Both the position numbers and the translations under genes were made by a program. This document shows, in pieces, positions 1 to 64,000 of a DNA stretch of 64,000 bases. Source of the DNA: Klebsiella pneumoniae. GTDB lineage: Bacteria; Pseudomonadota; Gammaproteobacteria; Pseudomonadales; Pseudohongiellaceae. The notes beneath the pieces are model-generated. The model was not told the origin of the DNA and did no database searches. It saw only the letters and a list, made by a program, of their open reading frames with translations. Positions within the stretch are counted from its first letter, which is position 1. Each line of letters opens with the position of its first letter. The stretch spans positions 1 to 64,000 of the forward strand of contig CAMDML010000003.1 in NCBI GenBank assembly GCA_945902215.1, read 5' to 3'.

Positions 1-1283
1 GCGCTATTGCCGTTGATTGAATCCAGCAGTTTCGCGATTTTCTGCATTTCGTCGAGAATTTTTCCGGCCCAGTCCTTCAGACTGATGGCCTTGCCTTTGC
101 GGGACAGCATCAGTGCAGGATTACGGCCCTGTTTCACCACCGCCTGGAAATTTGTGTCGATCTCCTGGTACTGCTCGCGTTCGGACGGTGGACTCGAGCG
201 CAGCAGACAGAACACGAGGAAGGTTGAAAGGAAGGTCATCATTTCGGCATCAATACCCACCGGCATGAACGGGTTAAGGTCGATACAACGCACTTCGATG
301 TACTCAACTCCTTCCGCGCGCAATATGTGTACCGGGCGCTTACCCGACGGAGTAACGCGCTTCGGGCGGATTGTGCTGTAGAACTCGTTCTCGATCTGCA
401 GCACGTTGGAATTGATCTGCGCGGGCGTGCCGTCAGTAGTGGCGAAGTTCGCGTAGGGCGGATACGGCGTCTTGATCGCCTTCAGCAAACCATCGGCGTA
501 CTGGTTCAGACTGTTGTAACTGATATGGAGCCCGGCCTGAGCCTTGCTGGTGTAGCCGAGGTCGCCCATACGCAGTGACGTGGCGTACGGCATGTACAGT
601 GTGCTGTCGTCGAAGCTGTCGAGGCCGTGGTTGGGATTGTTCTTCACAAAGCTGCGGCACAGGGCGGGCGAGGCACCAAACAGGTAGATCAGCAGCCACG
701 AGTGGCGGCGGAAATTGCGAATGAGCGCGAAGTATTGGTCGGTTTTGAATTCACTTGGGGTTTGCGTTGAGCCGAGCAAGTTGTGGTACAGCGGCCAGAA
801 GGCATCGGGGAGCGAACAATTGAAATGGATGCCGGCAATGGTTTGCATCGTGCGGCCGTACCTGAAACCAAGGCCCTTGCGGTACAGCGTTTTCAGTCGG
901 CCGCTGTTTGAGCTGCCGTACTGCGCCAGCGGAATCTCGTCGTCCTTGCCGATAACGCAGGGCATGCTTGAGGTCCACAGCAGCTCTTCGCGCGGCAGCT
1001 GCGAATAGGTGAAGGTGTGGATGTCGGACAGCTTGGCGAGGGTGACTTCAGGTTTCTGGAATACGGGCGTGATGAATTCCATCAGCGCTTCGGAGAAGTC
1101 GGTGGTGATACTGGGGTGGGTCAGCGCGGAACCCAGGCCATCGGGGTGGGGCGTCAGGGCGATATGACCTGATGGGTCGATGCGCAGACTTTCCTTTTCC
1201 AAACCTTGGTTCATGGCTGACAGGCAGCTGCTGCCCGAGGACTGCTGCAAACCGTCGACAATACGTGTGATTTGTTCTGACAA
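1..1283 (-). CDS. gshA: Glutamate-cysteine ligase, 3' end beyond the window
   Basis: Catalyses ATP-dependent joining of L-glutamate and L-cysteine, the first step of glutathione synthesis, in the cytoplasm. About 427 codons are visible; the E. coli enzyme has 518 residues, so roughly 90 C-terminal codons lie outside. The family signature GLEKESLRI is at residues 27-35, followed by conserved blocks such as TTDFSEALMEFITP and SMPCVIGKDDEIPLAQYG. The best start is the TTG at 1283: AGGAAG at 1295-1290 lies six bases upstream. A second TTG at 1289 abuts that site and is less likely. E. coli gshA also starts with TTG. No ATG is available near this point. Identity is certain from the motifs; the exact start is inferred. 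Confidence 0.93.
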   Translation of the reverse strand, partial: MSEQITRIVDGLQQSSGSSCLSAMNQGLEKESLRIDPSGHIALTPHPDGLGSALTHPSITTDFSEALMEFITPVFQKPEVTLAKLSDIHTFTYSQLPREELLWTSSMPCVIGKDDEIPLAQYGSSNSGRLKTLYRKGLGFRYGRTMQTIAGIHFNCSLPDAFWPLYHNLLGSTQTPSEFKTDQYFALIRNFRRHSWLLIYLFGASPALCRSFVKNNPNHGLDSFDDSTLYMPYATSLRMGDLGYTSKAQAGLHISYNSLNQYADGLLKAIKTPYPPYANFATTDGTPAQINSNVLQIENEFYSTIRPKRVTPSGKRPVHILRAEGVEYIEVRCIDLNPFMPVGIDAEMMTFLSTFLVFCLLRSSPPSEREQYQEIDTNFQAVVKQGRNPALMLSRKGKAISLKDWAGKILDEMQKIAKLLDSINGNS

Positions 1284-1579
1284 AAGCAACTTCCTGATTC
1301 GTATGGGGCTGTCTGCCAGTCCGTTGCTGGCGGGGGCGCCGGCAGTTCTCACTGAAGCGCCCACGGCCCCGCCCTGTAGAGCGGGAGCAGGTGGATATTC
1401 TTTCAGGCCTTGTAGTTAGCCCCCATTGGAGGGCGGAAATCTTACTGTAACCATCTGTAAAACAAAGGTTTTTATTTTAAGGCAGGGTCCCCGAATAGCA
1501 AGGCCTGGCATTATGCCACAGGGTGAGGCAAGCGTGTACCAAGCACAGCTTGGTGCGCAGCCGAGTAGCTGGAGGGGGC
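1284..1579. other. Intergenic region between gshA and hslR
   Basis: No gene is seen. The region holds the upstream sequence of gshA, including an A/T-rich stretch near 1440-1480 where a promoter for the minus strand would be expected, but no convincing -35/-10 pair. An inverted repeat ACCAAGC-ACA-GCTTGGT lies at 1538-1554, just after the hslR stop on the minus strand. It lacks a following T-run, so it is not a textbook terminator. Confidence 0.4.
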
Positions 1580-1996
1580 TTATTCGTCAAACAAGACTCG
1601 TTTGAAACGCTGAATCCGGCGCCGATCCTGCTTGGTGGGTCTGCCCGCCGTCGGATCCTGCGCGGCGTTCTGGGCTTTGCGTTCAGCAGTCAGTTTCTCG
1701 CGTTGGGTTAAGCTTTCAGGGGTTTCTTCATACAGCAGGGCTGCCTGCGGCGCCCCCTGGCGTTGTTCCGACAGGGCTTTGACGACCACCGTTTTTTCCT
1801 CCAAACCCTGCCGGACTTGCAGAGTGATACCAATTTCAATTTCCCGGCTGCATTTACAGCGCTCGCCGTTGCAATGAACCTTGCCACCCTCAATCGCCTG
1901 CTTGGCCAGCGAGCGGGTCTTGAAGAAACGCGCTGCCCACAGCCATTTGTCGATGCGCATATGGGCCGCGCCAGGGTGTTGTTCGGGTTTGCTCAT
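1580..1996 (-). CDS. hslR: Ribosome-associated heat shock protein Hsp15
   Basis: Hsp15 binds stalled 50S subunits that still carry nascent chains and helps recycle them. The 138-residue product has an S4 RNA-binding domain beginning at about residue 13 (MRIDKWLWAARFFKTRSLA) and a very basic tail (RRRIQRFKR), as in the family. The start overlaps the stop of yrfG by four bases, so the two are translationally coupled. An internal ATG at residue 13 is an alternative start that keeps the whole S4 domain. Confidence 0.93.
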   Translation of the reverse strand: MSKPEQHPGAAHMRIDKWLWAARFFKTRSLAKQAIEGGKVHCNGERCKCSREIEIGITLQVRQGLEEKTVVVKALSEQRQGAPQAALLYEETPESLTQREKLTAERKAQNAAQDPTAGRPTKQDRRRIQRFKRVLFDE

Positions 1997-2646
1997 GCGC
2001 GCATCAGTTCGTTGAAATGCAGGATGCCGGGAAACTCCGAGGGTGCGCGCGGTGGCAGCGTGGTGTCCGGCTGCAAGACTTGCAGCGCGTTTTTTACCCC
2101 TTCGTCACGCGCGCGGCGCAACACGTTCAAACTGTCGTCGAGGAACAGACAGCGGTCGAAATCGAGATGCTGTTCTTCCTTGAGGCGCAACCAGAAGCCC
2201 GCATTCTCCTTGGCCAACTGCAGATCATGCGAACTGATGCAGCGCGCCACATGCTGGTCGAGGCCTGACGCCAGCAGCTTTAGTTTCAGCGCTTTCGGAT
2301 GCGCGTTGGTCACCAGCAAGACTTGTTTACCTTGCGCGGCGAGAAAAGCGAGAAATTCCGGCGTACCGGGACGCAAGCGGATCAGATGCCGCAGTTCCGT
2401 TTTCAGCGCTTCCACGTCCATCTGCAGCTTGGTGCTCCAGTGGTCGAGACAGTACCAGTTGAGCGTGCCATGCAGGGAATCGGAGAGTTCAGTAAGAAAG
2501 CGACTGGCACTAGCAACATCGCAGCGATGATGCGCTGCATAGCGCACCGGCAAAAATTCCAGCCAGAAATGATTGTCGAAATGCAGATCGAGCAGCGTGC
2601 CATCCATATCCAGCAGCACGGTGTCGATCGCGGACCAGTTCACCAT
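1993..2646 (-). CDS. yrfG: HAD-family GMP/IMP nucleotidase YrfG
   Basis: A 217-residue haloacid-dehalogenase hydrolase. Motif I is DMDGT at residues 13-17, motif II lies in LLVTNA, and the acidic motif IV is LFLDDSLNV. E. coli YrfG dephosphorylates GMP and IMP, and the yrfG-hslR pairing seen here is the same as in E. coli. It is divergent from cysQ; the roughly 60-bp gap must hold promoters for both directions. Family is certain; substrate preference is inferred from homology and context. Confidence 0.88.
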   Translation of the reverse strand: MVNWSAIDTVLLDMDGTLLDLHFDNHFWLEFLPVRYAAHHRCDVASASRFLTELSDSLHGTLNWYCLDHWSTKLQMDVEALKTELRHLIRLRPGTPEFLAFLAAQGKQVLLVTNAHPKALKLKLLASGLDQHVARCISSHDLQLAKENAGFWLRLKEEQHLDFDRCLFLDDSLNVLRRARDEGVKNALQVLQPDTTLPPRAPSEFPGILHFNELMRA

Positions 2647-2705
2647 CGTCTTTCCTCGTTATAATGCAGCTTATTATAGGGGGCTTTTTAGAAGGGAACC
2701 GCCTC

Positions 2706-3503
2706 ATGACTTTGCAAGACCTGCTGGCTCCTGTCAGCGCGATCGCCAGACAAGCAGGCACCGCCATTCTTGATGTGTACAACCGGGACGATCACGCGGT
2801 ACAACACAAGGCTGATGATTCGCCGCTTACGGCTGCCGATCTTGCCGCGCATCACATCATCACTGAATCTCTGCAGGCGCTAACGCCGGAACTGCCGGTG
2901 TTGTCAGAGGAATCTGCGGAGGTGCCGTGGGCAGTACGCCGCACTTGGGGGCGCTACTGGCTGGTCGATCCGCTCGATGGTACGAAGGAGTTCATCAATC
3001 GCAATGGCGAGTTCACTGTCAACATCGCTCTGATCGACCAAGGTGCGCCTGTGCTTGGCATCGTGTTCGTCCCGGTGCTGGATCTACTATATATAGGGGC
3101 ACAGGGTCTTGGAGCCTGGAAGGAAGAGAAGGGGCGGCGCGTGCCCATCTGCAGTGTCGCGGTGGCGTCCGGCCAAAAATCATTGCGAGTGGTAGCCAGC
3201 CGCCGGCATGGCGGCGCCGAACTCGATGCCTGGCTCGACCGGGCCCGGCAACACTTTCCCGAACTGGAGCTGGTCAATATGGGCAGCTCGCTCAAGATCT
3301 GCCTCGTGGCCGAGGGCAAGGCCGACATCTACCCGCGGCTGGCGCCGACCTCCGAATGGGACACCGCCGCCGCCCAGGGTGTGCTCGAAGCCGCCGGGGG
3401 GACGTTGACGGACACGGATTTCCGGCCTTACCGCTATAACCGCAAGGATGACATCCTCAATCCCTACTTTTATGCGATGGGCGATGCCGCGCTACGGCTG
3501 TAG
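2706..3503 (+). CDS. cysQ: 3'(2'),5'-bisphosphate nucleotidase CysQ
   Basis: Hydrolyses 3'-phosphoadenosine 5'-phosphate, the by-product of sulfate assimilation, to AMP at the inner membrane face. The 265-residue product belongs to the inositol monophosphatase fold, with metal-binding residues in LSEES (66-70) and DPLDGTKEF (88-96), and a C-terminal SEWDTAA motif. I chose the ATG at 2706 because AAGGGAA lies just upstream; an upstream in-frame start at 2664 would add 14 unconserved residues. A TATAAT at 2660-2665 is a plausible -10 element, though no good -35 was found. Confidence 0.93.
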   Translation: MTLQDLLAPVSAIARQAGTAILDVYNRDDHAVQHKADDSPLTAADLAAHHIITESLQALTPELPVLSEESAEVPWAVRRTWGRYWLVDPLDGTKEFINRNGEFTVNIALIDQGAPVLGIVFVPVLDLLYIGAQGLGAWKEEKGRRVPICSVAVASGQKSLRVVASRRHGGAELDAWLDRARQHFPELELVNMGSSLKICLVAEGKADIYPRLAPTSEWDTAAAQGVLEAAGGTLTDTDFRPYRYNRKDDILNPYFYAMGDAALRL

Positions 3504-3579
3504 CGACATTCGTGGGCTGATCTGGTAAAAAGCGCGGCTGGTTCAACCCAGACTCAACATGAAACCCAAGGAGCCACCC

Positions 3580-3780
3580 ATGGCCAATGTAACGATCGAC
3601 GGCAAAGAATACGATGCGGACACACTGTCCGATGCGACCAAAACCCAACTGATGAATTTGAGCTTCGTGGATTCGGAACTGCGCCGGTTGCAGGCAAATG
3701 CTGCAGTGCTGGAAACCGCACGGCAGGTATATGGCCGCGCCCTGCGCGAGTCACTGGGCTTGCCGCTGACGAACGGCTAA
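3580..3780 (+). CDS. Small DUF6447-type protein
   Basis: A 66-residue acidic protein of unknown function. It begins MANVTIDGKEYD and continues as a helical segment (SFVDSELRRLQANAAVLETARQVYG is too long to be quoted as one motif, but its heptad-like L/A spacing suggests a short coiled coil at about residues 28-52). The sequence resembles small proteins grouped as DUF6447. AAGGAG lies six bases before the ATG, so I prefer this start to one seven codons upstream. It follows cysQ by about 75 bp on the same strand and may be transcribed with it. Confidence 0.7.
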   Translation: MANVTIDGKEYDADTLSDATKTQLMNLSFVDSELRRLQANAAVLETARQVYGRALRESLGLPLTNG

Positions 3781-3863
3781 GGATGCGCCCGCGGCGCTCG
3801 AGGCCATTGTGCTTTGACTGCGCCAAAGTTCTGCCAGTGGCGACGGTGCGGGTTCATGGGAAG

Positions 3864-3939
3864 TGGTGCCCAGAGGCGGAATCGAACCACCGACACGGGG
3901 ATTTTCAATCCCCTGCTCTACCTACTGAGCTATCTGGGC
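3864..3939 (-). tRNA. tRNA-Phe (anticodon GAA)
   Basis: The 76-nt sequence folds as a standard cloverleaf: acceptor GCCCAGA/TCTGGGC, D arm GCTC/GAGC, anticodon arm GGGGA/TCCCC with loop TTGAAAA, and T arm GGTGG/CCGCC with loop TTCGATT. The anticodon is GAA (Phe). The 3' CCA is encoded. It stands alone on the minus strand between the DUF6447-type gene and yggX. Confidence 0.97.
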
Positions 3940-3952
3940 GTGCAAACTTCGG

Positions 3953-3980
3953 ATTTTACTTGATTCGGGGGCTCTGGAAA
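3953..3980 (-). promoter_or_regulatory. Probable sigma-70 promoter of tRNA-Phe
   Basis: On the minus strand TTTCCA (3980-3975) and TAAAAT (3958-3953) are separated by 16 bp. Transcription would start a few bases before the tRNA 5' end. The position supports the assignment; the -35 match is only partial. Confidence 0.5.
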
Positions 3981-4072
3981 TTACGGGCTCCCGCTGAGAA
4001 AGGCGCGTATTAGACCCGCGCCGGGGGATCCGAGTCAAGCCGCAATCCAACAGGCTTTTTTCAAGAGCCTGG

Positions 4073-4354
4073 TTACAGGAGCTTCGGCTTTTCCGGTACG
4101 TAACCTTCAGCTTTCGCGAAGTCCTGATTGCTCAGGAATTTGTCCATCTCCTCCTGCAGGAATTTACGGTGCTCGGCATTGATCATGCTGAGCGCTTTTT
4201 CATTGATCAGGCGCACTTGGTGCTCCTGCCATTCCTTCCAGGCTTGCAGCGACACATGGTTGAAGATGTCCTGCCCGCGCGCACCGGGGAAGGGCGGCAT
4301 CACCATTCCTTCCATCTCCTTCTGGTATTTGCGACAGAATACTTTGGCAGGCAT
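4073..4354 (-). CDS. yggX: Probable Fe(2+)-trafficking protein YggX
   Basis: A 93-residue cytosolic protein that helps protect iron-sulfur clusters from oxidation. It begins [16 protein letters not shown], with the conserved Cys7, and contains the family block [11 protein letters not shown] and the helical C-terminal part [14 protein letters not shown]. Length matches the family (about 90 residues). It lies 49 bp after mutY on the same strand, the usual mutY-yggX pairing. A CAGGCT/AGCCTG hairpin follows the stop but lacks a T-run. Confidence 0.95.
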
Positions 4355-4403
4355 ATAAATACTCCGGGTGCAAAGCGTGAAACGTTCCGTTGCGGAGCAA
4401 CGG

Positions 4404-5465
4404 CTAGTTCTGCTGCCTCGATAAAAAGCCGAGCAGTTTTTTCACTGGTGCGGCGAGGCCGAGTTCGGCGGGGCTGCGCAGATCATACCAATGCCAGCGC
4501 TCGTTCTCCATGATGCTGATATGGGTGCGATCCAGCGGAATCACCACCGGCGTGATATCCAGATGGTAATGACTGAACGAGTGGCGTAGCGGTGACCATT
4601 GCTTGGCGTCGCCGGGCGCACTCAACAATTGACTGTTGAGCACGTTGTCGAAACTGGCGATATCGTCTGTTTCCGGAAAACTCCATAGCCCGCCCCAGAT
4701 GCCTTGGGGCGGCCGTTTTTCCAATAACACCTGCTGCGCTTCGCGATGGTGGAAGATCAGCATGTAGGTGCTTTTCACGGGCAGCTTCTTTGTCGGTTTT
4801 TTCCCGGGGTAGTCCGCCGTGCGATTGGTGTTGAAAGCGGCGCATTCCGTATTCAGCGGACACAGCCCGCAGGCCGGTTTGGTGCGCGCACACAGCGTGG
4901 CACCGAGATCCATGATCGCCTGGGTGTAATCAGCACAGCGTTCGCGCGGTGTATGTTGAGCGGCCAGTTGCCAGAGCACTTCCTGCACTTTGCTTTGGTC
5001 CGGTGCTCCTTCTACACAATGCACGCGACACAACACCCGCTTCACATTGCCGTCGAGAATGACCGCATGTTTGCCCATGCCGAGTGCGCGAATCGCGCCT
5101 GCGGTCGAACGGCCAATACCCGGCAACGCGCTCAAGGCGTCAACTGAATCCGGGAAAACGCCGGCATGTTCCGCCTGAACGATCTTGGCTGTCTTGTGTA
5201 AATTGCGCGCGCGGGCGTAGTAGCCAAGGCCAGTCCAATGATGGAGTACGGTGTCAGCGTCGGCTTCGGCGAGCGTTCGCACATCAGGAAAGCGCTGCAT
5301 GAAGCGGTCGTAATAGGGAATGACCGTGTTGACCTGAGTCTGTTGCAGCATGATTTCCGATACCCACACCCGGTACGGCGTGCGTTGTTGCTGCCAAGGC
5401 AGGTGTTTGCGGCCGTATTGGTCGAACCAGATGAGCAGAGAAGAACTGAAGGAATCGGAGGACAT
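4404..5465 (-). CDS. mutY: A/G-specific adenine DNA glycosylase MutY
   Basis: Removes adenine mispaired with 8-oxoguanine. The 353-residue product carries the catalytic Glu37 ([10 protein letters not shown]), the helix-hairpin-helix [12 protein letters not shown] at 114-125, catalytic Asp138 in LDGNVKRV, and a [4Fe-4S] cluster ligated by Cys191, 198, 201 and 207 (C-x6-C-x2-C-x5-C). The C-terminal third is the NUDIX-like domain that recognises 8-oxoguanine. All key residues are intact. The start is followed upstream by a 13-bp tandem array, so its promoter must lie in or beyond the repeats. Confidence 0.97.
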
Positions 5466-5474
5466 GAGGCTGTA

Positions 5475-5526
5475 GTGCGTGTGAATTGTGCGTGTGAATA
5501 GTACGTATGAATAGTGCGCGTGAATG
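5475..5526. repeat. 13-bp tandem repeat, four copies, between mutY and hisB
   Basis: Four consecutive 13-mers: GTGCGTGTGAATT, GTGCGTGTGAATA, GTACGTATGAATA and GTGCGCGTGAATG. They start nine bases upstream of the mutY start codon on the opposite strand and fill the leader between the divergent mutY and hisB genes. A possible -10 for hisB (TACAAT, 5551-5556) lies just downstream. Confidence 0.9.
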
Positions 5527-5612
5527 TATCCGGATTATAGCGGTAAGCGGTACAATTGCGGCCTTTCTTGCGCCCCACCGGAAGCCGCCGGAGCCACAAA
5601 GGTATAAGTCCC

Positions 5613-6209
5613 ATGTCAGCACGCCAGGCCAGCGTTGAACGCAATACCAAAGAAACACGTATCAAGGTGAGTGTGAATCTCGATGGCACTGGAAAATTCG
5701 CGATCAAATCCGGCCTGCCCTTTCTTGAGCACATGCTGGAGCAGGTTGCGCGCCACGGTTTGATCGACATGGACATCGTGGCTGAAGGCGATCTGGAGAT
5801 CGATGCACATCACACAGTGGAAGACCTCGGCATCACGCTGGGGCAGGCCTTCGACAAAGCCTTGGACAAGACCGGCATCCGCCGATACGGCCACGCCTAC
5901 ATTCCACTCGACGAAGCTCTGTCACGCGTCGTCATCGATTTTTCCGGCCGCCCGGGTCTCGAGTACCACATTCCATTCACGCGCGGCAGCGTGGGCGATT
6001 TTGACGTGGATCTGTTTTATGAATTCTTCCAGGGCTTCGTCAATCACGCAAAAGTGACGCTGCACATCGACACGCTGCGCGGCAACAACGCGCATCACCA
6101 GATCGAAACCGTGTTCAAGGCTTTCGGGCGCGCGGTGCGCATGGCGATTGAAGCCGACCCGCGCATGCAGGGCACGGTACCGTCCACCAAGGGCACACTA
6201 AGCGGCTAG
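5613..6209 (+). CDS. hisB: Imidazoleglycerol-phosphate dehydratase
   Basis: Converts imidazole-glycerol phosphate to imidazole-acetol phosphate in histidine synthesis. The 198-residue protein is the monofunctional dehydratase, without the N-terminal histidinol-phosphatase found in E. coli HisB. The two metal-binding His/Glu motifs are visible as [10 protein letters not shown] and [10 protein letters not shown]. The start at [12 protein letters not shown] fits the family N-terminus; an in-frame TTG 19 codons upstream would add unconserved sequence. It heads hisB-hisH-hisF, with two bases before hisH. Confidence 0.96.
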
Positions 6210-6211
6210 CC

Positions 6212-6868
6212 ATGACCCACGTTGCAGTTATCGACTACGGTATGGGTAATTTGCACTCCGTGGCAAAGGCGCTTGAACATGTCGGTAAGAGAGCCGGGAT
6301 TCCCCTGCAAGTATCCGTTACTGCCGATCCTGATGTGCTCACTAAAGCCGATCGTCTCGTGTTCCCGGGTGTGGGCGCGATGCGCGACTGCATGGCGGAA
6401 ATTCGCCATTTGTGTATCGACGAAATCCTGCGCGAGCAAGTGCGGGTGAAACCAGTGCTGGCGATCTGCGTGGGCATGCAGGCCTTGATGCAGAACAGCG
6501 ACGAAAACGGTGGCGTGGACTGTATCGGGTTGTTTGTAGGCAAAGTACGCCGCTTCAATGATCACATGACAGGTCCCGACGGCGCCGTGCTGAAAGTGCC
6601 GCACATGGGCTGGAACCACGTGCGCCAAACCAGTCCGCACACGATGTGGCACAAGATCCCTGACAATGAACGCTTTTATTTCGTGCACAGCTATTTCGTA
6701 GCGCCCGATGCCCCGTCGGAGATCATGGGGCAGTCCGATTATCCGCGCCCGTTCTGTGCGGCGCTGGCACACAAGAATGTATTTGCCGTGCAGTTCCACC
6801 CTGAAAAAAGCCAGAACAACGGGCTGCAATTGTACGAAAACTTCCTGACCTGGAATGGGCAGCCTTGA
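6212..6868 (+). CDS. hisH: Imidazole glycerol phosphate synthase, glutaminase subunit
   Basis: Class I glutamine amidotransferase that feeds ammonia to HisF. The 218-residue product has the nucleophile Cys86 in AICVGMQ and the His196/Glu198 pair in QFHPEKS. The oxyanion-strand segment FPGVGAM is also present. Its stop codon overlaps the first unit of the 20-bp tandem repeat that leads to hisF. In most gammaproteobacterial operons hisA would follow directly; here it does not. Confidence 0.96.
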
Positions 6869-6930
6869 GCGTCTGGAGACAGCCATGAGCCCCTGGAGAC
6901 AGCCATGAGCGTCTGGAGAAAGCCATGAGC
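6861..6930 (+). repeat. 20-bp tandem repeat forming a chain of mini-ORFs at the hisH-hisF junction
   Basis: Three and a half copies of a 20-mer (AGCCATGAGCGTCTGGAGAC and variants) start at 6861, 6881, 6901 and 6921. Each copy holds a Shine-Dalgarno-like TGGAGA and a start codon. The result is three seven-codon frames: TTG at 6865 to TGA at 6888, ATG at 6885 to TGA at 6908, and ATG at 6905 to TGA at 6928. They encode M-S-V/P-W-R-Q/K-P. The hisH stop overlaps the first (TTGA), each mini-ORF stop overlaps the next start (ATGA), and the last overlaps the hisF ATG. Translation of the mini-ORFs is inferred. Confidence 0.9.
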
Positions 6931-7695
6931 CTGGCCAAACGCATTATCCCGTGCCTCGATTGCGACAACGGCCGCGTAGTCAAAGGTGTCAAATTCGTCG
7001 ACATCCGCGATGCGGGTGATCCCGTGGAGATTTCCAAACGCTATTGTGATCAGGGCGCCGACGAGATCACTTTCCTCGACATCACCGCGAGCAGCCAGGA
7101 GCGCAGTACCACCATTCATACGGTCGAAGCGATTGCGAGCCAGGTGTTCATTCCACTGACAGTCGGGGGCGGCATTCGCAAACTGCAGGACATCCGCCAC
7201 ATGCTCAATGCCGGTGCTGACAAGGTGGGCATCAACACCAGTGCAGTGCTCAATCCGGAATTCGTGCGCGAGGCCTCTGAACGCTTCGGCTCACAGTGCA
7301 TCGTTGTGGCGATAGACGCAAAGTGCGTGTCGAAGCCGGGCGCGCCAAAGCGCTGGGAAATCTTCACCCACGGCGGCCGCAATCCGACCGGGCTCGATGC
7401 AGTAGCGTGGGCAACAAAGATGGTGAGTTATGGTGCCGGAGAAATTCTGCTGACAAGTATGGATCGCGATGGCACCAAGAGTGGTTTCGACCTCGAACTC
7501 AATCGCGCGATCAGCGAAGCGGTGTCAGTACCCGTCATCGCGTCGGGCGGTGTCGGCAACTTGCAGGATCTCGTCGACGGCATCATCAAGGGCAAAGCTG
7601 ATGCCGTGCTTGCCGCCAGCATCTTTCATTTCGGTGAGTACACGATTCCGCAAGCCAAGCAGTACATGCGTGAGCGCGGCGTGGAAGTGCGATAG
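6925..7695 (+). CDS. hisF: Imidazole glycerol phosphate synthase, cyclase subunit
   Basis: Forms the imidazole ring from PRFAR and ammonia in complex with HisH. The 256-residue TIM barrel has the catalytic Asp12 ([15 protein letters not shown]) and Asp131 (VVAIDAK), plus phosphate-binding loops TVGGGI and ASGGVG. The start ATG is the last of four start codons spaced exactly 20 bases apart by the repeat. The sequence is HisF rather than HisA, so it does not replace the missing isomerase by simple misidentification. Confidence 0.97.
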
Positions 7696-7709
7696 TTTTA
7701 AAAGGAATC

Positions 7710-9038
7710 CTAACCGCGCGCCTTCAGAATGTTCAAACCCTTCAGTACGTTCAGTGCTTCGTTCAGCTGGTAGTCTTCAACCAGTACTTCTTCAGGTGTT
7801 GGTATAGCCGGCGGCGGCACATATTCAGACACGTCTGCCGGTGTCGCTTCTGTTTCCAGATGCCCGGTCAGATCGGCTTCGCGGTAGGTAGCAAGGCTGT
7901 CCGGAATGCGCGTGACCTGGCCGCGGTCAACGATGATGTCCGGCTCGATTCCGCGCGCCTGAATTGAGCGTCCGCTCGGCGTGTAATACAGGGATGTCGT
8001 GAGTTTGATTGCACGGTCATTGGTGAGCGGCAACACGGTTTGCACGGAGCCCTTACCAAAACTGGTTGTACCCATGATGATGGCACGCTGGTGATCCTGC
8101 AGAGCGCCCGCAACAATTTCCGATGCCGATGCTGAGCCGCCATTGATCAGCACCACAACCGGCACGCCCTTGCTGGGATCGGCCGGCGTTGCTTCAAAGC
8201 GCATGTCAGCATTTTCCACCCGGCCTTCGGTGTAAAGGATCAGGCCTTCGGTGACGAAGGCATCAACAACTTCAACCGCTGCTTGCAGCACGCCACCCGG
8301 GTTGTTGCGCAAATCCAGCACGAGGCCGGTCAGCGGCGTTTCTTTCGCTTGTAAGGTGTCGAGTGCGTCGACCACTTCTGTTCCGGTGTTGGCGGCGAAC
8401 TGGCCGATGCGGATGTAACCGTAACCGGGCTCCATTTCGCGGAAACGGATACTGCGGGCCTGAATGATTTCGCGCGTGACGGTCACTTCAAACGGTTCGG
8501 CCACGCCTTCGCGCAGAATGGTTAGCGTGATCGATGTGCCCGGTTCGCCGCGCAGGAGATCCGAGGTATCGCCGAGCGTGACATCACGTGCGGGCGTGTC
8601 ATCCAGCTTGATGATCAGGTCGCCCGGCTGAATACCGGCGCGCGCGGCGGGCGAGTCGTCCATTGGTGAGATGATCTTGATGAGGCCGTTCTCGATGCTC
8701 ACTTCAACGCCGAGACCGCCAAATTCGCCGGTGGTGTCTTCCTGCAGCGCACTGTAATCGTCGCTGGCAAGATAGGTGGAATGCGGATCAATGTACGCCA
8801 GCATGCCGCGAATCGCATTTTCGATCAGGGTCTTGTCGTCAATCGGCTCTACATAAGATGTGCGGATCTGGTGGAGTACTTGCGCGAAGATGCGTACTTC
8901 TTCAATGGGCAGGGGCAAGTTGGTGTCTGGCGTAGCCGCAGGAATGTCACTAACGGTTTCTTCTGCGGCAAAGATCATACTGCTGCACAGAGTCAGTGCG
9001 GCAATGGCAACAGACAAGAGAGATTTACGGAATTTCAT
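7710..9038 (-). CDS. ctpA: Carboxy-terminal processing protease, S41 family
   Basis: Periplasmic serine protease of 442 residues. It has a signal peptide (about residues 1-24), an N-terminal helical region, a PDZ domain near 100-190, and the S41 domain with the serine in GSASASEI (301-308) and the general-base Lys329 in SFGKG. In Pseudomonas CtpA, with a lipoprotein partner, degrades peptidoglycan hydrolases; that role is inferred here from the gpmI-envC-ctpA order. It converges with hisF with only 14 bp between stops. Confidence 0.92.
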   Translation of the reverse strand: MKFRKSLLSVAIAALTLCSSMIFAAEETVSDIPAATPDTNLPLPIEEVRIFAQVLHQIRTSYVEPIDDKTLIENAIRGMLAYIDPHSTYLASDDYSALQEDTTGEFGGLGVEVSIENGLIKIISPMDDSPAARAGIQPGDLIIKLDDTPARDVTLGDTSDLLRGEPGTSITLTILREGVAEPFEVTVTREIIQARSIRFREMEPGYGYIRIGQFAANTGTEVVDALDTLQAKETPLTGLVLDLRNNPGGVLQAAVEVVDAFVTEGLILYTEGRVENADMRFEATPADPSKGVPVVVLINGGSASASEIVAGALQDHQRAIIMGTTSFGKGSVQTVLPLTNDRAIKLTTSLYYTPSGRSIQARGIEPDIIVDRGQVTRIPDSLATYREADLTGHLETEATPADVSEYVPPPAIPTPEEVLVEDYQLNEALNVLKGLNILKARG

Positions 9039-9083
9039 AAGGTCACCTACGATATTCGGTGTCGGGTACTTTTGGTTGAGAGA

Positions 9084-10217
9084 CTAGCGTGCGATACACC
9101 AGTTGACCGGGTTTTCGGCACGGCCGTTGCGGCGGATTTCGAAATACAGGCTGGGCTCGCGCTGGCCGCCGGTGTTGCCGGCCGCAGCGATCACCTCGCC
9201 GCTAGCCACCCATTCGCCCACTGTTTTAAAGAGTTCCTGATTGTGAGCGTACAAACTCATGTAACCATCCCCATGGTCAATTATCAAGAGCAGCCCGGAG
9301 GTGTTAAACCAATCTGCGAAAATCACGCGGCCGTGATGGATGGCCCGTATATCGGCACCAGCGGTGGCACCAATCGTCACGCCTTCCCAGGTCAGGTCGC
9401 CTAAACTGTGCTTGGTGCCAAACGCATTGATGAGGCTGCCGTTGAGCGGCCAGATCAATTGCCCCTTGCGGTTGGCAAAAGGTTCCCGCTCGGCGTCCAG
9501 CGGGATGTCGGCAAGTGAATTCTGCAGTTCATCCAGCAACAATTCGATTTCGATTTTGTCTCTTTCCAACTGCCGTAGCTCTGCGTCGCGCGACGCGAGA
9601 TCCGCATCAAGCCCGGTAAGTACTTCCTGCCGCTGTAACTGACTGGCTGCCAGGCTCTCCTGCTCCTCAGCCAGGGTCGCTTGCTGTTGTTCGAGCAGGG
9701 CTGCACTTGCGGTAATGGCGTCTGCCACAAGCACTAGTTCTTCCAGGGTGCGGTTGAATGCAGCAATCCGGGCGGCGCGCGCTGCGCTAAAGTAGCGGTA
9801 ATAGCTCACCATGCGTGCCGACCGGCGTGGATCTTCCTGGTTGAGCACAAGTTTCAGATATTCCTCGCTGCCCGTCATCCAGGCGCCTTTGACATATCCT
9901 GCAATGAGGTCCTGTTGCGTACTGCGTTCATGGTCGAGTTGCGCTTGCCGGGCGTGCAATTCTTCCAGCGCAGTTTGTTGCTCTGTGATTGACGCTTGCA
10001 CTGAGTCAATCATACGCAGGTTGGCGAGGATGGCTTTTTCGCTGGTCTGAATGTCGGTCGCTACGGTGCTGCGCTCACTGCGGGTGCCAGCCAGTTCTTG
10101 CTGGACCTTGGCGATGGCGGTATTGATGCGCTCGAGTTCGGCAGGGTCGGCATCGGTCTGCGCGCGCAGCGGCAACGGGCAGATAACTAATAGAAGGAAG
10201 AGTGTGCGTCGAAGCAT
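9084..10217 (-). CDS. envC: EnvC-like murein hydrolase activator
   Basis: Periplasmic activator of division amidases. The 377-residue product has a signal peptide ([20 protein letters not shown]), a long coiled coil (about residues 25-240) and a C-terminal LytM/M23 domain. The metal ligands of active M23 peptidases are missing: the first motif reads EGVTIGATAG instead of H-x3-D, and the final HxH region reads YFEIRR. That fits EnvC, which activates rather than cleaves. The start codon overlaps the gpmI stop (TGATG), so the pair is coupled. Confidence 0.9.
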   Translation of the reverse strand: MLRRTLFLLLVICPLPLRAQTDADPAELERINTAIAKVQQELAGTRSERSTVATDIQTSEKAILANLRMIDSVQASITEQQTALEELHARQAQLDHERSTQQDLIAGYVKGAWMTGSEEYLKLVLNQEDPRRSARMVSYYRYFSAARAARIAAFNRTLEELVLVADAITASAALLEQQQATLAEEQESLAASQLQRQEVLTGLDADLASRDAELRQLERDKIEIELLLDELQNSLADIPLDAEREPFANRKGQLIWPLNGSLINAFGTKHSLGDLTWEGVTIGATAGADIRAIHHGRVIFADWFNTSGLLLIIDHGDGYMSLYAHNQELFKTVGEWVASGEVIAAAGNTGGQREPSLYFEIRRNGRAENPVNWCIAR

Positions 10218-11764
10218 CACGCGGGGCGAACGAGCGAGTGGCCGCTCATTTCTGCCGGCTGTGGCACGTTCATCAGCTGCAACAGCGTTGGCGCCACGTC
10301 GCACAGCGAGCCATTGTTCGCCAGACGCAGTTTCTGCTTGCCAACGTACACCAGCGGCACCGGCCCGTTGGTATGCGAGGTCAGCGGCTGGCCGTTCGTC
10401 TCGTCGAGCATCTGTTCCACGTTGCCGTGATCGGCCGTGATCAAACATTGGCCGTCCACGGCGAGCAGGGCCTCGGTGATGCGCCCCATGCAGGTGTCGA
10501 GCACTTCGACAGCCTTGATTGCGGCATCCAGCATGCCGGTATGGCCCACCATGTCACCGTTGGCGAAATTGCAGATAATGACATCGTATGCGCGGTTGCG
10601 GATAGCGGCCACCAGCTTATCAGCGACTTCGATGGCGCTCATTTCGGGTTTCAGATCGTAAGTGTCCACTTGCGGCGAAGGCACCAGAATACGGGCTTCG
10701 CCGGGATATTCTTGTTCGCGGCCACCACTGAAGAAGAAGGTGACATGCGCGTATTTTTCGGTTTCGGCGATGCGCAGCTGGGTACGGCCAAGCCCGGAAA
10801 TATATTCGCCCAGACAGTTGGCGAGATTTTCCGGCCCGAAGGCATGGGGTGCATTGAGCGCCGCGGAGTATTCAGTCAGTGTGGCAAAGCGGCTGAGCTT
10901 CGGCAGTGTGCCGCGCGCAAAACCGGTGAAGTCGGGGTCGACGAAGGCCTGACTCAATTCACGGGCGCGATCAGCGCGGAAGTTCATGAACACTACCGCA
11001 TCGCCATCTTGCATCACGGTTGCCTTGCCTTGCGCGTTGCAGATCACGGTGGGCACGACGAATTCATCGTTCTCCTCGCGGCTGTAAGCTGCAACCAATG
11101 CGCTGACAGCATCGCGCGCCTGATATTGTGCGCGGCCGTGGCATATTGCTTCGAAGGCTTTCTGGACACGATCCCAGCGCTGGTCGCGGTCCATGCCGAA
11201 GTAACGGCCGCCGACCGTGGCAATATGCCCGCATTGGGATGCGGCAAATTTTTCGCTGAATTTTTGCAGTGTGCTTTCCGCACTGCGCGGGGGTGTATCG
11301 CGGCCGTCGAGCAGCGCATGCAGGCGGATTTTCTTGCAGCCCTTGCGCGCAGCGAGATCGATCATGGCGGCGATCTGGTCTTCATGGCTGTGAATGCCGC
11401 CGTCTGACAACAAGCCCATGATGTGCAGTTGGCTGTGGTGTTGCAGTGCCTGATCCACCGCCGCGTTCAGCACGGGGTTGTTGAAGAAGTCACCATCACT
11501 GATCGCCTTGTTGATGCGAGTCAGACTCTGGTACACAACACGCCCGGCACCAAGGTTCATGTGGCCCACTTCCGAGTTGCCCATTTGTCCGTCAGGCAGG
11601 CCGACCCTCATGCCGGAGGTGTGGATCAATGTATGCGGGCAGCGTGTAAGCAGCTGGTTCCAGACCGGCGTTGTGGCGAGAGCGATGGCATTGTGGTCGC
11701 TAGCATCGCGATGGCCCCAGCCGTCAAGGATCAGCAGCAGGGTGGGTCCGGGTGCAGAGGTCAT
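10217..11764 (-). CDS. gpmI: 2,3-bisphosphoglycerate-independent phosphoglycerate mutase
   Basis: Interconverts 3- and 2-phosphoglycerate in glycolysis and gluconeogenesis using two Mn2+ ions. The 515-residue product has metal-binding Asp14 in LILDGWG and the phosphoserine nucleophile Ser64 in [15 protein letters not shown], plus [11 protein letters not shown] and TADHGN near the C-terminus. Full length for the family. It is the first gene of gpmI-envC-ctpA. Its upstream region holds an imperfect 12-bp direct repeat (AAAGTAAT at 11777 and 11789). Confidence 0.97.
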
Positions 11765-11853
11765 GAATTAAGCCGTAAAGTAATGAGCAAAGTAATAAAG
11801 AGAAATGGAGAATCCGAACCCGAATGTTAGCAAGGCAAGGGGCCTGCCCACCA

Positions 11854-11882
11854 CTGACATCTCCGGAGAGGCTGTGTATACT
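11854..11882 (+). promoter_or_regulatory. Sigma-70 promoter of the rhodanese-secB unit
   Basis: CTGACA at 11854-11859 and TATACT at 11877-11882 are separated by 17 bp, a close match to the consensus. It points at the rhodanese gene 60 bp downstream and away from gpmI. Confidence 0.7.
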
Positions 11883-11942
11883 GCCGCGCTCCTTCGGCGG
11901 CCCCGCCCATGAAGGTCAACGCCACCCTACGAATCCTCCAGC

Positions 11943-12356
11943 ATGGCCCGCTTCCTCGAATTCCTCGTCAATCACTGGATATTGTCCACTATCTGGCTTG
12001 CGCTGTTCACCGCGCTTGTCATTTATCTGAACTCCAAATCGGGCAAGAGCATTAGTCCGCACCAAGCCATTCTGTTGATCAACAAGCAAGATGGCGTATT
12101 CCTGGATATCCGTGAGCGCAAGGATTTCGAGAGGGGCCACATTGTTGATGCGATCAATATTCCCTTGGCCAAGTTGCACGAACGGATTGTGGAGCTCGAC
12201 AAGAAAAAAGAACTGCCCATCGTCGTGGTGTGCAACATGGGGCAGCAGTCGGGCGATGCAGTGAAAGCACTGGAAGCCAAGGGTTTCACCAGCGTCAGCA
12301 GGATGGCCGGCGGCATGAGCGAGTGGCTGACCTCGAGTCTGCCTGTTGTGAAATAG
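11943..12356 (+). CDS. yibN: Membrane-anchored rhodanese-like protein YibN
   Basis: A 137-residue protein with one N-terminal membrane segment (about residues 10-29) and a rhodanese domain. The loop VVCNMGQQSG contains the candidate persulfide-forming Cys97, so the domain may be active. It sits between gpmI and secB as in many Gammaproteobacteria, where a glutaredoxin gene usually follows it; that gene is absent here. Its physiological substrate is unknown. Confidence 0.85.
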   Translation: MARFLEFLVNHWILSTIWLALFTALVIYLNSKSGKSISPHQAILLINKQDGVFLDIRERKDFERGHIVDAINIPLAKLHERIVELDKKKELPIVVVCNMGQQSGDAVKALEAKGFTSVSRMAGGMSEWLTSSLPVVK

Positions 12357-12451
12357 CGTTTTGAGCCGCGTTTTTCAAGGTAAAGCAGCAGATCAACATT
12401 TCAATCGCATGTTTTCAATACAGTTTCAACTACACGATAGACAGGTGACAC

Positions 12452-12955
12452 ATGGCAGAGAATGACCAAGTCGCGGGCCAACCCGTCGCGCAGACCAATA
12501 CTTCCGAAACCAAATTCGGCGTGCAGCGCATTTACCTCAAGGATGCTTCGTTTGAAGCACCAGATTCGCCGGAATCGTTCCGCCGCGCGTACAGCCCGCA
12601 GGTCAGTTTTTCCATCAACAGCCGCAGCAAGAAATTGGATGGCAACCTTTTTGAAGTGGTGTTGCGCCTGACGGCTGATGTGAAACAGGAAGACAAGACG
12701 GTGTTCCTTGTGGAAGTACAGCAGGCCGGCATTTTCGAGATCGCGGGTCTTGAGGGTGAGCGTCTGGAACAGGCACTTACCATCACCTGCCCAACCGTAC
12801 TGTTTCCCTACGGCCGCGAGGCTATCGACGCGCTGGTGATCAAGGGCAGTTTCCCGGCCCTGATGCTGGCTCCGATCAATTTCGAGGCTGTATACGTTCA
12901 AGCCAAGCGCACTCAAGCCGAAAAAGCCGCCTCCGCTGGCGCGCCACTGAATTGA
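12452..12955 (+). CDS. secB: Protein-export chaperone SecB
   Basis: Tetrameric cytosolic chaperone that holds presecretory proteins unfolded and hands them to SecA. The 167-residue product shows family blocks FGVQRIYLKDASFEAP and FEVVLRLTA, and the C-terminal CPTVLFPYGREAIDALVIKG-like region. Length is normal. AGGTGA precedes the ATG. It probably shares the promoter of the rhodanese gene 95 bp upstream. Confidence 0.97.
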   Translation: MAENDQVAGQPVAQTNTSETKFGVQRIYLKDASFEAPDSPESFRRAYSPQVSFSINSRSKKLDGNLFEVVLRLTADVKQEDKTVFLVEVQQAGIFEIAGLEGERLEQALTITCPTVLFPYGREAIDALVIKGSFPALMLAPINFEAVYVQAKRTQAEKAASAGAPLN

Positions 12956-13008
12956 TCTCTTATGGAATGGGGTTTGCGCCAGCTGCGGCGGGCTAAAGCC
13001 GGTAATCC

Positions 13009-13476
13009 CTACCTAGGCTTGGCGACAAAGCCTAACTGTCGCCAGGCTTCATAGACCACCACAGCCACTGCATTTGACAGGTTCAGGCTGCGGTTGTGCA
13101 CTTGCATAGGCAGGGTCACGATGGCGCTAACAGCCGGGGCCTCGCGCACTTCATCGGGCAATCCGCGCGATTCTGGTCCGAAGAGCAGATAATCTCCCGC
13201 CATATAAGCCACTTCCGTGTACCGGGTACTGCCCTTGGTGCTCAGGGCAAACAGTCGCTCTGGTTGGCGTTCCTGCAGGAAAACCTCCCAACTTTCATGC
13301 ACTTGTAGCGTTGCGTACTCGTGATAATCCAGCCCTGCCCGGCGTAATTGTTTGTCATCCAGATTGAAACCCAAGGGCTGGATCAGGTGGAGCTCGCAGC
13401 CAGCATTGCTGGCTAAGCGGATGATGTTCCCGGTATTGGGTGGTATTTCGGGTTGAAACAGCACTATATTAAACAT
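13009..13476 (-). CDS. trmL: tRNA (cytidine/uridine-34 2'-O)-methyltransferase TrmL
   Basis: SPOUT-class enzyme that methylates the ribose of the wobble base of two tRNA-Leu isoacceptors. The 155-residue product begins MFNIVLFQPEIPPNTGNI and has the knot motifs LLFGPESRGLP and NLSNAVAVVVYEAW. It lies convergent with secB; in E. coli the pair is separated by gpsA, which is absent here as in Pseudomonas. Confidence 0.95.
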   Translation of the reverse strand: MFNIVLFQPEIPPNTGNIIRLASNAGCELHLIQPLGFNLDDKQLRRAGLDYHEYATLQVHESWEVFLQERQPERLFALSTKGSTRYTEVAYMAGDYLLFGPESRGLPDEVREAPAVSAIVTLPMQVHNRSLNLSNAVAVVVYEAWRQLGFVAKPR

Positions 13477-13694
13477 AAAAATACTTTGTAAAATAACAAG
13501 ATACAGCTTGAATTTATTTTAGTTTCGAGATAAAACATGTATCCGGGTCACCAAAAGGTGATAAAGGGCGCATTCGGGCCACACTGCAGCCACAAGGGGA
13601 GGTTCTCCCATGTATATGCGGGATTCGCCCCCCTAGAATTCGCAGCCTGACCCATTTGTCGCTGAATTCAGCACATAGCCGGAGTATTGAGACC

Positions 13695-14180
13695 TTGTTT
13701 GGCTTGTTCAACAAGAAAAAAGGGAAGCCCGGCCTGCTCGGGGTCTCCCTGATTGACAAGGAACTGGCCCTGGCTCACATCGTCACCGAGGTCGGCCAAC
13801 CAGTTATGCACCTGTGTGAACACCAGCCTGTGGCATCGCTTCAGGACGCAGCGAAGCTGTTGACCGAAAAGGTTCAGTCACTGGGCCTAGAACAAGTTCG
13901 CTGCAATTTCGTCCTCGCCCCCGATGACTATAGCCTTCTTCTGGTCGAAGCGCCCGCCGTAGAAAAGGCCGAACTCGCATCTGCCGCCAAATGGAAGATC
14001 AAGGACATGATCGACAAGCCGCTGGATCAGCTTGCCGTCACGGTGTTTCCGGTACCGGCCGATGCCTATCGCAACCAGCGCGACATGCTCTACGTGGTAG
14101 CCGCCGACCGCAAATGCGCTTTTTGCAATCAAAAAGTGGCTGAGATGCCTCAGCTTTCACTGTCTTCCTCTTCTTCGTGA
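13695..14180 (+). pseudogene. mshI: Truncated relic of an MSHA-biogenesis MshI-like gene
   Basis: The reading frame (161 codons from a TTG with GGAG ten bases upstream) resembles the N-terminal half of MshI-type, PilM-related pilus-biogenesis proteins: GLFNKKKGKPGLLGVSL, then LAPDDYSLLLVEAPAVEKAEL and AAKWKIKDMIDKPLDQ. Homologues are around 300 residues. Here similarity stops near VVAADRK and the last residues (LSLSSSSS) are antisense to the acidic tail of glnG, with which it overlaps by 31 bp tail to tail. A deletion joining the gene to the end of glnG is the simplest explanation. The family call is from remembered motifs and is moderately sure. Confidence 0.6.
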
Positions 14181-15583
14181 CCGTTCGATTCCATTCCCAA
14201 TTCCTTGATCTTGCGGGTCAGCGTATTGCGGCCCCACCCGAGCAGTTCAGAGGCATCGCGTTTGCGGCCGCCGCTATGCTTGAGGGCAACTTCGATCATG
14301 CATTTTTCGAAGATCGGGGTAGCTTGTTGCAGGATGCCGGTGTGGCCGAGGCTCAGTTCCTGGTCTGCCCAGTGCTTGAGGTTCTGGACCCAGTTGCCTG
14401 CTATGGGGTTTTCACCGCCCGGTTTGAGAAACTCTTCGGGCAGGTCGTTGATAAAGATTTCACGACCTGAGGCCATTACCGTAATCCAGCTGCAGAAGTT
14501 TTCCAGCTGACGGACGTTGCCTGGCCAGGGCAAGTTGGTGAGGAACTTGCTGGTTTCGGGACGCAGGATCTTCTTCTCCACCCCCATCTGTTGCGCAGCT
14601 TTGCGCAGGAAATGTTCGCACAAGGCCGGGATGTCTTCGCGACGGTCGGTCAGGCGCGGCAGGTGGATCGGAATTACATTGAGGCGATGGAACAAATCCT
14701 CGCGGAACAAATGCTCCTTCACACGTGCTTCAAGGTTCTGGTGGGTAGCGGCAATGATCCGCACATCGGACTTGATGGGGCTGAGGCCGCCCACCCGATA
14801 GAACTCGCCGTCAGACAACACGCGCAACAGGCGCGTTTGGGTTTCCATTGGCATATCGCCGATTTCATCAAGAAACAGCGTGCCGCCGTGAGCCTGCTCG
14901 AAGCGGCCAACTCGTGTGTGTGTAGCGCCGGTGAAAGCCCCTTTTTCATGACCAAAGAGTTCGGACTCGATAAGATCCTTCGGAATCGCGGCAACGTTCA
15001 GCGGCACATAGGGCTTGTCAGCGCGCGGGCTGTGTCTATGCAGCGCCTGCGCGACCAGTTCTTTACCGGTACCGGATTCACCTTTGATCAGTACCGTAAT
15101 GTTGGAGTGCGCGAGACGACCAATTGCGCGGAACACTTCCTGCATTGACGGGGCTTCGCCAATGATTTCCTTGGGTTCCGCCGGCGGCAACGTTTGTACT
15201 TCGCCTTTGGCTTCTTTGCCGTGCTTGACAGCGCGCGCAGCTACAGCCACGGCTTCATTGACATCGAAGGGTTTGGGCAGGTATTCGAAGGCGCCGCGCT
15301 TGTAGGATTTCACTGCGCTGCTCAGGTCCGAATGCGCAGTCATGATGATTACCGGTAACTTTGGGTAGGCTTCCTGTACTTCCACTAGCACTTCAAGGCC
15401 GTCGGAGCCGGGCATGCGGATGTCGCTAATAATGGCGTCTGGCTGCGTGATTTTCAGCCGCGCCAGCATGGCATCGCCGCTGTCGAAGCTTTCGCTGATG
15501 AATCCGGCTTTTTCGAAGGATTTCTCCAGTACCCAGCGGATCGAGCGATCGTCGTCCACTATCCAGATCAGGTCCTTGGTCAT
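14150..15583 (-). CDS. glnG: Nitrogen regulator NtrC (sigma-54 activator)
   Basis: Response regulator that activates sigma-54 promoters under nitrogen limitation. In the 477-residue product the receiver domain carries the phosphoacceptor Asp54 (IISDIRMPG). The AAA+ domain has Walker A GESGTGKE (168-175), the sigma-54 contact loop GAFTGA (215-220) and Walker B TLFLDEIGD. A Fis-type helix-turn-helix lies near the C-terminus (RDASELLGWGRNTLTRKIKE). It overlaps glnL by four bases (ATGA). The last residues are unusually acidic. Confidence 0.97.
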   Translation of the reverse strand: MTKDLIWIVDDDRSIRWVLEKSFEKAGFISESFDSGDAMLARLKITQPDAIISDIRMPGSDGLEVLVEVQEAYPKLPVIIMTAHSDLSSAVKSYKRGAFEYLPKPFDVNEAVAVAARAVKHGKEAKGEVQTLPPAEPKEIIGEAPSMQEVFRAIGRLAHSNITVLIKGESGTGKELVAQALHRHSPRADKPYVPLNVAAIPKDLIESELFGHEKGAFTGATHTRVGRFEQAHGGTLFLDEIGDMPMETQTRLLRVLSDGEFYRVGGLSPIKSDVRIIAATHQNLEARVKEHLFREDLFHRLNVIPIHLPRLTDRREDIPALCEHFLRKAAQQMGVEKKILRPETSKFLTNLPWPGNVRQLENFCSWITVMASGREIFINDLPEEFLKPGGENPIAGNWVQNLKHWADQELSLGHTGILQQATPIFEKCMIEVALKHSGGRKRDASELLGWGRNTLTRKIKELGMESNGHEEEEDSES

Positions 15584-16719
15584 GAGTCATTACCTTCTAT
15601 AGGAGGATCAGAATTCAGGGGTATGGATAGAATGAAGCGGGTCAGGCCTTCCCGACTTTCGCATTCAATGAGGCCGTTATGGTTCTTCAGTATGTTCTGT
15701 GCAATTGAGAGGCCAAGTCCGGTGCCTTCCGCCCTGCCGCTGATCAGCGGGTAGAAAATGTTGTCAATTATCTCGGGCGCGACCCCTGGGCCGTTGTCGA
15801 TGATCTCTACACGGGCTACGATTTTGTAGGTTACATGTCCAATCGTGGCATGGCTGACAGCACGGGTGCGCAGGGTAATTTCCGGCTTGCGGCCGTTTTT
15901 AAATTTGTTCTCGGTCAGCGCCTGCATCGCATTGCGGACGATGTTCAGTACGGCTTGAATCAGCTGTTCGAGATCGCCGGTGATTTCCGGAAGGCTCGGA
16001 TCGTAGTCGCGAATGATCCTGATGGCGCCCTGCGTTTCTGCTTCCACCAGGTTGCGCACACGCTCCAATACTTCATGCACGTTGAGTTTGCGAATGTCTG
16101 GCTTCTTGTAATGGCCGGTCAAGCGATCCACGAGATTCACTAGACGGTCGGCTTCTTCAATGATGACGTTGGTGTAGTCCTGCAATTGCGAATTGGGCAG
16201 CTCGCTGGCAAGCAACTGCGCAGCACCACGGATGCCGCCCAGCGGATTCTTGATTTCATGGCTGAGCCCACGAATCATTTCAATGGTGGTTTCGTGCCGG
16301 GAAATGATCGATTCCTTGCGGGTAATGGACCAAGTGCGGTTCAGCTCTTGCAGCTCCACCAGATAAAACATCTCGCTCAGGTGACTTACCGACGAAATCG
16401 AGAAGTCGACCATGACCCGATTGTTGTTGGCCAGGATCAACTCCACCTTGCGGGTGACGATCGTGGTGCCGTTCTTCTTCACTGCCGCCAATCCCTGCAG
16501 GAGTTCTTCCGGGTTGCGCAACAACTCGGTGATCCGGGCCGTGCGTGAATGGCGCTGGCTGGTCTCCAGCAGCGCTTCTGCAGACGGGTTCATGTGGTAG
16601 AAGCAATAGTGGTGGTCCAGCACCACCACGGCGGTGATCAGGTTATCGAGCAGGCTGGTATTGAAGCTTTCGGTGTTCACTGGCGCGAAGAACCTGGCTT
16701 TTTCGAGAGCAGTATCCAT
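15580..16719 (-). CDS. glnL: Nitrogen sensor histidine kinase NtrB
   Basis: Cytosolic kinase/phosphatase that sets the phosphorylation of NtrC in response to PII. The 379-residue product has an N-terminal PAS domain (about 20-125), the phosphoacceptor His154 in GLSHEIKNPLGG, and an ATPase domain with the N box VLNIVRNAMQAL and G boxes DNGPGVAP and GTGLGLSIAQ. I chose the ATG at 16719 (MDTALEKARFF); upstream frames would add 18 unconserved residues. A strong NtrC-like site lies about 130 bp upstream. Confidence 0.95.
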   Translation of the reverse strand: MDTALEKARFFAPVNTESFNTSLLDNLITAVVVLDHHYCFYHMNPSAEALLETSQRHSRTARITELLRNPEELLQGLAAVKKNGTTIVTRKVELILANNNRVMVDFSISSVSHLSEMFYLVELQELNRTWSITRKESIISRHETTIEMIRGLSHEIKNPLGGIRGAAQLLASELPNSQLQDYTNVIIEEADRLVNLVDRLTGHYKKPDIRKLNVHEVLERVRNLVEAETQGAIRIIRDYDPSLPEITGDLEQLIQAVLNIVRNAMQALTENKFKNGRKPEITLRTRAVSHATIGHVTYKIVARVEIIDNGPGVAPEIIDNIFYPLISGRAEGTGLGLSIAQNILKNHNGLIECESREGLTRFILSIPLNSDPPIEGNDS

Positions 16720-16843
16720 CCCTGCGTATCCAACAAATCGGGTAAATTGTGCGATGCAATTACTGCACCACAACTGACCCTTTCGGAACGGCTTGATAAT
16801 ACATGGAGAATTGACGACCAGCTTATCAGGGCCCTACCTGCAA

Positions 16844-16860
16844 TGCACCAAATTAGTGCG
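16844..16860. promoter_or_regulatory. Probable NtrC-binding site upstream of glnL
   Basis: TGCACC-AAATT-AGTGCG matches the NtrC dyad TGCACC-N5-GGTGCA at 10 of 12 positions. It lies between the glnA terminator and glnL, the place where NtrC binds to control glnL in enterobacteria. Confidence 0.65.
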
Positions 16861-16890
16861 CATTATGGCGAGAGGCGACTTTCGCTGCAC

Positions 16891-16918
16891 AAAAAAAGCC
16901 CGCCGGATGGCGGGCTTT
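16891..16918 (-). terminator. Intrinsic terminator of glnA
   Basis: On the minus strand AGCCCGCC-loop-GGCGGGCT is an 8-bp perfect stem with a 4-nt loop, followed by a run of seven T. It sits 48 bp after the glnA stop and separates glnA from glnL. Confidence 0.9.
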
Positions 16919-16965
16919 GGGGTTTGGCAGGAGACATGCCCTTGGGGGGCTGTCTCCATTCAAGC

Positions 16966-18375
16966 TTAGCAGCTGTAGTAAAGTTCGAACTCCATCGGGT
17001 GCGTGGTCATGTTGATCAGCGTTTGGTCCTGCTTCTTCAGGTCGATGTAGGCATCGAGCATGTCGTTGCTGAACACGCCACCGGCGGTCAAGAAGGCACG
17101 GTCTTTGTCCAGATGGCGCAGCGCGTCCAACAGATCGTCGGCCACCTGCGGTATCTTCGCTTCTTCTTCCGGCTCCAGATCATACAGATCCTTGGAGGCT
17201 GGCTCGCCCGGATGGATCTTGTTCTTGATGCCATCGATACCAGCCATCAGCATGCCAGCGAAGAACAGGTAAGGGTTCGCAGTGGAATCGCCGAAGCGAA
17301 CTTCAATACGGATGCCTTTGGGGTTGCCGCCCATGATGTACGGGATACGGATCGACGCGGAACGGTTGCGAGCGGAGTACGCCATCATCGTAGGGGCTTC
17401 GTAACCTTTCACCAGACGCTTGTAGGAGTTGGTGGAGCAGTTGCCGAGTCCGTTCAGGGCCTTGGAGTGCTTGATGATGCCGCCGATGTAAAACAGGGCA
17501 TCGTCTGACAGACCGGCATAACCGTTGCCGGCAAACATGTTCTTGCCGTTTTTGAAAATGGACTGGTGCACATGCATGCCGTTGCCGTTGTCGCCAACGA
17601 TTGGCTTGGGCATGAAAGTAGCCGTTTTGCCGAAAGCGGCAGCAACGTTATGTACAACGTATTTCAGCGTCTGCACTTCGTCTGCCTTTTTTACAAGCGA
17701 ATTGAACGCTACGCCGATTTCGCACTGGCCGGCGGTGCACACTTCGTGATGATGGATTTCAACATGCAGACCCATGTCCTGCATCGTGCTGCACATTGCG
17801 GTGCGGATGTCGTGCAGTGAATCAACCGGCGGAACTGGGAAGTAGCCACCCTTGACGCGCGGGGTATGGCCTTTGTTGCCGTCGTCCTTGTCCTTATCGG
17901 TGGACCAAGCTGCTTCCTGCGAAATGATCTGGCTCATGCAGTAGCCCATCGTGGTCCGGTATTTCACATCGTCGAAGATGTGGAATTCGGGTTCGGGCCC
18001 CATGTAGGCCGTGTCGCCGATACCGGTTGATTTCAGGTATTCCTCGGCGCGACGTGCGATGCTGCGCGGGTCGCGGTCGTAACCGGCCATCGTGGATGGT
18101 TCCAGGATGTCGCAGGTGATGTTGATCTGGGATTCTTCAGCGAAGGGATCGAGTACGGCGGTGCTGTCGTCAGGCAGCAGCACCATGTCGGATTCGTTGA
18201 TGCCTTTCCAGCCGGCGATTGAGGACCCATCGAACATCTGGCCTTCAAAGAATTTCGGGTTTACGGCGCTGGCCGGGAAGGTGACGTGTTGCTGTTTGCC
18301 TTTGGTGTCAGTAAAACGGAGGTCAACCCACTTTACATCGTTATCTGCGATCAGTTTAAGGGACTTCTCAGACAT
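16966..18375 (-). CDS. glnA: Glutamine synthetase, type I
   Basis: Dodecameric enzyme forming glutamine from glutamate, ammonia and ATP. The 469-residue product has the family blocks [41 protein letters not shown] and the [12 protein letters not shown] active-site region. The adenylylation-site segment [10 protein letters not shown] retains the tyrosine, so control by GlnE is expected. ACGGAGG lies ahead of the ATG. Expression is probably driven by the NtrC/sigma-54 promoter described upstream. Confidence 0.97.
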
Positions 18376-18396
18376 ATTGCCTCCGTAGAGCTTACG

Positions 18397-18456
18397 TCCA
18401 GGTTGTCCTGGATGTCTGTGTCATTGGGATTGTTTGTTACGCCGCAGTATTGCGGC
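18397..18456 (-). promoter_or_regulatory. Two hairpins in the glnA leader
   Basis: Between the inferred sigma-54 transcription start (about 18468) and the glnA ATG lie two perfect 6-bp inverted repeats with 4-nt loops: GCCGCA/TGCGGC at 18441-18456 and TCCAGG/CCTGGA at 18397-18412. Neither has a T-run. A role in mRNA stability or initiation is possible but unproven. Confidence 0.45.
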
Positions 18457-18478
18457 TTGTCACCAGCAATACAGGGGG

Positions 18479-18494
18479 AGCAAAATATATGCCA
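18479..18494 (-). promoter_or_regulatory. Sigma-54 promoter of glnA
   Basis: On the minus strand TGGCATATATTTTGCT has GG and GC exactly 12 bp apart, matching the -24/-12 consensus TGGCAC-N5-TTGCW. Transcription would start near 18468, giving a leader of about 93 nt. Confidence 0.85.
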
Positions 18495-18514
18495 TTGCCC
18501 TGGAACTTGATAGG

Positions 18515-18536
18515 CCTGAATTTTCAGGTTTTTTTT
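18515..18536 (+). terminator. Orphan plus-strand terminator in the glnA control region
   Basis: CCTGA-ATTT-TCAGG followed by eight T forms an intrinsic terminator reading toward thiI. No plus-strand gene lies upstream of it for several kilobases, since glnA is transcribed the other way. Confidence 0.55.
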
Positions 18537-18554
18537 GGGGAAAGCCCCCAAACA

Positions 18555-18601
18555 AGGGCCAAGTTGGTGCGCCAAATTCAATTATGACCCAAAGTAGTGC
18601 G
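18555..18601 (-). promoter_or_regulatory. Two candidate NtrC enhancer sites upstream of glnA
   Basis: Minus-strand sequences CGCACC-AACTT-GGCCCT (18571-18555) and CGCACT-ACTTT-GGGTCA (18601-18585) each match the NtrC dyad at about 8 of 12 positions. Their centres lie about 95 and 125 bp upstream of the inferred start, 30 bp apart, close to the -108/-140 arrangement of E. coli glnAp2. Confidence 0.55.
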
Positions 18602-18644
18602 CGCCGCGCGCCAAAAAGCGCCGCGAGCCAAAAAAGAAGGCCTG

Positions 18645-20141
18645 ATGAAGTATCTGATCAAGTATTCCCCCGAAATCGCCATGAAGAGCCGGATTGTCCG
18701 TACCCGGTTCTGCCGCCAGTTGCGCAAGAACCTCGCCCGCCTGTTACGGCTGCATCACGGCCTGATTGATTTGGCTACCAACCCGCAAGCGTCTGGCGTG
18801 ATCTCGGTGGAAGCGCACTGGGACTATCTGGAAATCAGCCTGCCACCGGAGCATGACACTTTGCGGCCGCGCATTGAGGAAACCTTGCGTTGTACGCCCG
18901 GCATATGGAGTTTCAGTCAAGTACAGGTGCATGCGCTGCCGGACTTTCCTGCCATGCTGGCGCTGGTGAAGGCGCAGCATGCTGCGCAGCTCGTCGGCAA
19001 GACCTTTGCGGTGCGCTGCCGTCGGACGGGTCATCATCTGTTCCGCTCGATGGATGTGGAACGCTTTCTCGGCGCCGGACTTTTGCAGGTGCAGGATAAG
19101 GGCCCGGCTGGTGTGAATCTTGATGCGCCTGAAGTCACCGTGGCTTTGGAAATTCGTGATCAGGAGTTGTTCCTGGTTGAAAGGAGCATGGATGGCATCG
19201 GCGGTTTTCCGATCGGCACTACAGACAGTGTGATCTCACTCATCTCCGGCGGCTTCGATTCGGCCGTTGCAACGTTTCTGTCGATGAAGCGCGGATTGCG
19301 CACCCATTTCCTGTTTTTTAATCTCGGCGGGCGCGAACATGAAATCGCCGTGAAAGAGGTTGCGCTGTATTTGTGGATGAAATTCGGCGCCTCGCATACC
19401 GTGCAATTCATCACGGTACCTTTCGAAGCAGTGGTCGCTGAAATCCTGGATAAGGTGGATAGCCCGCAGATGGGCGTCGTGCTCAAGCGCATGATGCTGC
19501 GAGTTGCTGAACGTGTGGCCAATCATCTGGAGGTGGTAGCGCTCGTCACAGGCGAGAGTGTGGCGCAGGTGTCGAGTCAGATCTTGGCCAATTTGGCAGT
19601 AATAGATGATGCATCCAACATGCTGGTGCTGCGGCCGTTGGCGATGACCGATAAACAGGACATCGTTGATCTCGCGCGCCAGATCGGCACTGAAGAATTT
19701 TCAGCAGTCATCCCGGAATATTGTGGTGTTATCTCTGTGAGGCCGACCACGCGCGCAAGGCGTCACCGCATTGAATACCAGGAACAGAACTTCGATTTTG
19801 GGGTCCTGGACAAAGCATTTGAAGAGCGGGTCGCGCTCGACATTCGCGAGATGCGGCTGGAAGAGTTGCAGCAAATACCTGCCGTGGAAGAAATACAGAC
19901 ACCGGAACCTTCGGCGATGATCATTGATATCCGGCATCCCGACGAGGAAGCGCTGGCACCGTTGACGCTAACCAACAATACCGTGTTACGCCTGCCTTTT
20001 TATCGTCTTAACAAAGCCTTTTCCACTTTGCAGCCAGGGCAGCATTACCTGCTTTATTGCGCCAAGGGAGTCATGAGCCGTCTGCATGCAACCCACCTGA
20101 AGGAATCGGGTTTTGCGAATGTCGGGGTGTACAGACCCTGA
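18645..20141 (+). CDS. thiI: tRNA uracil 4-sulfurtransferase ThiI
   Basis: Makes 4-thiouridine at tRNA position 8 and supplies sulfur for the thiazole of thiamine. The 498-residue product has an N-terminal ferredoxin-like/THUMP region, the PP-loop SGGFDS at 201-206, and a C-terminal rhodanese domain with the persulfide cysteine Cys472 (LLYCAKGVMS). The E. coli-type long form is therefore complete. I start at MKYLIKYSPEIAMKS, the usual N-terminus, preceded by an AAGAAGG site. It is divergent from glnA. Confidence 0.96.
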   Translation: MKYLIKYSPEIAMKSRIVRTRFCRQLRKNLARLLRLHHGLIDLATNPQASGVISVEAHWDYLEISLPPEHDTLRPRIEETLRCTPGIWSFSQVQVHALPDFPAMLALVKAQHAAQLVGKTFAVRCRRTGHHLFRSMDVERFLGAGLLQVQDKGPAGVNLDAPEVTVALEIRDQELFLVERSMDGIGGFPIGTTDSVISLISGGFDSAVATFLSMKRGLRTHFLFFNLGGREHEIAVKEVALYLWMKFGASHTVQFITVPFEAVVAEILDKVDSPQMGVVLKRMMLRVAERVANHLEVVALVTGESVAQVSSQILANLAVIDDASNMLVLRPLAMTDKQDIVDLARQIGTEEFSAVIPEYCGVISVRPTTRARRHRIEYQEQNFDFGVLDKAFEERVALDIREMRLEELQQIPAVEEIQTPEPSAMIIDIRHPDEEALAPLTLTNNTVLRLPFYRLNKAFSTLQPGQHYLLYCAKGVMSRLHATHLKESGFANVGVYRP

Positions 20142-20160
20142 CGACGGAGCCCTGTCGTCA
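20139..20160 (+). other. Hairpin overlapping the thiI stop
   Basis: TGACGAC and GTCGTCA form a perfect 7-bp stem around an 8-nt loop; the first arm contains the thiI TGA. There is no T-run, so any termination would not be of the standard intrinsic type. Confidence 0.4.
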
Positions 20161-20197
20161 CCCCAGCGCAGGCCTTGGCGAACCCGGTGTTTTTAAG

Positions 20198-20231
20198 GAC
20201 CGGGACTCTGGCCCCGGTCTGTGTGTATAAT
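20198..20231 (+). promoter_or_regulatory. Probable typA promoter with inverted repeat over the -35 position
   Basis: TATAAT at 20226-20231 is a perfect -10 element. No consensus -35 is present; instead a perfect 7-bp inverted repeat GACCGGG/CCCGGTC (20198-20219) covers that position, suggesting either activator dependence or a simple hairpin. Confidence 0.45.
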
Positions 20232-20283
20232 CGCGCCCTTTTTGACCATCCGCACCTCCCATCTCCCCCCACAGGTTATTTCA

Positions 20284-22107
20284 GTGATAGAGAAGATTCG
20301 CAACATTGCCATCATCGCGCACGTCGACCATGGCAAGACCACACTCGTCGACAAACTGCTGCAACAGTCAGGCACTCTCGCTGCAAATCGCGGAAAGGAA
20401 GTGGAGCGCGTGATGGACTCCAATGACCAGGAGAAGGAGCGTGGCATCACGATTCTGGCGAAGAACACTGCCGTGCGCTGGAACGGCTTCCGCATCAACA
20501 TCGTCGATACGCCCGGCCATGCTGACTTCGGTGGTGAAGTGGAGCGCGTGTTGTCGATGGTGGATTCTGTTCTGCTACTGGTTGACGCCGTTGACGGGCC
20601 GATGCCGCAAACAAGATTCGTGACCTCGAAAGCATTCGCACGCGGACTGAAGCCAATTGTTGTTATCAACAAGGTGGATCGTGAAGGCGCGCGTCCGGAC
20701 TGGGTGCTCAACGAAGTGTTCGATCTCTTCGACCGGCTCGGCGCTACTGAAGAACAACTCGATTTTCCGGTGATCTACGCGTCCGCGCTGTTTGGCAAAG
20801 CAGGTCACGATCCGCTCAACCTCGAACCCAACATGGATCCCTTGTTTCAGCTTGTTGTGGACAAAGTACAACCCCCGGAAGTGGATGACCAGGGTCCGTT
20901 GCAGATGCAGATCAGCGCGCTGGACTATTCGTCCTACCTCGGCGTTATCGGCGTGGGCAGGATTACGCGCGGCAAAGTCAAAGTGAACATGCCGGTAGTG
21001 GTGCTGGATATTGAAGGCAAGAGCCGCAAAGCGAAGGTCGGTCTGGTCAAAACCTACATGGGCCTTGAGCGCATCGATGCAGCGGAAGCCAGTGCTGGCG
21101 ACATCATCTGTATCACAGGTATTGATGATCTGCATATTTCCGACACCATCTGCGATCCGGAAAATCCGGAAATCCTGCCGCCATTGACTGTGGACGAGCC
21201 GACTGTGGTGATGACGTTTCAGGTCAATGATTCACCCTTCGCCGGATTGGAAGGCAAATACGTGACCAGCCGCAACATCAAGGAAAGACTCGAGCGCGAA
21301 TTGATCCACAACGTTGCACTGCGCGTGGAGCCGGGCGAAACGGCAGACAAATTTGTGGTATCGGGTCGCGGCGAATTGCATTTGTCAGTGCTGATTGAAA
21401 GCATGCGCCGCGAAGGTTTCGAACTTGCCGTTTCCAGACCCCAGGTGATTCTCAAACAAGTCGATGGCCATACGCACGAACCTTTCGAAACACTGGTCAT
21501 CGACATCGACGAACAGCATCAAGGTAGCGTGATTGAAGAGCTCGGTAAGCGTAAGGCCGAAATGCAGGAAATGAGCACGGATGGCAAGGGCCGCACCCGC
21601 CTGAACTTCAACATCCCGACGCGCGGCTTGATCGGCTTTCGCACCCAATTCATGAGCATGACCTCCGGTACCGGTATTCTCACGCACATATTCGACCGCT
21701 TCGGGCTGATGAAGCCTGGTGATATCGGTAGCCGCAGCAATGGCGTGATGATCTCGATGACCAAGGGCAAGACCCTGGCGTACTCAATGAACACGATCCA
21801 GGAACGCGGTCGCTTCTTCATCGAAACCGGCACGGAAGTCTACGAAGGCATGATCGTCGGCCTGCACAGCCGTGAAAACGACATCGTGGTGAATCCCACC
21901 AAAGGTAAGCAGCTGACCAACATGCGCGCCGCCGGCAATGATGAAAACATTTTCCTGACTCCACCCATCCGCCACAGTTTGGAGCAGGCCATGGAGTTTA
22001 TCGACAGTGATGAACTGGTGGAAATAACGCCCAACAGTATCCGCCTGCGCAAACGCTTCCTGACCGAAGCCGAACGCAAGCGTGCCGATCGCGGCCCACG
22101 CCAGTAA
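20284..22107 (+). CDS. typA: Ribosome-associated translational GTPase TypA/BipA
   Basis: EF-G-like GTPase that assists 50S assembly and stress adaptation. The 607-residue product has G1 [10 protein letters not shown]3 [16 protein letters not shown] and G4 NKVDR, followed by the EF-G-like domains and the BipA-specific C-terminal domain ([18 protein letters not shown]-like region). The GTG at 20284 gives the conserved N-terminus [16 protein letters not shown]; upstream frames run into the promoter. Identity is certain. Confidence 0.96.
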
Positions 22108-22130
22108 GGATAGATGCGCCGGAGTTACCG

Positions 22131-22568
22131 ATGCTTGCCCTCATCCAGCGCGTTACAAAAGCCAGAGTTGAAGTGGCCGGAGAAACGGTTGGGGCGATAG
22201 AGCAGGGCTTACTGGTGTTGCTCGGCGTTGAGCGTGAAGACAGTACTGCCGAGGCCGAGCGGTTGCTGAAGAAAGTGTTGGCCTATCGCGTGTTCGCCGA
22301 TGGCGAAGGCAAGATGAATCTTTCTGTGCAGGATGTGCAGGGCGGCTTGCTGGTGGTGTCGCAGTTCACGCTGGTTGCCGATACAGGGAAGGGATTGCGG
22401 CCCAGTTTCTCTGGTGCGAAGGCGCCATCTGAAGCAGAACAACTCTACGACTGGTTTTTAAGCAAAGCGCGCAAGGCGCATTCGATGGTGGCGGCCGGGC
22501 GTTTTGCTGCCGACATGCAGGTCAGTCTGGTGAACGATGGGCCGGTGACCTTTCTACTCAAAAGCTAG
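22131..22568 (+). CDS. dtd: D-aminoacyl-tRNA deacylase
   Basis: Hydrolyses D-amino acids (and glycine from tRNA-Ala) mischarged on tRNA. The 145-residue product has the active-site motifs SQFTLVAD and NDGPVTF, the latter being the Gly-cisPro motif that enforces chirality. Normal length. It follows typA by 23 bp on the same strand and converges with tatC. Confidence 0.96.
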
Positions 22569-22579
22569 GCAACGCCCCT

Positions 22580-23365
22580 TTATTCTTTTGCTTCACTCTC
22601 TGCTGTGACTTTATAAACCATGCGGCTGGCAATGATGCCGGCCTCATATAGCAGGCACATTGGAATCGCCATCAGGACCATGGAGTAAGGATCCGCTGGG
22701 GTGACCACCATTGCCACCGTAAAGCAGCCGATGATCGCATAGGGTCTTTTCTCGACAAGTCCATCCGGTGTAACCACGCCAGAAACCACCAATAGCACGG
22801 TGGCTACCGGTATTTCGAACACCAGTCCGAACGCCAGAAACAATCCCATAACGAAATCCAGATACGAAGTGATATCGGTCTGAACCGTGACATTTTCCGG
22901 CGCGATATTGGTGAAAAACTCGAACATGAAGCCCAGGATCAGGAAATAGGAAAACGCAACACCCGTATAGAACAGGACCACGCTGGAAATGATGATCGGC
23001 AGGGTGATGCGGATTTCGTTCTTGTAGAGTCCGGGTGAGATGAAAGCCCAAGCCTGATGCAGCAGATAGGGGATGCAGATAAACACAGCGACCATGAAGG
23101 TCAGCTTGAACGGGGCAAGGAAGGGATCGAGCACACGCGTTGCGATCATATGCTCGCCGACTGCCGGATCGAGCACGGAGGTCAGTGGTTCGGCAACGAA
23201 GGTATAAATGTCATTGGCCCAGTACACCAACGCCAGAAACACCACGATGACAGCAATAAAGGCGCGCACGATGCGGTCCCGTAATTCAACCAGATGCGAG
23301 ATGAGCGGCTGCTCTTTGATATCCTGCTCCTTCTCGTCCACTGGGGGTTTCTCTTTGGCGGTCAT
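22580..23365 (-). CDS. tatC: Twin-arginine translocase receptor subunit TatC
   Basis: Polytopic core of the Tat exporter that recognises twin-arginine signal peptides with TatB. The 261-residue product has the conserved N-terminal [15 protein letters not shown] and several hydrophobic segments consistent with six membrane spans, including the [12 protein letters not shown]-type and FGLVFEIPV regions. The start overlaps the tatB stop by four bases. Confidence 0.96.
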
Positions 23366-23865
23366 GCTTTGGCGTCGGTTTCTGGTGCGGTTGCAGCTGG
23401 CACAATAGCTGGCTGCGTTTCTGTGGCAGGTGCTGCAGTGACGGCGACAGAGTCGCTGAGTAGTGTTGGCTGCACGGTCGGTGACGGTGCGCTTGTAGCA
23501 GCAGCAGTAGTAGTTGTAGTAGCGGCAGCAGGAGCCGGATTGCTGGTGAAGGCGGCCGCTTGTGCTTCAAGTTCAACATTCTTGCGAAACTCGTCAGTTT
23601 GTTTCTTGACGGTATTCACCGCTTCGTTGACCTGCGCCTTGGTCTGCTTGAACTTGTCCATGATTGCTTCGTTGCGCAGCTGGCGGCGGATTTCGTCGGC
23701 ACCAATCTCCTTTTCAATATCCATTTTGATGGTGTTGAAGCTGCGCTTGAGCCGGCCGACCCACAGGCTCGTCGTGCGTATGGCTCCTGGCAGCTTTTCC
23801 GGCCCGAGCACCAGCAGGGCAACGACGCCGAGCAGAATCAGTTCAAAAAAACCAATATTATCCAT
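23362..23865 (-). CDS. tatB: Twin-arginine translocase subunit TatB
   Basis: A 167-residue protein with the TatB N-terminus ([26 protein letters not shown]), one membrane helix, an amphipathic helix and a charged coil. The last 55 or so residues are low-complexity and rich in Ala, Thr and Pro, as is common in TatB. Conserved Glu8 is present. It sits between tatA and tatC. Confidence 0.95.
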
Positions 23866-23874
23866 CTATGGCTC

Positions 23875-24102
23875 TTAGCGCTTCTCATCCACGTTTTCGG
23901 ATGTAACTTTATTGACGCTGTTGTCGCTGCCAGGAAGTTGCTGTTGGGTTTCGTCCTTCTTCTTGTCATCTTCCATCGCATCCTTGAAGCCTTTGATGGC
24001 ACTACCCATATCTGAACCCAGATTTTTCAGCTTCTTGGTGCCGAACACAAGCACGATGACCACCAACAGGATGAGGAGATGTGAAAGACTGAATGCGCCC
24101 AT
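23875..24102 (-). CDS. tatA: Twin-arginine translocase pore subunit TatA
   Basis: A 75-residue protein: short N-terminus [10 protein letters not shown], one membrane helix, the [20 protein letters not shown] hinge and amphipathic helix, and a charged tail. AGGAGC precedes the ATG. It forms the usual tatA-tatB-tatC order. A second TatA-like gene lies about 0.8 kb upstream on the same strand. Confidence 0.94.
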
Positions 24103-24157
24103 AATGAGCTCCTGAAAATTAATGGCGTGAATGGACTGTAGTTGGAGCGCTATTCTA

Positions 24158-24484
24158 TCAGCGCCGTGCCGCTTTTTCTTCCAGCCCGGACACGCCAAAG
24201 CGGCGTTCGAGCTCTTTCAGTACTTCCGCAGGTGTGCAGTCCAGTTGCGCCAGCATGATCAGCGTGTGGAACCAGAGGTCGGCTGTCTCGCCAATGAGCT
24301 TGTCCTTACCCGCGCCTTGTTCCACGTCGCGCGCGGCAAGGATTGTTTCAATGGTTTCTTCGCCCACTTTTTCCAGAATTTTGTTCAGGCCGGCGTGTTG
24401 CAGCTTCGCCACGTAGGAAGAGTCCGGGCTTGCATGCCTGCGCTCTGCGATGATGGCGGCGAGTTTGTTCAGCGTGTCGCTCAT
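24158..24484 (-). CDS. hisE: Phosphoribosyl-ATP pyrophosphatase
   Basis: Second step of histidine synthesis. The 108-residue product belongs to the MazG-like helical fold with the metal-binding block [14 protein letters not shown] and [13 protein letters not shown]. Its ATG overlaps the hisI stop by four bases. Separate hisI and hisE genes next to tatABC are the Pseudomonas arrangement, not the fused hisIE of enterobacteria. Confidence 0.95.
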
Positions 24485-24849
24485 ACGATCTTCAACTCCT
24501 GCCAAGTGCCTTCTGGCGTCAGGCGCCGGTAATAACAACTGGCGCGCCCGGTGTGGCAAGCGATCCCACCCAACTGTTCAACAATGTAGATCACGCTGTC
24601 GCCATCGCAATCGAGCAGAATGCCATGGAGGGCCTGCACATGTCCGGATTCCTCGCCCTTGCGCCATATGCGCTGTTTCGACCGTGACCAGTAGATGGCG
24701 CGATTTTCCGCCACCGTCAGGCGCAGAGCTTCGCTATTGGCGAAAGCCTGCATCAGAATTGCGCCGGTTTGCCAGTCCTGCGCAATGACTGGCACGAGGC
24801 CGTTGTTGGCGTCAAAGCAGATGGCATCGAGCCAGGAAGGGGATTGCAT
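24481..24849 (-). CDS. hisI: Phosphoribosyl-AMP cyclohydrolase
   Basis: Third step of histidine synthesis. The product has the characteristic blocks [34 protein letters not shown] and [15 protein letters not shown], which carry the zinc and magnesium ligands. I prefer the ATG at 24849 ([10 protein letters not shown]), which gives 122 residues and a family-like N-terminus. A TTG at 24924 would add 25 residues and overlap the upstream tatA-like gene by 17 bp. Confidence 0.92.
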
Positions 24850-24907
24850 GGGTGTTGCCGAGATCGGTAGCGCTGAGGAGCCTTCAGCGGTTTTAAATGA
24901 GGAGTAT

Positions 24908-25123
24908 TCAGCGAGGGTCTTCAACCCGTTCGGATTTCACGTCTATCGTGTCGCCTTCACCAGTTTCCTCGGGCTTCTTGCCGTCATCCATGGCGCTCTT
25001 GAAACCTTTGATAGCGCCGCCCAGATCAGAGCCCAGAGTCTTCAGCTTTTTGGTGCCAAAGATCAGCATGATGATGGCCAATAAAATGAGCAGTTTCCAG
25101 ATGCTAAAAGCCCCAGCGCCCAT
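24908..25123 (-). CDS. Second TatA/TatE-like translocase subunit
   Basis: A 71-residue protein closely resembling the TatA encoded downstream: [14 protein letters not shown], a membrane helix, [20 protein letters not shown] and an acidic tail. GGGAG precedes the ATG. It lies between ubiB and hisI on the same strand. It may be a local duplicate of tatA with TatE-like redundancy or some specialised role; the sequence does not decide. Confidence 0.88.
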
Positions 25124-25224
25124 AGTTAACTCCCGGAAATTCCTAATATTTTTCCTAAGCCCGTATTCGCAACTGAACGAAGTGTGCCACAGAAGGATGA
25201 ATAAATTGTGGCAGCTAGCATACC

Positions 25225-26787
25225 TTATTTTGTCAGCAGGGCGTACAAAGCCCCCAAAACCGCAAGCAAGAGCAGAACAACCAGAGAATAGGCCCGGCGA
25301 TTCGTAACAGTCAGGGATTGTTCCAGTTGGCGGACCCGCTGGGCCATATCTCGTAACTGCTGTTGTCCTGCTCCCTGCTCTTCCAGCGCCTTGAAGAGCA
25401 TCTCGGGGAGCTCCGGGGCCTGCTCCAGCCACTCGGGCAGTTTTTCCTTCATCTTGCGCAGATTGGCCAGCGGCGATAGCCGTTCGCGCTGCCATTTTTC
25501 CAGAAACGGCATTGCCGTTTGCCAGAGGTCGAGTTCGGGGTAAAGCTGCTTGCCCAGGCCTTCGATGTTCAGCAGCGTCTTCTGCAGCAATACGAGCGAG
25601 GGCTGCACTTCCATGTTGAAGCGGCCGGCGGTGCGGAAAAGTTGTAACAAGAGTTGGCCGAAAGATATGTCGCTGAGCGGTTTCTGGAAGATTGGTTCAC
25701 AGACGGTACGCATTGTGGCTTCAAACGCGGGGATCGGCGTGTCGGATGGCACCCAGCCGCATTCGACATGCAACTCCGCAACACGCCGATAGTCTTGCTT
25801 GAAGATTGCCAGCAGGTTGCGTGCAAGGTACTGCTGGTCGTCGCGGCTCAGGCTGCCGATTATCGCGCAGTCGAGTGCAATGTATTGCGGGTTGTCTTTG
25901 TGTTCGCGCGACACATACACGTTGCCCGGATGCATGTCGGCATGGAAGAAGCTGTGGTTGAACACCTGCGTGAAGAAAATCTCCACGCCGGTTTCCGCCA
26001 GGCGTTTAATGTTGATGCCGGCGGAGCGCAACTCGTCTATGTGGCTGACCGGGATGCCGTAGATGCGCTCCATGACCAGCACATTCTGGCGGCAGTAGTC
26101 CCAGTACACTTTCGGCACATATAAAAGCGGTGAATCCTTGAAGTTGCGGCCGAGCTGCGCGGTATTGGCCGCTTCGCTTAGCAGGTTCAACTCGTCGAAG
26201 ATAACATGCTCGTAGTCGCGCACGACTTCACGCAAGCGGAGGCGCTTGCCGCCTGCAACGCGGGCATCAACCAATGCGGCAATACTGTGCAGCAGAGCTA
26301 TGTCGTCGGTGATGATCTTGTCTATGCCAGGTCGGATCACCTTGATGACGACTTCTTCGCCGCTCAACAAGCGCGCAGTGTGGACCTGCGCCACCGATGC
26401 TGAAGCAAGCGGTACAATATCAAAGCGGGTGAATTTTTCTGTCAGCGGATAGCCAAGCGCGGACTCGATCAACCGTTTGGCTTCGGCGCCGTCAAAAGGT
26501 GCGACCTTGTCCTGCAGCAGTGCCAACTCATCGGCAAGTGGGGTGGGTACCAGGTCGCGCCGGGTGGAAAGCAACTGGCCGAACTTGATAAAGATCGGGC
26601 CCAACTCTTCGAGTGCAAGCCGCAGACGCACAGCCTGACTCAGTTGCGCGAGTTCGGAGCGCGTAACAACCTGCAGCCCAAGGAGTAGCACCAACGTGCG
26701 CGTGCCTGGTACCGCCGCAAGGAGCTCGCCTAGACGATAGCGCACTGCGGTGCGGTAAATCTTGAGTAATCTCAGATACTTCTGCAT
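25225..26787 (-). CDS. ubiB: Ubiquinone biosynthesis regulatory kinase-like protein UbiB
   Basis: Atypical ABC1/ADCK-family ATPase needed for ubiquinone synthesis. The 520-residue product has the family KxGQ motif (KFGQ, 68-71), the ATP-binding and catalytic-type blocks including HADMHPGNV, and a C-terminal membrane segment ([19 protein letters not shown]). I start at [13 protein letters not shown]. It is separated from ubiE-ubiJ by a gene on the opposite strand. Confidence 0.94.
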
Positions 26788-26910
26788 GCTAAACAGTGTC
26801 GGCGATGGGGCGGCCACAATAGCCTAAAAGGCGTACGAGGGCAAAAATACAAGAATCTCCACTCCAACAATATCCCCTACAAAATTCTCAACAATAAAAC
26901 GGAGCAACCC

Positions 26911-28146
26911 ATGATTTCGCTCAAGCAAGCATCCAAACCTCTGGCCAGCGCGTTACTTGTTTTCGCCTCGGTACACGTTGATGCCCAGATCCTCAGCGAA
27001 GAAGGTGCGGTTGAGCTGGACCGATATCTGGCGGAGACCATCGGCACCACGCGCATTCCCGGGTTGGTGGCGCTGGTCGTCAACAAGGACGGCATCCTTT
27101 ACGAAAATAGTTTTGGCCTGATGGAAAGCGCCAACAACAAACCGATGAGCACTGATGCGATCTTCAACATGGCTTCGATGACAAAGCCCATCACGTCTAC
27201 GCTGATCATGATGTTGATAGAGGAAGGCAAGGTGGAACTGGACGCCCCCGTCAGTACCTATCTGCCCGCACTGACCAACCAGCAGGTATTCACAGCGTTC
27301 AATCAGGACAATGGCATTTTCACTGCCGAGCCGGTCAAGAACGGAATGACTGTGCGGCAGTTGCTCACCCACACCTCCGGGATCGGCTACACCTTCACCA
27401 GCGACATCCTCAATAAACTGATGACCGGAGTACCGGGCGCGCGCGCAACCTCGTATCCACTATTGTTCGAGCCCGGCACGCTGTGGCATTACGGCGAAAG
27501 CACAAGGGTGCTGGGCGAAATCGTTGCCGCTGTCACGGGCCAGGAACTGTATACCTACATGAAGGAGCGGCTGCTCGATCCGCTCGGGATGCAAGACACC
27601 AGCTACGATATTGCTGCTGAAAAGAACAGTCGTGTTGTCACTGTGCATCACAGCGACGGCACGCAGTTGATCGAGACTCCGAAAACGGCTGGGGCAATCA
27701 GCTCGCCGCACAACGGTGACGGTGGTTTGTCCGGTACTGCAAATGATTATTCGAAGTTCATCCGTCTGATCCTGAACAATGGCAACGTCAATGGCAAGCA
27801 GTTGCTGAAACCTGAGACGGTGGCGCTGATGAGCCAGTCCGGCACCGGAGATGTGCGAGTTCAGACGATGCATAGCACCAACACCTTGGTCAGCGAGGAT
27901 TTTCCGCTAGGTGCCGGTATTGATACATATGCGCTTGGTTTCCAGCGCACTGAAGCACAGATGCCCGGCCTGCGCTCGGTTGGAAGCCTGGCTTGGGCCG
28001 GAATCTTCAACACCGAATTCTGGATCGATCCGGAGAAGGAGATCGGCGCGGTACTGATGATGCAGTACATGCCGTTCTATGATGCCGATGCCATTGCTGT
28101 GTTACAGGGTTTTGAGCAGAGGGTCTACAGCAACCTTGAAGAATAA
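26911..28146 (+). CDS. Beta-lactamase-family serine hydrolase
   Basis: A 411-residue secreted protein with a signal peptide (about residues 1-26). The penicillin-binding fold is shown by Ser89-x-x-Lys92 (SMTK) and the second-motif tyrosine Tyr194 in HYGES, as in class C beta-lactamases and EstB-like esterases; the third motif is not clear. The substrate cannot be predicted. ACGGAGC precedes the ATG. It lies on the strand opposite to the ubi genes and interrupts ubiE-ubiJ-ubiB, with only 28 bp to ubiJ. Confidence 0.88.
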   Translation: MISLKQASKPLASALLVFASVHVDAQILSEEGAVELDRYLAETIGTTRIPGLVALVVNKDGILYENSFGLMESANNKPMSTDAIFNMASMTKPITSTLIMMLIEEGKVELDAPVSTYLPALTNQQVFTAFNQDNGIFTAEPVKNGMTVRQLLTHTSGIGYTFTSDILNKLMTGVPGARATSYPLLFEPGTLWHYGESTRVLGEIVAAVTGQELYTYMKERLLDPLGMQDTSYDIAAEKNSRVVTVHHSDGTQLIETPKTAGAISSPHNGDGGLSGTANDYSKFIRLILNNGNVNGKQLLKPETVALMSQSGTGDVRVQTMHSTNTLVSEDFPLGAGIDTYALGFQRTEAQMPGLRSVGSLAWAGIFNTEFWIDPEKEIGAVLMMQYMPFYDADAIAVLQGFEQRVYSNLEE

Positions 28147-28174
28147 GCGGGAGATCAGTTGCAACTGAACTGCA

Positions 28175-28792
28175 TCATGGTGTTGAAAGATATTGCTGCA
28201 GCCGAGCCTGCAGACGGTCGGCCCGCAACTGCAGTTCGGAGATTTCATGGTAAAAAGTTTCTAGTTCGGTGGCAGTTGGCAACACGCCTGATTCTTCATG
28301 CAGATAATCACTGACATCCTCCTGCAAGCGGCTGCCCGTCTTCCGTATATATGCGCCTGCCTCGCGCAGTCCGCTGGCAAGCGTTTGCGTCGGAATATCA
28401 CCGATTATTTTGCCCAGTTGATATTCCCAGTCGATATCGAGATCAAGCAGCAGCGCCTGCAACTCCTGAACGAATGCCGTATCGCCGCGCAATTCGACGT
28501 TCTTGTTGCGCAGATTGTCAATGTGCTCGCGCCGCAACAGCAAGCCCAGCAGCGCGGAAGCAGTACCGTGCAGGCTCGCAGTGGATTCGCCATCATGAGG
28601 CGGGGCGAAATGCAGGCCTGTGCTACGAACACTGATATACAGCGTTATCTGCGGTTGCGAGGCATACAAAGCCAGCGTGCGACCATCCAGCTTCAGCAGG
28701 CGCGCCTGGCTTGTGAGGTCGAGAGCCAGGACGCCGTTGATCGAGCGTTCCAGCGGGAGTAACAGTGCGGTTTGCAGCAGAGCAAAGGACAT
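28175..28792 (-). CDS. ubiJ: Ubiquinone biosynthesis accessory factor UbiJ
   Basis: A 205-residue protein with an N-terminal SCP2-type lipid-binding domain (about residues 15-120) and a C-terminal coiled coil (EISELQLRADRLQARLQQ). UbiJ is an assembly factor of the soluble ubiquinone-synthesis complex. It starts one base after the ubiE stop, as in E. coli ubiE-ubiJ-ubiB. Confidence 0.9.
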   Translation of the reverse strand: MSFALLQTALLLPLERSINGVLALDLTSQARLLKLDGRTLALYASQPQITLYISVRSTGLHFAPPHDGESTASLHGTASALLGLLLRREHIDNLRNKNVELRGDTAFVQELQALLLDLDIDWEYQLGKIIGDIPTQTLASGLREAGAYIRKTGSRLQEDVSDYLHEESGVLPTATELETFYHEISELQLRADRLQARLQQYLSTP

Positions 28793-29554
28793 CTAGGCAA
28801 CCTTGTAGCCGATGTGAATCGCGCAGATGCCGCCCATGACATCGTGATACTGGCAGCGTGCGAAACCGGCATCGAGCACCATTTGCTTGAGTGTTTCCTG
28901 GTCGGGATGCATGCGAATCGATTCAACGAGATATTGGTAGCTGGCACTGTCACCCATCACAAGCTTGCCGGCCAGTGGCCAGAGTTTCGAGTAGATGTCG
29001 TAGGCCTTCCCCACCAGCGGGGAGCGCGGTTTGGAGAATTCCAGCACCAGTACGCGGCCACCGGGCTTGCAGGCACGGTACATTGAGCGCAGAGCCGCGT
29101 CCTTGGTGGTGACGTTGCGCAGTCCGTAGGCAATCACAATGCAGTCGAAGCTGTTGTCCGCGAAGGGCAGGCATTCGGCATTGGCCAGCGTGTAGCTAAT
29201 GTTGCCAGGCTGTCCGGCATCGATGATCCGGTCGCGTCCCACGGCAACCATGGATTCGTTGATGTCGGCGAGAACGATCTGGCCAGCGCTGCCCACAAGC
29301 GGGGCAAACAACAAGCTGAAATCGCCGGTGCCGCCGGCAAGATCAAGCACTTGCTGTCCAAGACGCACTGCGCTCAGTTCCACCGTATAGCGTTTGATCA
29401 GCCGATGGGTTCCCAGCGACACAACGTCATTCATCAGGTCGTATTTCGGCGCGACTGAATGGAAGACCTTACCAACCAGCGTGGATTTTTCCGCCACCGG
29501 GACTTCCTGATAGCCGAAATGCGTGGTCTTGTCGGAGTTGGGAGTATCGTTCAT
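28793..29554 (-). CDS. ubiE: Ubiquinone/menaquinone C-methyltransferase UbiE
   Basis: SAM-dependent C-methylation of the quinone ring. The 253-residue product has [19 protein letters not shown] near the N-terminus, SAM-binding motif [12 protein letters not shown], and the UbiE signature blocks YGLRNVTT and [13 protein letters not shown]. First gene of the ubiE-ubiJ pair; the DUF971 gene lies 37 bp upstream on the same strand. Confidence 0.97.
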
Positions 29555-29591
29555 GGGCGAAGCGTTGAATGGATTCCGGTCATTGTAGCGG

Positions 29592-29990
29592 CTAGTGTGG
29601 TTTGAGCGGCACGATATTGACGACTTGCACGCCTTGCTCGAGTGGTTCGCGACGAGCGCCCGCGACCTTCATGCGGCCGAGATATTGATCCCAAAACGTT
29701 TGCTGACCCAGAGCCAGTTCACGCAGGTATTCCCAGGTGAAGATGCCAGTACTGTGGCCGTCACTGAAGTGCAGCTGCACAGCATAGTGACCCACAGGAT
29801 CGATGCTGTTGATCTTCACAAAACGTTTTTCGGTTTGCAGTACTTCCTGCCCCTGCCCGTGGCCGCGCACTTCGGCGGAAGGTGAGTGGACGCGCAAGAA
29901 TTCAGCGGGGAGCGAGAACAGCCCGCCGTCTGCATAGCGCAGTTCCAGCAGTGCAGTTTTTTTGTGCAGGCGGATTTCGGTGGGTTGCAT
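29592..29990 (-). CDS. DUF971 domain protein
   Basis: A 132-residue single-domain protein of the DUF971 family, related to the N-terminal domain of gamma-butyrobetaine hydroxylase. Visible blocks are [20 protein letters not shown] and [19 protein letters not shown]. In Pseudomonas this gene follows hslVU; here hslVU is absent and a SPOR gene precedes it by seven bases. Function is not established, although such domains have been linked with Fe-S cluster or oxygenase chemistry. Confidence 0.88.
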
Positions 29991-29996
29991 GTTTAT

Positions 29997-30635
29997 CTAA
30001 GGCAACTGCAACAGCATGGAATCAATACCGTTCCCGGAAAGAATGTCGCGCGCAGCTTGCGCATTTTGCCTTCCCGCAATCGGACCCACCTGCACCCGGT
30101 AGAATGTTCGCCCACCCACGACGCCCTGCGATACAGTGACATTCATGTTCATCAGGATGATGCGGGCACGCAGGCTTTCCGCATCTTCGCGGCTCTGGAA
30201 GGAACCGACTTGCCAAAGATAAAGTACGGGCCGTTGTTCTTCTGCTGACGCAAGTTCCGGGGCCGCGGTCGGCGCCTCAGCGGTTGTGCTGGTGGTAGCG
30301 GGAGCAGTGTCGCCGGCCACCGCATCAGTGCCGGATTCTGGGGCAACCGGAGGCCCATTCGCGGCGAGTTCGTCATGGGCCAGCTCGGTGTAAAAACCAA
30401 AATCGAAGGCCGGCAGGTCCTCGGGGCTGGTTTGCACGTTTTGTGCGTTCTCCGTGACGCCTTCCCCTAGCTTTAACACCCCGAGATAGGAAGCGATGGA
30501 TATGATGACGCCGGTCATCAGGCCAGAAAAATACCAGCTCCAGTTAGCGTTACCTGACATCGGTGGCTTGCTCGCAGAGCGTTTGCGCTTGTTGCCGTCA
30601 GGATTGTTGCGTTGTTTGGCAAAATCTTGTGCCAT
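29997..30635 (-). CDS. SPOR-domain membrane protein, FtsN-like
   Basis: A 212-residue protein with a basic cytosolic N-terminus (RNNPDGNKRKRSASKP), a membrane segment (about 34-52), a Pro/Ala/Thr-rich periplasmic linker and a C-terminal SPOR domain (about 135-212, WQVGSFQSREDAESLRARI). SPOR domains bind denuded peptidoglycan at division sites. It follows priA, the place of ftsN-type genes in related genomes. Too short to be sure that it is the functional FtsN. Confidence 0.85.
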   Translation of the reverse strand: MAQDFAKQRNNPDGNKRKRSASKPPMSGNANWSWYFSGLMTGVIISIASYLGVLKLGEGVTENAQNVQTSPEDLPAFDFGFYTELAHDELAANGPPVAPESGTDAVAGDTAPATTSTTAEAPTAAPELASAEEQRPVLYLWQVGSFQSREDAESLRARIILMNMNVTVSQGVVGGRTFYRVQVGPIAGRQNAQAARDILSGNGIDSMLLQLP

Positions 30636-30716
30636 GAGGCGTGAACTGCATGTGGTCTATTGTGGGTGGCATTATCCGGCAAAACTGGTGAATGCGCGAA
30701 TTGTTCAACGCATCAA

Positions 30717-32981
30717 TTAGCTGTAGTCGAGCGGGTCCACGTCTATTGACCAGCGTACCTGCCTGCCCAGTGGATGCGTGCTCAGCACATCAGTCAATGT
30801 ATGGCCCAGCCGCTGCAGTGTGGTGCGATGGCTGGATTGCAGAATCAATTGCGCACGGAACTGTCCGGCCCGCTTGCCCAGCGGACTTTGCATAGGCCCA
30901 AAAATTTCCAGATCACGTGTGCTGTGCTCCAGCGCGAGCTTCTGCACCACCTGCAAAAATTCCAGGGGCAGTTCGCGCTTGCTGGCCTCTGCCTTGAACA
31001 GCAGGCAGCGTACGAACGGCGGCAGGCGACCACTCTTGCGCTGCTTCAGCAAACTCCGGGCAAATGTGCCATAACCTTCATTGACCAGCTGGAGCAGAAC
31101 GGGGTGAGTATTGTGCCAAGTCTGGATCAGCACGCGCCCGGCCTTGTCGCTGCGTCCTGCGCGGCCGCTGACCTGAGTCAAAAGTTGCCCCAGCGTTTCC
31201 TGGCCGCGGAAGTCCGCACTGAACAAGCCGCTGTCGGCATCAAGCACGGCGACAAGTGTCACCTGCGGGAAATGATGACCTTTCGCCAGCATCTGCGTCC
31301 CCACAAGGATGCAAGGGATGCCTGAATTGATCCGCTCCAAGTAGGCGTCCAGACTGCCTTTGGTGCGAGTGGTGTCGCGATCGATGCGAATGACTGGGTA
31401 ATCCGGGAATTCCGCTTGCAACAGAGTCTCGCTGCGCTCAGTGCCAAGGCCAATGCCAGCCAGATGCGCGCTATTGCAAGTCGGGCAGGCAGAGGGCAGA
31501 TTCTTGTGAGCGTCGCAGTGATGACAGCGCAAGGCTGCAGGATATTGATGCAAGGTATAGCTGCGTTCACAGCGCGGGCACTCGGCAATCCAGCCGCAGT
31601 CGCCGCAGAGCAACAAAGGGGCGAAGCCGCGCCGGTTAAGAAACACCAGGACTTGCTGGTTCTGTTCCAATTGCCCGCGTATGGCCTGCAATAAGGAACC
31701 GGAAAATCCTTCGCGCAGTTCCTGCAGTTTAAGATTGAGCAATTGCACCTCAGGCAGGATCGCTCCGCCCGCACGCTCAGTCAGCGGCAACAATTGGTAA
31801 CGGCCATTGAGCGCGTTTTGCAAACTTTCCAGCGAAGGTGTTGCCGAGCCCAACACGATCGGTACCTTTTGCATACGCGCGCGGTAGATCGCTACATCAC
31901 GGGCGGAATAGCGAAATCCGTCCTGCTGTTTGTAGGAGCTGTCATGCTCTTCATCAACAATGATCAATCCAAGGCGGGCTAGCGGTGTGAACACGGCGGA
32001 GCGTGTGCCGATCACGATGTCGGCGCTGCCGTTGCGCGCAGCCAGCCAGCCATCGCAGCGCTGGCGATCAGTCAGGCCGGAATGGAAGGCAACGATGTTG
32101 CACTTGAAGCGTTCAGTGAAGCGCCGGATGGTCTGCGGTGTCAGGCTGATTTCAGGCACCAGCACCAGCACCTGTTGTTTGCGTTTGAAGCACTCAGTGA
32201 TCAGCTGCAAATAAATTTCGGTTTTGCCACTGCCGGTAATGCCTTCAAGCAGAAAGGGCGTAAAACTGCCCAGGGCTGCGCTGATGCGCCGAAAGGCGGC
32301 AGCCTGTTCGGCATTGAACGTAAGCGGACTGGCTGTATCGAGGTTCGCTGCCACTCCTTGCTCATTGATTCGCAGGAATGGCGCAACGAGCTGGCGGTCC
32401 ACAAGCCCCTTGAGCACAGCAGACGCCGGTTTACCCAGCAGGGTTGATGCTTCCGCAGTGCTGAGCTCACCGTACAGTTTTAGCAGGTTCAGCAGGGCTT
32501 CCTGACGCGGCGCGCCGGCAACAGACAACGCTTCCTGTCCAGTGAGTGTCAGGCGCCAGCAGGGTTTGCCGGGAACGTACAGCGGTTTGCCTTCGCGAAC
32601 TGCTCGCGGCAGGGAGGTCAAGAGCGCCAACCCCGGCGGGTACATATAATAGTCACTGGCCCAGGCATAGAGCTTTAGCGTGTCTTCATCGAGCAGTGCT
32701 TCGTCTTCCAGTACAGCATCAACTGCACGCAGTTTGTCAGCGGCTACGTTCGTTTCCGTGCTGGTGCCGGTGACCAGACCTATCTGTATTTGTCTGCCGA
32801 AACGCACACGCACACGTGTACCCGGCTGAGGCAGGGGAACGCCTTCGGGGGGCAGATAATCGAATGAGGTGCGCAGGGGCGAGGGAACGGCGATTTTCAG
32901 ATACAACTTGGGAAAGGCTGATCTGCGCAAAACAGTGAGGTCGGCGTGGCCGGGCGTGTTGAGTGATGGAGCGGAGCGCAA
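30717..32981 (-). CDS. priA: Primosomal protein N' (replication restart helicase PriA)
   Basis: 3'-5' DNA helicase that reloads the replisome at stalled forks. The 754-residue product has an N-terminal DNA-binding domain, Walker A GITGSGKTEIYL, motif II VDEEHDSSYKQ, a cysteine-rich zinc region (CGDCGWIAECPRCERS and CHHCDAHKNLPSACPTC), and motif VI QVSGRAGR. No ATG fits; the TTG at 32981 is used here, while another TTG at 32930 would begin nearer to the conserved block LYLKIAVPSPLRTSFDY. Confidence 0.94.
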   Translation of the reverse strand: MRSAPSLNTPGHADLTVLRRSAFPKLYLKIAVPSPLRTSFDYLPPEGVPLPQPGTRVRVRFGRQIQIGLVTGTSTETNVAADKLRAVDAVLEDEALLDEDTLKLYAWASDYYMYPPGLALLTSLPRAVREGKPLYVPGKPCWRLTLTGQEALSVAGAPRQEALLNLLKLYGELSTAEASTLLGKPASAVLKGLVDRQLVAPFLRINEQGVAANLDTASPLTFNAEQAAAFRRISAALGSFTPFLLEGITGSGKTEIYLQLITECFKRKQQVLVLVPEISLTPQTIRRFTERFKCNIVAFHSGLTDRQRCDGWLAARNGSADIVIGTRSAVFTPLARLGLIIVDEEHDSSYKQQDGFRYSARDVAIYRARMQKVPIVLGSATPSLESLQNALNGRYQLLPLTERAGGAILPEVQLLNLKLQELREGFSGSLLQAIRGQLEQNQQVLVFLNRRGFAPLLLCGDCGWIAECPRCERSYTLHQYPAALRCHHCDAHKNLPSACPTCNSAHLAGIGLGTERSETLLQAEFPDYPVIRIDRDTTRTKGSLDAYLERINSGIPCILVGTQMLAKGHHFPQVTLVAVLDADSGLFSADFRGQETLGQLLTQVSGRAGRSDKAGRVLIQTWHNTHPVLLQLVNEGYGTFARSLLKQRKSGRLPPFVRCLLFKAEASKRELPLEFLQVVQKLALEHSTRDLEIFGPMQSPLGKRAGQFRAQLILQSSHRTTLQRLGHTLTDVLSTHPLGRQVRWSIDVDPLDYS

Positions 32982-33022
32982 TAGTATAGGTATCCCGAAG
33001 TGAATGCCATGAGGCCACCTGT

Positions 33023-33349
33023 TTGTCCACGCCAGCCCAACCCAGAAACATCTTGCCCCAGGAACTGCTGCAGTTGCGTGATCGCATCGACAGTATCGAC
33101 GAAGACATACTTGCGGCGCTTGCCCGCCGTTTCGAGGTGACTGAGAAGGTGGGGCAGATCAAGGCACTGCATGGCCTCGATTCCGTCGATCCGGTCAGGG
33201 AGCAAGAGAAGCTGCAGCGCCTGCGCGCGCTGGCGGAGCAAAAAAAGCTCAGCGGGAACCTGGTGCAGGAGCTATATCAAAGGCTGTTCGATGAAGTGGT
33301 GAAGAACCATCGGCTGCAGGCGTTGACCTTGAAAAAGGCGCCGGAATAA
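33023..33349 (+). CDS. AroQ-type chorismate mutase domain protein
   Basis: A 108-residue all-helical protein with the AroQ pattern: LRDRIDSIDEDILAALARR, then VTEKVGQIKALHGL and DPVREQEKL. AroQ enzymes convert chorismate to prephenate. By hand alignment the arginines, lysine and RE pair are present. The third-helix residues equivalent to E. coli Ser84 and Gln88 read His and Ala, so activity or substrate may differ. The likely start is TTG. It is divergent from priA and lies upstream of rpmE. Confidence 0.8.
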   Translation: MSTPAQPRNILPQELLQLRDRIDSIDEDILAALARRFEVTEKVGQIKALHGLDSVDPVREQEKLQRLRALAEQKKLSGNLVQELYQRLFDEVVKNHRLQALTLKKAPE

Positions 33350-33395
33350 GCCCCTCCCGGACTGTTTTAGCCATTGGTTCCCCAGATCTTCCGGC

Positions 33396-33423
33396 TTGCC
33401 AGAGGGCCTTCTTCTGGTAGAAT
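33396..33423 (+). promoter_or_regulatory. Sigma-70 promoter of rpmE
   Basis: TTGCCA (33396-33401) and TAGAAT (33418-33423) are separated by 16 bp. Transcription would start near 33430 and give a leader of about 127 nt. Confidence 0.7.
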
Positions 33424-33433
33424 ATGCGCTCTT

Positions 33434-33534
33434 TTTCCCTACCACACAGGGAAATTCTTTGACCCAAAAAGCTTGTGAGCTGGGTCATGGTACCGGCTAA
33501 GTAATGAGAAGCAATGACCGGTGGCTATGTCCAC
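33434..33534 (+). promoter_or_regulatory. Structured rpmE leader, candidate L31 autoregulatory RNA
   Basis: Successive inverted repeats lie in the leader: TTTCCCT/AGGGAAA (33434-33454), TGACCC/GGGTCA enclosing AGCT-TGTG-AGCT (33460-33487), and ACCGG/CCGGT (33492-33522). A further stem GTGG-CTATGT-CCAC (33521-33534) overlaps the last arm and would compete with it near the ribosome-binding site. Leaders bound by L31 have been described in Gammaproteobacteria; correspondence with that class is inferred from position only. Confidence 0.5.
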
Positions 33535-33556
33535 GGAAGTTCACAGAGAGGCATTA

Positions 33557-33766
33557 ATGAGAGCTGAAATTCATCCGAAGTACGAAGACATCGCCGTGAC
33601 CTGCGGTTGTGGCAATGTGTTCAAAACCCGCTCCACGCTGGCCGAGGATCTACGTATCGACGTATGTTCCAAGTGCCACCCCTTCTTCAGCGGCAAACAG
33701 AAAATTCTCGATACCGGCGGCCGCGTTGACAAGTTCAACAAGCGTTTCGGTGCCCGCAAAGTCTAA
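33557..33766 (+). CDS. rpmE: 50S ribosomal protein bL31
   Basis: A 69-residue ribosomal protein that bridges the subunits. It is the zinc-binding form: Cys16 and Cys18 in TCGCG and Cys37/Cys40 in [11 protein letters not shown]. The ATG is preceded by AGAGAGG. An upstream in-frame GTG would extend into the regulatory leader and is rejected. Confidence 0.97.
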
Positions 33767-33819
33767 GTTTGTCTCTTTCCGGGCCGTGGTCGTCACTTTT
33801 TGTTGACGCCCGGCTTGGC

Positions 33820-36234
33820 TCAGAACACTTCTTGGCTGCTTGCGCTGGGCACACCCGGGCGGGCGGGATTGGTCAGTGACTGGCAGTCACCGTAGGGAGG
33901 AAGCTCCTCCTCACGGAAAATCTCAAAGATCGCACCCTGTTCATTCGGACAGGACCGCAGTCCCGTTTCGCGGTTGATGCGCACAGACACAAGTCCGTCC
34001 GGCTGCTGCATCGAGCTTTCCGGCGCACCTTCCAGCGCAACCTTCATGAAATCAATCCAGATTGGCGTCGATACAGTTGCCGCCTGCTCCTGTTGTCCCA
34101 GACTCTCGGGCTGGTCGTATCCCACATAGACCGTAGCGACCAGATTGCCGTTGAAGCCTGAAAACCACAGATCATTTGCATCATTTGTGGTGCCGGTTTT
34201 GCCGGCTAGATCCTGACGGTTCATGGCACGTGACACCGGCCGGCCACTGCCTTCGGTTATGACTGAGCGCAGGATTGTGTTCATGATGTAGGCCGTGCGT
34301 TCGTCGATCACGCGCGGGGCAGGGGCCACCGGTTCGAAGGCAGGCACCTCATTACTAGCCAGCATGGCTTCGACATCCGCCTGACTGCCGCAGTCTCTGC
34401 AGACAACGACAGGCTGGGCGCGATAAACCTCGCCATCGTTAAAATTCACAACGCGTTCGATGAGATATGGCTCCACTTTGTAACCTCCATTCGCAAACAC
34501 TGCGTAGCCGGTTGCGACCTCCAGTGGCAATACCGAGTGCGAACCTATTGCAACGGTGAGGTCATTGCGCGGGATTTCACTTTCCTTGAAGCCAAAGCGG
34601 GCAAAATAAGGCAGAACGACATCCTCACCTAGCGCATCGTAGAGGCGCAGGGACACCAGGTTTTTCGATTGGGTCAGCGCGTATTTCAGCCGGATGGGCC
34701 CCATGAAGTCGCCTTCGAAATTGGACGGACGATAATCGCTGCGTGCCAGCGGAGCATCATTGATCAATGTCGCTGCGGTATAGCCGTTTTCGAGCGCGGC
34801 GGAGTAAAGGAAAGGTTTGAAGTTGGAGCCGGGCTGACGCTTTGCCTGAGCGATCCGGTTGAAGGTACTGGCAGTGAAATCGTAGCCACCAGTCAGGGCC
34901 TTGATGGCCCCGCTGTTTGGGTCGATTGCAACCAGACCGCCATTGACGTCGGGCACCTGTCCCAGAACCCATTTGCCTTCGGCATTCAGTGTTACCCGGA
35001 TCAAGTCCCCGTGCTCAGTGACTTCGGTCGCAGCGCGTGGAGAGGAGCCCCAGGCACTGGAAGTGATGAAGCGTTTGGCCCAGCGAATACCATCCCAATC
35101 AAGGGTGACACTCTCGCCGTTCTTGAGTAAGGCGGTGATGGAGCGCTCACTAACTGATTGCACAAACGCAGGTTCTTGGCCGGCTACGGCTGGGGTTGCT
35201 CCCAGGATTTCCAGCCAGCCCGCTACAGATCCATCTTCGGTTGGGCGCATGTGATTTTCGCGGCCACGATAGCCATGATTCCGGTCATAATTCTCAAGCC
35301 CTGTAATCAAGGCATGGTTGGCGGCACTCTGCATTCGACTGTCGACAGTCGTATACACTTCAAAGCCATCAGTCAGCGCTAGCTCACCATAGAGTTCAAC
35401 CATTTCTAGCCGGGCCATTTCGGCAACGTAGGGAGCTTCCAAATCTGGTTGGCGCCCATAGCGTCGCGCTGTTTCTGGACTCTCATAGGCGCCGTCATAT
35501 TCCTCTTGACTGATCATGTCCTGATCCAACATGCGCCTCAGAACGCGCTGACGTTCGGCCAAGGCTCGCTCTGCGGATTCGAGGGGATTGTAGGCATTGG
35601 GGCGGGGCATGATGCCGATCAGCGTGGCGATCTCGGCAAGGGTCAGCTGGGCGACATCCTTGTCATAATATTGTCGTGTGGCAGCTTTGATGCCGTACGC
35701 AGAAACGCCGAAGAAAGTACGGTTAAGATACAGCTCGAGGATTTCGTCTTTGGACAATTCCCTCTCCATCTTGATCGCCAGCAGGATTTCCTTGATTTTG
35801 CGGGAATAGGCGGACTCGCCCTCGAAGAAAAAGTTTTTTGTAACCTGCATGGTGATCGTGCTGCCACCGCCCCAATCGTTCCCCGTTAGTATGCCGGCCA
35901 CTGAGCGCAGGAGGCCGAAGGAATCGACACCATTGTGATCGTAAAAACGCTTGTCTTCGCTGGATACCAGCGCCTGGATGACTTGGGGCGGAATCTCCTG
36001 GTATTTGATCGGATTGCTTCGGCGGCTGCCGAATTCGGCCAGCAACATGCCATCGGAAGTGAAGATCCGCAGCGGATTTTCTAGCCGAATATTGGTATAG
36101 GATTCCCGACTAGGCAACTTGGGTGAGGTATAGAGGACAGCGCTGGCAAAGAGCATCACCATCCCCGCCAGTCCGGCGACGGCCCACCAGACGAGGTATC
36201 GGGTTAGTAAATGCTGAAGGTTATTCACGAACAA
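33820..36234 (-). CDS. mrcA: Penicillin-binding protein 1A
   Basis: Bifunctional class A penicillin-binding protein that polymerises and crosslinks peptidoglycan in cell elongation. In the 804-residue product an N-terminal membrane anchor (about 15-35) is followed by the GT51 domain (EDKRFYDHNGVD, GGSTITMQVTKN), an OB-like insert, and the transpeptidase with S-x-x-K in GSNFKPF, S-x-N-type TQSKNLV and KTG in GKTGTTND. All motifs are intact. It converges with rpmE; a CGTCA/TGACG hairpin without a T-run lies between the two genes. Confidence 0.96.
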   Translation of the reverse strand: MFVNNLQHLLTRYLVWWAVAGLAGMVMLFASAVLYTSPKLPSRESYTNIRLENPLRIFTSDGMLLAEFGSRRSNPIKYQEIPPQVIQALVSSEDKRFYDHNGVDSFGLLRSVAGILTGNDWGGGSTITMQVTKNFFFEGESAYSRKIKEILLAIKMERELSKDEILELYLNRTFFGVSAYGIKAATRQYYDKDVAQLTLAEIATLIGIMPRPNAYNPLESAERALAERQRVLRRMLDQDMISQEEYDGAYESPETARRYGRQPDLEAPYVAEMARLEMVELYGELALTDGFEVYTTVDSRMQSAANHALITGLENYDRNHGYRGRENHMRPTEDGSVAGWLEILGATPAVAGQEPAFVQSVSERSITALLKNGESVTLDWDGIRWAKRFITSSAWGSSPRAATEVTEHGDLIRVTLNAEGKWVLGQVPDVNGGLVAIDPNSGAIKALTGGYDFTASTFNRIAQAKRQPGSNFKPFLYSAALENGYTAATLINDAPLARSDYRPSNFEGDFMGPIRLKYALTQSKNLVSLRLYDALGEDVVLPYFARFGFKESEIPRNDLTVAIGSHSVLPLEVATGYAVFANGGYKVEPYLIERVVNFNDGEVYRAQPVVVCRDCGSQADVEAMLASNEVPAFEPVAPAPRVIDERTAYIMNTILRSVITEGSGRPVSRAMNRQDLAGKTGTTNDANDLWFSGFNGNLVATVYVGYDQPESLGQQEQAATVSTPIWIDFMKVALEGAPESSMQQPDGLVSVRINRETGLRSCPNEQGAIFEIFREEELPPYGDCQSLTNPARPGVPSASSQEVF

Positions 36235-36654
36235 GATGTTTTGCGCAGCGGATTAGCCTGTCATTGTAACCCTTAGGTTCGGCTGGAGCCATTTGGTGCC
36301 GTTCAAGGGAGGTGGAAATGCCATTTTGGGAGGGTCTGCTGCCCAGTCGGCACTCATCTGGGCATTGGCTGCCGGGCGCCTATCTAGTGGAATTTTCCCT
36401 ATCTGACACTACATGCTGTGTTTGCGAAAGAGGGGCCGCTATAAGACTTTGTATTTATTAAAGTAAATTGTAGAGAACATCACATAATTGCTTGAAATTA
36501 GTGATTAAATTGATTAGGGTATTGGCCATACACGAGCCTGTGTGTGGTGCCTGAACGGTATGACAGGTGGAAATCCGTGACGATAGTGGTGACGGATTTG
36601 AGCGCAAATCTGATCCTGAAATTTTCCATGCAACAGAACGAGCGGAGTCGGGTT
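36235..36654. other. Intergenic region between mrcA and pilM
   Basis: A 420-bp stretch without a convincing gene. The centre (about 36440-36530) is strongly A/T rich compared with its surroundings and is the likely promoter zone for both genes; TTGAAA/TAGGGT with 17-bp spacing is a weak candidate for pilM. An inverted repeat GCCCAG/CTGGGC lies near 36350-36375. The last 85 bp hold the hairpins listed separately. Confidence 0.4.
36571..36610 (+). promoter_or_regulatory. Mutually exclusive hairpins in the pilM leader
   Basis: AAATCCGT (36571-36578) pairs with ACGGATTT (36592-36599), a perfect 8-bp stem with a 13-nt loop. GATTTG (36595-36600) also pairs with CAAATC (36605-36610) around AGCG. 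The two stems share bases 36595-36599, so only one can form. They lie 45-84 bases before the likely pilM start. Confidence 0.45.
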
Positions 36655-37722
36655 TTGTTGGACTTTTTGAAAAAGAAATCAACCGCGCTGCTGGGGATCG
36701 ATATCAGCTCCAGCTCCATTAAGCTGCTTGAGTTGAGTCGGCAGGGAGACAAGTACAAGGTTGAGAACTACGCGACCCGACCGCTGCCGGAAGGTGCCGT
36801 CGTGGAAAAAAACATCGGCAAACTGGAAGCGGTGGGTGAAGAGCTTTTCAAGCTCGCCAGCCTCGTGAAAACAACTTCCAAGCTCGCGGCCGTCGCTGTT
36901 TCGGGATCTGCAGTAATCACCAAAACGATCGAGCTCAATGCCAGCCTCTCTGATTCGGAAATGGAAAACCAGATAACGGTGGAAGCCGATCAGTACATCC
37001 CCTACCCGCTGGATGAAGTGGCGATTGATTTCGAGCGGCAGCGGCCGTCACGCAAAAACGAAGGTATGGTGGAAGTGCTGCTGGCCGCGTGTAAAAAAGA
37101 AAACGTGGATATGCGTGTAGAGGCTCTGCAAATTGGCGGTTTCGAAGCCAAAGTGGTCGACATAGAGGCGTATGCCATGGAGCGCGCCTTCAGATTGTTG
37201 TGCGATCAGATGGATCTTGATACCAATGGTCTGGTAGCCATCATGGATATTGGCGCAACGATGACAACCATGTACATCCTGCGCAACGGTGACTCCATCT
37301 ACATGAGAGAGCAGATTTTCGGCGGCGGCCGTCTGTCGAGCTCCATTCAAAGTCGTTACGGGCTTTCACCTGCCGAAGCCGAGGCGGCTATTGTCAGCGG
37401 TGAGCTGCCTGACAGCTACGATGCCGAAGTATTACAGCCCTTTCGTGAGGAAATGATCGAACAGGTCAGCCGCTCCCTGCAGTTTTTCTTTTCTTCCAGT
37501 CAGTACAACGATGTGGACATGATTGTGCTCGCTGGTGGTGCTGCTTCCACCAAGGGTCTGGCCGCCACGATGCAGGAGGGGCTGGGCACCCGGACGGTTG
37601 TAGCCAACCCTTTCGCAAAAATGTCGATCGGCAACAAGGTCAACAAAAGCCAGCTGAAAAACGATGCGGCTTCATTGCTGATGGCCTGCGGCCTCGCCAT
37701 GCGGGGGTTCAGCAATGGCTAA
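36655..37722 (+). CDS. pilM: Type IV pilus inner-membrane platform protein PilM
   Basis: Actin-like ATP-binding protein of the cytoplasmic ring of the pilus machine; it binds the PilN N-terminus. The product shows LLGIDISSSSIKLLELS, DIGATMTTMYI and LAGGAASTKGL, the phosphate and adenosine loops of the actin fold. The TTG at 36655 has GGAG seven bases upstream and gives 355 residues, the family length, beginning like other PilM proteins (M-L-x-F-x-K-K). An ATG nine codons upstream is an alternative. It overlaps pilN by eight bases. Confidence 0.94.
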   Translation: MLDFLKKKSTALLGIDISSSSIKLLELSRQGDKYKVENYATRPLPEGAVVEKNIGKLEAVGEELFKLASLVKTTSKLAAVAVSGSAVITKTIELNASLSDSEMENQITVEADQYIPYPLDEVAIDFERQRPSRKNEGMVEVLLAACKKENVDMRVEALQIGGFEAKVVDIEAYAMERAFRLLCDQMDLDTNGLVAIMDIGATMTTMYILRNGDSIYMREQIFGGGRLSSSIQSRYGLSPAEAEAAIVSGELPDSYDAEVLQPFREEMIEQVSRSLQFFFSSSQYNDVDMIVLAGGAASTKGLAATMQEGLGTRTVVANPFAKMSIGNKVNKSQLKNDAASLLMACGLAMRGFSNG

Positions 37723-38317
37723 TATCAATCTTCTACCCTGGCGTGAACGGCAGCGCGATGAGCGCAAGCAACAGTTCTTTGTGTTGCTTGGTGCGGTGGC
37801 TGGAGTGGCGGTTGTGTTGTTGTTCCTGGCTGACCGCTATGTGAACAGTATGATCAATGGCCAGACCGCGAGAAATACCTATTTAACCCAACAGATCGCC
37901 GTACTGGACGGAGAAATAACCGAAATCCGCAATTTGCAGCAACAAAAGCGCGCGCTGACCGAAAGGATGGCCGTCATCCAGGATCTGCAGGGCAGCAGGC
38001 CGATTATCGTACGACTCTTCGACGAGCTGGTGAGAACGCTTCCGGAAGGGGTTTACTACGATACGATCACCAGAACCGGCGATGTCATCGCGGTCAATGG
38101 GGTGGCCGATTCGAACAACAGGGTATCCACGTTAATGCGATTTCTGGATGATTCGGAGTGGTTTGCCGATTCGGATCTGCGCCAGATCACGGCAGCGCAG
38201 CAGAACTCGGCAACCGCAGATGGCACAGAGCAGGAAGGAAGCAGCGCATTCCAACTGAATGTACGGGTCACCACGGCAGGTCTGGGTCTCGACGAGACTG
38301 AGGCGGCGACGCCATGA
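37715..38317 (+). CDS. pilN: Type IV pilus assembly protein PilN
   Basis: Inner-membrane protein of the alignment subcomplex. The 200-residue product begins with the PilM-binding motif MANINLLPWRE, followed by one membrane helix (about 25-43), a coiled coil and a periplasmic ferredoxin-like domain containing LPEGVYYDTITRTGD. It overlaps pilM at the start and pilO at the end (ATGA). Confidence 0.95.
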   Translation: MANINLLPWRERQRDERKQQFFVLLGAVAGVAVVLLFLADRYVNSMINGQTARNTYLTQQIAVLDGEITEIRNLQQQKRALTERMAVIQDLQGSRPIIVRLFDELVRTLPEGVYYDTITRTGDVIAVNGVADSNNRVSTLMRFLDDSEWFADSDLRQITAAQQNSATADGTEQEGSSAFQLNVRVTTAGLGLDETEAATP

Positions 38318-38955
38318 TTTCACCCGCCATCGTCAAAAAGAAAATCCTGGCATCGGTCAACGAACTCAAGACCTTCAATTGGAACGATCTCCAAGACCCC
38401 GACACCATCGGCATTTGGCCGGGCCCGGTAAAGCTGTTGCTCGCAATTCTGCTGTTTGGCGGAGGTTTGGGAGCTGGTTACTGGGTCCACATCAAGAATC
38501 TCCAGGCCAGACTCGCCACGGTTGCTGCTGCGGAAGCCGGGTTACGCACTGATCTGGAGACCAAAGCAGTGCTCGCTGCAAACCTCGAGGCTTACCGTCA
38601 GCAGATGATAGAGATGGAGGAGTCCTTCGGTGCGCTTCTCAGTCAGCTGCCGGGACAAACTGAGGTGCCTGGACTGGTGGAAGACATTACTTTTCAGGGG
38701 TTGGGCAGCGGCCTGGAATTCAACAGCATTCAATTGCAACCTGAGTTGACCCAAGAGTTTTACATCGAATTGCCGATCAGGATCGAAGTGGTCGGTAGTT
38801 ATCATGATTTCGGCTCCTTCGTCAGCGGTGTCGCCAGCTTGTCAAGGATTGTGACGTTGCATGATTTCGCCATAACGGCCGGGGAAACCCGTTCGGATCT
38901 GACGATGGTGATAACGGCCAAGACTTACCGGTATAACGCGGGAGATGAGCAATGA
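38314..38955 (+). CDS. pilO: Type IV pilus assembly protein PilO
   Basis: Partner of PilN in the inner-membrane heterodimer that aligns the pilus machine. The 213-residue product has a short cytosolic N-terminus, one membrane segment (about 40-58), a coiled coil (about 62-105) and a periplasmic domain with LPGQTEVPGLVEDIT and IEVVGSYHDFGSFVSGVA. ATGA overlaps on both sides indicate tight coupling with pilN and pilP. Confidence 0.95.
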   Translation: MISPAIVKKKILASVNELKTFNWNDLQDPDTIGIWPGPVKLLLAILLFGGGLGAGYWVHIKNLQARLATVAAAEAGLRTDLETKAVLAANLEAYRQQMIEMEESFGALLSQLPGQTEVPGLVEDITFQGLGSGLEFNSIQLQPELTQEFYIELPIRIEVVGSYHDFGSFVSGVASLSRIVTLHDFAITAGETRSDLTMVITAKTYRYNAGDEQ

Positions 38956-39515
38956 AACTCAATTCCCCGGTAGTTGGCATGAGCCGTCATCGTGGCAGCG
39001 TAACGCGAACCCTGTGTTGCTTCAGTCTGGCACTCATTCTGGCGGGCTGTTCGAACATTAATGAAATGATCGCCTTGCAGGATTACGTAAACACGGTGAT
39101 CAACCGGCCGCCGGGAGATATCGAGCCCCCGCCAGAGTTTATAACTTACGATGCCTTTGACTATAGCGCTGCTAATTTACGCAGTCCTTTTGATTTACCC
39201 GTGGACGCCAGCGCCGCGCAACGCAACGTGAACAACGAAGTGAAGCCCGATTTGACCAGGATCCCCGAATTGCTGGAAAGTTATGCCATAGGTAATCTGT
39301 ATATGGTCGGAACCATTGGCCGCGGCGGGCAGGTATCAGCGTTGGTGAGGGATGAAACCAGCAATGTCACCATCGCCAGAGTTGGCAATTACATGGGCAA
39401 AAATCATGGCCGCATCGTCGAGATCACTGAGCTTCAGATCAATCTGGTGGAGATTGTGCCCACCGGTAGCGGCGGCTGGATAGAGCGCCCGCAATCCATC
39501 ACGTTGCAGGAATGA
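38952..39515 (+). CDS. pilP: Type IV pilus lipoprotein PilP
   Basis: Inner-membrane lipoprotein that links PilN/PilO to the secretin PilQ. The 187-residue product has a lipobox ending LAGC (lipidated Cys33), an extended Pro-rich segment that binds PilN/PilO, and the C-terminal beta domain (YMVGTIGRGGQVSALV, VEIVPTGSGGWIERP). Coupled to pilO by an ATGA overlap. Confidence 0.94.
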   Translation: MKLNSPVVGMSRHRGSVTRTLCCFSLALILAGCSNINEMIALQDYVNTVINRPPGDIEPPPEFITYDAFDYSAANLRSPFDLPVDASAAQRNVNNEVKPDLTRIPELLESYAIGNLYMVGTIGRGGQVSALVRDETSNVTIARVGNYMGKNHGRIVEITELQINLVEIVPTGSGGWIERPQSITLQE

Positions 39516-39631
39516 AACAGGGCAACCCCATGTTCAGGCTGAATACAACAAGAAGTCATAGCTCGTTTAGACACGAAGCCGCGAAGGCGCAACCGGGCTC
39601 CGTTGAACGCAGCTTTGCAGGGAGTATCGAG

Positions 39632-41860
39632 ATGATGATCAAACAGGCGCAAAGAGTTGGCCGTGGCATTAGGTTGGCTACGATATGTCTGCTTGCAACC
39701 TTGTGGACGAATGCGGCATTCGCCCAGGTGGCGTTGCAGAATATTGGTTTTGCAGCGCTCCCAGATTCTCGCTTTGAAATTGAGCTGGAGTTCAGCTCCG
39801 CGCCGCCCGAGCCGGAAATTTTCGTCATCGAGATTCCGGCGCGTTTGACAATGGATTTTACGAACGTCACCAGTCAGCTGACCGAAAGGCGCTTCCTGCT
39901 TGAATTTCCTGGTGCCGAAAGCGTCATGATCCTTGAGGCACAGGACAGAACCAGAATGGTGGTCAATCTGACCAATTCGGCCGAATACAGCACGCGTGTC
40001 CAGGGTAATTCACTATTCGTTGCGATCGGTGGCGGCAACATCGCCGCTGCGGCTCAGTCTGTTGCAGCGGCACCGGCTCCGGTACCCAGTGCTCCAGCTG
40101 CAGCTATTGCAGCACAAGCGGGCGGACGTAATGATATTACCGGATTGGATTTCCGTGGCAGCGAAGACAATGCTGGTCAAATCCTTGTCGATCTGGGACG
40201 CAATGGACTTAGTGCCGATGTCACTCAAACGGGCAACACTTTGGAAATTGAATTTGCCGGTGCGTCAATTACGCCTGATAGGCAGATGCGTCTAGATGTA
40301 AGGGATTTTGCGACTCCGGTAGAGTCGGTCAGCATGTTCATGCAGAACGGTAATGTTGTCGTGCAGGCGGACATGAGCGGGGACTTCGATTATCTCGCAT
40401 ATCAGGATGGCGGCCAATACATTGTCAATGTCTCGCCAGTGGTTGCCGCTGCGGCTGCAGGTGCGACTGGTGAAACAGGCTTCAGCGGCGAAAGAATCTC
40501 GCTCAATCTCCAGAATATCGAAATCAGATCCTTGCTGCAGATCCTTGCGGAGTACAACGACTTCAGCTTGGTGGTTGGCGACAATGTCACCGGCAACATC
40601 ACCTTGCGACTTGAAGAAGTGCCGTGGGACCAGGCCTTGGATCTCGTCTTACGCCCACGCGGCCTGGGCCAGCGGATTGTCGGAACTGTGCTCTACGTTG
40701 CCCCTGCGAATGAGATAGCCAGCGCGGAGCTGGAGGAGCTTCAATCCACCCAAGAAGCAGAAGCACTCGCACCGCTGGTAACGGAATATATCGAAATCAA
40801 TTACGCAGTAGCTTCTTCATTGCTGCAACTGGTACAAGGCGGAGGTGGCGGGGGCGCTGCAGCAGCAGAAGGCGCAGCTGCTGCGGGCGCTACCAGCGGC
40901 GGCATCTTGTCGGCGCGTGGTCGTGCAAGCGTTGATGAGCGCACCAATACACTGATCGTTCAGGATGTGCAGGATGTGATCGATGATGTGAAAGCGTTGC
41001 TTGCACGTTTGGATGTGCCAGTGCGTCAGGTTTTGATCGAAGCCAGAATCGTCAATGCCTCGACCAGTTTCAGTCAGGCACTGGGTATTCGCTGGGGTGG
41101 CGCCCAAACCTTCCCCGCAGCTGGCGAGCAATTCGTGCTTGGTGGCAGCATGGACACCGCAGTGGATCTGGGCAACAGCCTCACCGAATTCAGTCAGGCG
41201 GTGGCAGAAGCCGTTGCCGGCGGCTCGACTCTTGACGAGGCGTTGGCCGAAAACAGCGTTGCCCGGCCAACTTTTCCGGAGGCATTGGCAGTGGATCTGG
41301 GCGCGCAAAGTGCGACATCCAGTATTGCCTTGGGCTATGCCGGCAACAACGGGCTCTTGCAACTGGAGCTCTCCGCGCTGGAAGCCAGCGGGAACGGCGA
41401 AGTCATTGCGCAGCCGAAGGTGACCACGCAAGACCAGCAAACCGCGCGCATCGAATCAGGTTTGCAGATTCCCTATCAGGCGCAGGCAGGCGGTACGGCA
41501 GGGGGTTCCACCACCGAGTTCATTACTGCGGCCTTGTCGTTGCAAGTGACTCCACAAATAACACCAGATGGCAGAATCATAATGCTGCTGGATATCCATC
41601 AGGATTCTGTCGTCCCTGGCTCCGGCGGAGTACCGGCCATTGCAACCAACTCCGTTACCACGCGGGTGCTGGTGAATAACGGGGATACGATTGTACTGGG
41701 CGGCGTGTTTCGCGAAGAAACTACAACAACGGTATCCAAAACGCCTTTGCTCGGAGATTTACCGTACCTTGGTTATCTATTCAAACGCACAGAAGAACTG
41801 GAAAACAAGACCGAGCTGCTGATTTTTATAACGCCCTCGATCATCAATGAACTCCTGTAG
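39632..41860 (+). CDS. pilQ: Type IV pilus secretin PilQ
   Basis: Outer-membrane secretin through which the pilus extends. The product (742 residues) has a signal peptide ending NAAFA, two AMIN peptidoglycan-binding regions, an N-domain ([20 protein letters not shown]), Ala/Gly-rich loops and the secretin pore domain with [16 protein letters not shown] and [14 protein letters not shown] chose the ATG at 39632, which has GGGAG eight bases upstream and places the signal peptide at the N-terminus. A start at 39512 overlapping pilP (ATGA) would put 40 residues ahead of the signal. Confidence 0.93.
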
Positions 41861-41952
41861 ACTGCCCGCCTGAATTGTCCTGCGAGCATGGTGCCGGCAA
41901 GCATGAATCTATGCGAGCCGGGGTAGTACTTCCGATCCTGAAGTTTCGAACG

Positions 41953-42486
41953 ATGCAAAAATCCCTGAATAACATTTTTCTGGTTGGTCCCATGGGGGCT
42001 GGCAAGACGACGATCGGCAGGCTGCTGGCCGAGGATCTCCGCAAGGAGTTCCATGATTCCGATCAGGTGATCGAAGACCGTGCCGGCGCTAACATTTCCT
42101 GGATCTTCGATGTTGAAGGTGAAGATGGCTTTCGGGCGCGTGAACGCAGCGTCATCAAGGAGATGTGCACGCTCGACAACATCGTACTGGCAACGGGTGG
42201 TGGCGCCATTTTGGCTGAGCAAAACCGCAAATACCTGCGTAAGGGTGGCATCGTGGTATATCTGATGGCCACCATCTCGCAGCAGGTAGAAAGAACGCGC
42301 CGCGACCAGAAGCGGCCCTTGTTGCGCAATGTGGCCGATCCGCGTGCCAAGCTGACCGAACTGATGGAGCTGCGCGACCCTCTGTATCGTGAAATAGCGG
42401 ACCACGTAGTAATGACCAGTCGGCGCAGTCCGCGCGCGGTCAGCACTGAAATCATTGAGATGATCAAACAAGCACAAGAGTCCTGA
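41953..42486 (+). CDS. aroK: Shikimate kinase
   Basis: Phosphorylates shikimate in chorismate synthesis. The 177-residue product has Walker [10 protein letters not shown], the shikimate-binding FHDSDQVIE and GGGAI motifs, and the lid RDQKRPLL. Preceding in-frame starts would add unconserved residues. It lies four bases before aroB, the usual aroK-aroB pair after pilQ. Confidence 0.96.
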
Positions 42487-42490
42487 CACC

Positions 42491-43582
42491 GTGGATACGT
42501 TGACAGTAGCGCTAGGTGGCAGAAGTTATCCGATTCACATCGGAGAGAACCTGCTCGCGCGTGGCGACTTACTGCGTCCGCATATCAAGAGCGGTCAGGT
42601 CTGTATCGTTACCAATGAAACCGTTGCTCCTTTGTATCTGGAACAGTTACGGACCTCCCTAAGCGGAGTCAGGGTTGAGGTTGTTATCCTGCCGGACGGG
42701 GAAGCACACAAAACACTGGATACGGTCGCTGTCATCTATGACAAGTTGCTTGCAGCCAGTTTCTCTCGATCCTGCACACTGGTTGCCCTGGGAGGTGGGG
42801 TGATCGGCGATATGACGGGCTTTGCAGCCGCCAGCTACCAGCGTGGTGTGAACTTCATCCAGATCCCTACGACCTTACTGTCCCAAGTCGACTCTTCAGT
42901 GGGAGGCAAGACCGGGGTCAATCGACCCCTCGGCAAGAATATGGTTGGCGCGTTTTACCAGCCGCGTTGCGTGCTGGCCGATACCGCAACCCTAAATACA
43001 CTGCCAGACAGAGAGCTGAAAGCCGGCTTGGCCGAAGTGATCAAATATGGCCTGATCAACAATGCGGCTTTCAATGGCTGGCTCTGGCAGAACATGCCGC
43101 AACTACTGCAGCGTGATCCAGAGCGACTCAAGTACGCCATAAAAGTCAGTTGTGCGGAAAAGGCAGCCATTGTGGCTACCGACGAGACCGAAACCGGAAT
43201 AAGGGCCATCCTGAATCTGGGGCATACCTTTGGCCATGCCATCGAAACTGCCATGGGTTATGGAGAGTGGTTGCATGGCGAGGCGGTGGCCACTGGAATG
43301 GTCATGGCAGCAGACCTCTCCTGGAGGCTTGGTCTACTGTCACAAGCAGACGCACAATCAGTGAAAGCGTTGATATCTGCTGCAAAATTGCCAGTAACTC
43401 CCCCGAAAATAGATGAAAACACATTTATACAGCTGATGAGCAGGGACAAGAAAGCCGATCAGGGAAAGATGAAATTCATCTTGTTGCATGCCATCGGTAA
43501 CGCCAGCATCGAGCAGGGCATACCGACAGAGGTCTTGCGGCGTACCTTGCAAGCAGGGCCGGAATTGACAGTAACGGCCTGA
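42491..43582 (+). CDS. aroB: 3-dehydroquinate synthase
   Basis: NAD- and Zn-dependent conversion of DAHP to 3-dehydroquinate, second step of the shikimate pathway. The 363-residue product has [38 protein letters not shown] and the metal ligands in [10 protein letters not shown] and HGEAVA. Start codon is GTG. C-terminus is of normal length. The gene normally following (damX) is absent; a TonB-receptor relic begins one base after the stop. Confidence 0.96.
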
Positions 43583-43583
43583 A

Positions 43584-43814
43584 TTGCCGGTCATTAGCAT
43601 TGAAGATAACGCGCTGCCAAACTACGTCGTTTGGTCTTTGAACGGTTCGTATGACTCTACCGTTTCCAACACCGAGATGTCGGTATTCGGTACGATCAAC
43701 AACCAGTTGGACAAAGATCCGCCGATCTCTGGCGTAGCCGTTGGTGGTACTTCCTCCATCTTCTGCGACACACTTGGTCGCAGCTACCGCGTGGGTCTGC
43801 GCGCAACCTTCTGA
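43584..43814 (+). pseudogene. 3' relic of a TonB-dependent receptor gene
   Basis: The 76-codon frame resembles the last strands of TonB-dependent outer-membrane receptors: LPNYVVWSLNGSYDS, then INNQLDKDPPISG, and a C-terminal LGRSYRVGLRATF ending in the aromatic residue typical of outer-membrane barrels. Full receptors have 700-1000 residues, so only the tail remains, with no signal peptide. A strong terminator follows, presumably that of the ancestral gene. The family call rests on remembered C-terminal motifs. Confidence 0.7.
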
Positions 43815-43866
43815 TCGTTCCTTCGGGAAGGCCCGGAATCCGGCTCAAGGACGGGCGGCTGTACTC

Positions 43867-43900
43867 AAAAAGGCCACATCAAGCGATGTGGCCTTTTTTT
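43867..43900. terminator. Intrinsic terminator before gltB
   Basis: AAAAAGGCCACATC-AAGC-GATGTGGCCTTTTTTT is a near-perfect long stem with a 4-nt loop flanked by A and T runs, so it can work in both directions. It closes the aroK-aroB transcript after the TonB-receptor relic. Confidence 0.93.
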
Positions 43901-44003
43901 GGTTAAAGGTTTTTTCTTTGGCTCTCAGGGACTTGGCCTAGCATGCCAGGCTTAGCCTTGGGGAAGGGGGCGAAATGCCTCACCAGAATGGCTGTAAAAA
44001 TAT

Positions 44004-44042
44004 GGCAAGTAACTTGCCGCATTTTTTTTGCTTGGGTAGAAT
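44004..44042 (+). promoter_or_regulatory. gltB promoter with a palindrome over the -35 box
   Basis: TTGCCG (44014-44019) and TAGAAT (44037-44042) are separated by 17 bp. A perfect palindrome GGCAAGT-A-ACTTGCC (44004-44018) covers the -35 element, the place of an operator. The binding protein is unknown; the sequence differs from NtrC and Lrp sites. Confidence 0.65.
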
Positions 44043-44077
44043 AGTCGGCCGTTTTGCTACAAAATCCGGGTCGTTCT

Positions 44078-44097
44078 AAAAGGCTAGAAAAGGCTAG
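44078..44097 (+). repeat. 10-bp direct repeat before gltB
   Basis: AAAAGGCTAG occurs twice in tandem. Each copy holds an AAGG that resembles a ribosome-binding site. The second copy ends nine bases before the gltB ATG. Confidence 0.7.
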
Positions 44098-44106
44098 AGT
44101 AGGCAT

Positions 44107-47100
44107 ATGAGTAGGGGTCTGTACCATCCTGACGAGTTCAGGGATAACTGCGGTTTCGGCCTCGTGGCACACATCGAAGGCAGGCCGAGTCATGACTTGC
44201 TGCAGTCAGCGATTAGCTCACTGACCTGCATGACGCACCGTGGTGGTATTGCTGCCGACGGTGTCACCGGTGACGGTTGCGGCTTGCTCATGCAGAAACC
44301 CGACAACTTCCTGCGGTCTGTTGCCCGCGATCTCTTTAACGCCACCCTTGCCGAAAATTACGGCATCGGCATGATCTTCCTCAGCCGCGACCGCCAGAAA
44401 GCTGCAACTGCCAAAGTCACACTGGAAACCGAACTACAAGCCCAGGGATTGACTATCGTTGGCTGGCGTCCGGTACCCGTAGACCCGTCTGTGTGCGGCC
44501 GCATGGCGCGCGAAAACATGCCCACCATTGAACAGATTTTGGTCGATGCCCCAGGCCTCGATAAAAAACCCCTCGCCGTAAAACTGTACGTCGCCCGCCG
44601 CAAGGCTGAAATTAAACTGGAAAGTGATCCCGACTTTTACGTTTCTAGCCTGTCGCACTCGGTATTGTCTTACAAAGGGTTGATGATGCCGGCAGACTTG
44701 CCCGCGTTTTATCTCGACCTGAAAAATCCCGCCCTGGAAGTTGCGATGTGCACGTTCCATCAGCGCTTCTCGACCAACACGTTGCCGAAGTGGCCTTTGG
44801 CGCAACCGTTCCGCATGCTGGCGCACAACGGTGAGATCAACACGATCCGCGGCAATCGCAACTGGGCGCTGGCGCGCATCAACAAATTCCGCTCCAAAGC
44901 GATTCCGAACATTGAAGAAATTGCACCGGTGGTTAACTTTACCGGCTCTGACTCCTCGTCGATGGACAACATGCTGGAGCTGCTCGTCACGAGCGGCATG
45001 GATCTGTATCAAGCCATCCGCCTGATCATGCCGCCCAGTTGGCAGAACATGGAGAACATGGATGCCGACCTGCGCAGCTTCTACACCTATGCCTCACTGC
45101 ATATGGAAGCCTGGGATGGCCCTGCGGGCGTTGTACTGACCGACGGCCGTTACGCCGTGTGCGTGCTCGACAAGAACGGCTTGCGCCCGTCGCGCTGGGT
45201 AGTCACGCGCAATGGCTACATAACCGCCGCTTCCGAGATTGGCGTGAATGCCTACAACCCTGAAGACGTCGTGGCTAAAGGGCGCGTGGGGCCGGGTCAG
45301 ATGCTGGTTGTGGATACGCAGGAAGGCAAAATCCTGCACTCGGACGATGTCGCCAACTACCTCAAGTCACGGCAGCCCTATGCAAAATGGGTGACCGAAC
45401 GCGCCAGTTTCGTTGAATCAAATCTGTCCGAAGAAATGCCCCAGCTCGCGCCACTGTCGGCCGAGGAATGCGAAGTGCACATGAAGATGTTCCAGGTGAC
45501 CTTCGAGGAAACCGATCAGGTGCTGCGCCCTCTTGCGGAAAAAGCCGCGGAAGGCACGGGCTCGATGGGCGATGACACGCCGATTGCGGTACTGTCGCGG
45601 CATGTGCGCCCGCTCTACGATTATTTCCGCCAGCAGTTCGCCCAGGTCACGAACCCGCCGATTGACAGTTTGCGTGAAAGCATCGTGATGTCTTTGGAAA
45701 CCCGCATGGGACGCGAGCTGAATATTTTCGAAGAAACGGCGGAACATGCCGACCGCATCATCCTGCATTCACCGCTGTTGTCGCCGGACAAGTTCTACAA
45801 CCTGAAACATCTCAACCGTCCCGGCTATTCGTCGATAGAAATCAATCTCAATTACGCTCCGGCTATCGGGCTTGATCATGCCATCCGCAATGTGATCAAC
45901 ATTGCCGTGGACGCTGCGCGCGCGGGCAAGATGATCATGTTTATCTCCGAGCGCATGCCGCCACAGGGAGAGCTGGTTATTCATGCTCTGCTCGCCACCG
46001 CTGCCATCCATCATCGCCTGAGTGTATTGGGGTTGCGTTGTGATACGAACCTTGTGGTTGAAACCGGCAGCGCGCGTGACTCCCACCAGATCGCCTGCCT
46101 GATCGGTTACGGGGCTACGGCGGTCTATCCCTACATGGCGTTTGATGCGATCGACCGCATGATCAATACCGGCTTGTTGCAGATGGGCGCCATGGAAGCA
46201 CACAAGAATTACCGCAAAGGCATCAACAAGGGACTGATGAAAATCACGTCCAAGATGGGGATCAGCACGATCAGCTCGTATCGTGGCGCGCAGCTCTTCG
46301 AAATCGTCGGCTTGTCCGAACAAGTGACTGCACTTTGCTTCCCGGACGCAGACAGTAAAATCGGAGGTGCAACGTTTATACATCTTCAGCATGACATCGA
46401 ACAGCTGGTGCGTGACGCCTGGCTGCCGCGCAAGAAAATTTCCCAGGGTGGCCTGCTCAAGTACATCCACGGCGGGGAGTACCACATGATCAATCCAGAT
46501 GTGGTGCGTACCGTGCAAGATGCCGTGCGCAGCGGCGACTTCGAGGACTATCGCAAGTTTTCGCAGATCGTTGACAATCGTCCGGTCTCTGCAATTCGCG
46601 ATCTTTTCGGCCTGCGCGAAGACATCACACCTATTTCGGTTGATGAAGTAGAGCCGATCGCAACGATTCTGAAACGCTTTGACTCCGCGGGCATGTCGCT
46701 CGGCGCACTGTCACCCGAAGCGCACGAAGCGCTCGCACAGGGCATGAATCGTCTTGGTGGCCGCTCCAACTCTGGCGAAGGTGGCGAAGATCCTGCGCGC
46801 TACGGCACCGACAAGTCTTCCAAAATAAAACAGGTTGCGTCCGGCCGTTTTGGCGTGACGCCGCATTACCTCGTCAATGCAGAAGTGTTGCAGATCAAGA
46901 TTGCGCAGGGGGCGAAACCTGGCGAGGGCGGCCAATTGCCCGGGAGCAAGGTTAACGCCCTGATTGCACGGCTCCGTTATTCCGTGCCTGGTGTGTCGCT
47001 TATCTCACCGCCGCCACATCATGATATCTATTCGATCGAAGACCTTGCCCAGCTGATCTTTGATCTCAAGCAGGTCAACCCGCAAGCGATGGTGTCGGTC

Positions 47101-48555
47101 AAGCTCGTGTCCGGCCCCGGTGTCGGCACAATCGCGGCCGGTGTTGCAAAAGCCTATGCTGATCTGATCACAATTTCTGGCCATGACGGCGGCACTGGCG
47201 CGAGCCCGCTGACGTCCATTCGCTACGCGGGCACGCCGTGGGAAATCGGTTTGTCGGAAGTACAGCAGGCGCTGCGTTCAAACGATCTCCGCGGCCGTAT
47301 CCGCCTTCAGGCCGACGGTGGACTGAAAACGGGCCTCGATGTAATCAAGGCTGCTATTCTCGGCGCTGAAAGCTTCGGCTTCGGTACGATCCCGATGGTA
47401 GCGATGGGCTGCAAATACCTGCGCATCTGCCATCTGAACAACTGCGCAACCGGGGTCGCGACGCAGGACAAGGGATTGCGTGACAAGCATTTCATCGGCC
47501 AGCCGGAAATGGTCATGAACTATTTCACATTTGTTGCGCAGGATACGCGCCAGTGGCTCGCCAAACTCGGCATACGCAACCTCGTCGACCTGATCGGCCG
47601 CACCGACTTGCTTGTGCGCCTGCCGCCACAGACAGAAAAGCAGGCCAGCCTTGATCTAAGCCGTTTGCTGACGAACGACTACATTCCTGCCGACAAAGAT
47701 CGCTATTGTAATGTGCCACGCAACCCTCCGTCGGACAAAGGCGAGCTGGCCGAACAGATGGTGAGCGACATTCTGCAGGCCATCGAACACAAATCAGGTG
47801 GCATATTCAATTACAAGGTGAAGAACTTCAACCGCTCGATCGGCGCACGCCTGTCCGGCGAAATCGCCAGACGTTACGGCAACCAGGGCATGGCAGATGC
47901 GCCGATCAATCTGAAACTCAATGGTTCCATTGGCCAGAGCTGGGGCGTGTGGAATGCCGGCGGCCTGAACATGCACCTCGTCGGGGAGGCCAACGACTAT
48001 GTCGGCAAAGGCATGGCCGGTGGCAAGCTGGTAGTCGTACCGCCGCCCGGCAGCACCTTCAAATCGCAGGATACCGCGATCATCGGCAACACCTGTCTGT
48101 ATGGTGCAACCGGTGGCAAGTTGTTCGCAGCTGGCACGGCTGGTGAACGTTTCGGTGTACGCAACTCCGGCGCGCACGCCGTCGTCGAAGGTGCTGGTGA
48201 CCACTGCTGCGAATATATGACCGGCGGCATGATCACAGTGCTCGGCCGTACAGGGCACAACTTCGGCGCTGGCATGACCGGTGGCCTTGCCTATGTACTC
48301 GATCTCGACAAGGACTTCGTCGACAAGTACAACCACGAACTTGTGGAAGTGCATCGCATGCGTATCGAAGGCATGGAAGAGTACCGCAGCCATTTACGCA
48401 ACGTGATTGAAGAATTCGTGCAGGAAACCGGCAGCGACTGGGGCAAGCACATCCTGGCAAACTACATGGACTACATCCGCAAGTTCTGGCTGGTGAAGCC
48501 GAAAACGGCGGCCCTGAAGTCGCTGCTCAGCGAAGTCACGCTGAACCCGCAGTAA
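44107..48555 (+). CDS. gltB: Glutamate synthase (NADPH), large subunit
   Basis: Transfers the amide of glutamine to 2-oxoglutarate, the second half of the GS-GOGAT ammonia assimilation cycle. The 1482-residue product starts with a short propeptide; Cys15 ([10 protein letters not shown]) would be the mature N-terminal nucleophile of the class II amidotransferase. The synthase domain follows ([31 protein letters not shown]) with 3Fe-4S ligands in [12 protein letters not shown], and the C-terminal right-handed beta-helix GXGXG domain ([11 protein letters not shown]). All parts are intact. Confidence 0.97.
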
Positions 48556-48564
48556 TTTTTATAA

Positions 48565-50019
<1,455 letters not shown>

Positions 50020-50036
50020 CGGGTAGTCTGGTTATA

Positions 50037-50111
50037 GGGGTCAGAGTCATTTGATTTTCAACCGTAGCGAACAGGTTCAATGAACGAAGCAAATCAAAGG
50101 ACTCTGACCCC
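50037..50111. repeat. REP-like inverted repeat spanning the hemE start
   Basis: Arms of 23 bp at 50037-50059 and 50089-50111 are inverted copies with two mismatches; the outer part is GGGGTCAGAGTC. The 29-bp centre contains the hemE start codon. The motif GGGGTCAGAGTC resembles REP-type palindromes mobilised by IS200-like (RAYT) transposases in Gammaproteobacteria. No transposase gene is nearby. Confidence 0.75.
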
Positions 50112-51168
50112 ATTGAAGAACGACCGCTTCCTGCGGGCGCTGCTGCGTCAGCCTGTGGATATAACCCCGGTGTGGATGATGCGACAGGCCGGGCGCTACT
50201 TGCCCGAGTACCGCGAATTACGAGCCAAGGCCGGCGACTTCATGAACCTTTGCCAGAATCCCCAACAGGCTTGTGAAGTCACGCTGCAACCGCTGCGCCG
50301 CTTTGCCCTCGATGCGGCAATCCTCTTCTCTGACATTCTCACTGTGCCTGATGCAATGGGGCTCGGTCTCTATTTCGGCGCAGGCGAAGGCCCGAAATTC
50401 CGCAAGCCGGTGCGCACCGCCGCCGATGTTGCCGCGCTGCCGGTGATTAACGCAGCCAAAGATCTCGGGTATGTAATGGATGCCGTAAAACTGATTCGGC
50501 ACGAACTCAACGGCGCTGTGCCGTTAATAGGTTTCTCCGGTAGCCCGTGGACCATCGCTACCTATATGGTTGAAGGCGGCTCCAGCAAGGACTTCTCAAT
50601 CATCAAACAGATGATGATGGCAACGCCGGAACTTCTGCATGAAATTCTCGAAAAAGTCGCGCTGTCAGTAATCGACTATCTCAATGCGCAAATCCGTGCC
50701 GGCGCCCAAGCCGTGCAGATTTTTGACACGTGGGGCGGCGTGTTGAGTCCCCATGCCTATAAAATTTTTTCGCTGCAATACATGGAGAAGATCATCAAAG
50801 GACTTGTTCGTGAAAGTGAAGGCCGGCGCGTGCCTGTCATCGTATTCACAAAAAATGGCGGACTCTGGTTGGAACAGATCGCAGCGATTGGGTGCGATTG
50901 CGTCGGACTCGACTGGACCATCGACATCGGTGCAGCGCGCAAGCGCATTGGCAACCAGGTTGCTTTGCAGGGCAACATGGACCCTGCTGTGCTTTATGCC
51001 GATGCAGCACGCATACGTGAAGAAGTTGCATTGATCCTGGCCCAGTACGGGTCGGGGAACGGTCATGTCTTCAATCTGGGGCATGGCATACATCAGCACG
51101 TCAAACCGGAACATGCCGCCGTGTTTATTGAAGCCGTACACGAGTTGTCTGCCCGGTATCATGAGTAG
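50080..51168 (+). CDS. hemE: Uroporphyrinogen decarboxylase
   Basis: Removes the four acetate carboxyls of uroporphyrinogen III in heme synthesis. The product has the signature [19 protein letters not shown], the catalytic-region [15 protein letters not shown] and [17 protein letters not shown], and [10 protein letters not shown]. Family proteins begin close to [11 protein letters not shown]. The 11 residues before that come partly from the right arm of the REP-like repeat. With the ATG at 50080 the protein has 362 residues; a TTG at 50113 would give a family-like N-terminus. The site of translation start is thus uncertain. Confidence 0.95.
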
Positions 51169-51176
51169 GGGCCGCC

Positions 51177-51698
51177 ATGCGCCGAAAGCTAACCTCAGGT
51201 CATGCTTTCGTCGCGCTGGGCGCCAATCTGCCCGGAGAGACCGGTAGTCCCGAAGAGTCGCTGCGCAAGGCCATTGCCGCGCTGATTCCGCATTCGCAAC
51301 ACCTGCCGGTTATCTCCGGCTTCTACGAATCCGAACCCAAGGATTCGCCGCCGGATTCGCCGCTCTATATCAATGCCGTTGTTGCCCTGTTGCCGCGCCC
51401 TGATGAAGATCCCTTCTCACTGCTGAAAAAATTGCAGCACATCGAATATTCGCTTGGGCGCATCCGCACCGGAGTGCACAACGAAGCACGCACGCTCGAC
51501 CTCGACCTGCTCGCATTCGGCACAGTGGTTTGCAACACACCGGAACTCACGCTGCCGCACCCGCGCGCGCATGAACGTCGATTTGTATTGCAACCATGGA
51601 TGGAAATAGCAGGCGAGAGCTGGAAGCTCGCAGGCAAGACATTGGGGCGGTGGTTCTTTGAATGCCAGGACCCGCCCCTGTTCCGCTTGCCCGACTGA
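51177..51698 (+). CDS. folK: 2-amino-4-hydroxy-6-hydroxymethyldihydropteridine diphosphokinase
   Basis: Pyrophosphorylates 6-hydroxymethyl-dihydropterin in folate synthesis. The 173-residue product has AFVALGANLPG near the start, the metal and pterin-binding RTLDLDLLAFG and the signature LPHPRAHERRFVLQPW. Starts eight bases after hemE, so probably cotranscribed. Whether this is the only folK of the genome cannot be judged from the window. Confidence 0.92.
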   Translation: MRRKLTSGHAFVALGANLPGETGSPEESLRKAIAALIPHSQHLPVISGFYESEPKDSPPDSPLYINAVVALLPRPDEDPFSLLKKLQHIEYSLGRIRTGVHNEARTLDLDLLAFGTVVCNTPELTLPHPRAHERRFVLQPWMEIAGESWKLAGKTLGRWFFECQDPPLFRLPD

Positions 51699-51720
51699 CG
51701 GGCATAAAAAACCCCGGCGG

Positions 51721-52620
51721 TCAGATCTCAACCGTCAGATCGAAACCTTCGTCGTTCAGTTGGAACTTGCCGTCCATAACCGCATACAGCCACTTGGAAG
51801 ATTTTGCTAGGCCGCCCAGTGGGTACAGATGGCATTGCGTGATACCGCAGGCGGGATCGTTGGCCTGGTAGTTGGCAAGATCGCGCGTAATCTTGTCGGG
51901 CATGCGCGTGGTCAACAGCTTGGCAAGGTTGGCGGCCTGCCGCGTGATGATGCGCATGGAAGGACCAATGCCGCACGCAGTGGCATGTGCCAGCAGGGTC
52001 TTGATCGTGGCGAGGCCGGGTATGCCGATGTGGATCGGCAGTTCATTGCCTTCGGCACGGATGCGTTTGTCCCACGCGATGATCGGCTCGGCTTCAAAGC
52101 AGAACTGCGTCGTGATGTACATCTCGATGCCATGCTCTTTCGCGTACTTATTCTTTTCCAGCAGCGCCTCGGTGACTGCCTCCGGCTTGATGTCGGGCGA
52201 TCCTTCCGGGTGACCGGCAACGCCGAGCTTTTTGATGCCGTACTTCTGGAAGAGGTCGGTGCGCAGCACTTCCATCGAGCTGGAGAAATCGCCTACCGGG
52301 TTGGTCACGCCGCCGCCGATCAGCAGCGCTTCATCGACCTGAGCTTCTGCCTGCATGATTTTCAGAGTGTCTTCGAAGAATTTCAGGTTGGGAATGGAGC
52401 GGGCGGCGAAGTGCGGTACTGGCTTCATGCCTTCAGCAAAGAGGCGTTTGACCGTAGCCACGGTGTCAGCGATGTCGGAACCGGGTAGGAAAGTAACGAA
52501 CACGGTTGTTCCGGGGCGCAGCATGGTACGAAAATCTTCAATTTTCTTGGCGCCGCCGGGGGTGACTTCAAGCGAGGTGTTGTGGAGGAATTTCAGGATG
52601 TTCTGGGTTTCGTTGGACAC
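51721..52620 (-). CDS. Divergent methylenetetrahydrofolate reductase family protein
   Basis: A 299-residue predicted FAD-linked TIM-barrel enzyme. It resembles MTHFR (MKPVPHFAARS, LIGGGVTNPVGDF, GVAGHPEGSPDI, YITTQFCFEA, HIGIPGLATI), but lacks the EFFPP motif of E. coli MetF, where it reads VFVTFLPGSD. Such proteins are annotated as MTHFR in marine Alpha- and Gammaproteobacteria, some linked to one-carbon catabolism. It may serve methionine synthesis or C1 oxidation; the neighbours do not decide. The start codon is GTG. Confidence 0.78.
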   Translation of the reverse strand: MSNETQNILKFLHNTSLEVTPGGAKKIEDFRTMLRPGTTVFVTFLPGSDIADTVATVKRLFAEGMKPVPHFAARSIPNLKFFEDTLKIMQAEAQVDEALLIGGGVTNPVGDFSSSMEVLRTDLFQKYGIKKLGVAGHPEGSPDIKPEAVTEALLEKNKYAKEHGIEMYITTQFCFEAEPIIAWDKRIRAEGNELPIHIGIPGLATIKTLLAHATACGIGPSMRIITRQAANLAKLLTTRMPDKITRDLANYQANDPACGITQCHLYPLGGLAKSSKWLYAVMDGKFQLNDEGFDLTVEI

Positions 52621-52661
52621 AGCGAACTACCTTTGTTGGGCGGGGGGGGATTTGGGAGGGT

Positions 52662-52690
52662 ATTCTATCCGGCAGCAGCAGGCAAACCAA
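52662..52690 (-). promoter_or_regulatory. Probable promoter of the MTHFR-like gene
   Basis: On the minus strand TTGGTT (52690-52685) and TAGAAT (52667-52662) are 17 bp apart. It lies between yaeQ and the MTHFR-like gene, suggesting independent expression. Confidence 0.55.
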
Positions 52691-52704
52691 GCGGTTCGGC
52701 TGCA

Positions 52705-53247
52705 TTATCGGCCGAGGGGTATCCGCTTCACAACACAGGTCAGGGTTTCCTCACCCGCGGTCAAATACAGGTGCCGCTCGGCGACGGTCAGTGCGAAATT
52801 CATGCGCCGAGCCAGCTTTTTGACCAGCTCAGCGAGCCAGACCCGGTCGATGGCATACAGTTCCAGGGCCTCCATCCGGTGAATCTTCTCGGCTGCAAGC
52901 CTTGTGGCCAAGAGTTCGGCATCCTTGTGGCAGTACACCGCCACACGCGGTGCAGCCTTGCTGGCCCGGTGCAGGCGGTCAGCGTCCGGGGTGCCGATTT
53001 CGATCCAGGTCAGCAGCGTTCCCGTTAGATCGCGCACTGAAACTGTGGGCTCGTCGGGGTCGGAAAGTCCCTTGGAAAAAGCGATGCCATCGGTGTATTC
53101 GAGACAGTAAGCTAGTACCCGGGTGAGCAAGTAATCGGCAGTTTCCGAGGGATGCTGTGCCGCGCGAATTTCAAGGGTTTCATACACCCCGCGATCGGAA
53201 TCAGCGAGCTCGACATTGAAGACATAAATAGTGGCACCAAGAGCCAT
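52705..53247 (-). CDS. yaeQ: YaeQ family protein
   Basis: A 180-residue protein of the YaeQ family, which has a PD-(D/E)XK nuclease-like fold. Family blocks are MALGATIYVFNVELADSDRG, HPSETADYLLTRVLAYCLEY and the C-terminal CVVKRIP. Biochemical function is not established; E. coli YaeQ was once described as an RfaH-loss suppressor. It starts two bases after the bioA stop on the same strand. Confidence 0.92.
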   Translation of the reverse strand: MALGATIYVFNVELADSDRGVYETLEIRAAQHPSETADYLLTRVLAYCLEYTDGIAFSKGLSDPDEPTVSVRDLTGTLLTWIEIGTPDADRLHRASKAAPRVAVYCHKDAELLATRLAAEKIHRMEALELYAIDRVWLAELVKKLARRMNFALTVAERHLYLTAGEETLTCVVKRIPLGR

Positions 53248-53249
53248 CG

Positions 53250-54533
53250 TTACCTCGGGGTTGTTGCAGGCGTTGCAGCAAAAGCATGAATGGCGGCAGT
53301 GAGTTGGCTGAGCTCTTCATGGTTGATGATGTATGGTGGCATCAAATAGACGAGTCTGCCGAAGGGCCTGATCCATACGCCGCGTTCGACGAAGAAGCGC
53401 TGCGCATCCGCCATGTTTACTTCTACGCGCATTTCAACAATCCCGATTGCACCCAACACGCGCACGTCGGCCACGGTTGGCAAGGCTCTGCAGGATTCAA
53501 GTTGCGCACGCAGTTGCGTTTCGATGGCTGTGATGCGCTGCTGCCACGGTGACTCAAGCAACAGGTTGATGCTCGCCACCGCCACAGCGCAGGCCAATGG
53601 GTTGGCCATGAAGGTGGGGCCGTGCATGAACACGCCGCTGTTGCGCGAAATTTCTGCGCTCACCTTGTTGGTGCAGAGCGTTGCTGCGAGTGTCATATAG
53701 CCGCCTGTCAGCGCTTTCCCCAGGCACAGAATGTCAGGCGTGATGTGTGCATGCTCGCACGCGAAAAGTTTCCCGCTGCGGCCAAAACCCGTGGCGATTT
53801 CGTCGGCGATAAGCAGCACATCGAATTCATCGCAGAGCCTGCGCGCCTCGCGTAAATAGTCGGCAGAATAGAAAAACATACGGCCTGCGCCTTGCACGAT
53901 CGGTTCGAGAATTACCGCGGCAATTTCACTGCGATGCTTAGCCAGCAGGGCGCGCAGTTCGTCGAGTTCATAAGCAGGACATGAGTTGCCAAAAGGAGTG
54001 TGCGGTTCACTCACGAAGAATTGCTGCTGCAATGCTGCGCCGAAGAGTTGGTGCATCCCGCCAACCGGATCGCACACCGACATCGCTGCAAACGTGTCGC
54101 CATGATAGCCCTTGCGGATTGTCAGCAGCCTTTGTCTGGTTGGCTGGCCACGCTGGCTCCAGTACTGCAGAGCCATCTTGATGGCGACTTCAACACTGAC
54201 CGAACCAGAGTCGCTGAAGAACACATGATCCAGTCCTGGCGGTGTCAGTTCAACCAGCAGCTTGCCCAACTCCACCGCAGGTTTATGCGTCAGCCCGCCG
54301 AACATCACATGCGCCATTTTGTCGATCTGCGTTTTTGCGGCAGTATCCAGCACAGGGTGCCGATAACCGTGAATCGCGCTCCACCACGACGCCATGCCGT
54401 CGATCAGCGTCGTGCCGTTTTCCAGGTGCAGGCGCACACCCTCGGCGGACACCACCGGATACACCGGCAATGGCTGTTGCATCGAAGTGTATGGATGCCA
54501 GAGGTGTTCTTTGTCGAAGTCGAGGTCAATCAT
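53250..54533 (-). CDS. bioA: Adenosylmethionine-8-amino-7-oxononanoate aminotransferase
   Basis: PLP enzyme that makes 7,8-diaminopelargonate with SAM as amino donor. The 427-residue product has the PLP-binding Lys273 in [10 protein letters not shown], Asp244 in [13 protein letters not shown], and the substrate-entry motif HLWHPYTSM at 10-18. It heads bioA-yaeQ on the minus strand, away from the bioBFCD cluster. No good ribosome-binding site is visible ahead of the ATG; a tandem A/T-rich repeat begins two bases upstream. Confidence 0.96.
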
Positions 54534-54534
54534 A

Positions 54535-54611
54535 GGGACGCTTAAAAAATGAGACGCTTAAAAAATGAGACGCATAAAAAAGAGACGCATAAAAAAGAGA
54601 CGCATAAAATA
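54535..54611. repeat. 15-16-bp tandem repeat, five copies, before bioA
   Basis: Units of the form GAGACGC(T/A)TAAAAAA(T): two of 16 bp, two of 15 bp and a last variant copy. The array ends two bases before the bioA start codon (minus strand) and fills most of the gap to comF. It replaces the usual leader sequence, including any clear ribosome-binding site. Confidence 0.9.
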
Positions 54612-54673
54612 GGGGCGGTGCTAAAACAGGGCGAGCAAGTAGATACATAGCCAGCGGTGATTACAAGCCCTGC

Positions 54674-55420
54674 TTACGCGCGTGCTATACACCATACATG
54701 GACTTCGAGGTTGTGCGTGCAATCATGTCGCAGCACGCGCGCCAGCTCATGAACAGTACTCATCGTTGTTACGACATCGTCGATCAGCGCCACTGAGTTG
54801 CAACTTTCCGGTATCGCCGCATGTTGCAGCCGGAAAGCCCGCCGCAGGTTGCGCTTGCGTTCCCGCGCACTCAAGCCTTGTTGTGGTTGAGTTTGGCGGA
54901 CGCGCTCCAGCAGATTATGCGCGACCGGAATCTGCAGCCCTTCCCCCAACTGCCGTGCCAATACCAGTGCCTGATTAAAGCCGCGTTCGCGCAAGCGCAC
55001 GGTGTGCAGAGGAACGGGGATCAGTAAATCGGGCAAAGGTTGGGTTCGATAGTCTTTCCGGAGCTGTTCGAGCAACAGTGTTCCCAGCACACTGCCATGT
55101 TGGAGACTGGCCTGGTATTTGAAACGGGTGATCAGGGTGCTAACCGGTTCCGTGTAGGCGAAGGCGGCCACGGTGCGGGTCATGCGCCAGTTGCGGCTTA
55201 GGCAGTGGCCACATTGGCGGCTTGAATAGTCACCCGGCGGCAGGGGCAGGGCGCAGGTCCGGCAGGGGCGCTCGATGGAAGAAAGTGAGAGCTGACAGGG
55301 TACACACAGGTCGTACTTGCGACGGCTCGCTCTTCGGCATACAACGCAGACACCTGGTAGTAGCCAGAACTGTGCGCTTTTTAACCATTGGGAAACTGCA
55401 GATGTCAGTCTGGTTGACAT
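54674..55420 (-). CDS. comF: ComF-family phosphoribosyltransferase-like protein
   Basis: A 248-residue protein with an N-terminal double zinc finger (CVVCRRASRRKYDLCVPC and CRTCALPLP...CGHC) and a C-terminal PRTase-like domain with the loop VALIDDVVTTMSTVHE. ComF and its relative GntX act in uptake and processing of DNA for transformation or nutrient use. I start at MSTRLTSAVSQWL; an upstream frame adds 20 unconserved residues. Its place between bioA and bioB matches the comF-bioB neighbourhood of other Gammaproteobacteria. Confidence 0.9.
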   Translation of the reverse strand: MSTRLTSAVSQWLKSAQFWLLPGVCVVCRRASRRKYDLCVPCQLSLSSIERPCRTCALPLPPGDYSSRQCGHCLSRNWRMTRTVAAFAYTEPVSTLITRFKYQASLQHGSVLGTLLLEQLRKDYRTQPLPDLLIPVPLHTVRLRERGFNQALVLARQLGEGLQIPVAHNLLERVRQTQPQQGLSARERKRNLRRAFRLQHAAIPESCNSVALIDDVVTTMSTVHELARVLRHDCTHNLEVHVWCIARA

Positions 55421-55531
55421 ATCAGGGGCTCGCACTACTATATCTATCAATTGAGGCGGGTTCGTCCCAACTTCTGCCAATAGTCTAGTCCCAAACCCGG
55501 TTCCTGCCAGAATTCATCGCCTGAACATTAC

Positions 55532-55565
55532 TTGTGAGCCTTGTGAGCCTTGTGAGCCTTGAGAG
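55532..55565 (+). repeat. 9-bp tandem repeat before bioB
   Basis: TTGTGAGCC occurs three times in perfect tandem (55532-55558), followed by a partial fourth copy TTGAGAG. The array ends about eight bases before the bioB ATG. It is not an inverted repeat and so is unlikely to be a BirA operator. Confidence 0.85.
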
Positions 55566-55572
55566 ACCCGAT

Positions 55573-56640
55573 ATGACAGCCACCCTGCGCCACGACTGGC
55601 AAAACCACGAAATCGAAGCCCTGTTCCAGCTGCCGCTCAACGACCTCTTGTTCCACGCGCAGAGCGCCCATCGCCAGCATTTCGATCCAAATGCGGTGCA
55701 AGTCAGCACCCTGCTGTCGATCAAGACCGGTTCTTGTCCCGAAGACTGCAAGTACTGCTCGCAGAGCGGCCACTACAACACTGAACTGGAAAAGGAAAAG
55801 CTGCTGGAAGTGGAGAAGGTGCTCGGCGAAGCACGCCGTGCGAAAGACAGTGGTGCCTCGCGCTTCTGCATGGGTGCGGCGTGGAAGCATCCATCGAAGA
55901 AAGATTTTCCGCTTGTGCTAGAGATGGTGAAGGGCGTGCGCGCACTGGGACTTGAAACCTGCATGACACTTGGGCAGTTGTCGCAGGAGCAGACTGCAGC
56001 ACTCGCTGAAGCTGGCCTCGACTACTACAACCACAATATCGACACATCGCGTGAGTATTACGCAAAGATCATTACCACGCGGTTGTTCGATGAGCGCCTC
56101 GACACTCTGGCGCATGTCCGTGACGCCGGTATCAAGGTGTGCAGCGGCGGCATTGTCGGCATGGGCGAAAGTTTCCAAGACCGTATCGGTTTCCTGCGCG
56201 AACTCGCCAACCTGCCGCAACATCCTGAAAGCGTGCCGATCAACAACCTCGTCAAGATCAAGGGAACGCCACTGGAAAATGCACCGGATCTCGACTCCTT
56301 TGACTTCGTGCGCATGATCGCAGTGGCGCGCATCCTGATGCCACATTCCCACGTAAGGTTGTCCGCCGGTCGCGAGCAGATGAACGATGAGATGCAGGCT
56401 TTGTGCTTCTTCGCTGGCGCCAACTCGATTTTCTACGGCGAAAAACTGCTGACGACATCCAATCCGCTGGCCAATGACGATATGGCCTTGTTTGCGCGCC
56501 TCGGCATTCACCCAGAAGTGCGAGAAAACTCTGCAGACCCGCGCAGTCCTTGCAAGCAACCGGGAGCGGATGAAAGCGATAAAGAACCACTGATCCACTC
56601 GGGGTCGAGTGAGCGGTTTTACGATGCGGCGACGCACTGA
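55573..56640 (+). CDS. bioB: Biotin synthase
   Basis: Radical-SAM enzyme that inserts sulfur into dethiobiotin. The 355-residue product has the SAM-cluster ligands Cys55, Cys59 and Cys62 (CPEDCKYC) and conserved blocks [31 protein letters not shown], and the [2Fe-2S] ligand arginine region [16 protein letters not shown]. The ATG at 55573 begins right after the 9-bp repeat. First gene of bioB-F-C-D. Confidence 0.97.
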
Positions 56641-56649
56641 CTGCACGGC

Positions 56650-57873
56650 ATGCCCGGTTTTACGGACAAGCTTCAAGCAAGCCTCGACGCGCGCAAGGCT
56701 GAACATCTGTACCGCAGTCGCCGCGTCCAGGACTCACCGCAAGCGCCGGAAGTCATCAGCAACGGCAAGTCGATGCTGGCGTTCTGCAGTAATGACTATC
56801 TTGGTTTGGCAAATCACCCCGACGTAATCACGGCGTTCAAGCACGGACTCGATATTTACGGTGCCGGGAGCGGTGCGTCCCATCTCGTAGCGGGCCACAG
56901 CCGCGCACATCATGCCTTGGAAGAAGAGCTCGCCGCGTTTACTGGGCGCAGCCGGGCACTGGTATTTTCAAGTGGCTTTATGGCCAATGTCGGCGTGCTG
57001 TGTGCGCTTGCCGGCAAACAGGATCATGTCTTTGAAGACCGCCTCAACCACGCCTCTCTGCTCGATGGTGGCCTGTATTCCGGTGCGGCGTTCAAACGCT
57101 ACCCGCATCTGGACATGGCGCAGCTCGCCACCATGCTGGCTAAATCAGAAACGCAAGGACAGCGCTTTATCGTCAGCGATGGCGTGTTCAGCATGGACGG
57201 GGATATTGCACCGCTCGCGCAGCTGCTCGCAGTAGCAGAGCGTAATGCCGCTGTTGTCATGCTGGACGACGCGCACGGCTTCGGTTGTCTGGGTAGCACG
57301 GGTGGCGGACTGGCACAGGTTGTGCGCGAACAAGGTTGTGACTCAGGCGAAGCCAGGCTCGCGATTCTGGTGGGCACCTTTGGCAAAGCCTTGGGTACTG
57401 CAGGTGCTTTTGTTGCAGGAAGCGCAGCGCTGATCGAAACTCTGATCCAGTTCTGCCGTCCCTACATATATACCACTGCATTGCCCCCGGCTGTTGCCGA
57501 AGCCACGCGTTGCAGTTTACGACTTGTGCAGCAGGAAGCCTGGCGGCGTGAGCATCTGCAGACTTTGATTGCGCAATTCCGTGTTGGCTGCATGCAGCTC
57601 GGGTTAACCCTGACTGATTCGCCCACGCCGATCCAGGGCTTGTTGCTCGGCGCAGCGGAAGCAGCCCTGTTTGCCAGCCGGTATCTGGAAGAGCAGGGCA
57701 TTCTGGTCAGCGCAATACGTCCACCCACAGTGCCCAACGGCACAGCGCGGCTAAGGATCAGTTTCAGTGCGATGCATAGCCAGGCGCAGGTGGAGCGCTT
57801 GCTCGCAGCGCTGGCAACTCTGGCACCGCAGCTGCAACAGCGCGAAGCAAAAATGCAGGAGCAGCAAGCATGA
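56650..57873 (+). CDS. bioF: 8-amino-7-oxononanoate synthase
   Basis: PLP-dependent decarboxylative condensation of pimeloyl-ACP and alanine. The 407-residue product has GAGSGASHLVAGHS near residue 71, DDAHGFGCLG, and the PLP Lys246 in GTFGKALGTAG. It is nine bases after bioB and overlaps bioC by four bases (ATGA). In Pseudomonas a bioH gene stands between bioF and bioC; none is present here. Confidence 0.96.
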   Translation: MPGFTDKLQASLDARKAEHLYRSRRVQDSPQAPEVISNGKSMLAFCSNDYLGLANHPDVITAFKHGLDIYGAGSGASHLVAGHSRAHHALEEELAAFTGRSRALVFSSGFMANVGVLCALAGKQDHVFEDRLNHASLLDGGLYSGAAFKRYPHLDMAQLATMLAKSETQGQRFIVSDGVFSMDGDIAPLAQLLAVAERNAAVVMLDDAHGFGCLGSTGGGLAQVVREQGCDSGEARLAILVGTFGKALGTAGAFVAGSAALIETLIQFCRPYIYTTALPPAVAEATRCSLRLVQQEAWRREHLQTLIAQFRVGCMQLGLTLTDSPTPIQGLLLGAAEAALFASRYLEEQGILVSAIRPPTVPNGTARLRISFSAMHSQAQVERLLAALATLAPQLQQREAKMQEQQA

Positions 57874-58649
57874 CTGCTGCGCAGTTGCACATTGCCCGCT
57901 CCTTCGGTCAGGCCGCTGCACATTACGACGAATTTGCAGTATTGCAGCGCGAAGTGGCCGACAGTTTGCTGGTGGGCATTGCTGTGGCTGCTCCTGGCGC
58001 GATGCTTGATCTCGGTTGCGGCACGGGTTATTGCGCGGGCAAGTTGAGTGCGCGCTTCCCGGCAGCACAGCTCGTGGCGCTTGATCTGGCGTTGCCGATG
58101 CTTCATGCAGCGGCAGCCCACGCATCATGCGAGACACAGTTACTGTGTGCCGATATGCAGGCGCTGCCGCTGCACAACGCTGTGGCCGAGCTTGCTGTGT
58201 CCAGTTTGAGCTTGCAGTGGTGTGCCGATGTGCAGCAGGTGTTTTCCGAGCTGTTCCGCGTCCTGCGGCCCGGCGGTCAAGCCCTGCTCAGTACCTTCGG
58301 CCCCGCCACGCTGCGTGAACTCGGCAGTGCGTGGAACGTGGCAGATGCCCATGTGCATGTGAACAAATTTGTGGGGCAAGCCTTGTTGGAACAAACGGCG
58401 CGAGCTGTCGGCTTCAGCGTGACTACAACCCGCGAAATTAAAGTGCGCTACTACGCATCGCTGCGCGCCATCGCGCGCGAACTCAAAGGTATTGGTGCGC
58501 ATAATATGAACGACGGCCGAGCGTACGGTTTGACACCGCGTGCCGCGTTCGTGCGTGCCGAACAGGAATTCAGCAAGGGTCTGGTACCTGGGCAGGGCAT
58601 CCCGGTTACCTGGGAAATGTATTACTTCGATTTAAGGAAACCGCAATGA
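57870..58649 (+). CDS. bioC: Malonyl-ACP O-methyltransferase BioC
   Basis: Methylates malonyl-ACP so that fatty-acid synthase can extend it to pimeloyl-ACP methyl ester. The 259-residue product has the SAM-binding motif LDLGCGTGYCAG (46-57) and the BioC blocks AVSSLSLQWC and PGGQALLSTFGPATLREL. Coupled by ATGA overlaps to bioF and bioD. Confidence 0.94.
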   Translation: MTAAQLHIARSFGQAAAHYDEFAVLQREVADSLLVGIAVAAPGAMLDLGCGTGYCAGKLSARFPAAQLVALDLALPMLHAAAAHASCETQLLCADMQALPLHNAVAELAVSSLSLQWCADVQQVFSELFRVLRPGGQALLSTFGPATLRELGSAWNVADAHVHVNKFVGQALLEQTARAVGFSVTTTREIKVRYYASLRAIARELKGIGAHNMNDGRAYGLTPRAAFVRAEQEFSKGLVPGQGIPVTWEMYYFDLRKPQ

Positions 58650-59344
58650 GCACACTGCGCAAGAGTTTCTTTGTAACCGGTACTGACACCGACATTGGCA
58701 AGACCCTCGTTTGTTGTGCCATGCTCCGTGCGGCAGCGGTAGCCGGACGCAGCACCGTTGGCATGAAGCCGCTGGCTGCAGGGGGCGCCCAGACCCCGGA
58801 AGGATTGCGCAACGCTGATGCCCTGCAATTAATGGCGGCGAGCTCATTGCAACTGTCCTATGACCAGATCAACCCGGTGTGTTTGGCGGAAGCAGCATCG
58901 CCACATATTGCTGCAGCGCTCAGCAACCGCAAGGTGCGCGTCGATCGCCTCGCCGGCTTCTGCCAGGGTGTGCTGAGCTTGCGCGCGAATCTGACTCTTA
59001 TTGAAGGCGCCGGCGGCTGGAGCGTGCCTATAAATGAACGCGAGTTTGTTTCCGATCTGGCGAAGCAGCTCAACTTGCCGGTGATTCTTGTCGTCGGCAT
59101 GCGGCTTGGCTGCTTGAATCATGCGCTGCTGACTGGTGAGGCGATTGTGGGCAAAGGTCTACGGCTGGGTGGCTGGGTAGCCAATCGCATCGACCCGCAC
59201 ATGCAGTACTATGAGCAGAATCGTGACACTTTGCAGGAGTACTTCAATGTGCCGCTGCTGGCCGAGATTCCCTTTCTGACCGGGTCCGACCTTGTGTCAC
59301 AAGCCGCCGGCCATGTTGCGTTGGATCAATTTCTGCCAGATTGA
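58646..59344 (+). CDS. bioD: ATP-dependent dethiobiotin synthetase
   Basis: Closes the ureido ring of dethiobiotin from diaminopelargonate, CO2 and ATP. The 232-residue product has the P-loop [10 protein letters not shown] (11-20) and the carbamate-site blocks MKPLAAGG and [10 protein letters not shown]. Last gene of the bioBFCD cluster; overlaps bioC by four bases. Confidence 0.96.
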
Positions 59345-59391
59345 ACGGCATTTGTTGCTATTCTCGCTTCGAATCCCTGCGGCCTGGCAGT

Positions 59392-59397
59392 TATAAT
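59392..59397 (+). promoter_or_regulatory. Probable -10 element for trhO
   Basis: A perfect TATAAT lies 54 bp before the trhO start. The -35 region is poor, so this is a weak prediction. Confidence 0.4.
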
Positions 59398-59451
59398 GCC
59401 GGCCATGAGGCTCCGGATTTACGTTCCGGCCCGCTGCAGAGAACGCATCAC

Positions 59452-60438
59452 ATGCCCTACAGTGCCGCGCCCGTTGTTGTATGCGCGCTCTATCATTTCG
59501 TCGCCCTCGATGACTTCGCCGCCTTGCAGGTGCCGCTGTTGCGGCAGATGCAGCAGCACGGCGTCAAAGGCACTTTGTTGTTGGCGCACGAAGGCATCAA
59601 CGGCACCATCGCTGGCAGCCGCTCCGGCATTGATGCGGTGCTGGCCTGGCTCAAAGCCGATCCGCGTCTTGCCGGACTCGACCACAAGGAGTCCGCTGAC
59701 GCTGCCATTCCCTTCTATCGCAGCAAAGTGAAGCTGAAGAAAGAAATCGTTACGATGGGTGTAGAAGGCATCGACCCGCGCCGCAAGGTCGGCACTCATG
59801 TCGATGCAAAACGCTGGAATGCGCTGATCAGCGAACCTGACGTATTGCTGATCGACACCCGCAATGAATATGAAGTTGAAATTGGCACCTTCAAGGGTGC
59901 TGTCAACCCCCACACTGAATCCTTCAGTGAATTTCCTGACTATGTAAAGCAGCATCTCGATCCGGCCAAACACAAAAAAATTGCCATGTTCTGCACTGGT
60001 GGCATCCGCTGCGAAAAATCCACTGCCTATCTGAAAGAGCAGGGCTTCGACGAGGTCTATCACCTCAAGGGTGGCATCCTGAAGTATCTGGAAGAGGTGC
60101 CCGCCAGCGCATCATTGTGGCAGGGTGAATGTTTTGTGTTCGACAACCGCGTAGCAGTCAATCACGCTCTGGAAAAAGGCCAGTACGGCCAATGCCATGC
60201 TTGCCGCTTGCCCATCACGGAAGCTGACAAGCAAAGCGCCATGTACGAAAATGGGGTCAGTTGCCCGCGCTGCCATGGCAAGCATTCGGCCGAAGACATG
60301 CGTAATTTACGCGAGCGCCAGCATCAAGTGGAACTGGCTGCGGCGCGTGGCGAACAGCATTTGGGCGAAGAGGCGCATCGTGCCATTGCCATGCGCAAGG
60401 CACAGAAGCTGGCGCACAAACGCAGGCAGCGCGATTAA
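59452..60438 (+). CDS. trhO: tRNA uridine-34 hydroxylase TrhO (rhodanese family)
   Basis: Oxygen-dependent hydroxylation of U34 in tRNA, first step to the wobble modification cmo5U. The 328-residue product has an N-terminal acylphosphatase-like region ([15 protein letters not shown]), a rhodanese domain with Cys181 in [11 protein letters not shown], and a C-terminal cysteine-rich segment ([13 protein letters not shown]...CPRCHG). I chose the ATG giving [17 protein letters not shown]; 37 upstream in-frame codons cover the promoter. Confidence 0.95.
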
Positions 60439-60462
60439 CAAATTAACTAGACCAGAGTACAG

Positions 60463-60496
60463 GGCTCCTAGAGCCTAAAGGCTCCTAGAGCCTAAA
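60463..60496 (+). repeat. Two tandem 17-bp palindromic units after trhO
   Basis: GGCTCCTAGAGCCTAAA occurs twice without spacing. Each unit contains the hairpin GGCTC-CTA-GAGCC. The array begins 25 bp after the trhO stop. Two successive hairpins could protect the mRNA 3' end or slow polymerase, though no T-run follows. Confidence 0.85.
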
Positions 60497-60594
60497 AGCA
60501 CTCAGGGGTTTGCCCATTACTTCCATATTTTATTGCTAGATTTCATCGCGGTGGGTTTGAAAATTTTTAATCGCCATTTTCCAGGACTGTAACA

Positions 60595-61476
60595 ATGAAC
60601 AAGAAAGCCATACCCCTTATCGTCGTCGCCGTTATTCTGCTGGGCCTTTTGTATTGGGTATTCGGAGTGCCGTCTGTCGGCAATCCGGCAATCGCTACGG
60701 ATGCCGAGAGCATTGCGCGCGGAGCATACGCCTACAATGCCGGAGGATGCGGCGGCTGCCATCAGCCCGAAGGTACGACCGCGCCCGTGGGTGGTTACGC
60801 GATCGAATCCAAACTCAACATGTTGGGACTGCCCTTCGGCGGCACCTTCAATGTGCCCAACATTACCCCGGATGAAGAAACCGGCATCGGTGGCTGGACT
60901 GGCCGCGATTTTCTGCTCGCGCTCAAACATGGCCGCAGCCCCGGCGGCGGGTTCTATTGGCCGGCGTTCCCGTATCGTTCGTACAAGGACATGACAGATC
61001 AGGATGCGCTCGACATTGGGGCCTATCTCATGTCGCAGGAGCCGGTTGCAAACCAGGTGCCTGAGCATGAGCTGCCCGGCTACCAGTTCAGATGGATGAT
61101 GGCCGGCTGGAACATCATGGCTGATTTTATGGAAGGTGCAGCGCCCACAGTATCCGATGATCCACAAGTGCAGCGCGGCGCGTATCTCGCGCGTGTGATG
61201 GGGCACTGCGGCGAATGCCACACACCGCGCAATAGCCTGGGCATGATGCAGCTGGCGAACGAATATGCCGGCTCCGACATTGTCGAGGCCTCGATTAGTC
61301 CGGAAGGACTTGCTGGCTGGGTTACGGAAGATTTCGTGGGTCTGCTCCAACTGGGGATGAAGGCAGATTTCGATTTTGTTGCTGGCGAGATGACCGCTGT
61401 AGTCGAACACACCAGCGAACTCTCGCTGGAAGATCAGGAAGCCTATGCCGCCTTCTTCATTCGCGACACGGAATAA
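60595..61476 (+). CDS. Membrane-anchored di-heme cytochrome c
   Basis: A 293-residue protein with an uncleaved-looking N-terminal membrane helix (about 6-24) and two heme-binding motifs, CGGCH at 52-56 and CGECH at 205-209, each in a cytochrome c domain. The architecture resembles electron-acceptor cytochromes of alcohol or sugar dehydrogenases, but no dehydrogenase gene is adjacent. CAGGACTG lies ahead of the ATG. It converges with a cytochrome c' gene and shares its terminator. Confidence 0.9.
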   Translation: MNKKAIPLIVVAVILLGLLYWVFGVPSVGNPAIATDAESIARGAYAYNAGGCGGCHQPEGTTAPVGGYAIESKLNMLGLPFGGTFNVPNITPDEETGIGGWTGRDFLLALKHGRSPGGGFYWPAFPYRSYKDMTDQDALDIGAYLMSQEPVANQVPEHELPGYQFRWMMAGWNIMADFMEGAAPTVSDDPQVQRGAYLARVMGHCGECHTPRNSLGMMQLANEYAGSDIVEASISPEGLAGWVTEDFVGLLQLGMKADFDFVAGEMTAVVEHTSELSLEDQEAYAAFFIRDTE

Positions 61477-61580
61477 GAACGGCGCAAAAGTCGGAATGTG
61501 CTAGAAGCGCCTGCGGCGCTCGTAGCAATCGAACCTCATCAGCGCAACAGTTCATCAAGTAGCGCTAAATCCAGTTCATA

Positions 61581-61606
61581 AAAAAACGCCCCGAGGGGCG
61601 TTTTTT
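61581..61606. terminator. Bidirectional terminator between the two cytochrome genes
   Basis: AAAAAACGCCCC and GGGGCGTTTTTT form a 12-bp perfect stem around two bases, with A and T runs on both sides. It serves the di-heme cytochrome gene on the plus strand and the cytochrome c' gene on the minus strand. Confidence 0.95.
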
Positions 61607-61628
61607 TATAACGCGATCATGAAAAACC

Positions 61629-62105
61629 TTATTCCAAACGGAAACGATCGTGGCAAGCACCACACTTCGGACCGATTGCGCCAACAGCATCGCGTACACC
61701 TGCTTCACCCTGAGCGGTCAGGATGTCGCGTGCAGCAACAGCACCGGCGGCCAGATCAGCAGCCAACATGTCGAAATCGGCCTTGGTGGCCCAGATCGTG
61801 TCGGAAGCGCGGGTGGTTGCACCACCGTGAGCCAGAGCCGTGGTGTCATTCGCAAATACTGCTGGAATCATGCCAGCCAACATTTCAACACGTTCGGTGG
61901 CTTGAATTGCGGCTGCTGCGTCAAACGGAGCGCCACGAGCCATGCCGCCGAGTACACCGTTGGAGAAAGCCAGCAGTTTGAATACGGCCTGACGTGTTGT
62001 TACAGCATTGGCTGCCTGCTGTTCGGGAGAAAGTTCAGCAGCAATGGTGTTCAAGGATACTAACGAGCTGAGCAGGATGGCTCCTGCGATTGCAATGCGT
62101 TTCAT
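61629..62105 (-). CDS. Cytochrome c'
   Basis: A 158-residue periplasmic protein with a signal peptide (MKRIAIAGAILLSSLVSLNTIAA) and a four-helix bundle with the single heme motif CGACH close to the C-terminus (148-152), the hallmark of class II cytochromes c. Such proteins bind NO and are linked with nitrosative-stress protection. I start at MKRIAIAG; five upstream codons would precede the signal. Function in this organism is inferred from the family. Confidence 0.92.
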   Translation of the reverse strand: MKRIAIAGAILLSSLVSLNTIAAELSPEQQAANAVTTRQAVFKLLAFSNGVLGGMARGAPFDAAAAIQATERVEMLAGMIPAVFANDTTALAHGGATTRASDTIWATKADFDMLAADLAAGAVAARDILTAQGEAGVRDAVGAIGPKCGACHDRFRLE

Positions 62106-62507
62106 GGTTGTTGTCCCCATCTAACTAGTCCTGGTTAACTTACGTAAAGTGGCACGTTGGGTGTGTATTCGGGTGTGTCTGATACCCCGCACCAGCCGCA
62201 GATTGTGCCATGCTGTTTGACTCCTGTCTGCCAAATTCAAGGCTCCCAGCCGGAATTCTATTGCTACCCGGACCCCCGACTTCGGGACATTCGGTTCGGT
62301 CATCCCTTTCCTGCTTGGTTGGGCAAATTATCGCGAAAACACACTGAATTGAGACTTAATCCGCGCCCGTGCACATTGTGAAAGTTTCGTCGGTTGTGTC
62401 GCAGGGATTGAGGCTTTAGCATGCTGGCCGGGTCTGAACCACAAGGTTCGGATCAACTTTCACACCACCCGCCGACAGGCGGTGTTGCAGGCAGGAGCAA
62501 TGGGCCC
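62106..62507. other. Intergenic region between cytochrome c' and xseB
   Basis: A 402-bp region without a convincing gene. It must contain the divergent promoters of the cytochrome c' gene and of xseB-ispA. I found no clear -35/-10 pair. Short inverted repeats are CCCGA/TCGGG near 62275-62287 and GAACC-ACAA-GGTTC near 62437-62450, neither with a T-run. Confidence 0.4.
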
Positions 62508-62762
62508 ATGACCCGGAAAGGCAGTAAGTTCAATTTCGAGGAAGCGCTGGCCAGTCTGGAAACGCTGGTGCAGGCCATGGAAGAGGGCGAGCTGAGCCTG
62601 GAAGAGTCACTAAAGGCGTTCGAGCAGGGCATCAAGCTGACCCGCGAATGCCAATCCGCGCTGGAACAGGCCGAGCAAAAGGTGCAGATGTTGGTCAAAG
62701 ACGGACAAGTGCCTGTAGCCGCGCCATACGAAGATGAGGACGGCGCGGACTCTGCCCCGTAA
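62508..62762 (+). CDS. xseB: Exodeoxyribonuclease VII small subunit
   Basis: An 84-residue helical protein that forms the exonuclease VII complex with XseA. The family pattern is clear: FNFEEALASLETLVQAMEEG, LSLEESLKAFEQGIKLTREC. Located two bases before ispA, the usual xseB-ispA-dxs order. I start at MTRKGSKFNFEEA, which has GGAGC 12 bases upstream; longer upstream frames are unconserved. Confidence 0.95.
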   Translation: MTRKGSKFNFEEALASLETLVQAMEEGELSLEESLKAFEQGIKLTRECQSALEQAEQKVQMLVKDGQVPVAAPYEDEDGADSAP

Positions 62763-62764
62763 TC

Positions 62765-63667
62765 ATGACAACTGCGATGTCGGATATCCAGCTCACCCTG
62801 CGCGAGCGCCAGACGCGTATTGAAAGTGTGCTGCATCAAAGCCTGCGTCGCCCCGGTATTCCGTTGGCGCTGTCCCAGGCCATGCAGTATGCCCTGTTGG
62901 GCGGAGGCAAGCGCTTGCGTCCGCAGCTGGCCTATGCAGCGGCCGAGGCAGCTGGCGGCCATCACAGTGCCGCCGACATACCGGCGTGTGCTGTTGAACT
63001 GATTCACGCCTACTCCCTGATTCATGATGATCTTCCGTCCATGGACGATGATGTGCTGCGGCGCGGCCAGCCCACGTGTCATGTGGTTTTTGGTGAAGCA
63101 ACAGCCATCCTCGCCGGCGATGCGCTGCAAGCATTGGCTTTTGAGTTGCTGGCCTCAGCTACGCAGTTGGCAAGCGGGCATGGCATACGCCTGCAGATGC
63201 TCGCCGAACTGGCGCGCGCCAGTGGTGCACAAGGCATGGTGGGCGGGCAAGCCATCGACATTGCTGCGACGGGAAGTGATCTTAACGAAGCCGGGCTGGG
63301 CCACATGCATGCGCTGAAAACCGGGGCACTGATTACGGCCAGTGTGGTGCTGGGAGCGCTCAGCAGCAACCTGGCCACTCCCGGGCGATTAACCCAATTG
63401 CGGGAATTCGCGCGTCTGACCGGACTTGCATTTCAGATCCGGGACGACATTCTGGATGTGGAAACAGCCAGTACCGTCAGCGGCAAACAGCAGGGCAAAG
63501 ATGCCCGGCGCAACAAACCCACCTACACCTCCGTGCTCGGATTGGCAGGTGCCAGAACGCGCTTGCATGAAACGGCCGACAAGGCCGAGCAGGCACTGGC
63601 GGATTTCGGCGCAGAAGCAGGAAACCTGCGCGCATTGGCCCGCTTGATGGTTTCTCGCGCATCCTGA
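62765..63667 (+). CDS. ispA: Farnesyl diphosphate synthase
   Basis: Condenses IPP with DMAPP and GPP to C15 diphosphate. The 300-residue product has the first aspartate-rich motif in HDDLPSMDDD (87-96), GGGKRLRP at 47-54, and the second motif DDILDVE. The residues before the first motif (AYSLI) include Tyr83, in keeping with a short-chain product. Follows xseB directly. Confidence 0.96.
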   Translation: MTTAMSDIQLTLRERQTRIESVLHQSLRRPGIPLALSQAMQYALLGGGKRLRPQLAYAAAEAAGGHHSAADIPACAVELIHAYSLIHDDLPSMDDDVLRRGQPTCHVVFGEATAILAGDALQALAFELLASATQLASGHGIRLQMLAELARASGAQGMVGGQAIDIAATGSDLNEAGLGHMHALKTGALITASVVLGALSSNLATPGRLTQLREFARLTGLAFQIRDDILDVETASTVSGKQQGKDARRNKPTYTSVLGLAGARTRLHETADKAEQALADFGAEAGNLRALARLMVSRAS

Positions 63668-63782
63668 AGGCAGTCTGCAAGGGTACTTTGCGCTAGAATG
63701 CGGTCCTTCTATTCCATGAGAGTCCGGCCGGCAGCAGTTCCCCGGTTTTCGTCTATAAAGTCTGAAGCAATCTCCGGAAAAA

Positions 63783-64000
63783 ATGTCCTCCAACAAAATG
63801 TTCGATGAAATCCCGGTAACCCGTCCTTCGACTCCGCTGCTGGATACCGTGAACAGTCCTGCCGATCTCCGGCAACTGGCACCCGCACAATTGGAACTAC
63901 TGGCGCATGAACTGCGCGAATTTTTGTTATATGCAGTGGGGCAGACCGGCGGCCACTTTGGTGCGGGTCTGGGCGTGGTCGAGCTGACGATCGCGCTGCA
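63783..64000 (+). CDS. dxs: 1-deoxy-D-xylulose-5-phosphate synthase, 5' end only
   Basis: Thiamine-diphosphate enzyme of the MEP pathway. Only 72 codons are inside the window. They match the Dxs N-terminus: [13 protein letters not shown], then [19 protein letters not shown] and the TPP-domain block [16 protein letters not shown]. It lies 115 bp after ispA, completing the xseB-ispA-dxs order. Confidence 0.95.

Follow-up and report, generated by a model that had tools for sequence, protein, structure and literature searches.

A truncated TonB-dependent receptor gene between aroB and gltB in a genome of the Pseudohongiellaceae

The aroB–gltB interval and its receptor-like frame

The window (the whole 64-kb stretch of DNA analysed) carries aroB, the gene for 3-dehydroquinate synthase, at 42491–43582 on the forward strand (Pfam DHQ_synthase and DHQS_C), and gltB, encoding the large subunit of glutamate synthase, on the same strand at 44107–48555 (Pfam GATase_2, Glu_synthase and GXGXG). 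The C-terminus of AroB is apparently intact, as its end agrees in length with those of relatives. The aroB stop codon (TGA, 43580–43582) is followed by a single base (A) and then, as originally predicted, by an open frame of 76 codons that starts with TTG (43584–43814, forward strand). No Shine-Dalgarno-like sequence was seen by eye ahead of the TTG, and no stop codon breaks the frame. Downstream, at 43867–43900 on the same strand, lies a hairpin with a T run that resembles an intrinsic terminator (fold z of -3.1 for a 91-nt stretch) and corresponds to the strong terminator that had been predicted there. A palindrome, GGCAA-N5-TTGCC, at 44004–44018 (no strand assigned) likely belongs to the gltB promoter; it lies outside the receptor-derived sequence and marks an undisturbed downstream side.

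The proposal that the frame represents the last strands of a TonB-dependent receptor is confirmed by protein comparison: codons 3–76 correspond to residues 906–979 of a 979-residue receptor from another member of the genus (G009), with 73% identity. Against the window, the G009 receptor gives a single strong match by tblastn (43590–43811, 115 bits); the second-best match in the window is at 21.9 bits, and the top score in 20 mononucleotide-shuffled windows was 29.3 bits. The receptor remnant, consisting of the last 74 codons and the stop, occupies 43590–43814 (forward strand) and retains 7.6% of the G009 receptor (74 of 979 residues). Its nucleotide alignment with G009 begins a few bases past the aroB stop, at about 43589, and the protein match at 43590, placing the putative deletion junction, from the aroB stop to the first receptor-homologous base, at 43583–43589 on the forward strand; the TTG start is not inherited from the receptor. 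The C-terminal end of the barrel (..GRxYRVGLRxxF-stop) is present and was aligned with 42 other receptor tails.

A functional TonB-dependent receptor has a signal peptide, a TonB box, a Plug domain and a barrel of about 22 strands. The 76-codon frame has no signal peptide, TonB box, Plug or complete barrel of this kind, and because the first three and most of the barrel are gone, the remnant cannot act as a receptor. A Pfam scan of the frame alone returned no family, and a search of plasmids with it gave no match. In an NCBIfam scan it aligned with the last 67 positions of the PqqU model, far under the family cut-off. The last ~65 residues of PqqU/YncD (NF041535; PDB 6v81, 9c4o) do resemble the frame (E 7e-5 and E 0.8), but the score is 21 bits where the cut-off is 1200, and the generic barrel end alone is common to both, so this likeness is no evidence for PQQ as a substrate. 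A structure prediction for the G009 receptor, made from a two-sequence alignment, had a mean pLDDT of 24.6 and was discarded as evidence.

The genome to which the window belongs (G000, 2.85 Mb) contains a dozen or more frames, each about 1,000 residues long, that match TonB-dependent receptors, so the loss of one is little surprise; receptor pseudogenes are to be expected where such genes are many. A search of this genome with the frame gave matches at the C-terminus of 12 long frames (982–1187 residues), 11 of them at E<1 (best E 4e-11). The frame is not a copy of any of these, the best-scoring other copy being only 35% identical. With the G009 receptor as query there were 55 matches, all of which, except the window tail, are at or below 42% identity; the tail alone reaches 73%, and no other piece of a G009-type receptor was found anywhere in the assembly. 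This last result also bears on the possibility of an assembly artefact, in which the aroB contig would have been misjoined to the tail of a receptor from elsewhere, and which stands as a counterpoint to a deletion: the assembly is in 107 contigs and, as with its named relatives, is probably a metagenome bin, and it has many receptor tails, 12 besides this one. A misjoin is nevertheless extremely unlikely, given that the tail belongs to the orthologue found in the same slot of G009 and to none of the other receptors of G000, that the remainder of the gene is missing, that the gltB side looks normal, and that another lineage of the genus (G008) has a differently truncated version in the same slot.

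Receptors and receptor fragments in related genomes

In G009 (contig CAISOD010000075.1), aroB, the receptor gene and gltB follow each other in the same orientation, the receptor lying ~460 bases after aroB and ~150 before gltB. The encoded protein has Plug and beta-barrel domains (Pfam). It shares with the window its slot, its orientation, the 73% identity over 74 codons and a terminator-like hairpin right after the stop, but differs from the window in being complete, its 979 codons including Plug and barrel. As expected for a pseudogene, a relative thus has an intact orthologue at the same locus, and the receptor in the window is its truncated counterpart, with the 5' part lost as had been proposed.

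A search of the family (137 genomes, E up to 1e-150) recovered the receptor in six: G009, G011, G032, G057, G058 and G005. In G011 and G032, of the sister genus, it adjoins aroB and is about 59% identical to that of G009; in G057 and G058 the contigs that carry it are short, and they yielded no aroB. Two further sister-genus genomes (G018, G027) have plain aroB–gltB spacers. The copy in G005 is a 50% relative that lies elsewhere in the genome, on contig C111 (locus L185); it has an extended N-terminus and sits behind frames that, by eye, resemble an ECF sigma factor and a FecR-type regulator. In G011, a gene convergent to the receptor (L074:4846-7680, reverse strand) encodes FG-GAP repeats and a UnbV_ASPIC domain, and a similar convergent gene was seen by eye facing the receptor in G032, G057 and G058; it is possibly a partner of the receptor that is missing at the slot in the window's genus. 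The named relatives to which gltB led are metagenome bins of uncultured Gammaproteobacteria, among them Loclat_bin-11825 (G009), Kiruna2_bin-2474, LinL1_bin-0432 and UppL7s_bin-0873, names that read as those of lake samples.

The genus set comprises 11 genomes, and the aroB–gltB interval could be read in 10 (G002 gave only a piece of aroB). One of them, G009, has an intact receptor in the slot, and clear fragments are present in two, G000 (the window) and G008. The latter retains residues 556–648 and ~870–897 followed by ..RVGLRVTF-stop, partly in another frame. Since different parts of the receptor remain in G000 and G008, their final deletions were independent. In G006, the sister of G008, there is a probable receptor end of 11 codons, the score of which was equalled by 1 of 1000 dinucleotide shuffles; the G006 interval as a whole aligns with that of G008 (score 156 vs a shuffle maximum of 61). 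No receptor sequence was recognised in the interval of G001, G003, G004, G007 or G010, and a hairpin in G004 resembles the terminator of the remnant weakly (alignment score 54 vs a shuffle maximum of 49). The G005 interval contains ~1.45 kb of different sequence including a helix-turn-helix protein; short frames there (L078:1336-2516) resemble toxin-antitoxin genes by eye, one of them having an HTH_37 domain. One locus displays stages of loss from an intact gene through a clean 3' tail, scattered fragments and a probable trace to an empty spacer; the gene decay is of an ordinary kind, and the comparison arranges it in a neat series. Literature searches on the combination of TonB-dependent receptor, pseudogene and gene remnant, on damX, aroB and gltB together, and on UBA5109 found nothing.

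The absence of damX and the history of the slot

As the original prediction had noted, the window has no damX between aroB and gltB. In other genera of the family (for instance in G022, G016, G026, G031 and G035) a damX-like gene, combining an AAA ATPase with SPOR, lies directly after aroB. DamX (PRK10905, AAA_22 + SPOR) has in these genera, e.g. in G022 and G016, the place that the frame has in the window, but it is unrelated to the frame in sequence and is missing from the window's genus: a full damX (AAA ATPase with C-terminal SPOR) was found in none of the 11 genus genomes, G009 included. With damX as query, 5 of the 11 had matches, to the ATPase part only, in frames of 310–335 residues; G000 has four SPOR proteins (frames of 219–334 residues) and one 310-residue ATPase frame without a SPOR match. 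The suggestion that damX was lost together with the 5' part of the receptor is rejected on the basis of this distribution. Since G009 keeps an intact receptor without damX, the loss of damX was distinct from the truncation and apparently preceded it, and a missing neighbour need not stem from the same event as the truncation of a gene.

A tree was built from AroB and GltB of 18 genomes (GltB missing in G011, short in G007, and partial in G006 and G032). It groups G009 with G001, G004 and G007, then with G003 (support 96–100), with G000 outside (100), while the branching order of G000, G006+G008, G005 and G010 is weakly supported (37–67). The best-fitting history is that the receptor was gained once, ahead of the separation of the two genera, and then lost several times. 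A receptor gene did arrive at the slot, as had been suggested, but its arrival is older than was supposed, the sister genus also having a receptor adjoining aroB. The tree is built from the two flanking genes, through which transfer may have taken place, and the patchy presence of the receptor, together with the weak inner nodes of this tree (37–67), could be taken to mean that it entered several members of the genus independently, by recombination through the conserved flanks. As a matter of history only, this is unlikely: slot and orientation are identical, the terminator is of the same type, and the remnant is 73% identical to the G009 tail against 49–56% to the receptors of the sister genus, as vertical descent predicts. 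Decidedly doubtful is the further idea that members of the one genus inactivated the receptor repeatedly and in parallel, with different parts left in G000 and G008 and traces or nothing in the others, its loss perhaps being favoured, and that the interval is a site of turnover. If so, loss might have been favoured e.g. because phages or bacteriocins exploited the receptor, and the turnover would include the loss of damX, the gain and loss of the receptor, and the HTH-type cassette in G005.

Origin and evolution of the remnant

Very probably, a complete TonB-dependent receptor gene once stood between aroB and gltB, and the frame is what survives of its 3' end after deletion of the 5' part. In such a course of events the receptor would have stood complete in the slot, damX having already disappeared through its own event, until a deletion removed the spacer behind aroB together with receptor codons 1 to ~905; for an ancestor arranged like G009, this would amount to about 3.2 kb. 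This would have left 74 codons, the stop and the receptor terminator. By-eye comparison supports the last element, as hairpin-like sequences with T runs lie directly 3' of the intact receptors in G009, G011, G032, G057 and G058; we infer that the hairpin at 43867–43900 is the former receptor terminator, which was then taken over by the aroK-aroB transcript and probably now ends it.

In relative-rate counts with four outgroups, the remnant shows 5–7 unique amino-acid changes, compared with 5–7 in the intact G009 tail, and dN/dS between the two is ~0.14. At strongly conserved positions the remnant is changed at one of six (Leu to Gln in the NNLFD motif); 9 of 42 intact tails have as many changes or more, and the excess is not significant. 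Decay itself is invisible, and the truncation alone can be seen. That the remnant evolves no faster than an intact tail points either to a recent truncation or to a constraint that persists on the tail; the former is preferred because there is no free-standing homologue among the matches listed. Constraint would be expected if the frame were a working small gene derived from the receptor tail and translated by re-initiation after aroB, and the openness of the frame, its start one base past the aroB stop, and a dN/dS of ~0.14 at a rate that is not raised agree with this. It is very unlikely all the same, for the low dN/dS is accounted for by the period in which the sequence was part of an intact gene, the TTG and the following codon derive from the junction, and a piece of barrel with no signal peptide would be unable to reach the outer membrane. 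Moreover, the frame had matches in 18 of 57 genomes, and among the matches listed all other frames have at least 149 residues, most of them ~1,000, with no full-length homologue of the 76-residue protein, in line with the original prediction. A short remnant of this kind, lying downstream of a housekeeping gene, can be mistaken for a gene.

On the gltB side, the palindrome lies ~28 bases upstream of a -10-like box (window 44004–44042). A 41-letter pattern for this promoter had no match in 11 genomes; the spacing it required was probably too rigid. In a looser search of the spacer sequences, the palindrome was exact in 8 of the 10 readable genus members, had one mismatch in another, and was absent in G005. 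The other genera examined had no such palindrome near gltB, and it is a candidate operator specific to the window's genus.
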